Part shown: positions 1 to 64,000 of the stretch, one piece after another | Numbering within the stretch: the stretch's first letter is position 1 | Layout of the letters: each line of letters begins with the position of its first letter | NCBI RefSeq assembly: GCF_964340395.1 | Contig: NC_135556.1 | Span: forward strand, 19,999,642 to 20,063,641 | Length of the DNA stretch: 64,000 nt | DNA from: Glandiceps talaboti | Taxonomy: Eukaryota; Hemichordata; Enteropneusta; Spengelidae | Direction: 5' to 3' | The notes under the pieces: model-generated | Seen by the model: only the letters and a program-made list of their open reading frames with translations | Databases searched by the model: none | Told to the model about the DNA's origin: nothing | Position numbers and translations under genes: made by a program

Positions 1-2424
1 AAATGACTGTATTTTGATAATTGTCACCCCATGTTTAAAGGAAAATGCTTTCCGGTATCTCATGAACTGGTTTAAGATCAAACCAAGGTATCACTGAAAT
101 TATTTCATAGGTATAATTCCTAAAGAAATGAAAAACTGACTATAAGGACGTTTTATGAATATTAAGTCTTTGCCATCAATGGGTTTTCCCTTGTAAGATT
201 CTTGAGACATATCTTTCGGAGAAAAAATTCAGCGCCTTTTTATTCTCATGAAAAATCAAATAAGCATCACTAGATGTTTATACAGACATTCCATGCTTTG
301 ATTATTCAAGCAATATATATGTCACTGTACATGGTATCAACAAAGGGAGGTATCATCGTAAACCTTAAGATGTTTTGTGAGGCGATTCTTCTCTTTTAGG
401 GGGTGAAGTATTTAGGTAAAGAAAGAATCATTCCAATTTTGTCAATGTCAGCAATGATTTTCGAAAATACAAAAATTAGAATTGGTAGGATAGAGAGAAA
501 GGGAGGTAACAAGACGAAGTGAATGTTGGATATTGTTTTCGACTGAGAACGGGTATCAGGCCATATCAGGGAGGATATCAGGCCCTATCAGCTTTATACA
601 TTGCCCAATAACAGCCTGGAGTACTATTTCTAGTTTACTCAAGATGAGATTCCTTGGTAAAGTTGATAGTGCGGTGTTGTCTTTTTTTAGACCTGCATGA
701 CTCAGTAACTTGAATTCTGCAATTAGTCTAATGGGCTTTCTACTTAAGCTGAATGTTTGTGTGTAATTGAAGGGAAATATGAGATTTGTCTAATAAGGTA
801 TACAGTTCAGATTTTATTCCTTCGTTATCTAATATTATCTAATATCTATTAAGAGAGTTTGGCTGTTCTAAGTTAGCGCAAACTTTGTGTACGAAGATAT
901 GGTAATATGCTGACAAATTTGTATTCATTTTGGTTTAAATTTAAACAAGTTTTACTATGTTTTCTACATGAAAAAGCATTGTGAAATAACACACATCCCG
1001 TCCTTGCTTGTAACTCACGAGTTGTAAAAACAAACAAACAAAGAAGCGTGTAGAATGGTTTTATACGTGATTCGATTTCCAACCAAACGAGTAACCAAAT
1101 TAAATTAAACTATGTATGCACATTTAATGTGTTGTTTTATATAGCAGAAGATTGAGCACTATACAAGTGAATTAGTTGTTCGTTTAAATTGAGACAACTT
1201 AACGAAGTCAGTGAGAATTGTAACAGAGTTTAAGGCTGTTTCAGATTGTTTTGTCAAGTAGTAAAAACACAGCAAAATCATTTCAATTTTTTATTGTTTA
1301 AATTAAATTAAATACAATTTCTTATTCATATTGCCACTTTGAAGTATGGCACAATAACAATGTGAGGGCGTACCGTCAGAAGAGATGCCTGGCCCATTGA
1401 ACATAGTAAGACGCAAAAGAGGTCACGAACACAAGACTTCGGTATACCCACGGTGTACTCACTATAAAAATTGTATCTATTACATTAAGACTCAACATGA
1501 AAGATGATTAAATGTTGTCTGAATAATATCCCTTTAGTATTGTCAGCATTTACCCAATTCAAACCTGCCTGACAAGTGTATGGATATATAATAGCCTGTT
1601 TTTCATGGATGTAAATTTTATTTGTTTATGCCTAGTAACTAATGGATACAATGTCATATCTGGTAGCGAAGTATTTTTAATTTCGACAAGGCATGAAGGA
1701 ACAACAATCTAATAAAGGTTTGCCCTTACGGAAGGCATTCAGTTGACATCTGGTGTTTCCTGCCCTGTCGTCCTTAGTGTTGTATTGTTAATCGCAATAG
1801 CTCAGAAAAACTGAAACTTTAATTTGGAGTTTTTAAACATTCACTTGGCAATTCTGCAAACTGTAATTTCCCTAGATTACAAACCTATAATTTATAGAGA
1901 CTACTTAACTATACCCACGTCCGATGGAAATCTGTAATCACAGTGTCATGGACATGTGACTGCTATATAATGTAATTACTATCCGAATTCCTCAGGCGTT
2001 ACTGAGAAATTACTTCCTGATTTCAGTTAAATTCCTTGTAGATGGAGTAATATTCAAAAAGTTTTCATGTACTAAACTCGATTCCTCTTGTTAAATGTGT
2101 TTCTTGAGAAAAATTCGACGAAGCCGGCGAAGAAAATTATTATAGCAAATCGTTGTTAAGTAGATTTTGCCATTAAATTCACCTCTAATTTTCAGGAAAT
2201 GTTGATACGGAAAAAAAGCAATTTGCCAAGAAATTGATGTAGGAAATATTTACATGTATATTAAATGAGGTAATTTGCATAGCTCTTTGAATTTACATAA
2301 AGTAGGAAACTGTGTAAAATAAACCACGTCGACGTCAATGTATAAAACATGTCATATTGAGAATATATTTGTCCATGGTTCCAAGAATCAGTAGGACAGT
2401 ACAATATAGTTACTTGGAACGGTA
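1..2424. other. Gene-free AT-rich sequence
   Basis: No reading frame here shows family similarity, plausible splice borders or biased composition. The open frames are short (up to about 69 codons) and look random. I see no strong repeat, hairpin or RNA gene. It is treated as intergenic DNA downstream of PIBF1. Confidence 0.6.
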
Positions 2425-2584
2425 AATTGGAAACGAATGCCACGTTTCGATCCGTCTACTATACTACGGACTTGATCAGTCAATAATTTAATTATTCAGC
2501 GTTCAGCGAGAAACATTATCGTTAAATAATTAAGTCATTAAGGTTCGTAGTGGACGGATCGAAACTTGGCATTCGTTTCCAATT
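2425..2584. mobile_element. MITE / foldback element, ~160 bp
   Basis: The two ends form an inverted repeat of about 36 bp. The left end begins AATTGGAAACGAATGCCA and the right end finishes with its complement, and the match continues inward through TTTCGATCCGTC with few mismatches. The interior is AT-rich and non-coding. A further partial copy of the terminal motif (ATTCGTTTCCAAT) lies just outside at about 2590-2606. The structure is typical of a miniature inverted-repeat transposable element. The superfamily cannot be assigned because no clear target-site duplication is visible. Confidence 0.7.
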
Positions 2585-3806
2585 CTAAAATATTCGTTTC
2601 CAATAATAAAAACATGAGCAAATGTAACTAAACATAAAATCTATATATGGAAAATTGTAGATAGGTTGGAGTTGCGTGATCATATCAACATAACATATGG
2701 TACAGTAAATTACAAGCAATAGTTTACCCTGTCATTTGGGATACAATAACCTCGACATCTCGCTAAGTCTAGCCTAAGGCTGTCTATTGACGATGGTCAC
2801 ATCAAAAAAGTAGTTAGTGCATGAACTGAAGAGCTATCTGTAATCCATCAAATCCTGCGAGGATTTCTCATCATATTACAGTCTACTTTGTCCAAGGGGA
2901 CTGATGTCAATATTTTATCTGTTCGATACGACGATCCGCAATGATAATGAGTCTAACGGAAGCATTTATGGCGATATCGTACACTACTAACGGCTATTGC
3001 ATAGCCAAGAGTGCAATCGTTACCTATCTTGATGAAATCTCAAGTAATCTTCTGTGAAAGAAAAAACACGTCAGTGGGTGATCTTCCGCTAACGTCGTCA
3101 CTCGTCCGGGCCATTAGTTTCCCTGGACAATTCAGAATGAACGTTAATTTGCCTAGTCTAAGAGTTCTTTAATTGTGTGTATCCTATCTAGTATGACTCA
3201 CTAATTTCACACGTTATGTTATGAGAGTGCAATGCTTGAAACAGATTAATGTTGGTCACACTTAGTCTGGTCTATTTGAGTCAGTTCGATTACTCAACAA
3301 AAAAGACAATATGTATATATACTGAGGAAGCTTGTAAACTATCGATTTGGGTTATCGTGAATTCTTAAAACGTTCCATCTTTCATACACGTGTGTTCTAG
3401 AGGCCTTTGGGAGACTTCAGTAATTACAAGGGGTGGCTGAATTTGGGTAATATATTACAAATCAGTTCTCGGCACAGTAACTTTTGAGGGAACTGTAACA
3501 AGATTTGTCGTAATCATCGCATTTATCATGATCATGGGTGTGACATGTACATTAGGTACACATCAATTACGTACACGTATAACTCTGACTTCTATGGAGA
3601 CACCTTGTATCTTTTTAGATTATGCCTTGCAATGAGTTCACACCTTTAAGGTTAATTTAGACACTGGCATCAATCAATGTCTGTAATTGCATCTTTTATG
3701 TTAAAATGAGAGTCTGAAATGAGATTGGTTCTAAGGATTAACATGGATATTCAACTCTGATAACGATTACAGGTTAATACTGTGGGTACTTATTTTTATT
3801 AAATTC

Positions 3807-4037
3807 TCAATCACTCTTCCATGACAAGAGTGACGTCAATGGTTGATCTTCCGTCAAAGTTGCCAATCTTTTCATTTGTTCTTCGAGAATTGCGATTTGC
3901 CTATTGATCATTAGTAATTCAGTGCAAAATGGCTTGAATCTTCGACTAGTTTGAGAGGGTGAGCGGGCTTTTTCAAGAAGTTTGCTACCGATGACATTCG
4001 TGAACCTTACCAATTGCAATTTGTTCGCTTGACGCAA
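3807..4037 (-). CDS. Unrecognised 76-codon ORF, possible 3'-terminal exon
   Basis: A minus-strand frame encodes a basic, Leu/Ile/Met-rich peptide whose second half (about residues 42-62) has heptad-like spacing suggestive of a short coiled coil. An AATAAA hexamer lies about 10 nt past the stop, which could make this a last exon. A possible but weak acceptor (CGCTAAG) lies just upstream. I do not recognise the protein. The sequence is AT-rich, so both the ORF and the AATAAA may be chance. It is reported because it is the only ORF in the first 13 kb with any gene-like context. Confidence 0.18.
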   Translation of the reverse strand: MRQANKLQLVRFTNVIGSKLLEKARSPSQTSRRFKPFCTELLMINRQIAILEEQMKRLATLTEDQPLTSLLSWKSD

Positions 4038-4360
4038 TACTTAGCGTTGTGCCATAGAATTGCTTGACAAGCCAAAACACACATTGTTGGAATGCATTCT
4101 TATTAAGATATAGCCTAATTACCGAAAATAATTAATTATGCTCATTAACCATTAAAATTAAAAACTATGCCAACAGACATTATGGGATATGTGTGTTTTC
4201 TTATGGTTGCAGTATGTGCCAAATTATAAATTTGAATCTTGCATCAACAAGCTTTACAGTTGATATATGCTTAATGTATAACCAAATTATATTGAATTTG
4301 AAGTCTGCATTCTTTAGGTGTCGTGCAGTTACTAAAACTCCCATTAATTATGACTAATTA

Positions 4361-4570
4361 ATGAATAATTAAACTTTAGCGTATGGAAGATGTGTAGCAA
4401 GTTTCATTAGAATCAGTGCAGTAGTTTTGAGATATCGTGTACACAGACGGACAGACAGACATGCGCACACACATGGACACACAAAAAAACAAACAAACAA
4501 ACAAACAAACAAACAAACAAACAAACACACAAACAAAAGAATAACATAACCTCCTTTTACGGGAGGTAAA
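4361..4570. repeat. Dispersed repeat with (CAGA)n/(CAAA)n tract
   Basis: A segment rich in CAGACGGACAGACAGACA runs into about 15 copies of CAAA (4481-4541) and ends with CCTCCTTTTACGGGAGGT, which contains a short palindrome. A related CAGACAGACAGACAAACAGA segment lies near 15475-15520 next to a similar 'caatcggtccagtggttt' stretch, so this looks like a dispersed non-coding repeat with a slippage-prone centre. It carries no coding capacity. Confidence 0.5.
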
Positions 4571-4926
4571 AACGAAATTGAATTTTTAATGACTATGATG
4601 ACGTGTGGACAGCCTCATTTTGTACAAACGTAATTGCTAGAACTTGTTTGTTACATGCAATTGTTGTTTTTATCTTCAGAATAACCGTAGCCTTGAGAAG
4701 AAGTGAATCATCACTTCTCGGAATCCCTGCAATAAATTTGAAATAATTTATAAGGACAACCGTCCCACGCAAAACATTTCTGTGTTCACTGACTCTAGTT
4801 TCTTTCTAGACTGTATTTATTTTTGTACGATTTACAGTGCATACAACTTTCTATTTATTTCAGTTAATACCAATACAAAATACATGCATAACACTTAAAT
4901 GTTGTTATTTCCATGTAAAATTAAAA

Positions 4927-5008
4927 TAGGTATGCAATATGTCTGTATGTATGTATGTATGTATGTATGTATGTATGTATGTATGTATGTATGTATGTAT
5001 GTATGTCT
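4927..5008. repeat. (TATG)n microsatellite
   Basis: About 19 nearly perfect copies of TATG/GTAT sit in intergenic DNA. No coding meaning. Confidence 0.95.
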
Positions 5009-5870
5009 TTCTTTCTTGGGGCTATGAAAAATCCTTGTGTTCGGGAGGGGGGTGAACAGTTTTGAGAACACGAATGGGGGGAGCTGTTGTTTTCTCCAGC
5101 CCCCTTCTCCTACCGTAAATTCTGACCAAAGCCTAAAATACTACTTTATGGGACATTGGCTTGCTTGATTTGCTTTGAGTAAGTCAGTCGTAACTTTTAT
5201 TTTCAAGTTGGTTGGTTTCTAAAAAATCTCGTTACGCAGTTCGCCCAATTCTTGGCCTTCTAAGTCTTGAACATATGTGGTGGAGTTTCAAGATTTTGTG
5301 TACAATACACAAACTGTTACATACAAAACAGTGTTGGCAGAATCGTTTCCCTCTTCACTCGTTGTTCACCATGGGATTCAGGCTAAACTTTGATAAATCA
5401 AGCAGTGAAGGATGGGGGTAGTGAGGGGGGGGGGACTGTGATCTTTGAGATGGAAGATAATTATTGATGAATGTAAGTAAGAGTTGTTTATTACAATGAG
5501 ATGTGATATACATTTACAATTGACAATAAAAAGACCAGAAAGTTAATACATCACCCAGCCCATTGGGCTCATCAGTCATGAAATAAAATAACTAATCTAA
5601 AGTAACGCAAAAAAAAATGGAAAGATTACAATCATAACTAGTAAAGAAACGTAACAGTACTATGATGAAATATACGATGAATGAATGTTTCATCCACGGT
5701 ATTGTCAATGTCTGTATATGTATGTGTATAAATACACTGAATTTTATATAGGGCTCTAGGAGGCCGTTAAGAGGCATACAATTATACTCATGATTTCAAT
5801 TCAAATAATGACTATGGCCATCAGTACCCCAGTTAACCCTCAATACATACTGTTTGGCTCTTGTGTTCCT

Positions 5871-6025
5871 TTTTACTCTCTCTGCTCCTGTCTGTCTCAG
5901 TTTCGGTCTGTCTCTCTGTCTCTCCCTCCCTCCCTCCCTCTCGCTCTAGAGAGATAGGGGGACGAGAGACAGAGAAAGCGAGAGAGGAAGAGATAGATGG
6001 GCGGGCAGACAGACAGACAAAAACA
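5871..6025. repeat. Polypyrimidine-polypurine inverted tract
   Basis: About 70 nt made almost only of C and T (TCTC, CTGT and CCCT words) switch near 5947 to about 60 nt made almost only of A and G, then to CAGA repeats. The halves are roughly complementary and could fold as a hairpin or form H-DNA. Open frames across it on both strands (SVSVCLSVS-like and LSLPLSLSLS-like) are products of the low complexity and are not called as genes. Confidence 0.7.
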
Positions 6026-7436
6026 CATTCTCATCACATAGACTATCACCTATTTCATAATTATATAAAGTGTAAATAAGGTGTGCGAAACTGCAGACAT
6101 TTTTCGTATTTGGCAAACCACTGCTCCTCAGGTTGATTTTGTTCAAAGAGTAGCATAACAAATCAAGGGGGAAATATTTCATCCACCCACCCCCGCCCCA
6201 CTTCAGACTATCAGAATGGTCAAGTCCCCTCCCGCCTTTGCAACCGAAAGATATTCATGGTACCCCATATTTTCCTCAGCTCCACTCGCCGTAAATTCTG
6301 CTCTTTCCCTCGTATAAAACTGTGATTAAACTATTCTAGTGTAATTTCAATACCACTGCAGGTCTCCAATGACATTATTAGAAATCCTCTGCTGGAACTG
6401 TTCGTACATGATGATGGGCATGCATAATTCTAGTACAACTCATTATGCACGCTAAATAATATATGTCATTGTATCGTTTATCAATTAAGCTAATGTAGTA
6501 TATTTAACAAGTTGATGTCTTTACCAAGTGCTGTAAATTAGAATAGTAAAAGATTTGTACCTTGAAATATGCACCAAACATTATCCCCACTTCAAAAATG
6601 GAGTATTAATGCAAGCCATCGGAAGGTTCCTGGCCATCATTTGTGATAGTACATGTAGTCTCGTAGATTGACGTAATATTACCTAAGGCTGTATGGTGAA
6701 AAATTACCGCTTTTTTGCATTGTTTCACCTACAGGTCAAAGAAGGTCACATTCGCTTGGCAAGGCATGCTTACTATCCACGTATCCACATATAATAGTAC
6801 TTGGATTTATCAAAAAAAAAAAAAAAAAACGAAAAAAAAAACGTTCAGAAATTCTATTTGATATAGTTTGAGTGCATTGAGTACATGGTTAGAGAGCACG
6901 GCTTTACCTCTTCTTTGGCACACTTCTTTTACATCAAACACGTAACACCACAATGAAGAAAATCCCGCGCGCTTAAATCATGCCATTTACGTTTACAGCC
7001 TGTAGGAAGTGAGCAAAACACATAGCGAAATGAAGTCGAAATGCTGACTATTTTTGTTGAACGACTATTAAAGTAAAACGATGGTTTATCATGAGAGGCA
7101 GTTAAAAGAGTGATTATTCTCTCTGTAAGACTCCTTTTTATTTCGCCAAATCACTCACTGACTATATTATTTCTATTTTTGAATCAACGATCACGTCTTC
7201 TTTTCCATCTCCAAATCATACCATATGTATGGCTACATATCCAAAGTGACTCGTTGATGAAATATGTCGGCTGTACTACGTCTATCTTGTTTTTTATGAT
7301 TCAATTGATTACAGCCCGTTTCATATTAGTGTTCATTGGCTCTGTTTGATACAGCCAAGAAGGAACAAATATTGACAAGAAACTGGACTACTCTACACTT
7401 TAAGATCGCAATTACTTGCTACATTTTGACTAAATG

Positions 7437-7708
7437 ATTTTTTATTTTATTTTATTTTATTTTATTTTATTTTATTTTATTTTATTTTATTTTATTTTAT
7501 TTTATCTTATCATATCATATCATATCATATCATATCATATCATATCATATCATATCATATCATATCATATCATGTCATGTCATGTCATGTCATGTCATGT
7601 CATGTCATATCATATCATATCATGTTTTGTTTTGTTTTGTTTTGTTTTGTTTTGTTTTGTTTTGTTTTGCTTTGCTTTGTTTTGCTTTGCTTTGTTTTGT
7701 TTTGTTTC
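7437..7708. repeat. Composite pentanucleotide microsatellite
   Basis: About 54 pentamers occur in uniform blocks: TTTTA, then TCATA, then TCATG, back to TCATA, then TTTTG mixed with CTTTG. Each block differs from its neighbour by one or two substitutions in the same 5-bp register. The 5-bp period keeps several frames open across the tract, but those frames are not genes. Confidence 0.95.
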
Positions 7709-8796
7709 CATGATAACCAATGGAAGCATGTCCCATTTACAGGCTCCTTAAAACTACAGCAACAATACTTAAATTACGTCAAGCACAAAATGTACTATAC
7801 AGGTGAAGCTACTAACAGGCCAATCAGACGCAGACATGCGGTCACCAATGTAACTTTTGATGATTGGTGGCATGTTGAAAGTGCATTTTATTTTGATAAA
7901 ATGTTGCAAGATACTTGCTATCTTAAAGTGTAGCATGTGCAATTTCTTATCGATTATCTAAAAAGTAACCCAGTTTGTATCTCATGAGAGCTTAAGTATG
8001 GCTTATGTATGGGAGCTTGAATATTGCTTACGTCTGTAACTGAAATTGTAAGACACAGATTTGGTAAATAGAATGCAGGAGGGATTATTGTAAGTTCAGT
8101 CGTCGCTACAAAGCTGTTCTTACTTCTAACTATCAATATAGTTTTCTGTATCCTAAGAGTTGACTAGATTCGATCTATTATGGCTTCAAGATATGTAACG
8201 ACTGCACTGTTATGATAACCCGATTTTGCCTCTTTTAATTTAAAGTGCATTTGATTTGACCACATGGATTATTTACAGTTGATAAATAGACACAACCTGC
8301 CAAATTGAGTAAAATGTATATGAATGTCTATAAACAAAATATGACGTAGCCAGCTTAGAATGTCTTCTCTTTTACATGCATATGTTCTATGAAACAATCG
8401 TGTATTAATGACTTAATTTACTATGCATCATCACTTACGATGTGGTGTCGATTTACACGTCGATGTTCACTCCAGCGCAATAGATGTGGGTGGTCTGAGC
8501 ATATGCGCCACATGAGCTTGTGGAGAAACACACACACAAACACCCCCCCTCCCCACACGCACATAAATACGCAAGCAAGCACATGCACGCGCGAAATCAC
8601 ATATATTCAACTGAAAGTAAACAATTAATAGGCAAGGTATAGAGTAGGGTTTCATTCAATTCCAATTTAATTGTTATTGAAACAGTTGGTAATTATCTAT
8701 TGAAAGCCATGATGCTTAGAGCTGTAAACTTGAATTGATCCAAGACGTCGAAAGATAATGTGATTGAATTGAGTAAGTACACAGGTTGACAACACT

Positions 8797-8884
8797 CCAT
8801 ACAATACAATACAATACAATACAATACAATACAATACAATACAATACCATACCATACCATACCATACAATACAATACAATACAA
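8797..8884. repeat. (ACAAT)n pentanucleotide array, probable LINE tail
   Basis: About 17 pentamers, mostly ACAAT with an internal run of ACCAT, lie directly at the 3' side of a minus-strand LINE remnant. This fits a retrotransposon 3' tail made of short tandem repeats that later expanded. Confidence 0.8.
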
Positions 8885-9680
8885 TTTCTTGATCCTTATC
8901 AGGAAATTTCAGTGTCTGCCATAAAAACAACTTAAACGAGTAAATAAAAACAATAAAAACGAGTACATTAAAAGCAAGACTTTTACAATCAAAATACGTA
9001 CATAATCAGGATAAAAGAACAACAACTTGAGAAGCGTGGGATTTAATAAAAAAGAGTAGCCACAGCTAAACATGTGAGCATGTAGGCCTAAAGTCGAGGC
9101 CTGTCTGTCTGGGTCGAATTATTGCTTATAGCGTGTTGTTCTGGTGCGTGGTCGTGGGAGTCTGAGTCGCCGCTTCTATCTATTCGTCGACTGTTAAGTT
9201 CTGGCCGAAGTGGATGTGTGTCGTCAGCTAATATTTTTCCCAGTCTGTCCGTAATGTATATATGGTAGATGTTGTCAATGTTAGTCTGTTTTTTACCCAC
9301 CACCCCGCTTTTCTGATGATTTTGTCAAGTCTGTTGTTGTCTTGTTAAGTTTCCCGTCCAACATACCAATCCAAAAGTAAAAACAGTGCTCAAGTTGAAG
9401 TATAAAACATTATTTCAATGGTAGTAGTAGATCTACGCTAACATTAAAATATCTAAGTTTTCTCAAGCAGTACAATCGACTGTGAAGTTTTTTTGACAAT
9501 GGCATGTGTGTTCTGTTTCCATGAAAGGTTATCAACGAGAGTCATCCCTAAATACGTATATGTTTCAACTCTATCGACAACATCACCCTTGATCAAAATA
9601 TATTCGTACACAGATGGCTTTTTTCTAAAATCGATAATCATTTCCTTGGTTTTACCTACATTAAGTAGGTAAAGCATTCA
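8885..9680 (-). pseudogene. 5'-truncated LINE (L2/CR1-like) remnant
   Basis: The minus strand at 9453-9677 reads LNVGKTKEMIIDFRKK, then YLGMTLVDNLSW. These match the segment after the catalytic core of non-LTR reverse transcriptases (N-x-x-K-T-K-E-M, then Y-L-G-x-x-x-D-x-L-x-W). At 9088-9303 a second frame carries the C-terminal signature DDTHPLRPELNSRR, typical of L2/CR1-like ends. The frames do not connect, so the copy is frameshifted and dead. It ends in the (ACAAT)n tail at 8797-8884. Upstream reverse-transcriptase motifs and the endonuclease are absent, as expected for 5' truncation. Confidence 0.75.
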
Positions 9681-9794
9681 TGAGTCCTGCATATTTGACG
9701 TCAACAACACAGAAACCAACTGTCTATTCGTTGATGAATAAAATCAGGTTTGAATGATTCTATTCCTGCTCTCCATATGCATCACAAGTGATAT

Positions 9795-10207
9795 GGCCAA
9801 ATAAAAAAAATAGTGTTACCGAGAACCCGGCCCTAGTTTAAGCCGCCAACCCAAAATATGTTTACATGTACATGCTAAAAGGTAAAACAATGATAATTTA
9901 CTTTCTATTTTCTATTTTTGGTTACTTAAAAAATTCACATTCCCAATGAGAGAATCGATGTCTTTTCATCCTATAACAGCACAATCTGCATAGTGTCCGT
10001 CTACATCTGAATCACATAATTATCTTCGTTTACTTTTACCTCATCAACTGTTATGGAAATATTGTGACCTATGTGTGAGTGTCTTGACTTTGGGTCGAAG
10101 TAACCCAAAAAAATACAATGTAAAATAAAATAAAATCCCAACCTACCTACCCTATTTTTCTGAAGTCGTGTTATCGTAAACAAATCATTTTATTTTTGTA
10201 TTTTTGC
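9795..10207. mobile_element. Non-autonomous repeat, older copy of the 49.67-kb MITE
   Basis: The left part (GGCCAAATAAAAAAAATAG, then ACCGAGAACCCGGCCCTAGT) and the right part (AACCTACCTACCCTATTTTTCTG) align in order with the element at 49667-50056. Both have an AAAATAAAATAAAA core before the pyrimidine-rich CCTACC block. The ends are more degraded here than in the other copy. No protein is encoded. Confidence 0.5.
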
Positions 10208-11455
10208 CAAAGTATACATGTACCTGTCTATTTATTGCTTTTGTCTTCAATAAATTAGTAACGATATACATGTAGTGCATGGGGTTCGTCAGAGGAGTCA
10301 AAGTTCTAAATCCTATTGACGTATCATTTGACATTTCGCAAAGTCGTCAACTTACTGTTATTTCTGTTTAAGCGATTTAAATGTCACTTTTCTGTCGTAT
10401 GTGAATCCGAAATGCACGGCACATACTAGCTATGTGCTATGTCTACTATAAACGAATCTTCTAAGTGTAAAGACATAATGTCATCATTCACCTGTTTGTC
10501 TGTGTCTAATAAAGTGAGAGCCTACAATCTCCAATCTACGTTTCATACCATCATACAGTCATCAAGTCTACTTACACCATTTACGCTATGGGTATTGATC
10601 CCCATTACACGAAACTATCATCACATGATTGACTATATATAGCCGGGCATTTACATTTTATAAAAGTCAGTCTGAAGTTCCTCTCAAAGTATAGGTTATA
10701 GTTCAAAAGAGACTTTCATGACGAAGATCTGCTTAACGAACCCTATTATTAAACCGTCTTAGACCAGTCTTTTACCAGAAATCTTTCCCCTGATGCAATG
10801 GGTGCAAACACTTGAATGATGACAACCTTACAGTCACTGAGCAAATCGCTCTCAACCTTGAAGACGAAGGTCAAGGTCAAAATTCAGTGTCTGACATGAA
10901 AACTTGTCTGCTTTATAATATATTGATACAGGCTTGTGAATTGAGTATATCTCCACAGCATTCAAAAGTTTTGAGTTACTTTCAATTTGACCTTGAAAAT
11001 GGGCGAATATGGAGTTGTGCATATGGGGGATGGGGGTAAATCCATAACTACCTAAAGAAAGTCAACATATATGGTACCCTTTTTTAAATTATCTTCTCAG
11101 GACCTAACAGTGTGTTGATCTATTTTTTACAATATGGATCACTGTTAAGTCATCAAATTCCACACATTTCAATTGCTATTATGACGGAGAGACATAAATC
11201 GCCCCTCTACAATGCCCCCCCCCCCCCCACACACACACGAGAACAATAGGCAGTATCAATTTACTGTAAGTTGTAGTATTTGTTTGGGTCGGCTGCCAAC
11301 TGTCTGTTTTGATTCTTTTTCCTCACTTACCATGCACTTTTGAATAGTTAGCTATGCATTTACTGCTTAAGAGATATTTAAAAGGACATTGTTAAAGTTT
11401 GTGGACTGCACCGTAATATATTAGAAGTCAGCATAATCATTAAAATGACAAACTT

Positions 11456-12105
11456 TATTAAAATGCTCCAACACTTTATTACATCTGAAAACAAAAATCA
11501 ATTTATTGCATTTTATAGAAGTCAGTCACGAATGCCGCCCAGTGGCCATATTGGATCGTATCACGACATCACATGCATATGTATGTAATGGAACATTGTC
11601 CTTATACCAACTTTGAATGAGATCTGTTCCGGTAAGTCTGCGTAAATGGCTTTGAACATGAAAAATTCGTAACAAAATGGCTGTCTCGCGGCCACATTGA
11701 ATTTTATCACAAAATAAATTGACATACATATGTATGCCATAGTGTGTTGTCCTTGTACCAAGTTTGATAGAAATCGGTCCAGTCATGTACAAGTAATGGT
11801 TCTGGACATGAAAAAATGGCCACCCAGAGGCCATATTGGATCATATCACAACATAAATTCACATGCATATGTATGTATACAACATTGACCTTATACCAAC
11901 TTTGAATGAGATCTCATCAGGCATGTCTGCGTAATGGCTTTGAACATGAAAAATTCGTAACAAAATGGCCGTCTGGCGGCCATATTGAATTGTATCAAAA
12001 TAAATTGACATATGTATGCATGCCATAGTGTGTTGTCCTTGTACCTAATTAAAATGCTCCAACTCTTTATTACATCTGAAAATAAATCAATTTATTGCAT
12101 TTTAC
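11456..12105. repeat. Nested repeat: tandem ~150-bp units between 60-bp direct repeats
   Basis: Four units of about 140-155 bp, each containing GCCATATTGGATCRTATCAC-like and GCATATGTATG-like words, alternate as A-B-A'-B'. AB and A'B' are about 290 bp apart. The block is bracketed by two direct copies of a ~60-bp sequence starting AAAATGCTCCAAC (11456-11517 and 12048-12105). Minus-strand frames of 66 and 102 codons within it follow the repeat and show no family similarity. Confidence 0.8.
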
Positions 12106-12109
12106 TTAC

Positions 12110-13725
12110 ATAAATTACAGAATAATTTCCAAATCACTAAAAATGTAAATACTATTTATTAGGATCAATTGTAAATCACATATCTTTTTATGGCATTTGA
12201 TTAAAAAAACAACCATTGTATGACTAACATGGTGCAATTGCTATTTGATTGAATAGTGGGAGAACATCAGGCACATAATTTGATAATACGTTTGTGGTCT
12301 GAACACTGCCGATTTAAAAAATATCGAATTATAAGTGTTACTATTTACTTTGAAAAAGATCTATTTTATTCCTCTGAATGATGTTATTGTCATAACAAAT
12401 GGGAATCAACAAAAGTGTCATGGTTGCTATGACAAATTAGAATCAACAAACCTGCTAGGACAAACGAGTGAAGCTTATGCTGTGTTTAAATAACAATGTT
12501 GTCAAATAAAAATACTAAAAGTCAATATCATTTTTGTTTTAATGCATTTCCATGAGTTTGCATGATATCTCAAGAAGCGTTTTGACTGTCTGCATGGAAA
12601 TCCCAAAGACATGACAATTTGAAAATGATGTTGTTGTACATGCACAAACATAATGGCACAGTTTAAGCTTGTGCATTAATATGTCATTGGTGGGGATCAT
12701 TCTGGAGGTCAAATGCGTGCGTTTTGAATTGTTGCATTTTTGGTCAATTACATGCCACTGTTTTTGAATCTTTCCATTTTTGCCCATTTACAAGGACTCT
12801 GGTTTCAAAAGAAAACAAATTGTTCTCAAAATGATCCCCCTTCAGTAGTGTTTTCAAGTTGCTGCATTTTCATTGTCTTCAAGAGACAGTAGTTGCATTT
12901 TTACTTGAAATCTGCAGTGTGTAAAGTAAAAAATACAGGTGCTTTGGGTCATGATACAAAGCATGCTGGGAAAAAATATCTCATTTCAACTCATGTGGTC
13001 ATTACTTAGCCCATTTAGTTAACACTCATTTAGACTCTTTAGACAGCCATATTTACCTTCCCTATTTCATTGGTTGTTTATTTGGAGTATTGATTGACAA
13101 GCACTTGTCAGCAATAAAGTCTTCATTATGTAAAAATGGGTAATGACAAATTGCCGTCTGAACTGCCAGTTAGCAATACTGAATATATGCAGGTGAATGA
13201 TAACACTGGCTTTCTTGATGATCAAACTGTAAGAACATTCTTGTAATTACAAAATAACACATCAATTTTGTTAAATAGAATATGCTCTTTTCAATGGTAC
13301 CAAAGCACCACGGCTGAAACAGATGAAATCATCACAGTCAATTCTAGGACTCATTAACCAGGGCTTTGTCTATGTTATTTGAAGGCTGCGCAGAGTGGTT
13401 ATACTAATTGTGCATGACCAACAAAATACAGTTTCATGTTGTGTGCAATTATTTGCCAATTACACCTAAAATAGACCAAATAATCTATCAATCAATGTTA
13501 CAACTTTGTCCCTTTTCAGAAGGCATTAAATCTTATACAAATTGCATAAAATCACAAATTGCTCTACTTGAAGTATAAATATCTTTGTTTTTACATGCAC
13601 TATAAGAATTGATGAATATAGACTTCATTTGTTCCTCTTCATTTAAGTAATTTTCTTTACAGTTCACAACTGATAATATTTCTCTCTTTATATTTTATAG
13701 CACTATGACACCATCTGTCTTGTAT
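12110..13725. other. Gene-free sequence downstream of PIBF1
   Basis: AT-rich DNA with no supported ORF, RNA or mobile element. It lies beyond the PIBF1 stop codon, so the part nearest 13.7 kb is expected to include the PIBF1 3' UTR. No canonical AATAAA close to the stop stands out; AT-rich variants such as TATAAA occur on the minus strand at about 13695. Confidence 0.5.
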
Positions 13726-16700
13726 CTACTTCCTAGCACTTGCATACACTGTGGAGTACTTGCTTCTCTCCGACATGTTGCGTTCTTTCAGTTTTTTGTA
13801 CCACCTTGGAGGGTCTTGATTAGTCTGTGGACAAGAAATTGATATATTGATATCATTGATCGCTTAAAAATATAAATATTGAGAGTCTGTGCCTTCATCT
13901 ATTACGAAAAGATGAATTTCTAGCAAGTTGCACCAACTACAAAACATAGTTTGATATTCTCTCATTGTCGTACTTTCATGACAGATATGTATTTCAATTC
14001 AAAATTGAACTAACTAGCACACACACTATAAATAATGTTACAGACAGTGCCCCTTTAACAATCTCTATAACCCTTTAGAACACATCTTTTAGGAGAGTTC
14101 ATGTCAGACTTTTCTAATACTATGTTTCTCATGACATGACTGACCCTAAATTTCTTAAATTTTGCGAAATATTACAAAATTATCATTCTCTACTATAGAT
14201 TAGAAAAAAATGATAATAATAATAATAATAATAATAATCTTTATTTATACTGGATAGTTCTTTAAGCATATAAACACTTATCTCCCAAGAAGTACAGTGA
14301 GGGCCATATCACTAATTGTAAGATGGCGACACAACAAGCATGTATCTGAGCAAATATTATCTTTCATTGCTGAATTTCAGGACCTTTCATAAACAAATTG
14401 TTCAGTCTCATTCAGGCTTTAATTCTCATTTCTACATCATTCAGATTGTTCGAGTATGATTATGAATTGAAAGTATCACGTAAACATACACTTACTTCTT
14501 AGCAAAATCTTTTTAATTCTTAACTGACCCATCATTTCTATGTTGTTACGATCAGAAACATAGAATTAGCTAAGGCCACCATAATTGTAAAGCAGGGCTT
14601 AGTAATAAATACATCCTGAATAGTAAAATACTCACAAACAAAGTAGGTGAGGGTTTCTGACCAGTGCTATCATCATGCCCAACATGTTGTGGTAGGTCGC
14701 TATGTAAACCGCGGACACCCATTTTTCTAGATGACATTTCATGGGACAATCTATCACCATAGCGACGACTGGCGAGATTTAAAACAACTTGCTTCATAAC
14801 GGACATTTCCTACAATTTGAAAGAGAAGACAAAGACAGGGTTTATTCCTACTTGAGTGTTTGGTTGGTTGGTGACAAAAACAAGTTTTACTCCCAATTAG
14901 TAATTGGTTAGTGTCATTAAACTGAGAAATTGGAGAAATATGAATCTTTCAGATCCACTTCAAATTAAGAATTAAAAATTTATGTGTTAAAAACAGTTAT
15001 CTGGTAGAGCTATAGAAAAAGTTGGCGCTGAACAAAAGAATAATCCCCTAATCCTTATGGCTCCACTGATAACACTATAATATGAGAACCTGGGATTGAA
15101 CATAGACAGTGGAGGGGAAATTAAAACATACAGAACAATGTGGAACCATAGACTGCCTATGGTGGAATTACAGTCATTTTCTTATTTGCTAAAGCACTCT
15201 CTTAATGAAGCTATTTTGGCAATTTCGTCAGTGTAAAAATGATTGTGTAAAATGTACAAATTGTTAACTAGTATGAGTGGCGAAATGGTGCAGACTTCAG
15301 TCTCTGAGGGGATGGGAAAAAACTATCTGTACTTTGGACACAGCATTATCTTTATTCACATACAGTATTTAATACCATAAATACACCTTTCACTTAAATT
15401 GCACTTACTCCCCTGACTAATCGAAGATATTGTCATAACCAGGTTCCATGGCAATCGGTCCAGTGGTTTGACACAGACAGACAGACAGACAAACAGACAC
15501 AGAAACACACACAAACACTTTATCATACAAGTGGGACTATGGAATCTTAGTTTAGGTAGTGCCGAGGTTAAAAAAACCCCCATATAATTGGATAACATGG
15601 AAATGCCAGGTGAGAGTATAGAAATTTGTCAGTAAATAAATCTTTAGATATTAACAAACAAACCCACCTAAAGGTATTACTATTATAAGTGAGTGACATT
15701 CAATTCAAAACCAAAATAATCATCAAAACATCTAGCTACACATTGTGACCCTTTGATATCACTTTAAATTTCTAGCAGCTTTCAAGTAATTTCCCAAGAG
15801 TAATCGTGGTCAACAATTGGTGCCATGCATGATTATTTTAAAGGACATCATAAAAAAATAGTAATTTCACTTACTGCTGTGGAAAGTTTGATATTAGGCA
15901 ATAAACATTTGTGACTCTTTAATCTTTGCAGCAGTTCATTTCAACTGTTCCTTTTTCTAGGAATTTCTTTGTGTGAATTAAATTTTAATTTTCTGGGACT
16001 TTTAAATGATTTTCCATTAGTTTTAGAAGCATCTTTGACACAAAGACAAAGGTTAATAAACTGCACTGGGATGAAATACATGAATCATACCTCTCTTTGA
16101 TTGAGTAGCCTTTCTAGATCAGAAGACATTTGGTTTCTGTGTTTCACAAGATCTGTTCGCTCTTCATTTAATCTCCTGGATAAATGAAAAAATATTGTAC
16201 ACTATATCAACAATGTCCTTAAGTTATAAGGAAGTGAATATGAAATTCAAACTCTTAGATAAATCATCACTACCAAATATGGAAGTTAATCAGAAATTAT
16301 TCACTCTCTTGGATAAATCAGCACTGCCAAATATGGAAGTGAATATGAAATTATTCAAACTAAGATAAATCAACACTACCAAATATGGAAGTTAATCAGA
16401 AATTATTCACTCTCTTGGATAAATCAGCACTGCCAAATATGGAAGTGAATATGAAATTATTCAAACTAAGATAAATCAGCACTACCAATTGTTATGGAAG
16501 TTAATCAGAAATTATTCACTCTCTTGGATAAATCAGCACTGCCAAATATGGAAGTGAATATGAAATTATTCAAACTAAGATAAATCAACACTACCAAATA
16601 TGGAAGTTAATCAGAAATTATTCACTCTCTTGGATAAATCAGCACTGCCAAATATGGAAGTGAATATGAAATTATTCAAACTAAGATAAATCAGCACTAC

Positions 16701-18688
16701 CAAATATGGAAGTTAATCAGAAAGTATTCACTCTCTTGGATAAATCAGCACTGCCAAATATGGAAGTGAATATGAAATTATTCAAACTAAGATAAATCAA
16801 CACTACCAAATATGGAAGTTAATCAGAAATTATTCACTCTCTTGGATAAATCAGCACTGCTAAATATGGAAGTGAATATGAAATTATTTAAATTCTTATA
16901 TAAATCAGCACTACTAAATATGGGAATAAATCTGAAATTCATTTAAGTATTCAATCTCACTGGCGACTGAAATCGCCGAGTACACAGCGCAGACATACTG
17001 ACGTAACTGAGAATAAATAAATCCTTCAATGTCCATCATCATCACCCATCCTTATCACATATCTATCTGTGAAATATTTCTTTAACATCAATATTAGAGT
17101 ACTTTATGTCTACAGCTACCTTCACAGTCAATTTTAATTTTTTAATTTCAATTTTAATTTCATGACAACAACCTTTGTGTATATACTTCACAGTTCTTTT
17201 AACCTTTTTAATAATCTTGTCTCCCGAGAGAAGTCCAGTGATTGCAAACACTCATGGGTTCAGTGTTAGTGCAGGAGGAACATGTCACCCACCCACACAC
17301 ACAACACACTGGACTGCTGACACTACATGTATGGTCACTAGGGCCCATCCAAGCCAGATAGGTCCTACATGTAGTGCCCAATAAATATTCATGAATATAT
17401 TTTAACACCTTTTTATCTCGGATTATCCTTACTGACAGACATCTAGTTCCCCTGGAGTATTTGCAAAGGTAGTGATACTGGCACTTCCTTTTATTGTTTG
17501 AACCCTGTGCTGTTGCGGGTGGACACACTCCAAATAATTTACCAATGAGACAATGGGTGGGTATATAACAATAGATGGAAAAGCCGGACTGCTGGTGTTA
17601 ACCGATCATGTACGATAAGTGGAAAGCGGCATGAAAACACTTAATTTTAAATGAAAACAAATCCAAACAATTTTGCATATCATGTGTACATAGCAAAACT
17701 AGTCTACATTGTATACTGAGTGTGGGCAGTGGTTGGTATGAACTGGAGTGAAAACCAGCATTTCTTCAATAGAGAAAACCTGAGTGAGTCTTTTTACTTG
17801 CATGTACGGTGTGGCAAACTTAATCAAACCCTAACCAGGGCTCAAAGCTCACCCTCAGAGGTAAGAGTCTAGTAGTTTAACCACTTGGCCACTGACAACC
17901 AAAACATTTTGCCTGTATTTCAAAGATTGATTATGGCATCTACAAAGGATTCAACTATTTCAACTAACCCAATGTCTTCTTCCATAGCTGAGATGTGTTT
18001 CTTCAGTTTGTTGATCTGTGTATCTCTCATCTTAATGCTATCAATTAGATAATTATATGGTTGCTGTGCTTGGTCTAGCAGGTTGTTAGCATTGGCTAGC
18101 TGTAGTCAAGTAAAAACATGGAAAACACAAGTTAAACACTCTATACCAAATATTGATGATGTCCACTCCTAGCCAAAGGTTTTAGTACCCATTACTGAAT
18201 GTTCCATGAAGTCCAGAATCAATAAGCTTTCAAATTTTTTGAAGTCTACATTTTTTTCAAGAAATATAATGACAAGAAGTACAACATCTATATATAAACT
18301 AGTCTGTAAGATACAGACATTCGTGTCATGCTATCAGCCAGCACTTATCGTCTGTACCATTCTCATTCACTGAGAAATTCACACAGTGCTCGCGTTTGTA
18401 CCAGAACTCCTATGGTATTGTGTCAGATGTAGGTACAAAGCCTGGCGTGCACAGACCAAAAGAAAAAAGAAGAAGAAAAGAAACAACAATAAAAGTAGGA
18501 AACGGGGGTAATCATCGCACCAAGTTCACTACATTGCAATAATGCCTTACATGTGAAGCATACCAAGGAAACACTAGAAATAAAAGAAACTAGAAAGCAT
18601 ATTAAAACTGTACTGGATGTCATATTTTCCTATATTATGGTTTCTCTTTGTTTTAATTGTTGTTGCCATGATCAGTTAATGTGTGTGC

Positions 18689-18740
<52 letters not shown>

Positions 18741-21700
18741 GTGTGTGTGTGTGTGTGTGTGTCTGTCACAGTGTGTCTATGTGCTTTGAATGAAATCCAT
18801 TTTAATGGCAAGTAATCACTAACTTGGGTAGTTGGTCTACATATATAGGTTTAACAACATGTACATTTCTTCTCTTTAGACCTCACCTACATGTATTCAG
18901 ATAAAATCAACATCTTTTGTGGAGTCATAACAGGTGCATATATTTTCCTTAGTTTCCTTGCATATATTCTACATGTCTTTCAAGACAGTCGTTTCAAAAA
19001 TTTACAAAATTGCTATCGCCTTCATCAAAAAATCACTTATATATGAACTGATGAAAATGGATATTCAGAAACTAAACAGTGGCAATTCTATGTTTTGAAA
19101 ATGTTTTCAAATGTTTTCACAAAACCCTGTACCCTGGCTCCAAGGAGATAATATTTGAGTGAACAAATCAGAAAGAACTGTGGGTAAAATATTGAAAATT
19201 GCACTTGTCAAAGACAACAAAATATGAAAGTTTAGAAAATGACGCATTGAGTCCAAATAAACTATATATATATCACATGATAAGACTGGCCTTTTAGTCT
19301 TCAAAGTAATTTCCTGTTTGTACCTTCAAAGCAATTGCTAAAATTGTTTTGCTACTTCAGTAAACTGTTAGTGCAGTTAGAAATGTCACATGCTATCTAT
19401 TAGTTAGATTGAACTTTTTTTCCCCTGACAGTACAATGTACACTGCTTGCAGACTTTACACACACACAAGTTACTTATTGCTGTACTTCTGTTGAATGAA
19501 AATACACACAGTAGGCTATTAAAATCTAAACACAATTGGTAGCTTTCACCTTTTCACTACCTCGGTGGTTGGTGAAATAAACCTTAGAGTCAATACATGT
19601 CACATGCCAATCTCCTATGAAACCATTCCACTTCAGTTCACTTAGTTGTGCATTGCTTAATACCACAGTTTCATCTATTTTCTTTCACTCAGCGTAAACT
19701 CTAGACCACAAACACCCTGCTGTATGTGATCAACACAATCCATGCATCCATTCACCGACTTCACTTATCTTTAGAGTCTTGCAGCTAGATTTTAACGTCT
19801 TCAGAAATAACTTAATTGCTTACTAATTAGTTCTGTCTGCAGTACAGTTTGGTCCATTTACTTTCATCAATACCCTAGTGAATGCTATCAAAACAACACC
19901 ATTCAGACAACTTTGATTCCTGGAGATTCTTATCTTACTACAAGAAACCTTTAAAAGCACACTCATTATTGCTCAAACAGTCCAACAAATTGGAATAACG
20001 TTTTTTCAATACAAGTAAAACATAGTGCCCACATGTTATGTTACAGCAAACTGAATGATAACTTTGTGACCTACTTCCTCCGAGAGTTGCATCAACTTCT
20101 CTTTCTCCATTTCCACATCTTTCCTGAGTGATGTATTCATTCTTTCTAATTGCAGAACTCGCCTGGCCAGGTGTACACTGGTAAAAACAAAATTACACAC
20201 AGCAATCTTGTTATTACTGCCTAGAAGATTGTTTGAAGCACTGGGTCACAGGTTCTTCAATACATAGCCTATAGTGCATTTCATTTTCTCGCAAGACAGC
20301 CTCAATCACATTGCAGATGTGTGGGTGGTAACATTTGATGAAGGCCTATGGATGTCGAGCGCGCCATTCTATTTTCTAACATTTATATTTCTGAAAAGCA
20401 CAACATGTACATGTTCTATTTAATAAAACAGAATGATTAGTCAATTAAAACTACTATGTGAAACTGACGTGTAACTGATAGAGATTTCCTGTATTAATGA
20501 CTGCATATCAATCTTTTATTAATTGATGATTCATTTTGTAACAGTCTGAACAATACCATAACTGGTGTCAAAAAAATTATATTTTCATAAATATTACCTG
20601 TTACTCATTTTGTTTTTAATTGATGATTCATTTTGTAACAGTCAGAATAATAACATAACTGATGTCAAAAAATTCTATTTTCATAAATATTACCTGTTAC
20701 TCATTTTGTTTTGTCTCTCTGAAATTACCGTATTACGGTAACACTGGTTTAGTACAGTGGAACGACCGGCATAAGCAATAGCGCCAATGGCATTGTAGGG
20801 AATTGTAGATACAATGTATGTAGTACATTGTACTTTAAATTAATTAACTGTATATCTAACTGTCACTGATCTTTTGCAGTTTGCAGTTTTTGGCCAAAAC
20901 CAACATTTTCCAAATCTAAATTCCACATCATAACATTATCCAGGTCACATTGCACTGAATAACCTATTATCTTAACACCCTAGGAACATCGCTACTGACT
21001 ACATTATTTCACTCCTTTTTGCCAGTATTTGCTGAGTTTAATATTTTTGACAAAACCCTCAGAATTTTTATAAACTTAATTTTCATGCCAGGGATCATAT
21101 CATCTTGCACTCAATATTTTATTATCCACACATCCTTAGTAATATCCCTATCAAATATAAGATCTGTAGGCCAAGTATTTTAAAGTTAATTTTTTTATTT
21201 TATGTTTTTACTGAAAATCACTTTTTGACAGAATTCTCTTCCTTACTAGTTTATGCATGATCGATTGTTTGTCTAGTGTGATAACCTCCAAGCAGATGAG
21301 AGATAAAGCAAACTGTTGATGTAAGTGATCTCTCGCCAATTATATAAGATTAGGAGTGTTTTAATTTAGATTATTATTATTATTAGACTTTATTTAAACT
21401 CGATAGACTGTTGAGCCAAAGGCTCTTCTCACACAGTGTCGAGATAAAAATATACAATATATACATTAAAAATACTAAACCATTAAAACAAATACAAGGG
21501 TGAGTAAAATGGCAAAAGCCAGAAGAACAGCCAGGCGACTACTAAACTAACTGTTTTCTAAAAGATGACATTTACAATTACGTTTAAAAGACTGAAGAGT
21601 GGAGCATGATTTGATATCAATACTTAAATCATTCCAGGTTTTAACACCATTATATAAAAAACTCTTCCTAAAAAACTGTGTTCTATGTTTTGGGATGTAA

Positions 21701-24700
21701 AGTTCATCTCTGTCTGCTGCACGTGTGTTACGAGTGTGCACTTCTCGAATGCCTCTAAAATCATTCAGATAATTTGGAGCCAGGCTATTCTGGACTTTGT
21801 ACATTAAAACAGCTTCATTGTAAATGATACGTTTTCTGAAAGGAAGCCATTGAAGAGATTCAAATAAAACAGTACTAGGTGTATTAAAATTAGTGTCTAA
21901 AAGCACTCTTGCAACAGCTTTCTGAAGTCTTTCAATGTGGAGTAAAAGCGTGTTTGAACAATGACCCCATATGTTAGAACAGTAGTCAAAGTGGGGTAGT
22001 ATAAAACAATTGTAAAAAGTAATCTTTGCTCTCTGATTTAAAAAAGTTCTAATACGTTTAAGTTGATGAAGTTTAAAAGCAACTTTGCTACATACAGTGT
22101 TCACTTGTTTTTCCCAAGTCAGTGTATCATCAATATTTACACCTAAAAGCTTTTCATTTGAGATACATTCTAGCTTGGTAGTGCTAGATAAGAAGAGAAG
22201 AATGGACAAGGCGTCTTTATTTAGTCAAGAAAAGAGAGAATTACATACAGCTTCAGACTGCTAGTCGTCTGAGATATAGCTGAGAGCAAAGTAACCAGGG
22301 AAAGAAAAAGAAATAGTTTTAAAACTCAATGAGTGAATTTATCGATATCACACACAAAATAAGTTATATTGCACCACAAAAATTGATCATTCAATCAATC
22401 AATCATTCACCCAAATAATAAATCAATCAATAAATCAACCGATCAATCAATCAATCAATTACATGCTCACTGCCCCCCTGTGGTTATCTGTGCAATAAGC
22501 GATCATTTCACTTGCTGTGGGCGTGGTCTTGTTGCACCCAAGGCATATTTGCATACACTTCTTGAATGTTTGTTCACTTGTCTATGAATCCCTGTTGTTA
22601 TCTTTGTGAAATACACAATTGCTTGGCTGTTGCTATGGGCGTGATCATGGTTGCTAGGGACATTTGCATACATTTTTTAAATGTTTACTCACCTGCCTAC
22701 CAGATGATGTTATTTTAGCAAAATATACTGGTATTTGATTGTTGCTAAGGGTGTTGTCATGGTTGCTAGGGCCAATTGTGTCAAAATGTTTAGAACAAAT
22801 CTGCAGAATAACATTCCTAGAAACATCTCACCAAATTTCAGTCTCATTGACCAAGTACTTTTTGAGATATAAATTTTTTGACCAAAATTCACATTTTACA
22901 CCTAATTTTCATATCACTGATGAGATCATTATATACTTTAATATTTTTTCATCTATACACCCAAATGCATCCCCATTAAATTTCAGCCCAATCTGCTCAG
23001 TAGTTTTGGAAATAAAGATTTTGACCAAGAAGACACATTTTTAGCCCTAATTTGCAAATTATTGATGGGATCATGTCATGAACAAATCTTAATCTACATA
23101 CCCCTAAGAATGTTCCCACCAAATTTCAGACAAATCAGCAATCTGCCAAGTAGTTTTTTTGAGTTTAAGTTTTTTGACCAAAAATGACCCAAAGCACACA
23201 CCTGAGATGTGATCATTTTGCTTTGAACAATTTCCAAACTAGGCTATAGTATCTGACTTCTTTGTAACTTAGCAGAGATTGAGTTAACTTCTGGATCATC
23301 ATCTTGCTATTAACAAGAACAAGGTCTTGATTATCACAAGTTCCCTAAAGATTATAGTGCCCTCAGTGGTAGTCATGAATTACTGCATCTAGCCACCACT
23401 GTCCATATACGAGTATACAGTACATTTACATATTAATCGAACATTTGCCTAATGTTCTTTCAAAACAATGAAAGTGGGACATCAACTTGACCAAGCTTCA
23501 TATTATATTTCTGAGTATGGTCTTATAATACTGGAAATGATACTGAACCTCTTTACAGGTAGTTACCATCTGGCATCAAAATTATATTGAAGCAGTTACA
23601 TGAACTCAGCAAACTTGATGCATGCAACTCTCCATCCACATGTATGTCTGCTACCAGTGCTCACATGTACAGTATTTATCACTGGTCCTCTTTGTAAAAC
23701 AAAATACTGGCAAAAGCCCCGCTGTCTAATAGATTTCCTTAGAGTTTTCTCATTGATGTTGTTGCTATATTAGCAGTCTAAGATTACCATGGAGTTTTCT
23801 TATTGATGTTGTTGCTATATTAGCTGTCTAAGATTACCATGGAGTTTGCTCATTGATATTGTTGCTATATTAACAGTCTAAGATTACCATGGAGTTTTCT
23901 CATTGATGTTGTTGCTATATTAGCAGTCTAAGATTACCATGGAGTTTTCTCATTGATGTTGTTGCTATATTAGCAGTCTAAGATTACCATGGAGTTTGCT
24001 CATTGATATTGTTGCTATATTAGCAGTCTAAGATTACCATGGAGTTTTCTCATTGATGTTGTTGCTATATTAGCAGTCTAAGATTACCATGGAGTTTTCT
24101 CATTGATGTTGTTGCTATATTAGCAGTCTAAGATTACCATGGAGTTTGCTCATTGATATTGTTGCTATATTAGCTGTCTAAGATTACCATGGAGTTTTCT
24201 CATTGATGTTGTTGCTATATTAGCAGTCTAAGATTACCATGGAGTTTTCTCATTGATGTTGTTGCTACATTAACGGTCTAAGATTACCATGGAGTTTTCT
24301 CATTGATGTTGTTGCTACATTAGCAGTCTAAGATTACCATGGAGTTTTCTCATTGATATTGTTACTACATTAGCAGTCTAAGATTACCATGGAGTTTTCT
24401 CATTGATGTTGTTGCTATATTAGCAGTCTAAGATTACCATGGAGTTTTCTCATTGATGTTGTTGCTACATTAGCAGTCTAAGATTACCATGGAGTTTTCT
24501 CATTGATGTTGTTGCTACATTAGCAGTCTAAGATTACCATGGAGTTTTCTCATTGATGTTGTTACTACATTAACGGTCTAAGATTACCATGGAGTTTGCT
24601 CATTGATATTGTTGCTATATTAGCTGTCTAAGATTACCATGGAGTTTTCTCATTGATGTTGTTGCTATATTAGCAGTCTAAGATTACCATGGAGTTTTCT

Positions 24701-27700
24701 CATTGATGTTGTTGCTACATTAGCAGTCTAAGATTACCATGGAGTTTTCTCATTGATGTTGTTACTACATTAACGGTCTAAGATTACCATGGAGTTTGCT
24801 CATTGATGTTGTTACTACATTAACGGTCTAAGATTACCATGGAGTTTTCTCATTGATGTTGTTGCTATATTAGCAGTCTAAGATTACCATGGAGTTTTCT
24901 CATTGATGTTGTTGCTATATTAGCAGTCTAAGATTACCATGGAGTTTTCTCATTGATGTTGTTGCTATATTAGCAGTCTAAGATTACCATGGAGTTTGCT
25001 CATTGATATTGTTGCTATATTAGCTGTCTAAGATTACCATGGAGTTTTCTCATTGATATTGTTGCTATATTAGCAGTCTAAGATTACCATGGAGTTTTCT
25101 CATTGATGTTGTTGCTATATTAGCAGTCTAAGATTACCATGGAGTTTTCTCATTGATGTTGTTGCTACATTAGCAGTCTAAGATTACCATGGAGTTTTCT
25201 CATTGATGTTGTTACTACATTAACGGTCTAAGATTACCATGGAGTTTGCTCATTGATGTTGTTACTACATTAACGGTCTAAGATTACCATGGAGTTTTCT
25301 CATTGATGTTGTTGCTATATTAGCAGTCTAAGATTACCATGGAGTTTTCTCATTGATGTTGTTGCTACATTAGCTGTCTAAGATTACCATGGAGTTTTCT
25401 CATTGATGTTGTTACTACATTAGCAGTCTAAGATTACCATGGAGTTTTCTTATTGATGTTGTTACTACATTAGCTGTCTAAGATTACCATGGAGTTTGCT
25501 CATTGATATTGTTGCTATATTAGCAGTCTACAATTACCATGGAGTTTTCTCATTTATGAGGTTGCTATTTAAGCAGTCTAAGATTACATGGAGTTTTATC
25601 ATTGATGTTGTTGCTACATTAGCGGTCTAAGATTACCATGGAGTTTTCTCATTTATGAGGTTGCTATAATAGCTACCTTACCTTTGTTTCAGTCTCCTCT
25701 TTGAAGTTGTTGGTATGTTGGCTCCATAGCCATATGAAAACAACACTCGCTCTGCTTCATTCTCATCTGTCACTGAAATGAAGATAGAAATGATATATTA
25801 CAACATGACAAATAATTCAGTAGCTGGCAAACCAAGTTTCATTTCTGTATCATCATACAAGGTATCATCCTATTTTACGAATTTTTCAATTTTTCTCCCA
25901 TTGGTCAGGACCTTTGATGTGCAAAGACCACAGAATATGACAGGTAGCTGTATGCATGCCAGGAATAACAAGAACAGCATGCATACATGATATCAGATCC
26001 CATAACATGACTGGCATGCATACATACTATCAGATCAAATAACATAACATGAGAGATATGCATACATGATATCAGATCACAACATGAGAGGTATGTATAC
26101 ATCATATCAGATCACATAGCATGACTGGCATGCATACATAATATCAGATCCCATTAACATGACTGGCATGCATACACAATATCAGCTCACATAACATGAC
26201 TGGCATGTGTACATAATATAGATCCTATAACATGAGAGGTATGCACACATTATATTAGATCACATAACAATGTGACAGGCATGCATACATGATATAGATC
26301 CTATAACATGAGAGGTATGTATACATAATATTGACTTTAACACACTCACTATCAGCAGCTTGCATGACAACATCGTCTAATTCTTGTTCTAATTTCTCAT
26401 AAATGTTCAATTTTGACTTCAGTTCTGTGTTTTCTGTCTCCAGTTCTGTTGTTCTCCTCTGGGTAGTGTTTTGCAATGAATAGAACTCTTCAGTTAAAAC
26501 CTGAAAAAGACAAAAAAAAAAAAGACAACTTATCACGTTTCAGATTAATTCATGTTATATGGTTGACTTTCTGCGATGAATATCACATTACTATAATGCT
26601 CTACATTATTCTCTGTATACAGGGAACAAAAGCAAGGCTGATTTTTATCAAAACTGCATTTCTCTATGAGCAGGGACCAATAAAAGTTATTTTCACTAAT
26701 TCTGCATTGCATGACCTCTCTAAAATAATTTTTGAAAAATTCACAAATGTAACTTAAAAAGTGTCCAGGTCGCTACAAAATATTAGTTTCTGTATCTAAT
26801 ACAGAAAGAAGTCAATTTACTTCACTGGTGCCTCAGCATGGTAAAGCCATATATATGTCTGTTAATTCTGTACCACAGAGGAAATGATTTCACTAAGATT
26901 TGTTATATTACCTGAGGCATATCATTCTTTTACAGCATATTTTGCACAATGGAAAGACTTCTGAGCACTAACACTAACTCTTAGCATGTGCCTAGGAAAT
27001 ATAACCTTTGCCCCAACCTATTTTCTCAGTTAAAAACCATTTTCTAAAATTGGGGTCACTGTATGATATATTTTTAAATAGAGGTCAGAACGATATAAAA
27101 ATTTAGTCATTTTTATGATTTATTTTTAAATAGAGGTCAGAACGATATAAAAATTTAGTCATTTAGGAATCCAATATGGCCGATGAACAGTGTTGCTGAG
27201 CGAATAACAGCTTGGCAATTTCCTTGAATACAAGATGATGTATGCCAAAATATCTTTCTTTTTTTTTAATTCAAAGGACAAGTAACAAGCTTTCATATGC
27301 AGAGACTTAACTTTCATTTGAATTTGCTTTGAAGCGCATTTTAATAAGAAAGTTAACTAGCAGTACAAATTTCAAAAAAAAAAAATTAGATTGATGATGC
27401 ACTGAAACTCCATTAATTTGTATAAAGTTGTTAATCTAGGCACACTAATCATATTAATTTGCACGTTTGTGTTTATATTTATCAAAAGAAACAACAAACA
27501 CTATACCATACTTGGGCCAGTTATTGTCTTTCAACAGATAATATGGATTATATACCCTGGTCATTCTACATTGCAACAACCCATGTCTACGTCACTGGTT
27601 TTTCAGGGCTTGAAATATGAGTCAAAATGTTACAAATTACCATTATTTTTACAAATTTTTCATAAATTATGCTGAGGGTATAATTGTATTATTCCCCAAT

Positions 27701-30700
27701 ATTTGTCTTCATTCAGTCTGAAAATACTCCTGACCTAAGGGTGCGACATTATGAGTCACTAGACAAGTAGTGACAAGGTCCCCTTAGGTCACTACTATTT
27801 TCCTCAGCTGAATGAAGAAAAATATATTGGAATAATATCTAATTATAACTTGTCATATCTCAATGATAGATGAATGAATATCAATCTGAGATGTTTCTAA
27901 GGCATCTTTTTGTCCGTAAGATATTGACGATCTTGCCCTCATAATGTATTGTTTGTCATGTACTATGGCCGTAAATATTAACATTTGCAGGCAACCAAAA
28001 ATGAAAATCATTTACATACATGTTCAGCAACATTACAGTTTGTGGAATTATCAAAGATAGCAAAATTCACATGTACAAATTTGAACTGACTGACCACTAC
28101 AAACAAGTGTCTTGTGGATGACTGGTTTGGGTTTATATGTAGGAGAGAGTACAAGCTATCAAATTATATGCTAACATGTCATGTGGAATAATCTCACAGC
28201 AATTTTATATAACTCTAGTCAGGATGATTCCAGGATTTGTAGAGTTGTTGACACAACTATCCAGTATACTATAATGACATTCTGGCTATGAACTAGACAG
28301 AATCCTGTCTGCGGTACAGGTAGATCTCAGGTAGTTCATGGTGGTTGTGTGAACATGTGGTTTGTTGTCAATACATCACATCCCAAAACTATGAGATATT
28401 TTGTATAGAAACACTACTAAACTTTCAAGTATTATGACTTGTCCAATTTTACCTCAATCTTCTTTTGGTATTTTTCATTATCCAGCTGAGATTTTTTCAA
28501 GTTTTTCAATGATTCTTCATGTATGAGTTGCAAACGATCTGCCTCAAATGATTTCAGTTTGGTTTCATTTCTCAGATCAGCTGCTTTATTCTCTGCTTCA
28601 ATCTGTGACTGACGATACCTGGAATTATAAACCATGAAAAATAACATAGAGACCTGTACACAACGAGTATGAGTAAAGTGTAATTTTTCTTTTATATTTT
28701 CGATGCAATTTGTATCTGGTGTTCCATGGCAGATATATCAAATTTCAAATTTCAAAAGAATGCACAAGCTTACAGCCAGAAAGTGTGTCTGTGTCTGTCT
28801 GTCTGTCTGTCTCTGTGTGTGTGTGTGTGTGTTTCAAAATTTTGAATGCTAATAATAACGATAACGATGAATATTTATAAAGTGCTTATTCCATGCAAGC
28901 GACTATTTTAACTACCTCAACTCGACATGTAGTCTGTAATGTAAGGTATTGCCATGATGAAGCGCCCTCACACACTGGTTGTCGGTGAGGACGGAATGAC
29001 ATGACTTATCTTAGTCTACTAAACAGGGAGCATGTATAATCGTCAGCCTGTGACGTGCATAGGATAAATGTGCCCTGTCCTACCAGATCCCCATTTCTAC
29101 ATGCACATCTACGTTGACTGGTGGGGTAAAGTGCACAAGACATAAACCAATTATAGGCCGTATGCTTTCAGTATGACTAATGTAGTAAAACTTGGTCACT
29201 TACTCTGCTAGTAGACTTTCATATTTACTGTTTGTATCTTTCTCGGCTGACAAGGCTCTTTCTCTCTCTGATACAGCTAGGTCTTTTGCTTCTCTGAGAT
29301 TCCTGAGTAGAAAACAAAGACTTGATTTAACATCCAAACACTCAGCTTGACATACATCATATTCAGAAAATAAGAATTTTTTTTTTATCCAATTCGCACA
29401 CATATGATTCGATCATTTTAATTTGACATTTCTCAGCTACACAACCAAAGTATCAGTAACAGCATCTGCAACAAATACAACTTAGTATATAGTCCAATAT
29501 TTGTTAATTATACCTGTAAGTTGTTTAGACGTACTTATACACACAACATCTGCGCGCACACACACACACACTTTACCATGTCTACAGCACTACCAACCCA
29601 TATCCATTATGCTCATACATTTGTACGTACAGTGACAAAACTTGGCATATTAAGTGATGAAAGGTTGACATAGCATACAAGCATGACAAATGAAGTGACA
29701 TACCTGTTTTCTCTTTCGTACATTTCTCTTGTAGTTGCTTTCAGTCTGTCTATTTCACTGTCGGTTTTAATTCGGATGGCATCCAGTTCATCACGTAATT
29801 TCTTTTCATACTCTGTCTTGTAGTGGTCTCTGTGAAAACATTAAACATTACAGGATAGGATAGGATAGTGACTTCTAAATTCTAAGTGGTTGTTCCTTGA
29901 ATCTATTCTAGTTCCTGACGACCGTATTCCGATTTTACACTATGCTGTCATCATACATGTACGTTATGAAGACAACATAGTGTAAAATCGGAATATGGTC
30001 GTCAGGAACGAGACTGCCTTGAATCTGGCTTTTATAGAAAACCTTACCAAAATGTATGGGACACATCAACATTTACATAACACATCCAAATATTTATTAT
30101 TATATACCCAGTGTCAAATCAGTATCATCTCTGTAACTCAATAGAGGACAGTGCCCTCACATTTGTTCACTAATTGGTTGTATTGTGGCCAGGCACACTT
30201 TGCCCAAATAAGGTCAGTTGCATGAACTGCTAAATTATCACTTTCTCTATAAGTAAGCAAAAGAATGTTTTCTAGTGTATTTTAACACTCCATAGGGTGT
30301 ATGATAAAATCTTTACGGAGCAGATATGGGTTTGCGAACCTTGGTAGTACCTTTCCAAGATCCAGCCCTAATGCCGTACAACCTAAGTCTGTGAAACCCA
30401 TATCCAGTCTGTAAAGATTAGACCTAACTGATAACTAACTGAAATCTACATAAATTTTTACGAAAAATGAAATTAACAATTAACGTCTATTTCTGACAGT
30501 TCCTAAGCTACAATTACACCACGGAAGTATACTTCCATAATTAGACAAACCAATGAGTATATTATTAAATATAACTAAAGTTTCCTCATTAGCACCACAA
30601 TGTTTTGTAAACTTCATAGTCTTACAACGAAAGGCAAGTTGATCAGGTAAATATTTACATGAATTTCACTGAACACACTGCATACTGATCTACACATGTA

Positions 30701-33700
30701 CTTTTTCTCTGATGACCTCTGTAATGGTTGAACAATGTTATGTCATTTATTGACAGTGAGGGCGCCAAACACATGTCTGTAATGAACTGCCTTTATTTAA
30801 TTAAAGACCTAGGATTCCATCCCAAGTTCTTGTATTAGTGTTATTTTAATCAGTGCTAATGGAAGGATTAGGAAGAGATAGGACTATTATTTTATTCAGG
30901 AAATTTTTTTTCTATAATTCTTCCAGCCACATGTTTTTCTTAGTGTACAAATCACAAAAAACATGTACATGTATATAACAAAACTCACATGCATAAACTG
31001 AATTTTGTTGTATTATTTGGCAAATTAAATCGACTGCTAAAGGATGACAGACGTTACAAATAAGTTTGCACTCCCACAGGTGTTATTTTATCTTGTTATT
31101 TTGAGGGCAAAAGAGACTTTTACAAATTGATTGCAGGTCAGACAGACTGTCGACACTCAGCTAGTTGAGTCGAGTCTAGAAGGAAATTGCTGTGACCCCT
31201 GACCTTTAGGTTGGTGATTACAGAACATGATTGTCAACAGCTGCAATATCGTTCAACAAAGGCTCTCTTGATTGACACCACCATGAAAATAAGCCAATCA
31301 TCAAAGTGGTATACATTTATATGCACGTCACAGTTGCACTATCTGCAATTGAAATGTTCTTGAAACTGTTTTGTTAGATACATAATGATTGACTTACTCA
31401 TAATATCGTACATCCTGAACAGTATTGTTTAAATAATTTTGAAATCATTGTTATTGTTAATTCCCATTTTTCTTTTAAAATAGCGTTTTACCTTTATTGA
31501 GACAATATTTCTGCACTACTTTGTTTAGTTTTTACCTTTTTCAGCCATACTTGTAATAATTTTTTTTTTGATTACTTTTCGATTTATTTCAAATGTGAAG
31601 TGCCTATGAGCACTGTCATGGATATATGGCGCTATATAAATGTTTTATTACTATTAATTATTGGGTCATTTGTGGGTAAATGTATTTGTGTAGCAGTACA
31701 CATAATATGGTACAATCAAGATCATTAAATTTATTTTTGGGTGCGGACCCTAAAAACAGCACCCTCAATATGATCATGATTTCGACCTGTTCCCGTACTA
31801 CTTCTGAATACAATCAATCCCTAATTAAGATAAACAGTGTCTACTTATTGGTATTTTAACAATTTTCAGTGAATGTATTCTTGTTGTCTGATCGAATAAT
31901 TTATATCCCAGTTACACCTAGTGCAGCTTTAAATTCTTGAATGATCACCTAGCAGTAGTAATCAATTTGCAAATGTACGTTTATACTGTACGTTAACAGA
32001 CAACGCCAACAGCCTGCATGTAACTCATCTTGAATAATCAAGGCATTATGACTACATGTATGATATCTATCTATACGTCAAATGCCATGAAGAAAAGTCA
32101 CTGCAACTCATATTTGTTAGATCACCCGTAACCAGACTGGCTGCCATCAGCAGCTTAATACCCAATGGAATGCATCATTGTATTTACTGTAGCAAATTGA
32201 CTTTCTGCTACCTGTTTAGCTTATCACAAACACATCCTCTCCACTGAGAATATATCAAATGCTTGTCAAGTGCTTTTGTTGATGTGCCAACGTCTTTATG
32301 TCGAAGCACCTTTCAACAACTTTGAACTTAAATTCTGTGGCAGGGGAAACAATGGTGGAAAAGCAGTCAACATAAAAGGAACTCTGTGATTGGTCAATTT
32401 GTTGTTGGATATTAACAGGTTGTAAATGTTTGAGAGTGATCTAATGTACATGAGTTGCATTTGATGTGGAGAGATGGATATATCATAGTCATAATGCTAT
32501 ATTTGATTATTCAAGATCCAAAATAGAAAGCATTAAATTAATTAAAGCCTGCTTTGGTATGAAACTAGAGTTTGGTAAAAAATGAAGCATCAGGCTTAAG
32601 TACAAATGTAGGTGAATAAAACACTTTTAATTCTATGTTTTGGTCTTACATGGAAGATGTTCCTTGGGAATAGTAAGGTGAAGTGTATGACTTGGCTAGT
32701 CGACAAACATGGAACAAGTCAGAAATCAAAACAGTTTCCTTGCTAGAATCCAAAATTTAGACAATGTTACCCTACAATGTAACTGAGACAGTATATCACA
32801 TGATTACCTGGACTCCACATATTTATCATACATTTCTTCTCTGGCCCTTTTCACATCTTCTAGCTGAGTATACGTCGACTGTAAACGTTCATCTGTGTGG
32901 TGATACTTTGTGTTCAGTTCAGACACTTGTCTTGTTAAATAGGTCTTATCTTGTTCTAGCAAAGTTACTGATTGTTTTATAGATGCAAGCTGTCAAATCA
33001 AACAGAGAAAAAAAGGTTTTTTTTTTACACTTCTGACATTTTTGAACCTGTATCATCATTTACCCGATAATTCATGAATATTTCGATAGTCAAGGTAAAT
33101 GTAAACAACACATTGTATGACATTGCTCAAGTGATATCAATATTTTCTCATTCAAGTCAAGACTACCTTTCAACACTTATTCAACATCAAAGTAAACGTA
33201 TCAACTTATCCGTTATAGTGTCATGGCTTCACCACAGGCATGAGGTGGAATGAGTTTCCAAGACTGTTAACTTTGTACTATGTTTTCCTTGAATATTGTA
33301 TTTGCTCATTATATTGATTGCATATTTTCCCATATTCTGTTAACTTTGTAATATGTTTTCCCTGTATTTATACTATTAATAGTTACTGCAGTGTTATCAT
33401 TATTCTGAAACTTGTTATCAGAAATGGGATTTTAAACCCACTGGTAAATGATAATGTATGATAGAAATTATGGGATGTTAGTGTACCATGTTTCAAAACT
33501 GGCAAGTGAAACATTGAAAACTTTTTTTCTATAAATGTGCTGAACCAACTTGATCAAAATCAACTTCTGTCAAGATTTAGAAAACTAACTGTACCGGGTA
33601 ATGTATGGAATACCAAATGTACAAAGAGGTCAGAGAACAACAGACTGCGGCAAAATAAAGAATTGAACTTACGTCTTTCAGTAAATCATCTCTTTCCTTA

Positions 33701-35787
33701 GTAAGAGCTTTGTATGCCACATCCAAATAGTTATATTTCTTCTGTATGTCCAAAAAATCATGTTCCATGTCATCCCTTTCCCTGAATGGAAAAATATACA
33801 TAGAATACTTGGTCAGTTTAGATAATGTGTACACTATGGTCAAGATAAATTTATTAAACATGTACATGATGTACTGGTAATATTTTTATTTAAAGATTAC
33901 CAGGGCTGATAATGTTTTTATTGAAATTGTCAGGGCTGGTAATGTTTTTATTTAAACTAGTACCAGGGCTGGTAATGTTTCTATTTAAATTACCATGGCT
34001 GGTATTATGTTTTTATTTAAATTACCATGGCTGGTATTATGTTTTTATTTAAACTAGTACCAGGGCTGGTAATGTTTCTGTTTACATGTAAACTACCATG
34101 TACAAGGGCTGGTATGAAAATGTTCTTATTTAAACTACCAGGGTTGGTAATGTTTTCATTCTCACTACTGACCTTTTGACCCTATCATAGTTCTCTGTCC
34201 TGTAGGTATCTTGTTGAATCATTGACTTGGTATCAGCCAGTTCTAAAGTTAATCTTTGTGCTCGCACCTCTAGATCACTTCTACACTTCCTTTCCTGCTC
34301 ATAATCCTGTAGAATACAATGAGGACAATGAATACAAATTGTACACATTGTTTGAAATGTAAAAGTAAGCCATACTTGTGACATGTGCAGTCTCTATATA
34401 GCATGTTGTGACATGTTTGTAGCTGTTACTACAACTGTTTGTAATGATATCATGTAATACTTCTCCATCACAAAATGCTAGTAAAACGACACATTACACT
34501 GTGATATTTAAAAAAAAAAGACACATAATTTCATGATTTAGACACAAGGCAGAAAAAGTTTAAATATTTTGAGTGCCTCTGTTTATTTGGGTGTACATGC
34601 AACATGTTACACTACCAACAATAATCAATGTTATGTTACAAAATGTACTTGTATGTGACTGCACTATCAAGTATTACACTGGCATAGTATGCATGTACTT
34701 ACGAGTAAATGTACCAATTCCTCATTACTGACTAGAATTGATTTCAATACCACCAACATTTAATAATATACTACATTTAGAAATGAATGTTTGCATTATC
34801 TGAAGAGGGAAATGGTACTGGTAGTGGTAGTCATAATTTGAATTCAACAAATCTCTCACCTCTTTCGTTGTCTTATAGTCATCTCTGTATTGATTTAATT
34901 CTTGTTCCAGGATTCTACTTTTGGTTTTGAGGTCTTCTGTCTGCATTTTGAGGGGGTTAACAGCTTCGTAGAAGCTCATCTGTAATGTACACATGTAAGT
35001 TACGTCAAACAAAACATATCAAACAACGGGTAGTAAACTTACAAAACTTGCAGCATTTTATTACAACAATACTATTATCATGCATGCCAAGTATTGGTAG
35101 ACTAGCAACTTACACCGTTCAAAAACGTATACAGATTTCCAGTTATCAAATCATAATATGATATAGAAAACATATTAAAATGTAACGATAATTGCAGCAT
35201 AATAAACTTCTCAGTAAAAATAAGATTTTTGATAAACTGAAACTTACAGACACATACTCCTTCAAAGTCAACTGATCCTCACTTTTAGCTTTCAGTTCAA
35301 AGTACTCGTTTTCGGATATATCCAGGTCCTTGAGACTTCTTCGTATATCTCCAGATTTGCGTTGTAATTCACTATTTGTTTTCTCGAGTTGCTGTTGCCT
35401 TTTCGTAATGGCTTCAAGCTCTGTCTGTAGATGGTGTTGACTTCGTCTCGAATCTTCATCGTGCAATTTCAACTGTGATTCAAGTTTAGCCCTCAGTAAT
35501 TGTTTCTCACGAAATTCATCAGCTAGCTTTTCTTCCAGTTCTTCAACTTTGCTGTTGTGTTCGACTTTCAAATTGTCGATGCTCAGATTTTTCTGTGACA
35601 ACTCGATCTTCAGTAGTTGCAAATCGTGCAAATGTTGTTTACGTTCGATCAACTGCTTCGTGATTTTTGCGCTTTTCTTATGGTCAAGATCGCTGTCATC
35701 GGCGGACAAATCGTCTGTAGCTATAGAAGTACTAATGTCCTCAGAGCTCAATTCACTGAAGGTCATAGATAAGTCTCTCCGAGCCAT
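13726..35787 (-). CDS. PIBF1: PIBF1 / CEP90, centriolar-satellite coiled-coil protein (15 exons)
   Basis: Complete gene. Coding exons in transcript order: 35248-35787, 34860-34979, 34173-34306, 33673-33781, 32808-32989, 29704-29829, 29204-29302, 28453-28618, 26350-26500, 25682-25772, 20075-20177, 17969-18099, 16091-16175, 14636-14809, 13726-13824. All introns are GT/AG and the sum is 2310 nt, 769 residues plus stop (human 757). Recognised by long collinear matches to vertebrate PIBF1: [65 protein letters not shown], and a C-terminal DPPRWYKK resembling the human PEWSKKQK end. It is almost wholly coiled coil after an acidic, Ser-rich N-terminus. In vertebrates the protein (CEP90) acts at centriolar satellites and distal appendages in ciliogenesis; that role here is inferred. 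The start at MARRDLSM was chosen by homology because the frame stays open upstream. It is head-to-head with GSTCD. Confidence 0.97.
14215..14290 (-). repeat. LINE/SINE 3' end with (AAT)n tail
   Basis: An (AAT)n run (14211-14238) is followed by CTTTATTTATACTGGATAG. The same arrangement, (ATT)n then CTTTATTTAAACTCGATAG, marks the 3' end of the LINE at 21369-22215, so this is probably a short 3' fragment of the same or a related family in PIBF1 intron 14. Confidence 0.5.
16229..16935. repeat. Dimeric ~106-bp minisatellite in PIBF1 intron 12
   Basis: About seven copies of a 106-bp higher-order unit made of two related ~52-54-bp halves. One half carries AAGTTAATCAGAAATTATTC plus CTCTCTTGGATAAATCAG, the other AAGTGAATATGAAATTATTC plus AACTAAGATAAATCAAC. 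The array begins about 55 bp from the acceptor of PIBF1 exon 13. The half-unit word TTGGATAAATCAG resembles the acceptor region (CCTGGATAAATGAA on the plus strand). Confidence 0.95.
17828..17899 (-). repeat. tRNA-derived SINE head (remnant)
   Basis: The minus strand reads GTGGCCAAGTGGTTAAAC, an A-box of the tRNA-Leu/Ser kind, and about 35 bp later GAGCTTTGAGCCCTGG, close to a B-box. Acceptor-stem pairing is poor and no intact cloverleaf can be drawn, so it reads as the 5' head of an old tRNA-derived SINE. It lies in PIBF1 intron 12. Confidence 0.5.
18680..18779. repeat. (TG)n microsatellite
   Basis: About 45 TG dinucleotides with a short TATG interruption, in PIBF1 intron 11. Open frames across it (VCVCVCV) are artefacts. 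Confidence 0.95.
20515..20712. repeat. Two-copy ~100-bp tandem duplication
   Basis: Two adjacent copies of a segment beginning ATTGATGATTCATTTTGTAA and ending TTACCTGTTACTCATTTTGT, differing at a few positions, in PIBF1 intron 10. No coding content. Confidence 0.85.
21369..22215 (-). pseudogene. 5'-truncated LINE, reverse-transcriptase C-terminal region
   Basis: An uninterrupted 220-codon minus-strand frame (21547-22209) carries the post-polymerase C-terminal domain of a non-LTR retrotransposon: [17 protein letters not shown], then [27 protein letters not shown], and a terminal [11 protein letters not shown]. These are hallmarks of the CR1/Jockey/L2 group. The element ends about 180 bp past its stop in an (ATT)n tail at 21369-21384, giving a normal 3' end. 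The reverse-transcriptase core and endonuclease are missing through 5' truncation. The intact frame suggests a fairly young insertion, antisense-neutral in PIBF1 intron 10 (same strand as PIBF1). Confidence 0.85.
22500..23190. repeat. Dispersed repeat with degenerate internal units
   Basis: Three diverged units of about 125-135 bp repeat the series CCAAATTTCAG, then a TAGTTTTTGAG-like word, then TTTTTTGACCAAAA, then 'aatttgcatat...gatgagatcat'. Upstream, GTTGCTATGGGCGTG/GGTTGCTAGGG and TTTGCATACA words occur three times (22510-22770). Similar but weaker units occur at about 20960-21240. This is a composite non-coding repeat in PIBF1 intron 10; the ORF across it has no family similarity. Confidence 0.6.
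23721..25675. repeat. 50-bp minisatellite, ~39 copies, in PIBF1 intron 10
   Basis: About 39 consecutive 50-bp units built from CATTGATGTTGTTGCTATAT, TAGCAGTCTAAGATTACCAT and GGAGTTTTCT, with phase-locked variants (GTTGCTACAT, GTTACTACAT, TAACGG, GGAGTTTGCT). GGAGTTTGCT recurs every third unit in the first 450 bp. The last decayed units run straight into the donor of PIBF1 exon 10 at 25681. Frames across it are interrupted, and no protein is implied. Confidence 0.98.
25925..26335. repeat. ~45-55-bp minisatellite in PIBF1 intron 9
   Basis: About eight to nine units combining ATAACATGACTGGCATGCAT or ATAACATGAGAGGTATG with ACATAATATCAGATC. The array stops about 15 bp from the donor of PIBF1 exon 9 at 26349. 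Short open frames through it (MYTYLSC-like) are artefacts of the period. Confidence 0.9.
27064..27165. repeat. Perfect ~52-bp tandem duplication
   Basis: Two adjacent, nearly identical copies containing TTTTTAAATAGAGGTCAGAA and CGATATAAAAATTTAGTCAT, in PIBF1 intron 8. The identity suggests a recent event. Confidence 0.9.
27687..27838. mobile_element. MITE, ~150 bp, copy 1
   Basis: About 50-bp terminal inverted repeats. The left reads ATTATTCCCCAATATTTGTC, CTTCATTCAG and CTGACCTAAGGG inward, and the right end gives the matching complement. A second copy lies at 36762-36894 in the PIBF1/GSTCD spacer. No coding capacity, in PIBF1 intron 8. Confidence 0.75.
28850..29160. repeat. Dispersed repeat with (AAT)n end, shared with 37676-37801
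   Basis: The segment starts with AATAATAACGATAACGATGA, followed by TATTTATAAAGTGCTTATT (minus strand: an AAGCACTTTATAAATA tail seen in other SINE/LINE 3' ends). It then carries TAGTCTGTAATGTA, CCATGATG, GCCCTCACACA and GACGGAATGACA, which also occur in order at 37676-37801. Non-coding repeat in PIBF1 intron 7. Confidence 0.6.
29911..30009. mobile_element. Short foldback element / hairpin, ~99 bp
   Basis: About 40-bp arms, GTTCCTGACGACCGTATTCC plus GATTTTACACTATG on the left and their near-perfect complement on the right, enclose a loop of about 20 nt. The transcript of either strand would form a long hairpin. Most likely a miniature transposon, in PIBF1 intron 5. Confidence 0.75.
30309..30418. 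mobile_element. Short foldback element, ~110 bp
   Basis: Ends AATCTTTACGGAGCAGATAT plus GGGTTT and the complement of AATCTTTACAGACTGGATAT plus GGGTTT pair over about 26 bp. Probable MITE remnant in PIBF1 intron 5, 300 bp from the previous hairpin and unrelated to it. Confidence 0.6.
31588..31665 (+). repeat. SINE/LINE 3'-tail fragment (GCGCTATATAAAT type)
   Basis: GTGAAGTGCCTATGAGCACT is followed by GGCGCTATATAAATG and an irregular ATT-rich end. Related ends occur at 39715-39790, 41200-41262 and, inverted, 28850-28890. Tail fragment only, in PIBF1 intron 5. Confidence 0.5.
33893..34160. repeat. ~40-60-bp minisatellite in PIBF1 intron 3
   Basis: Six or seven units of CCAGGGCTGGTAATGTTTTT plus ATTTAAACTA, with variants CCATGGCTGGTATTATG. 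The array reaches to within about 15 bp of the donor of PIBF1 exon 3 at 34172. Confidence 0.9.
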
Positions 35788-36375
35788 TTTCAGTGCAGAA
35801 GTTTTAAAGACACAAAGTTGATCTGAAATCACGAATGAAAAATTTACCTCAGAAATGTGTATTTGAATTTGGCGCATGCGCAACGTCATCAGATTTAGCC
35901 TTTGATAGACCTATTTCTATTGGATGATATACTTTACATATTCACTTCTAGCAAATCAGACATCCTGTTACATAAATCGATTGTGCGTGCATATTCATTT
36001 CCTGGTTTCAGCTCACATCACAGTACATGCAGCTGGGACATTAGTGGTCTGAAATGTGTTGATTGGACTGTAATTCGTAGATGATTTGGTTACGTATTTG
36101 ATCACAGACAAGTCTCGGTAGGAGTGCATTTTTCCGTGACTATTTTATCCATAAACTTTCATTCGTGAATTCAATATGCTCTGGTGTATGTCAATGTTAA
36201 AAAGCGTGGATATAACGCACGCACGTGTGTGATGCAGCCTGCTGTGTTGACATGAGGCTACCAGTGATCAGTGCCATAACAATAATGATTGTGAAGTTCA
36301 TGTAATTGTCACACATAAAAATACCAACAGTGTTACGATATAATATCATGGAGGTTATATATTTTTCTTTATATT

Positions 36376-36637
<262 letters not shown>

Positions 36638-36761
36638 TTGGAATGTATGTATATATTATACATGTATTCATATAAGTGTCTCACTGGCGAAAACAGTGCT
36701 CAATGCAATATTATTAGCAGAGCATTACAAAAGAATAAGGATGAATACACACCATGCTCAA

Positions 36762-36894
36762 GCCAAGATATTTTCTTCACTAACGGCACTTGAAAATACT
36801 CATTATCTAAGGGTCTGTTGACAAGGCCCCTTAGGTCAGTTGTATTTTTGCTTGGCTGAACAAAGAAAAATATTAGGGAATAATATATATAACA
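36762..36894. mobile_element. MITE, copy 2 (partner of 27687-27838)
   Basis: The right half, GTTGACAAGGCCCCTTAGGT, GGCTGAACAAAGAAAAATAT and GGAATAATAT, aligns with the right half of the 27.7-kb element. The left end is its diverged complement (GATATTTTCTTCAC). Non-coding, in the PIBF1/GSTCD spacer. Confidence 0.65.
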
Positions 36895-37189
36895 TACATA
36901 ATACATAATGGGGGTACTCAGTATTTCATGCATTTTGCAATCTTCAATTTCTTAGATTAAAATCCATTATGTTCTGTTATTAATTTTGCATTGGGCACTG
37001 TTCTCTCCAGTGAGACACATCTGTCAATATATTCATATTATATGGCAGGGTCCTAATGTGATTTCATATTTGGATCCTTATATAGACTGAAAGGCTAATG
37101 GGTTAATGAGTATGGGGCTTCTCACCTGCCTTGAGGAATAGAAAAGTACACACCAGAATGACACACAGAATCTACCACTGTACCACATG

Positions 37190-37507
<318 letters not shown>

Positions 37508-37675
37508 TTATATGATATTTGATTTCAATTCAAAGCTTACAGTTACATTTACATTTGCAAATTATATCCACCTTGGATATCTGAGTTTCAACATTGAAAG
37601 GCAAGGGGGTATTGTAGTACATCATTGTAAGGGTAAGTGTACTAACAACGATGAAAGCATGCATACTATATATAT

Positions 37676-37801
37676 AGTCTGTAATGTACGCCATGATGGG
37701 GGCACCCTCACACATCAGACAAGAGTCCTACCAAGACTTCAATCTGAGAGCAGACTGGTGAGGGCGGAGTGACACAGTGTATCTTACAGTCAAGCATGTT
37801 A
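37676..37801. repeat. Dispersed repeat, partner of 28931-29038
   Basis: TAGTCTGTAATGTA, CCATGATG, CACCCTCACACA and GAGGGCGGAGTGACA occur in the same order as at 28.93 kb, with about 35 extra bases in the middle. It lies about 140 bp upstream of the GSTCD start codon and may contribute 5' UTR or promoter sequence. Confidence 0.6.
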
Positions 37802-37942
37802 TACTACTTGATCCTTCCATATTTGAAGTTGTTGTTGTTGTTGTCTCTTTTGCTGTATAAACTTCCGGAAAATGTAGACCAGTGTCTTTCAAGTGTCTTT
37901 ATTTCATTTATGTATGCAGAATATCTCAAGAAGGAGGTCGTC

Positions 37943-40900
37943 ATGGCTGAAACATCAAATGATGAAGATTCACTGTATCTTGGTTGCTATGGTGACATTC
38001 GAGATGGCCTTCCTCTCGATTCTCAGATCACAATCTTTGTATATACTTTCTGTCAGTTGAAGTCATCGACGTGTATGATAAATTTTGTGAGAATTAAGGA
38101 GGAGAGAAGTAACCAGTATAAAACAGAATTCCAGATACCAGATACATTACAGTACACAATGAATGAGAAGGCAGATACACCACCTAGTGTTCAACACTGC
38201 AAACTTCCTGTTTTACTGATGAAGAAGGACTTTACAAATTATTGCTGCTGTGGTCTGGCAAATATACTGAGGAATTTAGTATATAAAGGTATAAGACTTC
38301 ACCCAGACAGGAATCTCAATGCTTTGTTGGTAAGGATATAAAGTGGTATTTATTCAAGTATACACTACAAATACAGTAATTATACATGGGGATGGGGGAG
38401 GGGGAGTTACTCCCCTTATTTCACTATACGTATATGTTCCTCCCTTTGGGGTGTGCTTTCTCACCCTTTGGTCTAAAATGGGGTCTTTTTTTTTAGCTGA
38501 AGTATCAGTCTAAAATGAGGTCCACTCTACATTGTTTTCAATATTGCTTGGTTTGATATTTGCTCTATTTCCTTTACCAAAATCATAACTGACTATTAAT
38601 TGCCCCCAAAATGTTCCCTCCTAAGGGAAAAAATACAAGGGTAGTGGTATTTTGTGATCCACCGTTTCCTTAATATGGAACAAATATAATTTTATATAGT
38701 AAAATCTGTAATGATCTAAAATGGGGTATTGATTTTGGTCAAAATGAGTCTAAAACAGGGTCAGGGGTTGAGAGTATTGACTGGACACCCCTACCAGAGC
38801 TTGCCACTGTTACTGCCCACGGGTAATTATAAGGCTGCAAGGACTTGTAATTTCCCAAAAGACTGTGAGTTAGCAGGTACTCATGTTGTTGTTTGAAATT
38901 TAATAGTTTTGGGCACAGATGATGTTTGAAGCAATATGACTGCAAATGTTAAACGTTTTGTTAGATTGGATGGCCAAAATATAAATGTCATGTCTTGGTA
39001 TTTTCACAGGTAATAACATGTCTGACAGCGTGCTGTACATGAGTGATTACATTTTTGCATTTTATAGTTTTCATTTGTTCACAACTTGTTGCCTTGCGGC
39101 ACAAGACTCGTGTACAGTATCAATTTTACATACAATTAAAATCATGAAATCAAAATGTCATCTGACTCAACAAAAATCTCACCAACAGTTCTACATTTTA
39201 TCGTCTGGCTCAACAAAAATCTTACCAACAGTTCTGCATTTTATCGTCTGGCTCAGCAAAATTTTTACCAGTAGTTGTACATTTTAATGCCTGGCTCAAC
39301 AAAAATCTTACTAACAGTGCTACATTTTATCGTCTGGGTAATTTAGACCCTGCTAGGATAGAGGTTGCAATGTGCATGCTTTAATCATATGTGCTTATAG
39401 ATGCTGCAATGGATTGTGTGCTGCCCAGGGAGTTGAGGAAGTAAAGGGCCATTGTACTCATATAGATGCCCGGCTTGCAGGTCAAACCGGCGCAAGTTGT
39501 CATTTATTCCCACCGCTGTGCGGCTTATGAATGATTCGTAAACTTTGTGAGTGATGATGATTGTCTTAGTATCGTTCTGTGTCTCTGCATATATTGTTTT
39601 GTATATTTGTTTGTATTTTTTGATATATTGATGTATTGTATTTGAGCCACACCTTTAATTGCCCATGTCTGGGATGAATAAAGTTCTATTGAATTGAATT
39701 GAATATAGATCTATAACAGGGGTAATAACTGTAAAGCGCTATGAGGACAGATTGGGAAAGTGCCATATATAAAACCAACATTATTATTATGTATACTGAC
39801 ACTTATTTAATTCATTATATTATTCATACTGTAGGGTTACAATGAAGTCTGTTTGAAGGCATGTGCAGAAACCAGTCTATGGACTAATTTATGTGAGGTT
39901 GGAATACCTGGAGATGTTAAAGAATTTCTTAGAAGTGGGTGTGATGGTAGTAGCATACCATCAAACATTGCAAAGTTTGAACACAATATGACACAACCTG
40001 TGGCTATGTTTAACATCAATAAGAAGCGACGAGAAGTTCTCAAACAAAAGTTGCTGCCAAGTTATACATCAAGATATCAGAAACATGTTGAACACTGTAA
40101 AGATTTAAAAGATGACCATTTTGAGAATGATGACAGGGGTGTAATGGAAAGTGTTGCTAAGATACAGAATATGCAAATAAATGATCGTACTAGCATCAAA
40201 ACAAAACCGGTATCAGACAGCAAAGCAAGCGAGAATGATAATATAGCTGCTGAAGGGAGTATTAGAATTCAGAATATTGGTGAATCTGAAAAACCGAAGC
40301 AAAAGAAAAAGTGGAAGAATCCTCACTCAAAGAAGATTATACCTGATGATACTTTACCAATCTTACCTCGTTTATTTAGTGAAGGTTTTGAAGAGACTTT
40401 GTCTGACATTGTGTTGTTTCCCAGCCTTCATCTCTACCTTTCTTTCGTAATGCAAAACATGTGGACCCACAATCTAGTAAAATTACCATACACAATAAAA
40501 TGGTATACGAATGTCTTGAATCTAGCTTGTGTTAGTGAAACTGCCAAACTATGTGGGCTTAGTTTGCTACCACTTCCAAATATTGATAGTGATAACATAG
40601 ATGCCAACATGAAGGACAACTCGAGTGAAGTAACTCAGAAAGACAAAAAGACACAATCAAGGTAATGATGCAGTAATACTCACACAAAAAAGATGAATAT
40701 TTAAGTTTGTGTCCCCTGTATAATCAGAAATGACTTTTCTTTGCTTATTTTTGTATTCACCCTTTATCTTCCAGGTCAAAATTTAAATAACTGACCAGTA
40801 GTCAGTCACATAGGTTGGGTGACGATGATAGGGGTAGGGGAGGGGTGGGATGTGTCTTCTACAAACACTTGTATTTGCATAAAAGTTAAAATTTAGTCTT

Positions 40901-43900
40901 TCTACCACTTAGTGTTATCTTTTAGAACACCATTTGCAACTTTCAGAAACATCAAATAGGTGTTTTTGTTGTTGTACAATCTTTAATGTTTGAACACATT
41001 TTAAAATAACTTGAAAACTGACATAACTAATAAAATTAGTCCAGAAATGACTGGATATTAAAATATGGCAAATCAAGAAAATTTTTTTTTAAAAATTACA
41101 TGTAATGGAAATCATTGAAATATGTAACAAATCATTCATACAAAATTTATACATAGTGGCATTACACATGTTGCAAGTAGCAGAAGTATTGGTTCAGCAC
41201 CATAGAACGTTACGTCATATTAGAGTTTGCGCTATACAAATTCTTTTGATTGATTGATTAATTAAACTATTGACTTTGTTATTCAGGAAAACAATCAAGA
41301 CTTCTTTGAGAAGGAGAGTGCCAGAGTTGCTGGATAGGCTGCAGTCTAAAGGAATTGAACCACACTTTGGAAAACATCCAAGTGACGATGTAGAGTTAAA
41401 ATGGAACGACTTTCCAGAAGATGTTAGACCTGTACAAGGTAAGATTTGGATTCAAGTTGTTATTGTGTTATTATTTGAGACAGCAAGGCAAGTTATAGAT
41501 TCTTATTCAGCTATCCCCCCCCCCCCCCCCCCCTGTCACTGTCACCAGCTGTTCCTATTGTGTCACTGATGAAAATAACTTTAATAGATTTTAGAACTGT
41601 GACAAATACTGCTTGGCAAAACCAGCCTCACTTTTGTTCATCTTTCATAGTACTAGAAATATGATCCAGAACTTTTTGAGCTCACAATTTTTTGATGGTT
41701 TGTCAATGAACAGGTGGTGTAACTGAATTACGATGTCAACGAAAATGTCAGCAAGTTGAAAACATTGTATCTGCTGTGTTGACAATAGCCAAGAATGGAG
41801 ACACCATTGTAGACTTCTGTTGTGGCTCAGTAAGTAATACTTTATTTGTTGATTTATACTATGAAGTGTGAATTTACAATTACTGAGTATTCCTTTTCAG
41901 TATTACAGGAGTGTCAAAGCAAGTAACTGAACATCTTTGGTATCAATTTGTTGGTAGCATGATCTCTATACTCTACTCAAAAGTGTCAGGTATATGTAAC
42001 CATTGCGTTCATATCTCATGACATGTTGGCATCATACCTCCTACAGGTATATGTATATCTGACTATTTCACTAATTGACCCAATTACAGGGACATGTTGG
42101 TATTACCTTAGCATACCTCCTGCCCAAGTGTCAGGTATATCTGGTTGAGAACAAAGTGGAGTCTCTAGACAGAGCCCAGAGTCGAATACATAACATACAG
42201 TTGAAGAATATAACGTTACATCACGGTAACCTTGACTACTTTCAAGGATCTTTTGATATAGGGGTAAGTATTCCCACATTTATCCCAACTCGATAATATT
42301 CCAATTTGTAAAATGTCCTATAATGATGATGTGTATAATTTTAGATACAGTCTCAGTTGAATGAAACTGTTAGAGGTGCATTGCAGAAAGTAGAAGATCT
42401 CAAAAAGTCAGCAGAAATATATAATTGCATAAAGTCAAAGCAGTCTGTGAGATGCTGAAAAATGGAGAACGTTGATGGTTGTGTTTGCTGGTTGCTGGCT
42501 CTTGTCTGTACTCCTGCTATGAAACAGATACATATGTAGAGAGTATACCATATTGATAATAGTAAGATAGAATATTGAAGAGTTGAGAAAAGGAAAAAAT
42601 ATTTAAGCTTAAAATTTATAGATATTGCATGCACCAAAAGAGTTTTTTGTATTTGTTGACATACCTTTTATACTAAAGATAAGGGGTACACCAGCAACAT
42701 CTAACACTTTGCCATGGCAACTCACATGATACTTGTTTCACTGCCATGTTGCTTTGACATCTTGTCTATTGTTTATACACGTAAATTGATGCAGCTTTCA
42801 TCACATCACTGTTGCAACTGGTCTAGTGGTGTAGACATTGATAGATTTTGTTATACTTTGTCAGCTAGTCTGTTTATGTATTGAAATATAATTACTAGTA
42901 TATTAAATCACTATGGCAACTAGTGAGAGATATTGTATTGTCTTATTGCTATGGCTGCTGGTAAACTTTGTAGATATCGATATTGTCATATCGCCATGGC
43001 AACTGGTTATTGTTGAGATATTGGCATATTGCTATGGCAGCTGGTATATTTTGTAGATATTGATATTGTCATCGCTATGGCATCTTGTCTGTGGACTAGA
43101 TACCAAAGTCATATTGCTATGGTAACTGATAGTGTCATCACTATAGCAACTGGATGGTCTGTGTAGATATTAATATTAGATATGGTGATATTGTTTCAGG
43201 TATCTCTTCATGCATGTGGAGTAGCAACTGACATGGTACTTGATAAATGTATTTCTTGCCATGCTGCTTTTGTCTCAGCACCCTGTTGCTATGGTAGCAT
43301 ACACAGTACTCATGTTATTACGTATCCAAGGAGTCCGAAATTTCAACAGGTACTCTCAGAGGAGGTAGGTATCACAGTTGACATGTTGATGTAAGTCGTT
43401 GAGGGAATTATGTTAGTTTCATTTTGTATACTAAAAAGTAGGGTGGCATTTCTGATAACTTACCTGATCTTGCTGCATACAATGTTTGGGACTTCCAGTA
43501 CTGGTGTTTACACTATCTGTACTACAGGGTGACTATATCTGCACAACGCTATCACCCACTTGTGTAATGTACATCATCCAACAACAATAGTTTTAGTTTG
43601 TGGCTATCTTAGAAAGATGAAAGTACGGTTTCCAAAGAAGTAATAATATGAGGAAGGACTAAGGTGTTCTTCATAAATTAATTCCTCATCACTGGTATTT
43701 ATATGTGTGTGTCTGTGTGTGTGTCATATCTTATCATAGGAGTATGTGTTATTGGGGCATGCAGCAGACCAAACACCATGGCAGTTTGAAACACCAATAG
43801 CAAGGCAAGGTATGTCATATATGTATTTATTACGAGCAATATATGAACACCTGTTTGGTATGAAATCAGATTCCAGATGACATTCATGATATAATGAAAA

Positions 43901-45629
43901 ACTTATAGAACAATTATCCAATAACAGTAACGATTTACCTCAATGCACCTGACATTTTACATTAAATGTCATCAATTGCTGCAATTACATATGTCAGTAT
44001 TAAGTCTTCATCAGTTACTGCTCAGTAACAGTAGCTTTCCCTAATTCATCGCTAGGTGTCGTCCTTCCATAGTACTATAAAAGCCTGAAAAGGCTACCTT
44101 ACGTCATTATCTTCACGCTTGTACTGTAACATCTCAGACAGTGTTACTGGTTGTTCCTTCGTTGACTATGTCATGAAAAGGCAAGTTGAAATAAGGCAAG
44201 AAGTCCGTCCTGTTACTGTGCTGGAAGGAAGTCAGGACTCAACCGACGCCAATGGTTATTGCAGTCAACCTTGATGAAGACAATAACAGTATTGTCTCTG
44301 AGGTTCAGCCAAAATTAAGGACAAGTATTATCTGCAACTATAGAAGAATTTCCTTCAACTAGTTTGGCTCCAAACTTAATTCTACAGATAGCAATGCAAG
44401 TCACTAGCCCGGAAACAGTGAAGTGGACCACCAGGCAGGCCATACCGACCGAGCCCTGGCATTTTCATTAGTCCAAGTCTAACCAAGACATCAGCTGTTG
44501 CCAGGCCTTCGCGAGTGGTGAAGTGTCCAAGTTTTGGTGACAAAACATCGGATATCAAGTAGTATGTTTCTTTGTATATAAAGAGAACCACTAAGCTAAG
44601 AGATAATGTAGTGTCAATGGGAAAACCCGGCCATCAAGATTGTTTATTTCATTTGTTCGACCTTTTAATAAGGTTACTTCTCAGACTATTGCCAGATGGA
44701 TAAAGACAACACTTGATAGTGCAGGCATTGATACAGATAAGTTTAGAGCCCACAGCACAGAGGAGCAGCAACGTCGGCAGTACTATGACAAGGAGCAACT
44801 ACTGCTCAGATCCTCCAACTTGGTGACTGGACTTCAGAATCTACATGTACATTGAAATGATTCTATCGTCGTCATACAGACAGCTTAGAGACTGGACATT
44901 TGATCCTTAGGGCAACTCAGGAAGCCAACAATTCAAACCACCAATAGGCCTCCAGCTATGTAATCAGCTATTGTAGTTACTGAGCAGTAACTGATGGAGA
45001 CTTGGAAAATTTGCCTACCTTAAGGATGTCAAATTAGAAGTCTTCGAGGGAACATAGCAGTAACTACTTTTTCCCTCCCACCCACCCACCCACCCACCAA
45101 GCCCGATGCCATATATCTGGTGAGTAGATGTATCTACTCATATCGCTGTGTTATCATATTCTTGTTCGTTTTAGGTTCCACTGTTCCCTTGCCTTTGTGC
45201 CCTTGATTGTAGGTACTTGTACCATTGTATTGCACTATGTTGCATATTAATCAAAATTTAGCAAAATTCAAGCGCAATTAATTAAATTGGTCAGCACAAG
45301 TTGCATATGACCAAGGGTACCTCAGCTATCACGATATGGAACCTCAACAAGCTGCTCAGAAAGATAATGGCGTAAGGTAGCCTTTTCAGGCTTTTATAGT
45401 ACTATATAAGGATGACACCTAGCGATGAATTAGGGAAAGCTACTGTAGTTACTGCTGCTACATTCCCTCGAAGACTTCTATTTAAATTTGACGTCCTTAT
45501 TAAAGGTAGGCAAATTTTCAAATTCTGTATTACTTTTATCAACATTTTTCTGTAGGATTTTGACATTTAAGAATAGCATTGATTGACTCACACACATTGA
45601 TACACACACACACACACACACACACATTG

Positions 45630-45672
<43 letters not shown>

Positions 45673-46820
45673 AATCAAAACACAGGCACTTGAATCAATC
45701 TGTATGATTTTTAAATAAATGTATAGTAAATAAGAGAAGGTATGAAGGTACGGCAAGCCGTATTCCCCATTTGAACTGCTGACCCCGATTACACCCTCAT
45801 TAGCTTAACACTAGACATCCTGGATTACGACATTTCATCACAGAAAATGTTATATAAAGTAATAATTCTAGCAAATGAATAGCTAAAAGATATTAACCAA
45901 TAACTTGTTGTTGCCATAGCTGCATCTGCTGTGTTAAAAATGATATCCATAAGACTATTTTGATTTCAAATTGTACGGCCGGCTGCACTGTCGTCCAATC
46001 AGAAGCCACAAGTGTTAGTGTTTGCTAATGAGGGTGTAATCGGGGTAATCAGTTCAAATGGGGAATATGGCTTACCGTGCCTTCATACCTTCTCTTATCT
46101 ACTATACATTTTTTTTTTAAAAATCATACAGATTGATTCAAGTACCTGTGCATCAAAAGCTATAAAATGTTAGAAATAAATTTGGGATCTATTTTGTCTA
46201 TACTTCATTAGACACTTCTTTCATCTTGAACTTTAACTATGTTAGGCTTAGTGTGTTTTAGAATATCATAATGGAGAACATTTGGATAATTATACAAACA
46301 CAGCTGAATCCACATGCTAGTGACAGGATTGACATGTCACAGGCTTGCGGCAGGCATATTACAGCCCTGAGAGGACTGGCCTGCCACGGCCCTGACCCGT
46401 TTGGCTTGCCACAGCCCTGAATGATCAGGCCTGCTACAACCCTGAGTTGTCAGACCTGCCACATCCATGAGTGGTCAGGTCTGCCACAGCCCTGTTGAAG
46501 AGCTGATAAACTTTAGCTGTGTTTGTGTCTGACTGTAAGAAAAGACATTACCTCACTTGAGTTATGTGAGAATAACACTATTTCGCACCCTCCTGCAATA
46601 TTTCATTTCCCTGCTAACATTCTGCAAGAAGACTAACTTCTCACATTTAGCCTTACATATTTTGATTATTGGTATAACAGGAAAGAAGTGTATGGGTTTG
46701 ATAGATGAAGATAGACTGGAAGCTGCCAAAGATAGCGGTTACCAAGTAACCATCTGCACCATGCAGCCGCCATCTTGTTCCCCCAAGAATGATCTGTTGA
46801 TTGGTATTCCATCCCGATAA
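37943..46820 (+). CDS. GSTCD: GSTCD, GST C-terminal-domain / methyltransferase-fold protein (8 exons)
   Basis: Complete gene. Coding exons: 37943-38329, 39835-40661, 41287-41438, 41714-41829, 42090-42263, 43200-43364, 43740-43809, 46681-46820. All borders are GT/AG and the sum is 2031 nt, 676 residues (human 633). Residues 1 to about 370 hold the GST-like N-terminal half, with a lysine-rich linker near 205-290 that is probably species-specific. From about 405 comes a SAM-methyltransferase-like fold: IVDFCCGSGHVGITLA (487-502) is the glycine-rich motif I, SLHACG (554-559) and APCCYG (579-584) are motifs shared with the METTL25/RRNAD1-like group, and it ends SCSPKNDLLIGIPSR as in vertebrate GSTCD. 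Biochemical activity is not established to my knowledge. The start is the first ATG after a probable 5' UTR acceptor at 37919. It is divergent from PIBF1 and convergent with MMAA. Confidence 0.96.
38385..38800. repeat. Dispersed repeat with AAAATGGGGT words
   Basis: G-rich stretches (GGGGATGGGGGAGGGGGAG) and repeated TCTAAAATGRGG words at 38475, 38510, 38716 and 38748 mark a degenerate non-coding repeat in GSTCD intron 1. Confidence 0.4.
39161..39340. repeat. ~43-bp minisatellite, 4 copies, GSTCD intron 1
   Basis: Units read CTGGCTCAACAAAAATCTTA, then CCAACAGTTCTACATTTTAT, then CGT, with modest divergence. Not at an exon edge (about 500 bp from exon 2), unlike most other arrays here. Confidence 0.9.
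39385..39705 (+). repeat. LINE 3' UTR fragment with (TTGAA)n tail
   Basis: The segment resembles the 3' end of a CR1/L2-like LINE. It is GC-richer than its surroundings (CCCACCGCTGTGCGGCTTAT), lacks coding sequence, and ends GGGATGAATAAAGTTCTATT followed by repeated GAATT/TTGAA pentamers. An AATAAA lies just before the tail. No reverse-transcriptase sequence remains. Confidence 0.5.
39715..39795 (+). repeat. SINE/LINE 3'-tail fragment with (ATT)n
   Basis: TGTAAAGCGCTATGAGGACA, then GTGCCATATATAAAACCAAC, then ATTATTATTAT: the same layout as the tails at 31588 and 41200. It follows directly on another retroposon tail in GSTCD intron 1. Confidence 0.5.
41195..41265 (+). repeat. SINE/LINE 3'-tail fragment with (TTGA)n
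   Basis: A GTTTGCGCTATACAAATTC word followed by TTGATTGATTGATT. Tail fragment in GSTCD intron 2, ending about 20 bp before the exon 3 acceptor. Confidence 0.45.
42690..43195. repeat. Degenerate minisatellite against GSTCD exon 6
   Basis: Ten or so imperfect units combine GATATTGTCATATYGC, TATGGCAACTGG and TGTAGATATT. The array runs up to the acceptor of exon 6 at 43199. The word TTGCTATGG also occurs inside exon 6, in the codons for CCYGS. Confidence 0.7.
44002..45519 (+). mobile_element. DIRS-like tyrosine-recombinase element, shortened fossil
   Basis: A broken DIRS-type retroelement of about 1.5 kb in GSTCD intron 7, far shorter than usual multi-kilobase relatives, so most of the interior is lost. 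Inverted terminal repeats at about 44029-44103 and 45371-45445 are nearly identical over about 75 bp by eye. An internal complementary region at about 44972-45067 matches the left end (44002-44030) and right end (45446-45519) joined head to tail, the layout that defines DIRS elements. A tyrosine-recombinase-like segment is seen near 44640-44770 (SQTIARWIKTTLDSAGIDT). The reverse-transcriptase and RNase H regions are not detected. The close match of the ends suggests a fairly recent copy. Confidence 0.8.
45600..45669. repeat. (CA)n microsatellite
   Basis: About 32 CA dinucleotides with one ATTGC interruption, between the DIRS-like fossil and a foldback element in GSTCD intron 7. Confidence 0.95.
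45681..46150. mobile_element. Foldback / MITE-like element with ~130-bp inverted repeats
   Basis: Left arm 45681-45810 and right arm 46015-46150 are inverted copies: CACAGGCACTTGAATCAATC, TAAGAGAAGGTATGAAGG, ATTCCCCATTTGAACTG and CCGATTACACCCTCATTAGC all recur in complement. The arms enclose about 200 bp of unrelated AT-rich DNA. No transposase. Non-autonomous DNA element in GSTCD intron 7. Confidence 0.85.
46365..46494. repeat. 25-bp GC-rich minisatellite, five copies
   Basis: Five units of CCCTGAGTGGTCAGGCCTGC plus CACAG, with decayed partial units from 46341. The composition is clearly richer in GC than its surroundings. It is bracketed by a 15-bp inverted repeat, ACAAACACAGCTGAA (46294) and its near complement (46512), so it may lie inside a small element. 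GSTCD intron 7, about 190 bp before the last exon. Confidence 0.85.
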
Positions 46821-46997
46821 CAATACAAGTTGCCAGCATTGTTTAAAAATCCTCAGGCCTCCAAAATCAGGCTGAGATGCTTGGTTTTGCTAGTGGGGCA
46901 ATATGTTGTACTCGTAGTGGAATATATGCTCCAACACAGAAGTGATAGTGACTTGACAACATACTTGCTGCCAGCTGTTCTTTTGTTTTAAACCAGA

Positions 46998-47038
<41 letters not shown>

Positions 47039-49427
47039 CAGTCAATAAGTGCATTTTTACTATGATTGAATATTGAAAATTGTTAACATTAAAATAATTG
47101 TGTTTTTAAAGCGAGTTCAGTTATAAACTGTAAATATAGCTGTCTTTACTTTGAGATCATACGACAGTTTCAGTACTAGATATTTCTAGAAGTGCTTAGA
47201 ATTATTTTGTGACGATTAGTTATGTGGTACATAGTTTTTGTCTTAGACATTTCTACAAGTACCCAGTAATATTATATATGTACTAGTACTTACTTGCATC
47301 AGTACACACACTTACTAATGGTGTTTGCACTGCAGTGTACAACATGTAATACAGAAAACAATATTGCATACCTGTATGTGCTTGATATGAAAATGAGTCC
47401 GTGGTCACATGAAGTCGCATGTTATTTTTATGGAAATTTGCTATTTTGGATAAACATATGCTATAATAACAGAACCCCATGTTGCTAGTGCCAGTGTAGG
47501 TACTCAAGAGTATTTGCACAAATGCTTGCAGTGTTTTCTACTGAACTCTTACCAGCTACACACATAAACATAGGACCGCAGATAACACTTCAACCACTTG
47601 TGCAACTATCCCATCTACACCACATTTGTACTCACAGATAGTGGGGTTCTGTCATAGTACATGTACATAATTTCAGTGAGTGATTAATGGCCATGCATTC
47701 CATAGTTTTAGTAAATTATGAATGAAATCACCTGAGTTGAAATTTGTATTTAAGTGTAGTTGGACCATTATTTATTGAAAGTTGTTTAGAATATAAATGC
47801 TAGTTCATAATGTTAACATAAGAAATTATATCAGATAGGCAAATGAAGTTGCCTGTCTGAAAAATTGTCATTAGCTGCAACAGTAATTGTGAATTATATA
47901 GTACTAAGTCAGAGTGAAATGTATCCACTGTCATGGGCAGGTGGTCTTATGAGTGATATTTAAGTTCTACTTACTGCTGAATCAGTTTACAGTATTGTGT
48001 ATTTTACTTAGTGCCAATCAATTTACAGTTTTAAAACAATGTACCTGTGTTTTAATTCTTTTCATTGATCAAGAGAAATGCATTGAAAATAAAAATTATT
48101 TCCCCTAGAAACTGTGTCCATTTCCAGACATAATTTTGTATGTTACTACGTACATGTTATTATGGATATTATCCATATGAAATCTTTTATCTTACTGTTA
48201 AACAGCAAGATAAAAAGATTTCTTAGTTTGGCCACTAGGAGTGCTGTTTGCAAGTCGTTTTGGGGCTGGAAGTGAAGTCATACTGATAGCATACATGAAG
48301 TGACCACTCATGCCATATTGTTACCATGGGTACCATTTTTTAGTGACTACCAGTACTCAAAACAAGTTTAACCACTACCGTAATATTCCTGATGCATCCT
48401 CAATTCAATCACAGTTTCCTGCATTACCATATGATCAGTGGCCATGATGGAGCCCTCACTTTGCCAAATCTCGGGCAACCTCTTGTCCCACTTTTGCAAA
48501 ATAGAAGCCTGAACTTAGATAACTGGAATAAAGTGTATTAGATTTCGTAAAACCATATGTATGCTAATCTGAACTCTATGACAATCCATGTTCTTTAGTC
48601 ATAACATTTGGTATAACCAAAATAGAAGACCTTGATTGTTTAACCATGAGAAACAAACACAAAACTAAAACACCACTATTGAATATATAATACATTATTC
48701 AGGATTTTAATCTCAAATATTACAATATTTGCAAGATCCCACTTTAACCATACATAAACAATGTCAAATGTATTGATACACACATCACATTCAATTGACT
48801 TGAGTCACAATTCACAAATATATGAATTCAGAATTCTACAGGCAACACACAGACACAGAAAAACAGTATAGGATTCAGGCATGTCTATTGAACCTTGTCC
48901 TTGTGTTGCATGCTGGGTAAACAGCAGACAATTATGCGTTCTCACAGCTGGAAGTTAGCAGTGTTATCACGTTCACTGCCTCAAGATAGAACTACACAAT
49001 ATAGGCTTGCAATAAACGACCGTCACATATCCATACTGATTAGCATGTAGATAGGGTACAATATGAGGTAAATGTGTTTTTAACACCATTCACATGTAAC
49101 TTGGATAATGTATGATAGCCTTGTCAAAAGATTTTAGGAATGAACGAATCTTTCGGCGATAATGCCACTGTATCATACATGCCTACGTATAGCATAGTCT
49201 ATGCCATGTTGATGTATTATATATTTGACAAAACTAACTTCATACATTTTGTAACAAATCAAATTTCAATGTCCTTGAACACCAGTAATCATATTCTTTA
49301 CTTTGTGAATTGTGACAAGTCAATGTACACTAACACTAGAGAGTATGTATACCTATATTAATCATGTTATATATGGGACCTACAACGGCAACACTTATGT
49401 AGAGGATATATGAGGGACACGAGTGCC
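46821..49427. other. GSTCD 3' UTR and convergent spacer
   Basis: Starts with GSTCD 3' UTR, including a (TG)n run at 46999-47036. Several AATAAA-like hexamers occur, for example near 48090, but none is clearly the end site. I see no gene, structured RNA or complete element in the rest. Confidence 0.5.
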
Positions 49428-49586
49428 AAGTTATATATCCTACTAATACCACAGCTCCTTTTGTGGTGATGACTTGGTGTTATTCGCTATACAACTGCAT
49501 CTCCATCTCTTATTTTCACATACACACCAACATTCACAGACAAACCAGGCCACATTGATTGGTTGTCAGGGGCAACATGGTATTAT
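49428..49586. repeat. Dispersed repeat, partner of 54391-54536
   Basis: TATCCTACTAATACCACAGC, TTGTGGTGATGACTTG and GTTGTCAGGGGCAACATG occur in the same order and spacing as in MMAA intron 1. TAATACCA near the left end and TGGTATTA near the right end hint at terminal inverted repeats. Confidence 0.65.
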
Positions 49587-49666
49587 GAGTACCTGTCGTG
49601 TTATGTGATATGGCAGTACATGCCATCATCGTCAAACATACTGCAAGGTTAGATGGCTCTTGCTTA

Positions 49667-50056
49667 GGCCTACAAAAAAAATTGTCTGGTTCCGGTTACC
49701 CGGTCCCACCTAGTTTTTCACGTCAACCCTAAACATTTGTTTACGTATTCAGGAAAAAATAATAAAATCACGAAAATTGTGTGAAATAGTGTGAAGTCTC
49801 GGCAGAAATAGTGGATGCGGAAACTTGGAAACTGACATCAGTATAAAACTGTTCTTCCAATCTGTAATGGCTGTACATCTGATGAGAAGAAACCAATAAC
49901 ACAGAAATCATATGGAAAACAACGGAAAACATAATTACCTGAACTGGACACTCACATATGAAAAACAAATATAAACAAAATAAAATAAAAAATTTACCTA
50001 CCCCACCTATTCTAAAATTGAGCGTAATTGGAACCACACAATTTTTTTGTTGGGCC
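49667..50056. mobile_element. MITE-like element, ~390 bp
   Basis: Terminal inverted repeats of about 26 bp: GGCCTACAAAAAAAATTGTC plus TGGTTCC at the left, and the complement of GGCCCAACAAAAAAATTGTG plus TGGTTCC at the right. The interior is non-coding with an AAATAAAATAAAAAATTTAC block. A more decayed copy lies at 9795-10207. Superfamily not assigned. Confidence 0.7.
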
Positions 50057-50617
50057 ATATAAACAATAGTTTATGCATGCAATATTTACATTTCTTATTA
50101 CCATAACAACCTACTTTACACTGAGTGATTTCTTTTCGGGGTTAGTTCTCAATGAGAGTACCAAGGAAATCTATTAAAAACTAATGTGTTTCCTAAAGCC
50201 ATGTGTAATTCACAACTGCTTTCAAAATTTATTTTAGATTCGTACAGAAAGTAGATACAAATTATTGTTCATGTTAGAACTGTATGTAAAGTGTTCTTGT
50301 TTTGCTGACAATTCATCTGTATATGCATTGCTAAAACTTTGTCAACTCAACACAATTCAAATGTAAATGTCCATAAATATTTCTCAGAATAAACAATTTG
50401 TCTTTTCAAAATTATAAAACAATGATGATTACTGAAATTTGAACAGAATATTATTGATGTCAGGACAAAACACAAACCATTGTGCGTACATGTATTATAT
50501 ACTGTTCCTAAAGTGTTGTTGGGTCAGCAGTATGCTAACTGCAAAGTAACATTACCACGTTGATAAACTGCACACTTATTTTTAATGACAATGGCTTGAT
50601 GATAGCTGTACCTTTAA

Positions 50618-51406
50618 AGGGGAACACCACTCCAGGAAATAAAGGTATTTTCATAAACTTTATGTTCTGGAGAGTCATTTCATGATTTCATATTACATAG
50701 AATTCGCTCGGTTGTCAAGAAACACCAAATACATTTTCAACTCTATTGTTCTTTCAGTGATAGACCACTGCATGATGGGTCTCAGCAGATATGGATGAAC
50801 AATGTATATTCATGACTATGTATGCAAAGGAAATAAGCACTTAGGAGTCATCAATATTCAATGTTCATCTAATCCATTTTCCAGGAGTGATCACCTTCTT
50901 CCTAAATCACTCACGGAACAAAAGAATCAAAAACAGATGACAACATCCAAAGTAAACAGGGGTAAATAAAGAAATTGAGCCAAATTCCTACATCAGATTT
51001 TAGATGTAGCTTATTGACATGAAGTGGGAGATTGGCCTTTCAATGTCATCGGTATCACTACATTCTAGTAACATTAAAGTGGCACAAGCTGAGTTTATAA
51101 GAATTTTTACTTTCCGGAAAAAAACATATGTAAAACCTCAATTAAACTACTCTAGAATGATGTTAACATTGACTTATATGGCATTGTCAGGACAGATGAT
51201 AGCATAGAAGGGCTTTTCTCAACATTTTATACATATAATACCTTATATCATTGGATCATTCATAAGTTTTATCTTAATAACAAGTTTGAGTTCAGTCAAT
51301 TGCAAGAGATGGTCAGGTATGCTTCACTAGGTAGACTACTGGGAGTTCATTTAAATGTGCAGCAAAAATTTTGCCCCAAAATGTATAAAACTCAGCCTGT
51401 GCCCCT
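50618..51406. mobile_element. Non-autonomous DNA transposon with TTAA target site (Kolobok/piggyBac-like)
   Basis: TTAA occurs immediately outside both ends (50614-50617 and 51407-51410). The termini are AGGGGAACACC and, on the opposite strand, AGGGGCACAGG, so only a short AGGGG(A/C)AC inverted repeat is shared. TTAA duplication plus AGGGG ends fits Kolobok-type elements, and piggyBac is the alternative. The 0.8-kb interior has no transposase; a 62-codon frame inside has no similarity I recognise. It lies just beyond the MMAA stop, perhaps within its 3' UTR. Confidence 0.45.
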
Positions 51407-51454
51407 TTAATGACATAAGTATCACTAACTAACTGTCTGTCCATTTAAATTTGA

Positions 51455-54400
51455 TTAATGTTCATTGTTCCTCTCACTTTGAGTGGCTTCAACAAATTGT
51501 TTCATGAGAATATCAGCTGCTAGGCCAGGGGTCATGACCCCTTTGGCAACTTTATCTTCCAATGGTTGAATTTCAGGTTTGACGCTTGGATGACTTTTGA
51601 ACATGACTATAATGCGATCTTGTATATGGTTCCACATCCAGATACGATGCTGTTTTGCTCGTCTTTTCATCATTTCACCGCTACCAACTATAATACGGCG
51701 AAATTCACACATATTGTCCCATATTTCTGGAATGCCTTCATTCTTTGTGGATGACACCCTTAGCACCTGGAAATAAAATATCCCTTCATGTTATTCATAG
51801 AGGTTACACTAGAGTTACAACCCCGAAGGGGGATTGTGCCAACGAGCTCTGTGCATGTATGTGTGTGTGCCTGCATGTGTGTGTCCATTTGTCAATCTGT
51901 AATACCTAATTTCTCAGACATGCAATATCCAATTTCATTCAAACCTGGTGTAAGGTAACAAATCATATCAAGTAGAAAATGGGAAACATGACATACACAG
52001 AAGTAATGCTTGCATGAGTATTGGACTGATTATTCAATGTTTTTGCTATAGTTTGTGAAAGTCACGAACAGAATGGGGCAATTCAGTAAAAATTCCATTA
52101 CTTTCTTTTGTGTCGTTATTGCAGTTGGGAACCTCAGGAAAAATACAGTGCATATTCAATACACTGCTTTTGCATGCAATGCCATCGAAATCATTAAAGT
52201 TTTTACAGGTTGATAGTTTGTGTGGTTAGAACAATAAAAGTTTACTGTATATTGTAACTCTCAATATTGAAAGCATTGGAAGTATAGCTACAAAAGGAAA
52301 TCTTTCCTTCTTGTTTGCTACAAATGTATTCCTTGTAACAAAATCTAACTATCAAGTTACTGGTATCACAACTGGTGGAGCAAAAGTGACATCCACCAGC
52401 TTTAGTAACACAGGTTGGCATCTGTCAATCACACCAAGTGTAGCAAACCTACATTTACCAATCGCAGCTAGTGTAACAAACGTGCATTCACCAATCACAC
52501 CTTGTGTCACAAGTACAGTAGCTAACCTATCTTCACCAATCACATCTTGTGTAGCAAACCTGTATTCACCAATCACACCTTGTGGTACAGTAGCTAACCT
52601 ATATTCACCAATCACATCTTGAGTTGCAAACCTATATTCACCAATCAAATCTTGCATTGCAAACCTACATTCACTAATATCGTGGTAGTTTAACAAGACA
52701 TACACATACCTTAGGGGTCCAATTAACAGATTTCTTTCTTAGCAGTTTAACAGCACTTATGTACTCCATTTGGATTCGTTTGGCTGGTATGTAGAGGTCT
52801 CCATCTGCTTTATTGACAGCTATAAGGTCTGCCATTTCAACGATTCCTTTCTTGATACCTTGCAGCTCATCACCAGCAGCTGGTGGTATCAGTAAAACAA
52901 ACATGTCTACCATATCAGCCACAGCATACTCAGACTGACCAACACCTACAATACAAACATGTCTACCATATCAGTTACAGCATACTCAGTCTGACCAACA
53001 CATACATACAATCAACTACCATATCAGCTACATCATACATTGTCATATACCACACTTACCAACTAATAAATTCCATTATTATAGACCACCCTTACCAACA
53101 AACACATTCCATTGATACAGACCACACTTACCAACAAATAAATTCCATTGTATAGAACAAACTAAGACTTACCAACTAATGCATTCCATTCTTATAGACC
53201 ACACTTACCTACAAACATGTTCCATTGTTATATAACTTGTAGACTACACATACCAACTAATATATTCCATTGTTACAGACCACAATTACCAACTAATGTA
53301 TAATTCCACTGTTGTACACCACTTCGCAACTAATTCATTCCATTATTATAGACCACACTTACCAACTACAACATTCCATAGTTATAGACAACTTACCAAC
53401 TAACACATTCCATTACTATAGACCACACTTACCAACTGTTTCTACAAGAACAGTATCATAGCCAGCAGCTTCACATAACAAGATAGCTTCGTTTGTGCTT
53501 CTAGTTACTCCACCTAATGTACCACTTGTAGGTGATGGTCTAATGTAGGCATTCTTATCACGGGATAGCTCTATCATGCGGGTTTTATCACCAAGAAGAG
53601 ATCCTGATAAATACAAACACAACATACATGTATCATATACCTGTACTACCCATTCTGAAATCCTCATGGCTTTATCACTATACAGCTATACTCACTCACA
53701 CACAACAACCAGTACATACAGTTTATGATTTTACACTCCAGTTAACAGCTATGTTCACTCACAAACAACTAGTACATACATTTGATGATTTTAGATTCCA
53801 GTAAACAGCTATGTTCACTCGCAAACAGTAACTGCTAGTATATACAGTTTACATCCTTACAATTAGATATGCACATTCACAAACATGACCAGTACATATA
53901 ATTTGCACTATAAAACAGCAACTTGGTTTTTGTTTGCACAGACTGACAACACTAACTCTACAGTTTAGATTCTATTACATGACATTTTTGTAACATTTTT
54001 GCTCACAATAATAAATAGTACATTTTGCTCATTAGCCCACAGTAACTTTGTTCCATATTCAATTTTTTTAATGGCACACTTTTCTTACCTCCAGTGGACG
54101 ATGAAGAAGGATCCACAGCTAATACTGCCACCCTGTGTCCTTTTGATGTTAAATATTTACCAAAACATTCTATGAAGGATGATTTCCCTGCACCGGGAGG
54201 ACCTGTTAAACCTAAAAAAAAAAAAATAATCCTATGATATATTATCAGTTTAAAATTAAATCCTTCATAAGAGTGGTGGGTTTCTTCACCACCAAATTTT
54301 TTATTGTCCATGTGGATAGTATTTATGTCGTTTTTTTATCCTGGCACATACAGCTTTTATTTACTGAAACAAGCAATCAGTTATACAACTGTTGTATATC

Positions 54401-55039
54401 CTACTAATACCACTGCTCCTATTGTGGTGATGACTTGACGATATTCACCTGCATACCCATCGCTTAATTTCACATATATACCTGCATTCACATTCCAACT
54501 AGGTCACTTGGTTGTTAGGGGCAATGTGATAATATAAATATATTATTCAACAATGACTTTGAATATTTCACATACTCATCAATATTCATTATTAGTAAAC
54601 CTGACCACAATACTGCTTTTTTATTTAAAAATCTGGTTTCATATATCGCCCTGTAATATCCCTTACCTGCTCTGAAAGATACTGGTTTACCACCATTATG
54701 TTGTTCTTTCTTTTTAAGGTATCCTAGCACTTCTGACAACAATCTCTCTGCATGGGCACGTTTTCTTTTATTTGTACTTTCCACCAATGTTATAGCCTCC
54801 GCAAGACTAGCTCTCTTTCCAGTTATAACTCCTTTGTACAGTTTAGACACAAGCTTCTCATCAAGTGAGTCCCCATTTACTGTAGATGTCTCCTCACGTT
54901 TTGTTTGTAAGCTGATATATCGTGTGCAGTAGATACATGTATTAGAAGGCAGTACTTGCTTTGTTACCAAATTCAATCTATGTTGATACTTGAGACAGTG
55001 TCCTATTAACAGGGTCAATCTAGGAGAAATCCTCATCAT
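51455..55039 (-). CDS. MMAA: MMAA, mitochondrial G3E GTPase chaperone of methylmalonyl-CoA mutase (5 exons)
   Basis: Complete gene. Exons in transcript order: 54667-55039, 54089-54211, 53433-53603, 52710-52945, 51455-51766. All borders are GT/AG and the sum is 1215 nt, 404 residues (human 418). The N-terminus (about residues 1-50) is basic and hydroxyl-rich, as for a mitochondrial presequence. Walker A is GPPGAGKS (128-135), the Mg-binding loop VDPSS (157-161), the switch region ETVGVGQSE (220-228), and the guanine-specificity motif NKAD (267-270). The C-terminal helical region (about 302-404) mediates dimerisation in the human and MeaB structures. The family delivers and protects adenosylcobalamin on methylmalonyl-CoA mutase in propionate breakdown. 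All catalytic motifs look intact. It is divergent from ADCK2 and convergent with GSTCD. Confidence 0.98.
52433..52679. repeat. 33-bp minisatellite in MMAA intron 4
   Basis: Seven or eight units of GCAAACCTATATTCACCAAT plus CACATCTTGTGTA, some lengthened by a GTACAGTAGCTAACC insert. The array ends about 30 bp from the donor of MMAA exon 4. Because 33 is a multiple of three, frames stay open on both strands (VANLYSPIT on plus, IGEYRFATQ on minus), mimicking repetitive proteins. Confidence 0.9.
52946..53033 (-). repeat. Partial duplication of the MMAA exon 4 start inside intron 3
   Basis: The first ~45 nt of exon 4 (GTTGGTCAGTCTGAGTATGC onward to the GGTAGACATG codons) recur immediately upstream in intron 3 at about 52955-53004, and a shorter third copy follows at 53005-53033. 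The copy lacks the AG that precedes the true exon, so it is a non-spliced echo of the exon edge. Confidence 0.85.
53047..53432 (-). repeat. Tandem array of 5'-splice-site copies in MMAA intron 3
   Basis: About ten units of 34-50 bp follow the true donor. Each reads, on the gene strand, AGTTGGTAAGTGTGGTCTAT plus ATAATGGAATG, i.e. copies of the exon 3 end (ACAGTTG) with its GTAAGT donor. Seven copies keep GGTAAG and others show GGTAAT, GGTATG or a disrupted form. The unit is the exon 3/intron 3 junction itself. Confidence 0.9.
54391..54536. repeat. Dispersed repeat, partner of 49428-49586
   Basis: Shares TATCCTACTAATACCACTGC, TTGTGGTGATGACTTG and TTGTTAGGGGCAATGTG in order with the spacer copy. 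Non-coding, in MMAA intron 1 just before exon 1's donor side. Confidence 0.65.
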
Positions 55040-57255
55040 TGCTGCAGATTATTTGGGGGGGGGGGGATGACTATGAACCAAACTCTGTATATCAGGTTAT
55101 GGGTGAGATTTTATTATATGGGTATTTTAGCAATAACGTTTCGAGAGACTGAATGGTAATTCGTTATTTAAAATAAAATTATCTCAAGACTCAAGCCCTG
55201 GGATTCTTCAGTTTCAAGTCACCGTGCCTGGTCTGACCTCACGAAACTGAGGTCACGTCACAATGACTGTCATCAGGCGCACTCGCACTCATGAGTTGTA
55301 CTCGATCGCAGCATGCACTTTAACTGTTTACTGTAGCCTCCTACCGTATAGCTTACTGACGTAACATGACATAAAGGCGTTCATGACAATGAGGTACGTC
55401 CACAAGTCACTGACCGTAACAAACTGTCGCCGTTACTCAGTCCGGATATGAATAAGGGTCAACGACAACCTCAGAGAAGGCGTTCAACTTGTCGTGTCCC
55501 TCACGTATGATTATTTACATGTTGGTTGATTCTTTCCTCCATGGACTAAGGCCCACTATGTTCAAGTGGATTATTGGGGAATGTGGACAAAGGAATGAGA
55601 GACATTACTTGTTATAAATTGGTCTGAAATTTGGAAATAGTATTACTATAAATTCAGAATTATTTATCTTTGATTCTAACTGATTTTTATATCATCTTTG
55701 AAATCGGCCTCATCAAAACAATGACAACATAATGAAGAAGCTAGGTGGTATAAATGTAGTGCATGATCCCCGGATGTTGGCAAGCCGAACAAAGTTGTAA
55801 ATTTCATTCATGCGACGTAAGAGCTATAGTTGACTCTGTAAGTCGCCGGGAAAGAAGATTTTTGAAAGAAGTGGGGCTTTTTCATTTATGCTAGGAAAAA
55901 CACAACAAGTTCGTGAACTGTATAGTTGTGATTGTGACAATTAACCATAGAAGTGGAACTTCTGATTTTTTGGAGCGCCCCAATCGAAGTGGAAGCAGGT
56001 GCGTTTTGGACTATTTCCTCTTGTAATATACCGTTGTACGTACGTAGTTGTTTTCAGCGCTATCAATGTTGTTTTTTTGGGATGAAACGTACTTATTCCT
56101 GACTTTCATGTATAAAACTGACTGAAAAATAGTAGAGAACCTCAAATAGAATAACACTGTATTCATGGAAACAATTGTTTCCGCATTTTATTGCTGAAAA
56201 GGGGCAAAATATAAGTTTCGCAACGAGAACGATTTGTACATGAACATTGTTTACAAAAAAAGAACTGCGCTAAGCACAATGGGAAATATAGGAGTTGTTT
56301 ACTTACAATGAAGCAGTACTGCCGTCCAAGGACATGCAAAGGTTACCCACCTCACAAAAGCTTGTGATGACGCAGTTTACATATCCAGCTCATTTTTTCA
56401 AGGCTGTTTTTTTTACTTTACCTTTATGAATTTTCTTGATGGTCACAATAACATATCTGAATTTTAGTCGCAGAGATATTAAATTTTCATTTCCTCATAA
56501 CCTAGATGCTAAATAATGAGAATAAAAGCTACTGAATGAAAGGTCACATGACATAAATTTGTTTACCTTCATATTTCTGTTTCATCAGTTTTGTCCTTTT
56601 TTGGTTTTATGATTTTGTCATTTTCTATACTAACATTTTATTGTTATAACACCTGCACTGCAAATGTTGACATTTTTCTGATTTCTTTGATAATTCAAAA
56701 TTATGAAATCACAGATTGACCTTGATAATTTTGAAGTAAAAAAAATGTGTTATGAATAACTGGTGAAAAGTACCAGTTTATGAATGAATAAAAATATGAA
56801 TAAATTAATACATAATTATGATGATATCGCATGGAAGTAGTGTTGGTATCACTTTGTATATGGATTGTTTTGATAAAAGATGAAATCTTTTTTATTGAAA
56901 TATTTTAGGTTTGTTTGAAATTGTTTTGATCACGTACTAGTGTTTTGTGTGTACTGTGTTAGTTACTGTATATTCCTTGATACCAGGACAAGATATGACT
57001 GGTAATGGGATGAGAACAAGGGTAGATTTACATAGGCTTCAGCATCCGTAAAGAAGAAGACTGGCGATGACTGTCCTCAGACCTTCCTGTTTATAAAGGA
57101 TGGAGAAAAGACATCTCATTAGACTAAGGACAGCTTAGCAGGCAGCTGGAATGAAAGGACATAGGGGGTTTATAAGCAGCCAGTGTATGTAGAAAGGACA
57201 CAGAGACGTGTTGACTGTGCGAGTCATTGATGTATAAAATGACCCTGCTCACACA
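55040..57255. promoter_or_regulatory. Divergent MMAA/ADCK2 spacer
   Basis: Both promoters must lie in these 2.2 kb if there are no distal exons. The portion at 55200-56050 is less AT-rich and nearly free of recognisable repeats, which fits a shared promoter region, but I see no TATA box or defined factor site. AT-rich sequence at 56400-56900 shows nothing. The last 250 bp are probably ADCK2 5' UTR. Confidence 0.45.
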
Positions 57256-58336
57256 ATGATATATGCTCGTATTATCTGTCATCCATCACTACCCAGGTTT
57301 ATTGGCAGACCTTGGTCCAACTTTGTGCACGTACTGAAGACTACAACTAAACGACAACAACCTAGTGTTGTATTTAGGAAGGATAGCACAGTGAAAGTTA
57401 GTCAAAAGTTGACCGGGTTTCTGTTTGCTCTACCTATCTGTGTTGTTGGCGGAGTGTGTTTTCACAGAGACAAATTTGTAGTACTTTGTACAGATGTACA
57501 GTTATGCAAGGACAATGCTAAACTAGAAGTAAGAACAAAACAGACAAATGTGTTTGTGAGAAGTTATCAAAGGTTATATAAATATTTAACGTTGTACTTC
57601 AGACTTGTTAGGTTAACTATTACATTTTTACCAGTATTTTGCCTCTACCCTTTGGCGTCACTGTTCCCATTGTTTCATAGTAAATGGTTACATTTACTGC
57701 TATATGCTGTAGAAATTTCTGGACCAACTTTCATTAAGTTAGGACAGTGGGCTAGTACACGCAGAGACATATTCTCCTCAGAGTTCTGTGATTGCTTTTC
57801 TAAGCTGCACCATCATGCACCGCCCCATTCGTGGTTTTACACCAAAAGGAAATTAGAAAAGGCATTTGGAAAGAAGTGGAGGGAAATATTTGTGAAAATT
57901 GATAATAACAGAAAGGCTATAAAGTCAGGATGTATAGGGCAAGTTTATAAAGGATATATGAAACCTGAGAAAATTGCTGATGAAAGCTTACTGGAAGAAT
58001 TATTGGAGGAATTAGAGGAGTCAGATGCACCAGACTTTTTTGAAGGTAAATTGGACATGTTATTGTTATAATGGTGGTATTGTCATATTTTGGTGGTGGT
58101 GGTGGTGGTGGGGGGGGGGGGGGGTGTAGTACGAAATAAAATGAAATGTTCATAGATTTGTCTTCTCTCAATATCACATTTGAATAAAAAATTACTCATT
58201 CCTTTAAAATATTAGTGTTAAAATGATACACTATTTGCACTCTTTAATTAAGTTTGAAATTAATTGTGATGTTTTTAGCCTCAAAACTTTTAATAATAGG
58301 ACATCAAAATCGGCAACATAAATCTATTGGATTGGT

Positions 58337-58386
<50 letters not shown>

Positions 58387-61128
58387 TTGGTAGTACTGGA
58401 ACTCTTTCTTGGGTGTAACTCGGAGTTTCACGCATATTGCGATCATCAGACACATATATATATAATGTTTGTCTAGTAGAGCTTGTCTTTTACATTTGCA
58501 TAGATAATTTTATTTTTACCCATGGTGTTATTTAGATTCTAAATATTGCAGTGAATATTATTTCTAGAACTACATTACTTCTACAATTATATTAGGTAGG
58601 TGAAATTTTGTGTAAAATGGATGTTACTGTTGTACGTAGCAACAGCTTTGTTTTTAACTTTGAGGTGTAGGTCAACAGACTATCTTACATGATGAGTATA
58701 AAAACCAATACAAAAAAAATATCACTTGATGTCATCAGGAGGGAGTTGAACATTTAATGGAATGGCAACAAATTTATAGTCCCAACCTTGACACTCTATC
58801 AGGCCACTAACCAAATGTAAATGTTTTGATGGACTTTTTACTTATCTTTGTTGACATTCAAGTATACATTTGTTTGGACAAATTCATTATTCTTGTCAAA
58901 AGTGTTATTTTTTGTGTCGCTTTTCCCTTTCTATGCTTACATTCCTAGATAGAAATAGTATCAAGAAATTAACCTCGAATTTTATTTTAATGTGATTATC
59001 CTTTTATAGAAATGATTGCGAATAGTATTTGAATGAGTAGTCAGTGCAGTCAAGGCCTTTGGGTCAAGTACTTCTATTTACATCTGGTCTCCAGTGATTA
59101 CTAGTGAAACATATTAATGCTGTGCCATCATTGCAGGACTGGAGATCCTTGGGTTCGGCCGGCTGTTTGGCACATGGGACAAGGAGTTAGATCAGGCTGA
59201 GAAGGAAAGGATTGCTCTGAAAAGGGAAAAAGGAACAGTTGCGTATGAAGAAAAATGTCAACAGAATGGGGAATCTGATCGAGTGTCTGGTAACTGTGAA
59301 GAAGTTGGGCAGACATGTGGACAAGTTTCTACTGGTGAAGGAGTGGGGCAGTTTGAATCACAGAGTTCTGAGGCAGGATTGGAGCAGTGTGGGGCTGAAG
59401 ATTCTGAGGTTGAACTGGGACAGTATGGAGCTGAAGCGGCTGGAATAACAAAACTCAATTATCCACATGTACCAAGAGACCAGACTAATGACTCACAGCA
59501 GTTGAAAGGTGCACTTTTATTTTTCATGCTTTTTTTGTTACTTTGAAAGTAATTTGAATGTGCTTTATGAATTATTTTATGGGGATTTCAGTTCTCACTT
59601 TTTCATTCCAGTGTTTGTTGTTTATCAAAATATATGAAAAAATTGTATTTCGTGTGAAAAAATATAGCAGGCAAATATCTTTAATTGTGGATATATTGTT
59701 AAAAAAAAAAAAAAAAATGAGTATATTCAGCTGTTGTTGTGGTTCATTTGTTGGTGGTACTACCCGGACGGTATATCAAAATGCAATCAGCTAAAGAAAA
59801 ACATGATGTGTGCCAAGCTCTTTATTCCCCTTGTAAATTGTGTGTGTGGGAGAATAGATGTAGATTATACGCAATGTGAACTTTGAGAAGAGTTGAAGGT
59901 CTGCCTAGTAAAGTAGCCGACCTTGTAACCACATTGAATATGTCAAGGTTGTGTCCTCCTGAACTGTTTGTCTATTTGCTGTGTTTCTTTTAGAAACCCC
60001 TAGTGACGATGACTTGGAAGGCCTGATCCCAGTTGCTATTAAGGTAGGTTCCTTTTAATTATTAAAACAATTTCTGTAGGGATTGAACTATTTTAGACGA
60101 CGGTTATTTTGGCTTCTTTCCTTAGATACATATATATGTATAATAGGAAATATGTTATGAATAGAATAATGAATAGTAGTAGAGTGATACAACAAAGGCA
60201 CCGAACTGGTATGTTGATGCTAGGGATGTCGTCAATAGACGCTGTGTTGATTGTAGGGGGTGTCGTCAGTCAAAGCTGCGTAGCTATAGCTACTCTGAAA
60301 GCAAATAACATCTATTCAAGTGTATAAGAACAAAATCAAAACAAAGAAAAAACAACTTGTGTAGGAAGCAGATACTGTGAATAGAAATCATCAAAATGGA
60401 CTTTTTTATTTGATAGAATATTAGAACTAAAATTGCTGCCTGGAGATAGAAAAAAAAAGTATTTTTCTCTACAGCCTAAGATAATATTTGCATACAATTT
60501 GCATTATTCAAACACATGTTTGTTTCTATTTATAGAATGAGTTGCAGGACAGAGAGTAGGTGGAAGGAGGTTGTAGGGTGGGAAATCAAATAAAGTTGTG
60601 GGGTGGGGATGGGATATGAAATCGTAACCTCATAAATATTTATGAATTAATCAGAATTGTTGGTGTCAGGCACATTGGCACATTGCCAACATTTTAGATT
60701 GCATACCTTTGAAGTACTTTTTTGAGAACAATGTGATTTGTTTAGTTATACAATAACAGAATCCTAATATTTTTCGAAAACAACTGAGGAATTGTTGTAA
60801 ACCGAAACTGATAGAATTTTATCAACAAGATTATGTGTTAGTATTTTAAACCACATCCGTTTACAGGTGCGCCATCCAAGGGTATATAGATGTGTATCCA
60901 GAGATATGAAACTTTTGTATTTTGTGGCAAGTGTTCTAAGCTACCTTCCTGGATTAAAATGGCTGAGTTTGAGAGAAATAGTGGAGGAATTTGATGAGCT
61001 TCTGAAAAATCAGGTAATTTCTCTACTGTTAAGTGTGTTTGTGTGTGTGTTATTCTGTGGTCATGCTGCATGTATGTCAGTATGCTTATGTGTGCATTAT
61101 GCACATTGTTTCTCTTTGTGTGTTTCAA

Positions 61129-61159
<31 letters not shown>

Positions 61160-63931
61160 TGTATGTATGTATGTATGTATGTATGTATGTATGTATGTAT
61201 GTATGTATGTATGTATGTATGTATGTATGTATGTATGTATGTATGTATGTATGTATGTGTGTGTGTGTGCAGTTTATAAATTTGTGTGTTTATATGTATG
61301 TGCATGTGTGTAACTTCTAGTGGATGATCCTGAAAGATCAATCTGTAATGTCTTTCAGGTTGACCTCAGAGTTGAAGCGAAAAACTTGGATATATTCAAT
61401 GAGAATTTCAGTGAGGTGTCATGTATCAAATTTCCCAAACCAATCAGACCATATGTTAAGAAGGATATCATAGTGGAAACATTTGAGGTAAGTTGTCAAA
61501 ACGTTGTTAAATATGATATCAGTTGTGGCTTACATTTGTTGTATGTTATCTGTGACATCACAAGATGACAGAAGGGATGAAGTTAAATTTACATACATGC
61601 AAGATTTATGAAGTACAAAAGGGTTAATGTCAATGACACAGAGATAGATTGTTATATAGTTATGACCTTGTGATTGTACAACAGATGGGATGTTGTCTAT
61701 AGTGAGTAACTAATACACACTTCCTGTGTGTATGTGTCATCATCATCATCATCATCATCATTGCAATCCTAAATACACACAGCTAGTTACATACATAGTA
61801 AATAAGTGGGTTTGTTCTCAATTTGCATAACAGTAGCTGTTTAGAATATAGTTCATACAACACTGACTTTGTGTCAGTCTGTACCCAGGATGGGAAGGGT
61901 ATTGACCTCTGAAGATTTACCATACTTGCGTGGTGCAATGATTGGGGTATATATAGGAATGTCGATGTATGTCACTCACTACAGTGTGTTAGTTTATGGA
62001 CTAGTAAACCAAAATACTTGGTTTGTACTTGTTACTGTTCCACTCCGACACAGTCCCTTTATCACCTAACTGTTATTCAGAAAATAGGTGAGTATACATC
62101 TTTGGACCCAACAAATTGAAGTGTCTGATTCTTTGTTAATTTATTATACAAGTTTTGTTTCTGTTCATTATTCAAATACACAGAAAGAAAACTGTCATGT
62201 TGGTGAACACTTTGATTATAATTGTCATACAGTGCTTTATTTTCACAAAAGAAATGTACGTACCAGCTTTTTGAATATTTTATTGTTTGTTTATGTTGTC
62301 AATTTCCTGTAGGAAGGCGAATGCATAACAAAGTACATCCTAGATAATGATGATAAAACTACAGGTAACTGTACTGAGCTAAGACAGAAGCTTGCTGAAG
62401 TAGGAGTGGACGCATTACTGAAAATGGTAAGAACTGAAAATCTAAATTTGAGTAAGATTTCACACCCTCAATATTCTGTAATATGTTTAAACAAGTATCT
62501 GTACTATAAAAAACGGTGGTTACGTTTCTCCTTACAAATATTTGATATAAGGGAATAGTTTTCAGGTGATTTCTGCCTTGTTTGTCATTTGTTGTTTTGT
62601 TATAAACAAGTATTTGTACTATAAAGGCTAATTGTCCAAGTGGTGTGTGGTACCACTAGTTAATGCGTGATTTACACACTGTTAGCCATATGTTGTGATA
62701 AGATAAACAAGTGTGTGTACTATAAAAGACAAGCGGTAAATGACCTCTTGTTTGTCATCCATATTATGATTGAATAAACAAGTATGTGAACTATAAAAGA
62801 TACTTTCCCAGTAGACAAAGACATCTCCATGTTTTACATTTGTAACAGTGAGTTATTAAGTTTTCTGTGTTGGCTGCACGCCTCCCTCTTTTCATGTTGT
62901 GATAGGATAAATAAGTGTTTGTACTATAAAAGGTGAACCATGCCATGATTGTCATATGTTGTGACCAGTTAAATAAGGATGTGTACTATAAAAGACGATA
63001 GTTGTTTTTCATTTGTTATGAATGGATATATAACTTAGAATGTGTACTATAAAAGATCATCAAAATTTCCTGTGTTTGGCATACTTTGAGCTCAGTTTTG
63101 AGTTGAACGTGACATGCTAGCACAAAGAAATTCCAATCTTCTCCTGTTTTGTCTTGGTGATAAAAGAATTTCTCCATTTCAACGAAAATAACTACCAATG
63201 TGTGAACATTTATCATAAGTACTTGTTTGTCCTCTGCTTTGTGAAAAGTCTTTTGATTGGCTGATAAATTGATTTGACTTGGCAAGTATCCCAGGGTCGA
63301 TCTATTGTGTCATGTTGAGTGAGAAAAGTAGAAGCTGATTGGTTATTTCTGGAAACATTGCTTTTTTAAGAGTTTGTTTGTGGATTGCCATGAAGTAAAG
63401 CAACCTTAGATGAATCATGATATATGACTGTAAAGGTACTCCTATGGGATTGTAGTGTTTGTCACTATAAGTCGGACCCAATGTCATCATTATTTGTTCA
63501 TTTGATTTAAGTGATTTCTAATCACATTTCAGTCAATGTTTGTCCTTCGCTCTTTTTTTTTATTTGACTGCCATCGTCTTTTTAACACGCCGACTAAATA
63601 CGAAACTGGCAATAAATCACATTCTTTGTCGGTTTAATTGTGTATTTTTTTTTTTTTTTTTTTTTTTTTTATGATTCAGGTTTTCGTTGACAACTTTGTT
63701 CATGCAGATCTGCATCCCGGTAACATTCTTGTCCAAGGTAGTTGTGAGTTCAACCCCGAGGAACAGACTAAACTAACTCTTGTTGATGTTTGTGATACTG
63801 TTATCATCAATGTCAAACCTGTGGAGTGTCCTATCAAGTTGATCTTCCTGGATACTGGAATCGTCAGCACTCTAGCAGAATTAGACAGACAGAGTTTTCA
63901 AGATGTTTTTACAGCTGTGGTACTAGGGGAT
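57256..63931 (+). CDS. ADCK2: ADCK2, mitochondrial UbiB/ABC1-family atypical kinase (3' end outside window)
   Basis: Seven exons: 57256-58045, 59137-59508, 59994-60043, 60867-61013, 61359-61487, 62313-62426, 63680-63931. All are GT/AG and keep one frame for 618 residues; the gene continues beyond the window. Start: first ATG after an in-frame TAA. A basic N-terminus is followed by a probable membrane segment (about 52-70) and a hydrophobic stretch near 120-155. UbiB signatures: KLGQ (161-164), the nucleotide-loop GCIGQVYKG (225-233), VAIK (401-404), DLRVEAKNL, HADLHPGN (542-549) and the metal-binding DTG (592-594, in place of DFG). The order and wording match human ADCK2, including a poorly conserved insert between the loop and VAIK. 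ADCK2 is linked to mitochondrial lipid and coenzyme Q metabolism; the substrate is unknown. Residues about 310-375 are a lineage-specific, Gly/Glu/Gln-rich stretch. Confidence 0.96.
58341..58382. repeat. (TA)n microsatellite
   Basis: About 21 TA dinucleotides in ADCK2 intron 1, followed by a segment (CTCGGAGTTTCACGCATATT, then GCGATCATCAGAC) that looks like a dispersed-repeat end of unknown family. Confidence 0.9.
61130..61264. repeat. (ATGT)n microsatellite in ADCK2 intron 4
   Basis: About 32 ATGT units turning into TG at the end, filling more than a third of a 345-bp intron. Frames of MYVCMYVC or HTYIHTYI are artefacts. Confidence 0.97.
62480..63060. repeat. Interspersed repeat of a TATA-like 25-bp word in ADCK2 intron 6
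   Basis: A word close to ATAAACAAGTRTGTGTACTA plus TAAAAG occurs seven times (near 62490, 62605, 62705, 62770, 62905, 62970 and 63030), separated by 40-110 bp of partly repeated spacer with TTTGTCATATGTTGTGA words. It begins about 55 bp after the exon 6 donor. Confidence 0.85.
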
Positions 63932-64000
63932 GTAAGTTGAATGATATTTGTGTATTTTTTTACAAAGCAGGATGTGAATCATGGAATGAATCACTGATGA

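Follow-up and report, generated by a model that had tools for sequence, protein, structure and literature searches.

How is the first of many near-identical donor sites chosen at the head of an intron, and how could an intron come to begin with such a series? This question is raised by intron 3 of a gene in a 64-kb stretch of the Glandiceps talaboti genome (the window; C9:19999642-20063641). The gene encodes a 404-residue protein in five exons (window 55039-51455, minus strand) and is MMAA, as an earlier note on this DNA had named it: the protein core matches human MMAA (2www; E 3.4e-125), and two MeaB models match the protein above their cut-offs in a profile search. The intron phases are 1, 1, 1 and 0. 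Intron 3 (52946..53432; 487 nt, phase 1, GT...AG) lies between exon 3 (53433..53603; 171 nt, ending in GAAACAGTTG and identified by its protein match to 2www) and exon 4 (52710..52945; 236 nt), all on the minus strand.

The border of exon 1 follows the first base of the glycine codon in R-A-G-L-T-G-P-P, which we take, from the 2www alignment and the residue numbering (R145), to be the codon and phase of human c.439. The exon lengths of 123, 171 and 236 nt presumably fit the further human borders at c.562, c.733 and c.969, and the human border at the codon of intron 3 is presumably that of the disease mutation c.733+1G>A. On this agreement of lengths and phases with human MMAA, intron 3 is probably an old intron. 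Passages of PMC6718108 place a human MMAA donor after c.439.

The donor side of the intron is a tandem array (53038..53437, minus strand; period 36, 10.8 copies by Tandem Repeats Finder (TRF)) that reaches 5 nt into exon 3. Counted from the donor, where the 36-bp unit consensus begins, the first 395 bases of the intron form 11 units of 36, 34, 36, 37, 36, 45, 36, 41, 36, 36 and 22 bp, the last one cut. They carry 11 donor-like sites, with first bases at 53432 (the true donor) and at 53396, 53362, 53326, 53289, 53253, 53208, 53172, 53131, 53095 and, last, 53059 (decoys 1–10). GT is present in 10 of the 11 units (9 of the 10 decoys) and GTAAG in 8 (7 of the decoys); decoy 3 (53326) is dead, with CG in place of GT. 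GGTAAG, which the earlier note said most copies keep, is indeed kept in 8 of the 11 units. The true donor reads TTG/GTAAGT, and the same nine bases recur in five of the ten decoys (1, 2, 7, 8 and 10); by a hand-typed splice matrix, decoy 6 (TAG/GTAAGT) outscores the true donor, and decoys 9, 5 and 4 score lower. The units are 62–94% alike, with insertions (mean 0.79 over the ten full units), a pattern typical of minisatellites. This divergence argues that no single unit was copied by software; tandem arrays are error-prone in assemblies and the length of the array in this one assembly could be wrong, yet a repeat collapsed or expanded during assembly is a highly improbable source of the array.

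The junction of exon 3 matches the units beyond chance. Its donor edge aligns inside the intron over 32 bases with one mismatch (5 exon and 27 intron bases), and the donor-edge score was reached by none of 300 dinucleotide shuffles of intron 3 (p 1/301, for a similar edge); when the edges were shuffled instead, the donor and acceptor edges of intron 3 both gave p 0.0025, the floor of the test. The exon bases shared are AGTTG, not the ACAGTTG that had been described as part of the unit together with GTAAGT, and the last 40 bases of exon 3 alone have no copy in intron 3 (score 13, p 0.997). No edge of MMAA introns 1, 2 and 4 fell below p 0.05 in the intron-shuffle test. GGTAAG occurs eight times in intron 3, junction included, and 1, 1 and 0 times in introns 1, 2 and 4. 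Its total in the window (27, both strands) is not unusual, being reached in 8 of 100 shuffles; what stands out is the clustering, with eight copies within 400 bases and more than one at no other listed place.

Beyond the donor array, the rest of intron 3 is almost wholly made of tandem copies of the start of exon 4 (TRF 52897-53038, period 56, 2.6 copies), the half of the structure that the earlier reading missed. The 56 nt next to exon 4 (52946..53001, minus strand) comprise a 49-nt copy, identical to the first 49 nt of exon 4 at 46 positions, and then the bases ATTGTAG, whose final AG is the live acceptor. Immediately upstream of this copy, the counterpart of the live TGTAG reads TGTAT; the AG is lost and the acceptor of the copy is dead. 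A partial further copy (53002..53043, minus strand, borders approximate) adjoins the donor array, leaving almost no unique sequence in the intron. None of 300 dinucleotide shuffles matched the acceptor edge as well (p 1/301). The statement that intron 3 is built of about ten copies of its own donor therefore holds for an array of 11 donor-like sites, but these do not fill the intron, whose acceptor end is a second array.

Exon 4 sequence inside intron 3 is what would be expected if the intron had been newly gained when a piece of exon with an AGGT in it was duplicated in tandem. Against such a gain, the exon 1 border agrees with human c.439 in codon and phase and the exon lengths and phases presumably fit human MMAA, and we reject it as very improbable. 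Intron 3 resembles introns gained by tandem duplication across a boundary in that it contains former exon sequence; it differs in that an apparently old intron has been rebuilt, without a new intron position. Published accounts describe this route of gain in potato RdRp and suggest it for the globins of lancelets (the latter in passages of PMC3087553).

Neither does a dispersed element, an introner or a transposon-borne intron explain the locus; we reject these for want of dispersed copies. In the genome search (590 Mb, 47 contigs), the stretch 53000-53500 had one scored match, itself (the search skips very common words), and in BLAST of intron 3 and its units against the window all 46 hits lay inside 52900-53450.

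We therefore propose, with a rough probability of 0.78, that intron 3 is a boundary-spanning minisatellite (a 'mirage'), in which the edges of the intron were duplicated in tandem and the decoys were carried along as passengers. The anatomy of the two arrays, the identities, the in-frame stops described below and the lost AG are read directly from the DNA; the course of events would have been as follows. A segment holding the donor of exon 3 (about 5 exon and 31 intron bases) would have been duplicated in tandem, and separately a segment holding the acceptor of exon 4 (about 49 exon and 7 intron bases). Replication slippage or unequal crossing-over may then have spread both arrays until they met, displacing older intron sequence. 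Points against this reading are that the donor side shares only 5 bases with the exon and that arrays are frequent in the introns of the window, where, as described below, random GT sites fall in them no less than donors do.

The outermost splice pair is most likely still used, by proximal donor choice, since no donor but the first is adjacent to a true exon (exon definition); the one full upstream acceptor copy cannot be taken first, because its AG is lost. Use of a later donor would, as had been predicted, add intron sequence to the mRNA, and all ten later sites then give the same first in-frame stop, a TAG at intron bases 15-17 in the first unit. Transcripts spliced at a decoy would thus be truncated and probably destroyed.

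That every decoy leads to a stop, and that 9 of 10 keep GT and 7 of 10 GTAAG, could also mean that the decoys are kept by selection, for example because they draw U1 snRNP to the intron along its length, or because they act as poison sites that tune the level of MMAA by way of transcripts with a stop; by the hand-typed matrix, five decoys score the same as the true donor and one scores higher. The conservation of the units argues otherwise: in nine full decoy units, mismatches fell on 10 of 81 positions of the donor 9-mer and on 31 of 243 positions of the rest (Fisher p 1.0), a count in which one intact donor was misaligned and scored as partly mismatched, lowering the apparent conservation. 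With no excess conservation of the 9-mer over other unit positions, selection on the decoys was rejected, and we give it little credence. RNA structure that hides the decoys was likewise rejected: intron 3 folds no better than its shuffles (z -1.06; 14 of 100 shuffles fold as well), which again lends selection no support. Since conservation is no higher at the decoy sites than in the remainder of the unit, we read the decoys as passengers of slippage or unequal crossing-over.

A different question is whether duplication at this locus was drawn to the edges at all. An ordinary intronic minisatellite that grew by chance up to the exon edge would differ from the boundary-spanning minisatellite proposed here only in denying any edge preference, and the other genes of the window bear on it. 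Both ends are annotated for 21 introns (MMAA 4, PIBF1-like 10, GSTCD-like 3, ADCK2-like 4), in an annotation that may have missed exons within long introns; outside MMAA, exons were called with a home-made scorer that uses hand-typed splice matrices, and by reading by eye. The names PIBF1, GSTCD and ADCK2 are presumptive. Six pieces were searched against Pfam: ABC1 kinase was above cut-off in both ADCK2-like pieces, one of two GSTCD-like pieces had two methyltransferase hits below cut-off and the other none, and neither PIBF1-like piece had a match.

Twelve larger arrays were chosen by hand from 54 TRF rows, leaving out short, low-scoring and simple-repeat rows. Nine of them overlap 8 of the 21 introns, as ordinary minisatellites might, and start 0, 8, 18, 31, 88, 261, 394, 664 and 1,288 nt from the donor, the one at 394 nt being the acceptor-side array of MMAA intron 3. 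In 6 of the 21 introns, the intron's own donor edge was the best match among all 21 edges, against 1 expected (binomial p 0.0003), which argues for an edge preference, as does the copying of both edges of intron 3 with 49 exon bases on the acceptor side; own acceptor edges ranked first in 1 of 21. In the edge-shuffle test, 8 donor edges and 3 acceptor edges, out of 21 each, had p values below 0.1. These tests took in 21 of 23 donors, GST43.3k and ADCK63.9k being without an annotated next exon.

Single arrays, all on the minus strand, show such donor-edge copies weakly. In a 391-nt PIBF1-like intron, the donor edge GGTCAGTAG matches a unit of a 32-bp array (33874..34172) over 29 aligned columns (p 0.0025). 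A 50-bp array in another intron of this PIBF1-like coiled-coil gene (23731..25681; about 39 copies, 94% matches) starts 8 nt past the donor, and a gapped alignment extends its first unit as far as the donor (p 0.042). Weak donor-edge likeness was found for a 37-bp PIBF1-like array (25965..26349) that starts 18 nt past the donor (p 0.072) and for a 33-bp array in MMAA intron 4 (52426..52678) that starts 31 nt past it (p 0.067; rank 5 of 21). Elsewhere in the window, the surroundings of a 45-bp GSTCD-like array (42928-43199) are similar to the sequence that leads to the following acceptor, TTTCAG/GTATCTC (p 0.055), a nested tandem array at 16226-16939 has periods of 54, 106 and 215 (TRF), and the minus strand of 21550-22224 holds an open frame of 225 residues that presumably resembles part of a non-LTR reverse transcriptase.

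Comparison with random sites speaks against an edge hotspot. At a score of 26, 2 of 23 donors lay in arrays against 21% of 1,206 random GT sites, so that donors showed no excess over random GT sites, which were in arrays no less often; nor did acceptors show an excess over random AG sites, the acceptor ADCK57.7k, which lies within an ORF, having been dropped before counting. Scores of 24 in this test are meaningless, as query and target overlap by 12 bases.

Across the genome, the pattern of three GGTAAGT motifs at 20-45-base spacing gave 9,352 matches, and the same search with the reversed motif TGAATGG gave 4,234. These raw counts prove little on enrichment of the donor motif, because other 7-mers of the same composition gave 2,293 (GGATATG) and 7,911 (GTATAGG) matches too; that control 7-mers also form arrays, and that GTATAGG comes near the count of GGTAAGT, fits an ordinary minisatellite. 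Among the matches listed for C1 0-5.05 Mb there were 8 GGTAAGT arrays against 5 for TGAATGG (p 0.58), no clear excess, and against 1 for GGATATG (p 0.04), which has 3 arrays over the full 35.9 Mb of C1 (p 6e-6); GTATAGG matches were not resolved into arrays. With these mixed controls, a genome-wide enrichment of donor-edge arrays is suggestive.

One of the eight C1 arrays (L032-L039) starts at a confirmed coding donor, that of an LRRK2 exon (L035; E 4.5e-8); a later unit of this array shares the 9 bases that precede the donor. The arrays L036 and L037 each come after an open frame that has an acceptor, and 37 and 23 bases, respectively, from the sequence upstream of the first donor recur in their units; neither had a Pfam match above cut-off, and the L037 peptide had no match in the PDB. 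The other five are without a shown exon, although an open frame is present at L039 and a 24-nt candidate at L038. L039 (C1:5044700-5049500) holds 108 GGTAAG copies over 3 kb after the open reading frame, with a spacing of mostly 27-28 bp among the matches listed. An array found with the TGAATGG control (C1:1664769-1665250) has a unit of about 51 bp, with the donor-like CAGGTAAGG in some copies.

The idea, raised in the earlier note, of a duplication process focused on exon edges thus gains from the copied acceptor edge and from own donors ranking first in 6 of 21 introns, and loses from the lack of a donor excess over random GT and from the mixed genome controls. We regard an ordinary minisatellite as unlikely while keeping it as a serious alternative; that duplication in this genome favours exon-intron edges that are transcribed, and donors most of all, that introns thus grow from their edges inward by repeated copying of splice sites, and that intron 3 is an extreme case in which the arrays met, is a tentative and rather doubtful proposal.

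Structures of this kind are already described, and MMAA intron 3 is a real and clean case of a splice-edge minisatellite. In lancelets, minisatellite-like tandem duplications of exon-intron boundaries were named mirages in Adh3 and the globins BflGb6 and BflGb9, with units of 10-72 bp in Adh3 and 150-160 bp in globin (passages of PMC3087553), and are also reported for PGBD5 and TnC (passages of PMC3902484); according to the same passages, they affect 5' and 3' boundaries, many copies keep AG or GT, and mirages are recognized by regular mRNA splicing despite the copies and by length instability between haplotypes or somatic cells. As in lancelets, the MMAA units span the boundary (5 exon and 27 intron bases on the donor side, 49 exon bases on the acceptor side) and both the 5' and the 3' edge are hit. 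The unit lengths of 36 and 56 bp agree with a mirage; splice signals are kept on the donor side (GT in 10 and GTAAG in 8 of 11 units), and the acceptor-side copy has lost its AG. Unlike the lancelet cases, both edges of one intron are arrayed with almost no other sequence left, and the donor-side exon share is only 5 nt. The GFP family (PF01353), of which lancelets have several members, gave 0 matches in the genome searched here, as it did in the control genomes; molluscan haemocyanin families likewise gave none, in a search lacking a positive control.

Human genes offer two further comparisons. A minisatellite with multiple splice donor sites was reportedly found in human IFI6 (6-16) by Turri et al. 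in 1995. In IFI6, two downstream repeat units are used as donors, giving three mRNA species (excerpts of PMC4526556). Repeat units next to the MMAA exon likewise carry donor sites, here predicted from sequence; unlike the used downstream donors that those excerpts describe, each MMAA decoy is predicted to add an in-frame stop. Internal tandem repeats also lie at exon-intron boundaries in human segmental duplications (passages of PMC2812944), and there, as here, expansion of a boundary repeat changes gene structure. The human repeats as presented in these passages are variable, belong to recent primate paralogs and alter exons or make introns, whereas the MMAA stretch is found once in the genome. 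A literature search of titles and abstract starts found no such array outside lancelets and human genes, which is no proof of absence.

What makes intron 3 remarkable is that both edges of one probably old intron would have multiplied until they met, and that five decoys equal the true donor. The locus offers a natural test of donor choice: the exon is followed by ten decoys, of which five repeat the nine bases of the true donor exactly, so that position and exon context must decide the choice. At the acceptor end the situation is mirrored, the only full copy upstream being dead. A donor bias, should it hold genome-wide, would provide a measurable way for introns to be altered in size and content, starting at their edges.
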